Assembly (NCBI GenBank): GCA_003527555.1
Contig: DPWT01000013.1
Coordinates: 1-10,356, forward strand
DNA from: Verrucomicrobiales bacterium
Lineage (GTDB): Bacteria; Verrucomicrobiota; Verrucomicrobiia; Verrucomicrobiales; Akkermansiaceae
Reading direction: 5' to 3'
Length of the DNA: 10,356 bases
A program made the position numbers and the translations under genes. Of the stretch, positions 1 to 10,356 are shown in pieces; position 1 is the first letter of the stretch, and every line of letters starts with the position of its first letter. Below the pieces are notes generated by a model that had not been told where the DNA came from, searched no databases, and saw only the letters and a list, made by a program, of their open reading frames with translations.

Positions 1-124
1 TCTTCCCTTTGAGATGACAAAGAAATCCGACGCCACAGGAATCGTGTTCATTTTCTGGATCGTAGAGTCCTTGAGCTGGAGGCAACCCGAGTGTCTGTTT
101 GATTGTTTTATTGTGGTCCGACAT
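1..124 (-). CDS. gltB: Glutamate synthase large subunit, N-terminal fragment (runs off the window)
   Basis: Reading leftward from the ATG at 124-122, 41 codons are open to the window edge. The peptide contains [16 protein letters not shown], the classic N-terminus of the glutamate synthase large subunit. In this family a short propeptide is removed so that the Cys of CGVGF (Cys30 here) becomes the N-terminal nucleophile. It releases ammonia from glutamine, which is then used to convert 2-oxoglutarate to glutamate in the cytoplasm. The 29-residue leader before the Cys is a normal propeptide length. Only this start is seen; the FMN and iron-sulfur domains lie outside the window. Upstream (125-337) there is no gene on this strand but there is a sigma-54-like site, which fits a nitrogen-assimilation gene. 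Identity is confident from the motif; completeness cannot be judged. Confidence 0.9.
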
Positions 125-264
125 AAAATGATTAAATTGGTCTTGTTTTTCGTTGTTAACTCGCGGTTGCATGGGCTTTTATTTAGATATACTAAACATT
201 GCCTCTACCGCTGGGCTGTCAAGGGCAGTTATCGGCAGAAACTGCATGTTTTTAAAAGCTTATA

Positions 265-280
265 TGCAAAAGCAATGCCA
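265..280 (-). promoter_or_regulatory. Sigma-54 (RpoN)-type -24/-12 promoter candidate for gltB
   Basis: The minus strand reads TGGCATTGCTTTTGCA. This matches the RpoN consensus TGGCAC-N5-TTGCW at nearly every conserved base, and the GG and GC elements are 12 nt apart as required. Transcription would start near position 254 and give a leader of about 130 nt before the gltB ATG. A flanking TGCAAA/TTTGCA dyad (265-270 and 282-287) overlaps it. Nitrogen control of gltB is biologically sensible. It remains a sequence match only, since no activator site was identified. Confidence 0.5.
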
Positions 281-337
281 GTTTGCACTCATAATGGCAA
301 TATGTATAGTGGAATTAAAATTATGACACGCGCAATT

Positions 338-805
338 CTATTTTGAGGACAGTATAGCGATGGCTGAAAAAGTTAATGTGAAGAGATAGATGATCAATAT
401 CATAAGGATCATGATACCCATTTGTCGCCAGAATGAGCGCTGATGGGCGATGGCCTGCTCCAGATCTTCAATTTGGTTGCTGATGATTAAGCGTGTGATC
501 GATTTTTCGTATCGTGACAGCCTGAATGATGGAATGATGAACAAGGCAGCCATGATAAGGTAGAATGAGTTGAGTAGGATAATTTGATACAGGGGAAAAT
601 AGCCTATCATTTTTCTCACGGTTATCAGATCAACAACAATGATAAACAATGCAGTGATGTATCCTGCGAGGCTGCAGAACCTGACCCATGGGCGGGTAGC
701 ACGCATATGTTCGAGGATAACAGGCGAGACATCATGAGTAACATCCTCGTTGAGCACATGAATAGCTCTGTTTGATGTGGGTGGTTGGTAAGGATTTGTG
801 GTCAC
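338..805 (-). CDS. DUF5362-like three-helix membrane protein
   Basis: This 155-residue protein starts at a GTG (805-803) and begins MTTNPYQPPTS, a soluble N-terminal style common in PVC-group membrane proteins. No ATG exists before residue 34, so the GTG start is preferred. Three hydrophobic segments are visible at about residues 43-62, 75-94 and 129-151. Between helices 2 and 3 is a polar stretch (YEKSITRLIISNQIEDLEQAIAHQRSFWR shortened here: SNQIEDLEQAIAHQRSFW) that matches what I recall of the DUF5362 pattern, in which a series of small residues and an FW motif precede the last helix. Function is unknown. It is divergent from the MATE transporter gene and upstream of gltB on the same strand, 213 bp away. 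An inverted repeat begins 4 nt upstream of its start codon. Confidence 0.75.
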   Translation of the reverse strand: MTTNPYQPPTSNRAIHVLNEDVTHDVSPVILEHMRATRPWVRFCSLAGYITALFIIVVDLITVRKMIGYFPLYQIILLNSFYLIMAALFIIPSFRLSRYEKSITRLIISNQIEDLEQAIAHQRSFWRQMGIMILMILIIYLFTLTFSAIAILSSK

Positions 806-808
806 ACA

Positions 809-826
809 AATATTCTAGCGAATATT
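809..826. promoter_or_regulatory. Perfect inverted repeat between divergent genes, putative operator
   Basis: AATATTC-TAGC-GAATATT has 7-bp perfect arms with a 4-bp spacer. It lies in the 98-bp gap between the DUF5362-like gene and the MATE gene, immediately before the GTG of the former. On the minus strand TAGAAT inside the repeat could act as a -10 box. The symmetry suggests a dimeric regulator site. No regulator gene is adjacent, so the assignment is inference. Confidence 0.35.
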
Positions 827-903
827 CAATGAGTTTGACATTTCCATCTTTAGAAAATGAACGATAGTGCCCTGCGTCCGCCAGAATGGGTGGAAATTAA
901 GTT

Positions 904-2343
904 GTGAGTAGTGAAGAATTCCAGACCATCAGCGAAAAATTAACCAAAGAACCACCGCTGGGTGAGTTGGGTGGTAAGCTTGCTGGGCTATCGTTACCAA
1001 AACAGGTTCTGGTTCTGGCTCTTTGGCCATTTCTCCAGAATCTCATGGGTGTGGGAGTCGGCTTTGCTGACATGATGATAGCGGGGCGAATGGATAAGGG
1101 GGAATCTGGTGAGGCAATCATGGATATGATCGGGGCATCAATGTATCTGATGTGGTTGCTAATGATTCTACAGGGTGCAATGGGAACGGGTGCTATGGCG
1201 CTTGTCTCAAGATCAACCGGGGCGCGCGATATGAAATCAGCTAATCTGGCACTTGGGCAGTCGCTTTTATTGGGAATTGGTACTGGTTTTATAAGTGGAG
1301 TGCTTATCTGGTTAATTGTGCCTCACATGGGCCAATTTTTTGGACTGAGTGATCTGGCGCAGAAATATCTTACTAACTACATGAGAATGGGCTGCTTGCT
1401 TGCGCCCTTCAGTGGTGTGTTGTTTGTAGCGAGTAGCTGCTTGCGTGCCTATGGCGATACGATGAAGCCATTTTGGTCGATGTTTTTGGTCAATCTGGTG
1501 AACATTGGGGCAAGCCTATATTTTGTTTATGAGCTGGGTTGGGGATTGAAGGGTCTTGCTGCTGGCACTGTGATTGGGTGGGGTTCTGGGGCTGTTTTGA
1601 TCCTCTGGTTTTTACGACCTAACAGCAAGATCCGTCAACAAGCTGGTGGCGATGTGCCGCTGGAGCTACGTGCCGGAAACTTACGCTATGACATTCCGAT
1701 GCTTCGCCGTATTTGGAACGTAAGCTGGCCGTCGATGATTGAGATTATGGGGATGTGGTCGGTGCATGCAGTCGGTGTTTATTTTATTGGCAGAATGGGG
1801 GCTGGAATGATGGGTGCGCACGCTATGGTTATTCGGCTTGAGTCGGTTAGTTTTATGCCTGGCTTTGCTGTTGGAATGGCAGCAAGCACACTTACGGGTC
1901 AGTATCTGGGTGCTAAAAATCCTGAGATGGCAAAAAAGGCAGTAAGGTTATGCTGGCTCTTTGCTATTGTTGCGATGGGAGGCACAGGTTTGCTTGTCTC
2001 GATTTTCAATACAGAATTCCTCGCACTTTTCGGCGATCCGAGTTCAGAACAATTTCAAATTGCAGCACCAGTGATCCGAGTCGTCGGTCTCATGCAAGCA
2101 GTCAATGCCACGATGATGGTGATGAAAATGTCGATGCGTGGTGCAGGGGACACACGAACGGTAACAGTCTATTCGTTCATATCTATGGGGTTGATCCGCG
2201 TCGGGCTGCTTTGGGCTCTGATGAAGTGGTTTGACCTCAGTTTGCTTGGCATCTGGTTGGTTATGATGGTGGATGTGGTGGTGCAGTGCATTATCTTCGT
2301 CAAACTACACCTCAAGGGAGACTGGCTCAAAAGAGAGGTCTAA
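904..2343 (+). CDS. MATE family efflux transporter
   Basis: This 479-residue inner-membrane protein has about twelve hydrophobic segments after a roughly 30-residue cytoplasmic N-terminus, the normal size and layout for a multidrug and toxic compound extrusion antiporter. The two MatE halves cover about residues 34-235 and 270-465. Family signatures are present in both: SRSTGARD (102-109) and RAYGDT (181-186) in the first, and GQYLGAKNP (332-340) with RGAGDTRT (412-419) in the second. Such proteins export cationic drugs or metabolites in exchange for Na+ or H+; the substrate cannot be told from sequence. The GTG start at 904 is preceded by GGGTGGA (888-894) at a workable distance. The ppnP-like gene follows after 42 bp and may be co-transcribed. 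Confidence 0.92.
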   Translation: MSSEEFQTISEKLTKEPPLGELGGKLAGLSLPKQVLVLALWPFLQNLMGVGVGFADMMIAGRMDKGESGEAIMDMIGASMYLMWLLMILQGAMGTGAMALVSRSTGARDMKSANLALGQSLLLGIGTGFISGVLIWLIVPHMGQFFGLSDLAQKYLTNYMRMGCLLAPFSGVLFVASSCLRAYGDTMKPFWSMFLVNLVNIGASLYFVYELGWGLKGLAAGTVIGWGSGAVLILWFLRPNSKIRQQAGGDVPLELRAGNLRYDIPMLRRIWNVSWPSMIEIMGMWSVHAVGVYFIGRMGAGMMGAHAMVIRLESVSFMPGFAVGMAASTLTGQYLGAKNPEMAKKAVRLCWLFAIVAMGGTGLLVSIFNTEFLALFGDPSSEQFQIAAPVIRVVGLMQAVNATMMVMKMSMRGAGDTRTVTVYSFISMGLIRVGLLWALMKWFDLSLLGIWLVMMVDVVVQCIIFVKLHLKGDWLKREV

Positions 2344-2372
2344 AATTCATAGTGACATGATTCTTGCTTGCA

Positions 2373-2378
2373 GAGGAG
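2373..2378 (+). promoter_or_regulatory. Shine-Dalgarno site that fixes the ppnP start
   Basis: GAGGAG lies 7 nt before the ATG at 2386. It is the clearest ribosome binding site in the window, and it selects this ATG over an in-frame TTG at 2368. Confidence 0.75.
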
Positions 2379-2385
2379 TAGGGTA

Positions 2386-2721
2386 ATGATCGATTTTATG
2401 TGCATGCAATTTTTAAACGTAACAGCAGAAGCAAAAGCAAATATCTACTTCGATGGAAAAGTTGTCTCTCATGGTGTGACCTTAGCGGATGGAACTACCA
2501 AAACATTTGGTATCATTTACCCTGGAAGTTATCACTTTGGTACTGAGAAAGCAGAGCGGATGGAGATTACGGATGGGACCTGTCAGGTAACGCTTGATGG
2601 AGTTGATGGCAGCGATACTTTCACTGCCGGTGAGCACTTTGACGTGCCTGCTGACTCAGGATTCACCATCAGCGTGGATGATATAATTTGCCAGTATGTT
2701 TGCTCGTATATTGAGTCGTAA
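2386..2721 (+). CDS. ppnP: Pyrimidine/purine nucleoside phosphorylase (PpnP/YaiE family, DUF1255)
   Basis: The protein is 111 residues, slightly longer than the E. coli homologue (94). The extra length is a short N-terminal extension before FLNVTAEAKANIYFDGKV. Family hallmarks of the small cupin barrel are clear: YFDGKVVSHGVT, then IIYPGSYHFGTEKAERMEIT, then GEHFDVPADSGFTISV, ending in CQYVCSYI. Known members phosphorolyse a broad range of purine and pyrimidine nucleosides to the free base and ribose-1-phosphate in the cytoplasm, for nucleoside salvage. The ATG at 2386 is chosen for its strong GAGGAG site; ATGs at 2398 and 2404 are possible but less well placed. Its TAA abuts the TAA of the convergent eboE-like gene with no base between them. 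Confidence 0.88.
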   Translation: MIDFMCMQFLNVTAEAKANIYFDGKVVSHGVTLADGTTKTFGIIYPGSYHFGTEKAERMEITDGTCQVTLDGVDGSDTFTAGEHFDVPADSGFTISVDDIICQYVCSYIES

Positions 2722-3879
2722 TTAATCAGTGTGACCCTGTAATACCCAATCGTATTCTTTAGCGATTTGGTCTTCGATAGGAATTTGAAGATTACTGGGA
2801 AGCACGCCCCACGTATATGTTTCGATCTCAAAATGTGTACAGAAATCTGAATGCTGCTTAAGGTAGGAAAGAGCGTCCATGGCGTGATTGTTGGTAGAAC
2901 CAAGAGGTGTTTCTGGCTCTGTGTAGAGTGGGATGTGGAAGTGCACGCGCGCTTCGCGAGAATAGTGAGGAGTTGATCGTGAAGAGTGAAAGTCCGGTAA
3001 GTCCTTGAAACGTGTTAGAGAGCCGTCGTTGTCCTTGATGATTACTTGGTGAAGGTAGGTAGGCTCGTCAAAGTCTTTGATTTTTTCTAACGCTTGCTCT
3101 GATGTCGGGTCGAATTCCAGAGCTGATGAGAGATGCACTTTGGAGATACGTAGTCCAGCGGCGCGTAATGCATTGAGTGATTGATGGCAATCGTCGAACT
3201 CGAGCGCGAAGTGGCAGGTATCATAGTTGATTCCAATGCGGCGTTTGATGATATCAGGGTCATCAACGGTATTGAGGAAGCGCTCAAAAAACGCCAGAGT
3301 TTCCTCTGTGTTTTCAAAGTGCCCGAGTGGTTCAGGCTCTAGTCCTAGATGAAGGTCGCGGTTGTGTTTCTTGGAGAGAGCTTCGATCTGTTGAGCGCAT
3401 GCTTCTAGATTTTTAAAAATATCAGCCTCGATGGCGTTGAACTCTTTGAACGAGCCGGGTAGGGTGGAAACTGAACCATCGATATTCTCGGGCACGAGTC
3501 GGGCGATAATTTCAAACAAGTTATTAGTGTAATTTAGGCGTTCCGAGCTTGTCCAATCCGGCTGGTAGACCTTTTCCTTCACTCGTGTTCCGTGGAAGGA
3601 TCCATAAGGAAACCCGTTGATCGTGAACACATAACAATTTTCTTCAGTGAGCCACTGCTGGAATTTTTGAAGGTTGTCGTCAGCTAGGAGTTCTTCAGCA
3701 GCCACTGCCGATAATCTAAGCCCAATGGCATAGCCGGTAGCTTGGTGTTGGGAGCAAGGTGATATGAGCTTGTCGCGGACAGCGAGCGTATGTTTTTTGA
3801 GAACGTTCCATGTTTCCTGCCAAGTTTCAGCTGGATGGATATTAGTGCAGTAGGCGAGATGTCCGTTTTGAAATTTCAC
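2722..3879 (-). CDS. eboE: Metabolite traffic protein EboE (xylose-isomerase-like TIM barrel)
   Basis: This 385-residue protein matches the EboE pattern along its length: AYCTNIHPAETW near the N-terminus (9-20), GLRLSAVAAEEL (53-64), YVFTINGFPYGSFHG (83-97) and VYQPDWTSSERLNYT (104-118). A TIM-barrel metal site follows, with ELSK-type strands ending in LEPEP (180-184), YDTCH (219-223) and KVHLSS (247-252). Ebo proteins are linked in cyanobacteria and other phyla to transport of secondary-metabolite precursors to the periplasm; the exact reaction is unknown. The start is a GTG whose last two bases form the TGA stop of the toxin-like gene (GTGA, 3879-3876), so it is probably translationally coupled. 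It is the last gene of the operon. Neighbouring EboB supports the name. Other ebo genes (UbiA-like EboC, EboD, EboF) are not seen here. Confidence 0.87.
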   Translation of the reverse strand: MKFQNGHLAYCTNIHPAETWQETWNVLKKHTLAVRDKLISPCSQHQATGYAIGLRLSAVAAEELLADDNLQKFQQWLTEENCYVFTINGFPYGSFHGTRVKEKVYQPDWTSSERLNYTNNLFEIIARLVPENIDGSVSTLPGSFKEFNAIEADIFKNLEACAQQIEALSKKHNRDLHLGLEPEPLGHFENTEETLAFFERFLNTVDDPDIIKRRIGINYDTCHFALEFDDCHQSLNALRAAGLRISKVHLSSALEFDPTSEQALEKIKDFDEPTYLHQVIIKDNDGSLTRFKDLPDFHSSRSTPHYSREARVHFHIPLYTEPETPLGSTNNHAMDALSYLKQHSDFCTHFEIETYTWGVLPSNLQIPIEDQIAKEYDWVLQGHTD

Positions 3880-4127
3880 AATGCTTCTACGTGTCGGATA
3901 TCGAGAATTTTCACCAGATTTGCGAAGGGATCTTTGAAAAAAAGTATAGCTTGGCGGCCAATGATTTTCACCTCGATAGCTCTTCCTCGTGGATCAGGTT
4001 GGGAATAGTCACCGTGGGTATCAGTGGGGTTGGCCTCCAGACGACCAATGAATCCTAACAATTCTGTTCGGTTCGCAAGGGCGCGGAGTTGATCCGCAGC
4101 CTGTGTGTGAATATACACGAGCGTCAT
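3876..4127 (-). CDS. RelE/ParE-superfamily toxin-like protein
   Basis: This 83-residue protein has the compact RelE/ParE fold pattern: an N-terminal strand (LVYIHTQAADQL), two helices, then GDY (39-41), GRAIEVKIIGRQAILFF (48-64) and a C-terminal strand VKILDI (72-77). The GDY...GR-I-VKIIG...VKILDI arrangement is that of a RelE/ParE subfamily I associate with Verrucomicrobia. Toxins of this superfamily are usually ribosome-dependent mRNA nucleases or gyrase poisons; which applies here is not visible. The ATG at 4127 is chosen over an upstream in-frame ATG at 4166 because it forms an ATGA overlap with the stop of the antitoxin-like gene. Its own TGA overlaps the GTG of eboE. Activity is unproven, and the operon position leaves a non-toxin role possible. 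Confidence 0.72.
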   Translation of the reverse strand: MTLVYIHTQAADQLRALANRTELLGFIGRLEANPTDTHGDYSQPDPRGRAIEVKIIGRQAILFFKDPFANLVKILDIRHVEAL

Positions 4128-4327
4128 TCCGAGAGAGAGTCTCTGGTTTTTTTTACTTTCTCCCAATTATCCGTATCAGCGTCTTCAATGCGTTGATGTA
4201 TGGCGGGCATTACAAGCTTGTTGCGCTTGAGCCTCATCATAAGTAGATAACTGGCGAGGTGATCCTGCTCGGCGTCAGTGAGTAACCCGATAGCCTCTTT
4301 GGCTTGTGAAAGATTCTGGTTATCCAT
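4124..4327 (-). CDS. Antitoxin-like small protein
   Basis: This 67-residue, mostly helical and charged protein begins MDNQNLSQAKEAIGLLTDAE and contains QDHLASYLLMMRLKRN, a pattern like the short helical antitoxins paired with RelE/ParE toxins (a helix around LTDAEQDHLASYL followed by a flexible acidic tail). The C-terminal half (RIEDADTDNWEKVKKTRDSL) is a plausible toxin-binding segment. The ATG at 4327 lies inside the last codons of the upstream TatD hydrolase gene (8-nt overlap, its TAA being 4322-4320). Its TGA overlaps the toxin ATG (4127-4124). An alternative upstream ATG at 4405 would add 26 residues lying wholly within the hydrolase gene, so it is not preferred. The assignment rests on gene order and size more than on a firm family match. 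Confidence 0.65.
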   Translation of the reverse strand: MDNQNLSQAKEAIGLLTDAEQDHLASYLLMMRLKRNKLVMPAIHQRIEDADTDNWEKVKKTRDSLSE

Positions 4328-5123
4328 CGATTTTAAAATTTTTCGATTGGCTGAGGAACTTGATTGGGTTTTCGTACACCACCTTGTGAACGAGGTCCTT
4401 GGCAAGTTGACGTTTTTTCATTTCTTGGATGCACTTGGGTACGGCGAGAGGATCGGAAACACCCCAATCGCATGCGGAGTTCATCCAGATGTTTTCCATG
4501 CCAAAGTTTTCTAGCATGTCGATGGCGCGAGCAGGGGTGCATTTGGACTCAGGATAGAGTGTCATACCGGCCCAGAATCCAGCATCGAGAACCAGTCCAG
4601 CAGTGTGTTCTTCAACATGGTCTACAATGACGCGTGAGGGATCAACATTTGCATTTTTTAATGCATCAAGAATCAGTTTAGTACCTTTGAGTTTATCCTC
4701 AAGGTGCGGCGTATGGATCAGGATGGGGAGGTCATATTTTTTTGCAAGTTCTACATGTTCTTCAAAAATTTTCAGCTCACTAATGGTGTTTTTATTGAGC
4801 CCGATCTCACCGATACCCAAAACTGTGGGTGCATCAATAAAATCGGGAATGATTGCCATCACCTCGCGTGCAAATCCTGCATCCTCGGCTTCCTTGGGGT
4901 TGATGCACAGCCAGCAGTAATGTTTGATACCAAATTTTGCGGCACGAGCGGGCTCGTATTCCGTCAGCTGGCGGTAGTAGTCGTGAAAGCCCTGCGGCGA
5001 TGATCGATCAAATCCCGCCCAGAAAGCAGGTTCGCATATCACTTCGCATCCTGCGATGGCCATGGCTTCGTAGTCAGCCGTGGTGCGGCTAACCATGTGA
5101 GCGTGTGGTTCTATGTAAGGCAT
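4320..5123 (-). CDS. eboB: TatD-family metal-dependent hydrolase, EboB-like
   Basis: This 267-residue TIM-barrel hydrolase starts MPYIEPHAHMVSRTTADYEA, the typical EboB opening, where the H-x-H pair (H7, H9) is the first metal site. Further TatD/amidohydrolase ligands are in place: E106 (GIGEIGLN), H137/H140 (ILIHTPH), H169 (VDHVEEHT) and D219 (SACDWG), so it should be catalytically competent. TatD proteins are metal-dependent hydrolases, often nucleases or esterases; the Ebo member's substrate is unknown, but it belongs to the cluster implicated in metabolite traffic. The start ATG (5123-5121) follows the upstream small gene after 8 nt, with no obvious Shine-Dalgarno. It overlaps the antitoxin-like gene by 8 nt. 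With eboE three genes downstream, the ebo assignment is well supported. Confidence 0.85.
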   Translation of the reverse strand: MPYIEPHAHMVSRTTADYEAMAIAGCEVICEPAFWAGFDRSSPQGFHDYYRQLTEYEPARAAKFGIKHYCWLCINPKEAEDAGFAREVMAIIPDFIDAPTVLGIGEIGLNKNTISELKIFEEHVELAKKYDLPILIHTPHLEDKLKGTKLILDALKNANVDPSRVIVDHVEEHTAGLVLDAGFWAGMTLYPESKCTPARAIDMLENFGMENIWMNSACDWGVSDPLAVPKCIQEMKKRQLAKDLVHKVVYENPIKFLSQSKNFKIDG

Positions 5124-5131
5124 GAAATTGT

Positions 5132-5410
5132 TCAGTTGTTTATCTCTAGACGGGGAGCTCCGAATGCACCCTGGATTGTTGCTTTGGGGATCGGTTCCTC
5201 CGAGTGATCAGAAAGGGCTTCCAGCACTGCTTGAGCGCGGGGGACGGCGCCCGGGTTTTGCATCGCATTGAGTGCTTGGTTAAAACCTTCGTAGCGAAAA
5301 TCGGTATTGCCCTCATGTCGATCCAACCGATCGAGAAAAGCGGCAATGTCTATGAGTTTGCAGCGCGCATCCATGAAGTAGAGGTCGAGTATGTCTTCCT
5401 TGTTGGGCAT
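5132..5410 (-). CDS. Small helical protein at the head of the ebo operon
   Basis: This 92-residue cytoplasmic protein begins MPNKEDILDLYFMDARCKLI and continues with IAAFLDRLDRHEGNTDFRYE. It is leucine- and charge-rich, with no membrane segment. The C-terminal part, EEPIPKATIQGAFGAPR, is proline-containing and may be extended. I recall similar short proteins (YF-x-DARCKLIDIAAFLDR) beside EboB-type hydrolases in other phyla, but no function is known to me and the size is well below that of EboA (about 200). The ATG at 5410 is chosen. An in-frame ATG at 5464 would place 18 residues over an inverted repeat and probable promoter region and looks unlikely. It ends 8 nt before eboB. Confidence 0.65.
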   Translation of the reverse strand: MPNKEDILDLYFMDARCKLIDIAAFLDRLDRHEGNTDFRYEGFNQALNAMQNPGAVPRAQAVLEALSDHSEEPIPKATIQGAFGAPRLEINN

Positions 5411-5431
5411 GGATTTATAATAAGTGTTAAA

Positions 5432-5479
5432 CTTGAAAATCCAAACTCCAAATTCGGTTTCCAATTTCTAATTTTCAAG
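5432..5479. repeat. Inverted repeat (9-bp perfect arms) in the divergent promoter region
   Basis: CTTGAAAAT (5432-5440) is mirrored by ATTTTCAAG (5471-5479) around a 30-bp spacer, and weaker complementarity continues inward. It sits between the small ebo-operon gene (start 5410) and the plus-strand gene starting at 5493. On the minus strand TATTAT-like sequence lies just downstream. It may be an operator or a structured leader. It also argues against starting the small gene at 5464. Confidence 0.4.
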
Positions 5480-5492
5480 ATAGAACACATTC

Positions 5493-5828
5493 ATGAGCGA
5501 GATGACAGACAATGACTTGGGAGACCAGCCCCTCGACAACATGATGGAGGGGTGGCAACTAGAGAATCACGATTTAGTAGAAGTATCCACTGAGCAACTC
5601 ACACACAAGCAGGTTCAGCGAGCACGTAAGGGGCGTCGTTTGACACTCAAAATGATGCAGAAGGTGACTCGTGCATTTAACGTGACGATCTGGCATCGGC
5701 TCACGGACGAACAAAAAGAAGCCTACTACGAGTACATGCATCGTGATCTTTTCAGTTACGCGAAGGGATATGATGCAGACTGGAAAGATCCAAACACTGA
5801 ATTGCAATCAGGCTCCGGAAATTCTTAA
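5493..5828 (+). CDS. Conserved hypothetical protein, possible HTH-like core
   Basis: This 111-residue soluble protein has an acidic, low-structure N-terminus (about residues 1-30), then VSTEQLTHKQVQRARKGRRL, a basic stretch followed by helices LTLKMMQKVTRAFN and LTDEQKEAYYEYMHRDLF. The repeated basic residues with a following amphipathic helix resemble a helix-turn-helix, but no family is recognised. It ends in a low-complexity QSGSGNS tail. An ATG at 5502 is an alternative start with a slightly better upstream GAGCGAG. It precedes the FAD oxidase gene by 6 nt, so it is probably co-transcribed with that gene and mnmM. A link to tRNA modification is only suggested by position. Confidence 0.65.
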   Translation: MSEMTDNDLGDQPLDNMMEGWQLENHDLVEVSTEQLTHKQVQRARKGRRLTLKMMQKVTRAFNVTIWHRLTDEQKEAYYEYMHRDLFSYAKGYDADWKDPNTELQSGSGNS

Positions 5829-5834
5829 TCTTCC

Positions 5835-6881
5835 ATGGAGGTAGGGTATCTTATTATTGGGCAAGGTCTCGCGGGGAGTGCACTGGCTTTGGAACTAATC
5901 AACCGAGGAGAGCGGGTTCTGGTTGTGGATCGACAGGATCCGGGATCGTCATCGCGAGTAGCTGCTGGGCTCATCACCCCGCTAACGGGTAAGGGAATGA
6001 ATCCTGCTTGGCGGCAGCGAGAGTATCTAGACATTGCCAAGGGCTATTATCGTAAGCTCGAATCAGAGAGTGGTCGGAAACTTTATCATTCCACACCCAC
6101 CGTGCGAATTTTCCAGTCGGAAAAAGAGCGTGAAAAATGGCGAGCTAAACATTGTGAGTATAAAGAGTGGGCATTCGATACCGAGGCACCTGATGATCCT
6201 ATTCGATCTGGATTTGGTGCTATCGAAATGCCCGAAGGTGCATGGTTAGACACTCTGGCATATTTGCAAGTTGTCCAGGATCGACTTATTGACGCCAAGG
6301 CTTGGCGGCAGGGAAGCTTTTATGAATCGGATGTGCAGTTTTTACCCGATGGGGTTCAGTGGAAGGATGTTAAAGCGGAAAAAATTATTCTATGTCAGGG
6401 AGCATATGGACTTTCGGGTGTAGCGGGATATGATGGCTGGTTTGGCAACGTAGCCCACCGTAGTGCCAAGGGAGAAATACTCAGCCTGAGGGTAGGTGGG
6501 TTGGATGAAAGCAAGCGATACCATGCGAACGGCTGGCTAGCTCCTCGTGAGGGTGGATTGTGGAAGGCTGGTGCGAATTACGAATGGAAAGTTCTCGATT
6601 CAAATTCTACTGATGCGGGGAAAGAAGAAGTGCTCAACAAGTTGCGCACCTGGATCGGAGAAGATGATGTGCAAATGGAGGTGATCGGACATGAGGCTGG
6701 TGTTAGGCCGATCATCAGGAATAGCCGACCCATAGTGGGATTTCATTCGAAACATTCAAACGTCGGTTTTTTCAACGGCCTTGGATCGAAAGGAACGCTT
6801 ATGGCACCGGCCGTGGCGGCTCACTTTGCGGCGTTTCTATGCGGTGAGTGTGAACTCGATAATGAGCTAAAAATCCCATAG
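5835..6881 (+). CDS. FAD-dependent oxidoreductase, DAO / MnmC C-domain type
   Basis: This 348-residue flavoprotein opens with a Rossmann FAD site, IIGQGLAGSALALELINRGE with G9, G11 and G14, ending in the acidic residue of LVVD (D32). SRVAAGLITPLTGKGMNPAW (40-59) is the second FAD contact typical of this small oxidase family. The C-terminal GVRPIIRNSRPIVG (289-302) and NGLGSKGTLMAPAVA (314-328) close the DAO fold. DAO enzymes oxidise amines. The C-terminal domain of MnmC in this superfamily strips the carboxymethyl group from cmnm5U34 of tRNA to give nm5U34. The adjacent MnmM-like gene (3 nt downstream) methylates nm5U, so this gene could supply the missing oxidase step. I recall that a stand-alone oxidase of this kind has been reported in B. 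subtilis (YurR), but related DAO proteins act on free amines, so substrate is unproven. Confidence 0.8.
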   Translation: MEVGYLIIGQGLAGSALALELINRGERVLVVDRQDPGSSSRVAAGLITPLTGKGMNPAWRQREYLDIAKGYYRKLESESGRKLYHSTPTVRIFQSEKEREKWRAKHCEYKEWAFDTEAPDDPIRSGFGAIEMPEGAWLDTLAYLQVVQDRLIDAKAWRQGSFYESDVQFLPDGVQWKDVKAEKIILCQGAYGLSGVAGYDGWFGNVAHRSAKGEILSLRVGGLDESKRYHANGWLAPREGGLWKAGANYEWKVLDSNSTDAGKEEVLNKLRTWIGEDDVQMEVIGHEAGVRPIIRNSRPIVGFHSKHSNVGFFNGLGSKGTLMAPAVAAHFAAFLCGECELDNELKIP

Positions 6882-6884
6882 CTT

Positions 6885-7481
6885 ATGGATTGTAATGTTG
6901 TCCAGTGTAGTTTGTTGGAAACAGCGCATGCGCTTGTATCTTCGAAGACCCTTCCCGGAGATGCTGCAGTGGATGCTACAGTGGGTAATGGTCACGATAC
7001 CTTGTTTCTTGCCCAGTGTGTGGGATTGAAGGGTGAGGTCATTGGCTTCGATGTGCAGCAACAGGCGCTGGATAATGCAAAACATCGGCTGAGGGCTTCT
7101 GACGTATCGATCAATCTCCACTGCGCTGGGCATGAGGAAATGGATACCTATGTGCAGCAGGAAGTTGCGGCAGTGATGTTTAATCTCGGATATCTTCCGG
7201 GCAGTGACAAATCAACAATCACGCAGACTGAGACGACCCTTCTTGCGCTTGGCAAGGCGTTGGCACTACTGAAGAATGGAGGGGTGCTCAGTGTGATGTG
7301 CTACCCTGGGCATGCGGGAGGCGATGTTGAATCGCGTGCCGTAACCAATTTTTTCGAAAACCTAGATGGCTCCCGGATGTTTCGACGCGAGGGAGCGGGT
7401 GAGAAGTCGCCATTTTTAATCGTGATACAAAAAAACGGCCAGCCTCATGTGGAGGCTGACCGCGAATTGGAATTACAATAA
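6885..7481 (+). CDS. mnmM: MnmM/YtqB-family tRNA (mnm5U34) methyltransferase
   Basis: This 198-residue Rossmann methyltransferase matches B. subtilis YtqB closely in motif order: VDATVGNGHDT (29-39) is the SAM-binding loop, FDVQ (55-58) the acidic-strand region, FNLGYLPGSDK (99-109) the catalytic/substrate loop that is the family's hallmark, and YPGHAGG (140-146) and SPFLIVIQKN (175-184) close the fold. YtqB (MnmM) methylates nm5U34 to mnm5U34 in tRNAs that read split codon boxes, using SAM. The start ATG is 3 nt after the oxidase TAG. The last 20 codons contain the convergent gene's terminator hairpin (7429-7461). Its TAA is 5 nt from the TAG of the convergent selenoprotein gene. Confidence 0.85.
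   Translation: MDCNVVQCSLLETAHALVSSKTLPGDAAVDATVGNGHDTLFLAQCVGLKGEVIGFDVQQQALDNAKHRLRASDVSINLHCAGHEEMDTYVQQEVAAVMFNLGYLPGSDKSTITQTETTLLALGKALALLKNGGVLSVMCYPGHAGGDVESRAVTNFFENLDGSRMFRREGAGEKSPFLIVIQKNGQPHVEADRELELQ
7429..7461 (-). terminator. Intrinsic terminator of the selenoprotein gene, inside mnmM
   Basis: Read on the minus strand, a 10-bp stem with one mismatch (arms 7452-7461 and 7437-7446, loop 7447-7451) is followed by a run of seven Ts (7435-7429). That is a textbook Rho-independent terminator starting 26 nt past the TAG at 7489-7487. On the plus strand the tract is an A-run before the stem, so it would not terminate mnmM. It is therefore coded within the last residues of mnmM. Confidence 0.85.
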
Positions 7482-7486
7482 CCTCT

Positions 7487-8071
7487 CTAGAAAGGCTTAC
7501 CTTGCATTGGTTTGACACTCCTAATAGTCATTCTAAATGGTTTTAGTGCCTCAGCAATCTTGTCCTTATCAAGATCGCCAGCTTTGGCCATGTGAAGAGT
7601 GATTCCACGGTTAACATATGCACCAGTGATGCCTTCCACTTTCTCTAAAGCCACACGGGCTTTTTCGTTAGTGTCCGCTCATCCGGTGCCGGTAACTGCG
7701 AGAACATACCCTGCTTCAGGGATCACGGCTTGTGACTTGGAGAAGGATGCCAAACTGAGATTTTTACCTTCGATGGCGGCCTTGGTTTTGGCCTCATCGA
7801 GAGACTTGCCTTCTTCCATGACGACGGTAGCACGGTAGCCCGACATGAGGATTTTTTTGACACCGTCTTGAGATTTAATGGCCATACTGGCCCTTGTGGC
7901 AACGCCTCACCCTTTGCCTTTGACGTTGACTACGTAGACGGTGGCTGTGTTTTGGACTGGAGCCTCTGCGGCATCGTTGTTGATTATGACTTCTGCGACA
8001 TTGGCCTGACCGGGTAACACAGATAACCCGAAAGCGGCAAGCGCAGTAGTTAGTAGGATAGTAGTTTTCAT
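7487..8071 (-). CDS. Secreted tandem HMA-like protein with two in-frame TGA codons; candidate double selenoprotein
   Basis: Reading through two TGAs (codon 55 at 7909-7907 and codon 131 at 7681-7679) gives one 194-residue protein ending at TAG. Residues 1-23 form a signal peptide (MKTTILLTTALAAFGLSVLPGQA), so it is likely periplasmic or exported. Two repeats with a 76-residue period follow, each of HMA-like beta-alpha-beta-beta-alpha-beta character. They open with VKGKG-U-GVA and VTGTG-U-ADT, where U aligns with the first Cys of the HMA V-x-G-M-x-C-x-x-C motif and the second Cys is Ala or Thr. Later positions also match: ATVVMEEGKSLDEAK and ITLHMAKAGDLDKDK. There is no Cys in the protein. Each TGA is followed by a SECIS-like hairpin. 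TGA ends other genes here normally, so general code change is excluded. Alternatives are a doubly mutated pseudogene or sequencing error, both poorly compatible with homologous TGA positions. Function (metal or redox) is unknown. Confidence 0.72.
7647..7663 (-). promoter_or_regulatory. SECIS-like hairpin after the second TGA
   Basis: The transcript has AAAGCC, loop CGUGU, GGCUUU: a perfect 6-bp stem with a 5-nt loop spanning bases 16-32 after the TGA at 7681-7679. Bacterial SECIS elements are short hairpins within the coding sequence just after UGA, with GU in the loop bound by SelB. Here GU is at bases 23-24 after the TGA. It is a strong match in form and position. Confidence 0.6.
7880..7892 (-). 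promoter_or_regulatory. SECIS-like hairpin after the first TGA
   Basis: The transcript has GGCC, loop AGUAU, GGCC, spanning bases 15-27 after the TGA at 7909-7907; two A-U pairs extend the stem after a mismatch. GU in the loop is at bases 20-21 after the TGA, the same register as the essential GU of the E. coli fdhF SECIS. The stem is short, so alone it would be weak evidence. Confidence 0.5.
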
Positions 8072-8078
8072 GATAAGA

Positions 8079-8097
8079 ATATACAAATTGTGTATAT
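8079..8097. promoter_or_regulatory. Inverted repeat upstream of the selenoprotein gene, putative operator
   Basis: ATATACA-AATTG-TGTATAT has perfect 7-bp arms and begins 7 nt upstream of the ATG at 8071. The minus strand of this AT-rich stretch also offers -10-like TATATT or TATATA. An overlapping operator would fit metal- or redox-responsive control, which is inference. No Shine-Dalgarno is evident before the ATG. Confidence 0.4.
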
Positions 8098-8158
8098 AGT
8101 CGTTACCAATATATGTTTTTTGGTCGTAATGCAAGTGTTAGAGTCGTTTTTTGCGAAA

Positions 8159-8617
8159 TTAATTTATTTCAACGATCATATTAATTTCTACAGACACATT
8201 TAAAGGAAGTGCTGATGCTCCCATTGCGGTGCGAGAGTGAATACCCTTGTCGCCAAAGATATTTACAAGCAAATCAGAGCAGCCATTGATGACCTCAGGG
8301 TGTTGGTAGAAGTTGGGCTCTGAATTAACGAAGCCACCGACGTTGACGATACGGCTAACTTTATCAAGATCACCTATTTCATCTTTGATGACTGCGAGCC
8401 GATTCAGGGTGATTGCGCGAGCGGCATCCTGAGCCGTTTCAATCGAGGTGTCTGTGGGGACTTTTCCAAGATAAGTGTCGTCATCAAGGGGTGGAATACC
8501 CCCGGCAAGGAACAGGAGATTGCCCGTGCGCACGCAGTTCGCGTAGGAGCCTGCGGGTGCGGGAGGGTTGGGTAGAGCATAGCCGAGTTCGTGTATACGC
8601 GATTCTATTTTTGACAT
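8159..8617 (-). CDS. RidA (YjgF/YER057c/UK114) family protein
   Basis: This 152-residue protein is of the longer RidA-like subfamily. It contains NCVRTGNLLFLAGGIPP (27-43), and the C-terminal GIHSRTAMGASALPLNVSVE (125-144) in which R129 aligns with the conserved arginine of active RidA proteins. RidA hydrolyses reactive enamine/imine intermediates produced by PLP enzymes; the subfamily seen here is less studied, so the substrate is unknown. The ATG at 8617-8615 lies 18 nt downstream of the pyrG stop on the same strand, suggesting co-transcription. No good Shine-Dalgarno is seen. The next gene downstream, the selenoprotein, starts 87 bp away with its own promoter-like region. Confidence 0.88.
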   Translation of the reverse strand: MSKIESRIHELGYALPNPPAPAGSYANCVRTGNLLFLAGGIPPLDDDTYLGKVPTDTSIETAQDAARAITLNRLAVIKDEIGDLDKVSRIVNVGGFVNSEPNFYQHPEVINGCSDLLVNIFGDKGIHSRTAMGASALPLNVSVEINMIVEIN

Positions 8618-8635
8618 GATGATTGGGTATTGAGG

Positions 8636-10237
8636 TTATTTTTTAGCCAATGCCGCAGCAACAAAACCAGAGAAAATTGGATGTGGGTGGTTGGGCTTAG
8701 ATTGAAATTCAGGGTGGAACTGTGCGCCAATAAAAAATGGGTGGTTTGATATCTCCACGATTTCCACGAGGCCCTCTGGATCGGAGACGGCGCTAATTTT
8801 CAGACCTGCTGATTCGATTTGTTCCCGATAAGCGGGGTTGAATTCATAGCGGTGGCGATGACGCTCAGAGACGTTTGATGTTTGGTAGAGCTTTTCCGCT
8901 ACCGTATTTGGGATGATTTTGGACTCGCTAGCGCCCAAGCGCATTGTTGCGCCCATATCCTCTATGCCTTGTTGTTCTTCTTGAAGCGAAATGACTGGAT
9001 GAGGGGTGTCTTTGTCGAATTCGGTAGAGTTAGCATTTTCCAAACCGCAAGCGTTGCGAGCGAATTCAATGGTGGCAATTTGCATGCCTAGGCAGATACC
9101 AAAGAAAGGCAGATTGTTTTCTCGCGCGTATCTTGCGGTCAGGATTTTGCCTTCGGTTCCACGATCACCAAAGCCGCCGGGTATTAGTATACCGTTCATG
9201 CCGTCGAGATGGGCAGCAGCCCCATTTTTTTCGATGGCCTCGGCTTCGATTCGTTCCACAACCACCCTTGTGTCGTGAGCCGCACCAGCATGAGTAAGGG
9301 ATTCGTAAATTGACTTGTAGGCGTCTTGAAGTTCGATGTATTTTCCGACAACGGCGATTTTGACTTCGTGAGTCGGGTTGATGATGTGCTCGACAAAGTC
9401 CTGCCATTCATTGAGGTCAGGTGAATCAGATTCGATCCCAAGTCGGTCGGCGACAAGGCGATCTAGTTTGTCCCGGCGAAGATCGATTGGACATTCGTAT
9501 ATCGTGTGCTCAACATCACGGAAGGCCACGACATTTTTCTTCTCAACATTGCAAAACATGGCAATCTTGCGTTTATTATCTTCGTCCAGATCATGTTCCG
9601 TGCGGCAGATAATGATGTCTGGTTGGATTCCGATTTCGCGTAGCTTGGCGACTGATTGCTGGGTCGGTTTGGTTTTGATTTCGCCTGCGGCTCTGATGCG
9701 CGGCAGCAAGGTGACGTGGATGAAGCAGACGTTGTCACGACCGACGTCGAGTGAGAATTGCCGCAGTGCCTCAAGGAATAGGTGCCCTTCGATATCACCG
9801 ACGGTGCCGCCAATTTCTGTGATAATGACATCGGCGTCGGATCGTAAGGCGACGTCATTGATTCGGGCTTTAATTTCATCAGTGCAATGTGGGATAAATT
9901 GCACGGTTTTTCCTAGGTATTCACCTTTGCGCTCCTTGCGGATGACATTTTCGAAGACTTGACCAGATGTGAGATTGTTAAAGCTTGTGAGTGTGCAGTT
10001 GGTAAATCGTTCGTAGTGGCCTAGGTCGAGGTCAGTTTCTGCTCCGTCATCGAGCACATAGACCTCGCCGTGCTGAAATGGGGACATTGTGCCTGGATCG
10101 ACATTCAAGTAAGGATCGAACTTCTGCAATATTACAGACAGGCCGCGATGTTCCAGAAGAGTTCCTAAAGATGCGGCTGCGAGGCCTTTTCCTAGCGAGG
10201 AAACGACGCCCCCTGTAACGAATATAAAACGGCTCAT
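8636..10237 (-). CDS. pyrG: CTP synthase
   Basis: This 533-residue enzyme makes CTP from UTP, ATP and glutamine in pyrimidine nucleotide synthesis. The synthetase domain begins MSRFIFVTGGVVSSLGKGLA (residues 1-20, ATP-binding loop GGVVSSLGKG), followed by QKFDPYLNVDPGTMSPFQHG (38-57) and EIGGTVGDIE (141-150). The glutamine amidotransferase domain has GGFGDRG (354-360), the nucleophile C382 in FFGICLGMQ, and the catalytic pair H508/E510 in QFHPE. All key residues are present and length is normal. The ATG at 10237 is chosen because the family starts at MSRFIF; an upstream in-frame ATG at 10309 would add 24 unrelated residues. GGAA lies 6 nt before the chosen start. It leads an operon with the ridA-like gene. 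Confidence 0.97.
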   Translation of the reverse strand: MSRFIFVTGGVVSSLGKGLAAASLGTLLEHRGLSVILQKFDPYLNVDPGTMSPFQHGEVYVLDDGAETDLDLGHYERFTNCTLTSFNNLTSGQVFENVIRKERKGEYLGKTVQFIPHCTDEIKARINDVALRSDADVIITEIGGTVGDIEGHLFLEALRQFSLDVGRDNVCFIHVTLLPRIRAAGEIKTKPTQQSVAKLREIGIQPDIIICRTEHDLDEDNKRKIAMFCNVEKKNVVAFRDVEHTIYECPIDLRRDKLDRLVADRLGIESDSPDLNEWQDFVEHIINPTHEVKIAVVGKYIELQDAYKSIYESLTHAGAAHDTRVVVERIEAEAIEKNGAAAHLDGMNGILIPGGFGDRGTEGKILTARYARENNLPFFGICLGMQIATIEFARNACGLENANSTEFDKDTPHPVISLQEEQQGIEDMGATMRLGASESKIIPNTVAEKLYQTSNVSERHRHRYEFNPAYREQIESAGLKISAVSDPEGLVEIVEISNHPFFIGAQFHPEFQSKPNHPHPIFSGFVAAALAKK

Positions 10238-10325
10238 AGAATTTCCATCTCTGTTGATGCAGATTAGGACACAGTATCTCCCGAAAATATCGGCGCGGTA
10301 CGCGTCCATTCCCTCGTCGTTACCA

Positions 10326-10342
10326 GGGGGGTGGCACCCCCC
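10326..10342. promoter_or_regulatory. GC-rich hairpin upstream of pyrG
   Basis: GGGGGGT-GGC-ACCCCCC is a perfect 7-bp stem with a 3-nt loop, 89 nt before the pyrG ATG. On the plus strand it is followed by TTTG, so it could be a weak terminator for a gene to the right; on the minus strand it could be a pyrG leader structure. The window ends 14 nt beyond it, so neither can be chosen. Confidence 0.4.
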
Positions 10343-10356
10343 TTTGCCTCGCGACG

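Follow-up and report, generated by a model that had tools for sequence, protein, structure and literature searches.

The closest described systems are metal-binding or HMA-type proteins, most of which contain selenocysteine (Sec). In the part of the 2026 selenoprotein catalogue on which we draw (PMC13188914), family NF041115 (UxxU_metal_bind) is given as a metal-binding protein and putative mercuric reductase with a UxxU motif and two Sec residues, and passages of PMC2398784 report a Sec-containing MerP represented by two sequences from the GOS ocean metagenome. The same part of the catalogue supplies a model of the bacterial SECIS element, with a loop of 3-9 nt, a stem of 4-16 bp, a G in loop positions 1-2 and a distance of 16-37 nt from the UGA, and an energy limit of <= -7.5 kcal/mol (PMC13188914). 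As far as the excerpts of these sources extend, a tandem-HMA double selenoprotein is found neither among the 119 families of the 2026 catalogue nor in a table published in 2022 (PMC9312934). Literature searches likewise found no such family in the titles and abstract openings of open-licence papers, among the matches listed; the terms used to search for it do not occur in PMC12013277, and they gave passages, in extract, from PMC2398784 and PMC1088965. The gene described here looks like a member of an unrecognised selenoprotein family in verrucomicrobial bacteria.

The window, that is, the whole 10,356-nt stretch of DNA that was analysed, comes from contig C9 of a draft genome (2.2 Mb, 287 contigs, 76.6% complete). 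Its minus-strand frame from 8071 to 7487 translates as 54 residues, a stop, 75 residues, a stop, 63 residues and a final stop. The first-pass annotation had described this frame as open for 194 codons apart from TGA55 and TGA131 and as containing no Cys codon, both of which are borne out by translation; the 76-codon repeat period and the V-x-G-x-G-TGA motif that it reported are also as claimed. Its central proposal, a candidate double-selenocysteine protein, is supported by the Sec machinery of the genome, by the presence of both TGAs in 51/51 distinct members of the family and by covarying SECIS hairpins at both sites. We consider it very probable that the gene encodes a double selenoprotein with Sec at both UGAs, and infer the presence of Sec in the product. 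The features of the locus are as follows.

7487..8071, minus strand: predicted double-selenoprotein gene, from ATG at 8071 through Sec55 and Sec131 to a TAG stop, 194 residues (translation and relatives)
8000..8071, minus strand: putative signal peptide, residues ~1-24 (sequence read by eye)
7724..7948, minus strand: HMA-fold domain 1, residues 42-116 (AlphaFold2 and structure matches)
7907..7909, minus strand: in-frame UGA, predicted Sec55, just ahead of helix 1 of domain 1 (translation and AlphaFold2)
7877..7895, minus strand: candidate SECIS hairpin 1; loop AGUAU starts 18 nt past the UGA; 6/7 family stem positions pair
7508..7717, minus strand: HMA-fold domain 2, residues 119-188 (AlphaFold2 and structure matches)
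7679..7681, minus strand: in-frame UGA, predicted Sec131, aligned to the first Cys of GMTCxxC in CopA/MerA (translation and alignment)
7646..7664, minus strand: candidate SECIS hairpin 2; loop CGUGU starts 21 nt past the UGA; 6/7 family stem positions pair
7489-7487, minus strand: TAG end codon (translation)
7435..7463, minus strand: intrinsic-terminator-like hairpin and T run, 3′ of the gene (consensus match only)

Some relatives carry a lipoprotein-like Cys within the signal-peptide region. The sole match of an Rfam search of the window was mir-8286, far under its gathering score.

The first-pass annotation had named selA, selB, selC and selD as the genes to look for, and all four components are present in the source genome, which encodes a tRNA-Sec (53.2 bits, exceeding the Rfam cut-off; 95 nt with anticodon tca by ARAGORN), SelA, SelB with a score over the cut-off, and a SelD over its cut-off whose gene has one in-frame TGA followed by a hairpin with a loop starting G-U. 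SelA (E<=1e-30) was found in 47/50 genomes with the family versus 70/336 others (Fisher p 1.6e-24, a value that ignores relatedness). The 3/50 family genomes without SelA at E<=1e-30 have SelB over the cut-off, and SelA or SelB is present in 50/50. The converse fails, in that many SelA-bearing genomes are without the double-selenoprotein family. G013, a genome of the same genus that is 98% complete, has SelA and gave no family match in the genome scans.

A match was found in 21 of the 58 genomes that comprise the source and its relatives, and exactly two TGAs were present in 21/21. A scan of 386 genomes from the order gave some match in 58 of them, in 70 match rows; 50/386 have a full-length relative, and exactly two in-frame TGAs occur in 50/50 of these, which bears out the argument of the first-pass annotation that two TGAs at these places were unlikely to arise by chance. 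The other 20/70 rows are short or weak matches to 12 single-HMA UxxxC frames and eight Cys HMA proteins, three of them tandem. The 50 full-length relatives and one more from the 58-genome scan constitute the 51 distinct members, all of which keep both TGAs, at positions equivalent to codons 55 and 131, with a Sec-to-Sec spacing of 75-77 codons and each immediately ahead of helix 1 in its HMA-fold domain; because they are kept in 51/51, sequencing errors are excluded as their source. Named carriers (13 loci) include Akkermansiaceae, Verrucomicrobiaceae and Verrucomicrobiales MAGs, Rubritalea profundi SAORIC-165 and R. marina DSM 17716. Across the phylum, a sample of 387 genomes yielded three full-length members (the source genome plus two from the same family) and six weak partial matches. 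Since the alignment query was applied to no more than eight first-look candidates in any one genome, the genome scans may have missed some members. These scans turned up no full-length Cys form, and 0/51 members have Cys at a Sec position. Where members contain Cys, it sits at least 29 residues ahead of the first Sec, except in L090, L091 and L093, and from their sequences we read the Cys residues upstream of the first Sec as belonging to signal or lipoprotein segments. In L090, a single residue separates the second Sec (UGA at 822-824) from a preceding Cys (G-C-G-U), a possible CxU pair.

The 45 nt past each UGA align without gaps in the 51 members and contain the same hairpin at both sites, three bases further out at site 2. 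At site 1, a 7-position stem encloses a 5-nt loop, mostly (A/C)GU(U/G)N, and 90.1% of cells are paired (49 distinct rows); at site 2, 93.9% are paired (47 distinct rows). Double-sided changes number 49 cells at site 1 versus a shuffled mean of 17.3, with a covariation score of 0.405 versus 0.224, and 91 cells at site 2 versus 33.0, with a score of 0.724 versus 0.277. At neither site did any of 500 shuffles reach the observed paired percentage, double-changed cells or covariation score. Among the five covariation measures used, those that failed to rise above the shuffles were two at site 2 and pair types at site 1: both sides had changed in 5/7 pairs at site 1 and in 6/7 at site 2, the latter no excess over the shuffled 5.8, and pair types were in excess at neither site (13 versus 12.5 at site 1; 13 versus 14.3 at site 2). 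Sliding the stem partner by one base lowers pairing to 45-54%. Codon choice cannot account for the pairing: 320/357 cells are paired at site 1 and 335/357 at site 2, versus means of 217 and 211 and maxima of 240 and 233 in 2000 reshufflings of synonymous codons. After similar sequences were thinned, the corresponding values were 198/217 versus 132 (site 1, n=31) and 124/133 versus 83 (site 2, n=19).

The loop G is invariant (51/51 at both sites), and a hairpin with at least 6/7 pairs and this G follows the UGAs in 45/51 and 49/51 members versus 56/7357 and 52/7357 of the remaining codons in these genes. The 5-nt loop, the 7-position stem, the loop G and the start of the loops 18 and 21 nt past the UGA satisfy the geometry limits of the bacterial SECIS model. 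With energies of -10.4 (site 1) and -8.8 kcal/mol (site 2), both elements of the window lie within the -7.5 limit, which the 45-nt elements of the family passed in 47/51 cases at site 1 and 38/51 at site 2 and missed in four and 13. Within helix 1, the SECIS loop coincides with a codon for Arg (CGT) or Ser (AGT) (7895-7877 and 7664-7646 in the window, and in relatives), and for this reason the protein sequence appears to be under constraint from the RNA structure.

Purifying selection acts beyond both UGAs in the sampled pairs: raw pN/pS was <0.5 between the UGAs and 0.00-0.39 past the second UGA in 16 pairs that were chosen by the analyst, with unequal ends trimmed to the shorter length. This selection, together with the covariation of the SECIS hairpins, implies that conservation acts on the read-through product. 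Sec insertion is in competition with termination, and on this ground the UGAs might act mainly as stops, with the longer form as a minor leaky product; in view of the codon selection past both UGAs and the SECIS covariation, we regard such an arrangement as very improbable. Two in-frame stops in a draft genome that is 76.6% complete and split into 287 contigs could also mark a pseudogene, a sequencing error or two ordinary nonsense mutations. Both TGAs are present, however, in all 51 distinct members, including R. profundi SAORIC-165 and R. marina DSM 17716, and purifying selection continues past them; with 51 conserved members this explanation was rejected, and it is the least probable of those considered.

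Database copies of the protein raise a further alternative, that TGA encodes Trp in these bacteria, as in a table 4-like code. Trp stands at both sites in 11 of 15 protein database matches, and P0020 and P0025 bring the forms with Trp at both sites to 13; P0015 has Trp at site 2 only. In P0003 (locus L011), however, a TGA that precedes the start codon is also given as Trp, as a blanket table-4 translation would give, and the Trp copies therefore look like table-4 translations. A neighbouring gene of the window (5132-5464), conserved in six loci, terminates in TGA, a tRNA-Sec and SECIS hairpins are present, and Cys occupies one of the sites in two database forms, all of which argues against Trp; this reading was rejected as highly improbable. 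Of the two Cys forms, P0010 carries its Cys at site 1, where three further changes lie no more than four residues away, and ends at site 2, while P0011 has Cys at site 2; these protein records suggest that natural Sec-Cys exchange may occur. Another of the 15 matches, P0017, is a three-HMA CxxC protein of the ordinary kind. Besides P0020 and P0025, 11 of the 12 sequences added by later searches include 68-residue fragments that span UGA to UGA, one of them named hypothetical protein, from an Akkermansiaceae MAG. Because databases cut the protein at the UGAs or put Trp there, the family is hidden from annotation.

The AlphaFold2 model contains two beta-alpha-beta-beta-alpha-beta domains, each of which resembles known HMA domains by structure. 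The description 'HMA-like' in the first-pass annotation thus holds for the fold, as judged from the model and structure matches, and is weak at the level of sequence: the Pfam HMA profile gave no match with the window protein and matched 8/21 members (best E 1.4e-5). At position +3, the place of the second CxxC ligand, neither Cys nor Sec occurs at either site in 51/51 members; domain 1 has mostly Ala or Gly there and domain 2 has Thr in 43/51. Neither domain of the members (n=51) thus has a GMxCxxC site with its pair of Cys/Sec ligands, and with the second ligand missing at both sites the protein is not a classical CxxC metallochaperone, despite its fold.

We propose that UGA55 and UGA131 would be decoded as Sec by the SelA/SelB/tRNA-Sec/SelD system, each UGA being directed by its own SECIS hairpin inside the helix-1 codons of its domain, and that the selenoprotein is probably exported and consists of two HMA-fold domains. 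The gene may have originated by duplication of an HMA selenodomain with a built-in SECIS, which is the simplest history given that the two domains are homologous and that matching helix-1 codons (~K-A-R-x-A-L) contain the hairpin in both. Because the protein has a metal-type fold, a start that resembles a signal peptide and two selenols where thiols would be expected, the capture or buffering of soft metal outside the cytoplasm by two selenolates is our first choice of function, ahead of redox, and we give it about an even chance. The absence of a second ligand at both sites in 51/51 members weakens this reading. The same double selenoprotein might instead be a redox protein, its selenols acting on thiols, peroxides or each other, the last as an intramolecular diselenide. 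Consistent with such a role, neither Sec has an adjacent second metal ligand, domain 2 has U-x-x-T in 43/51, UxxT is a motif listed for GPX-like selenoproteins in the parts of the two compilations drawn on (PMC9312934, PMC13188914), and the excerpted catalogue regards most uncharacterised selenoproteins as redox proteins (PMC13188914). Nevertheless, HMA is typically a metal-binding fold, Sec131 occupies the position of the first-ligand Cys, UxxT is confined to domain 2 and no conserved neighbour points to a redox partner, and we hold the redox role as a tentative second reading. Within the metal-capture reading, the two one-selenolate domains could conceivably close on one soft metal ion to form a putative linear Se-M-Se site, an unlikely arrangement in our estimate. 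If true, it would constitute a natural bis-selenolate trap for a metal such as mercury, silver or copper, free of any sulfur thiol ligand, which arose by duplicating an HMA domain bearing a SECIS in its helix.

Neighbouring genes (14 loci with flanks) gave no hint at function. The window and L062, L063, L064, L066 and L067 share upstream pyrG and downstream genes, and L069 and L073 share with this group just the downstream ones; L065 has common neighbours of its own with L073, as L072 has with L074, and L068, L070 and L071 have no neighbouring gene in common with any of the 14 loci compared. We read this sharing as giving no operon evidence. The family is seemingly strictly Sec-dependent, judged by the lack of a full-length Cys form in the genome scans, with two separate Sec sites, each with its own SECIS, in ~190 codons. 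Because named Rubritalea strains carry the gene, the question of why a cell would bear the cost of two Sec in a metal-type domain whose second ligand has been lost is directly testable.

Among the known systems, MbdU (NF045648) likewise has two Sec and a metal-binding label in the catalogue excerpt (PMC13188914), whereas its model spans 468 positions and has a CU motif, and the window gene gave no match to it (cut-off 600 bits). MerP resembles the present protein as a periplasmic HMA protein that is at times a selenoprotein and differs in its single HMA domain; the window protein scores 18 bits with MerP model TIGR02052, versus a cut-off of 92.55. NF041115, the nearest of the catalogued families, is an HMA-type profile with two Sec that weakly matches 20/21 members (best E 1.2e-6, among the matches listed), although it describes a single domain of 74 positions whose two Sec belong to the same UxxU site, in contrast to the two domains with one Sec each found here. 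The window protein reaches 20 bits with it, versus a curated cut-off of 95, and the window gene is not among its matches. Tandem Cys HMA proteins (L094, L112, L113) and the N-terminal domains of CopA (2rml, 1p6t) share the two tandem HMA domains and, unlike the family, have GMTCxxC in both and no Sec. L094, L112 and L113 also have a Cys-rich N-terminus; SelA occurs in two of their three genomes (G326 and G286), and none was seen in the third, G359. These three proteins are possible Cys counterparts of the double selenoprotein. A single-HMA UxxxC candidate, L001, is encoded in G000:C130 (1471-1806, minus strand) as a selenoprotein candidate with GMTU-x-x-x-C and is the only Pfam HMA match of the source genome; its SECIS-like stem is visible by eye and is not the MFE fold, which it is in several of its 12 relatives. 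L001 and these 12 relatives differ from the family in having one domain and in keeping a Cys four residues past the Sec, and they resemble it in their signal-like N-terminus, their HMA domain, a Sec in the aligned column and a hairpin in the corresponding helix-1 codons.
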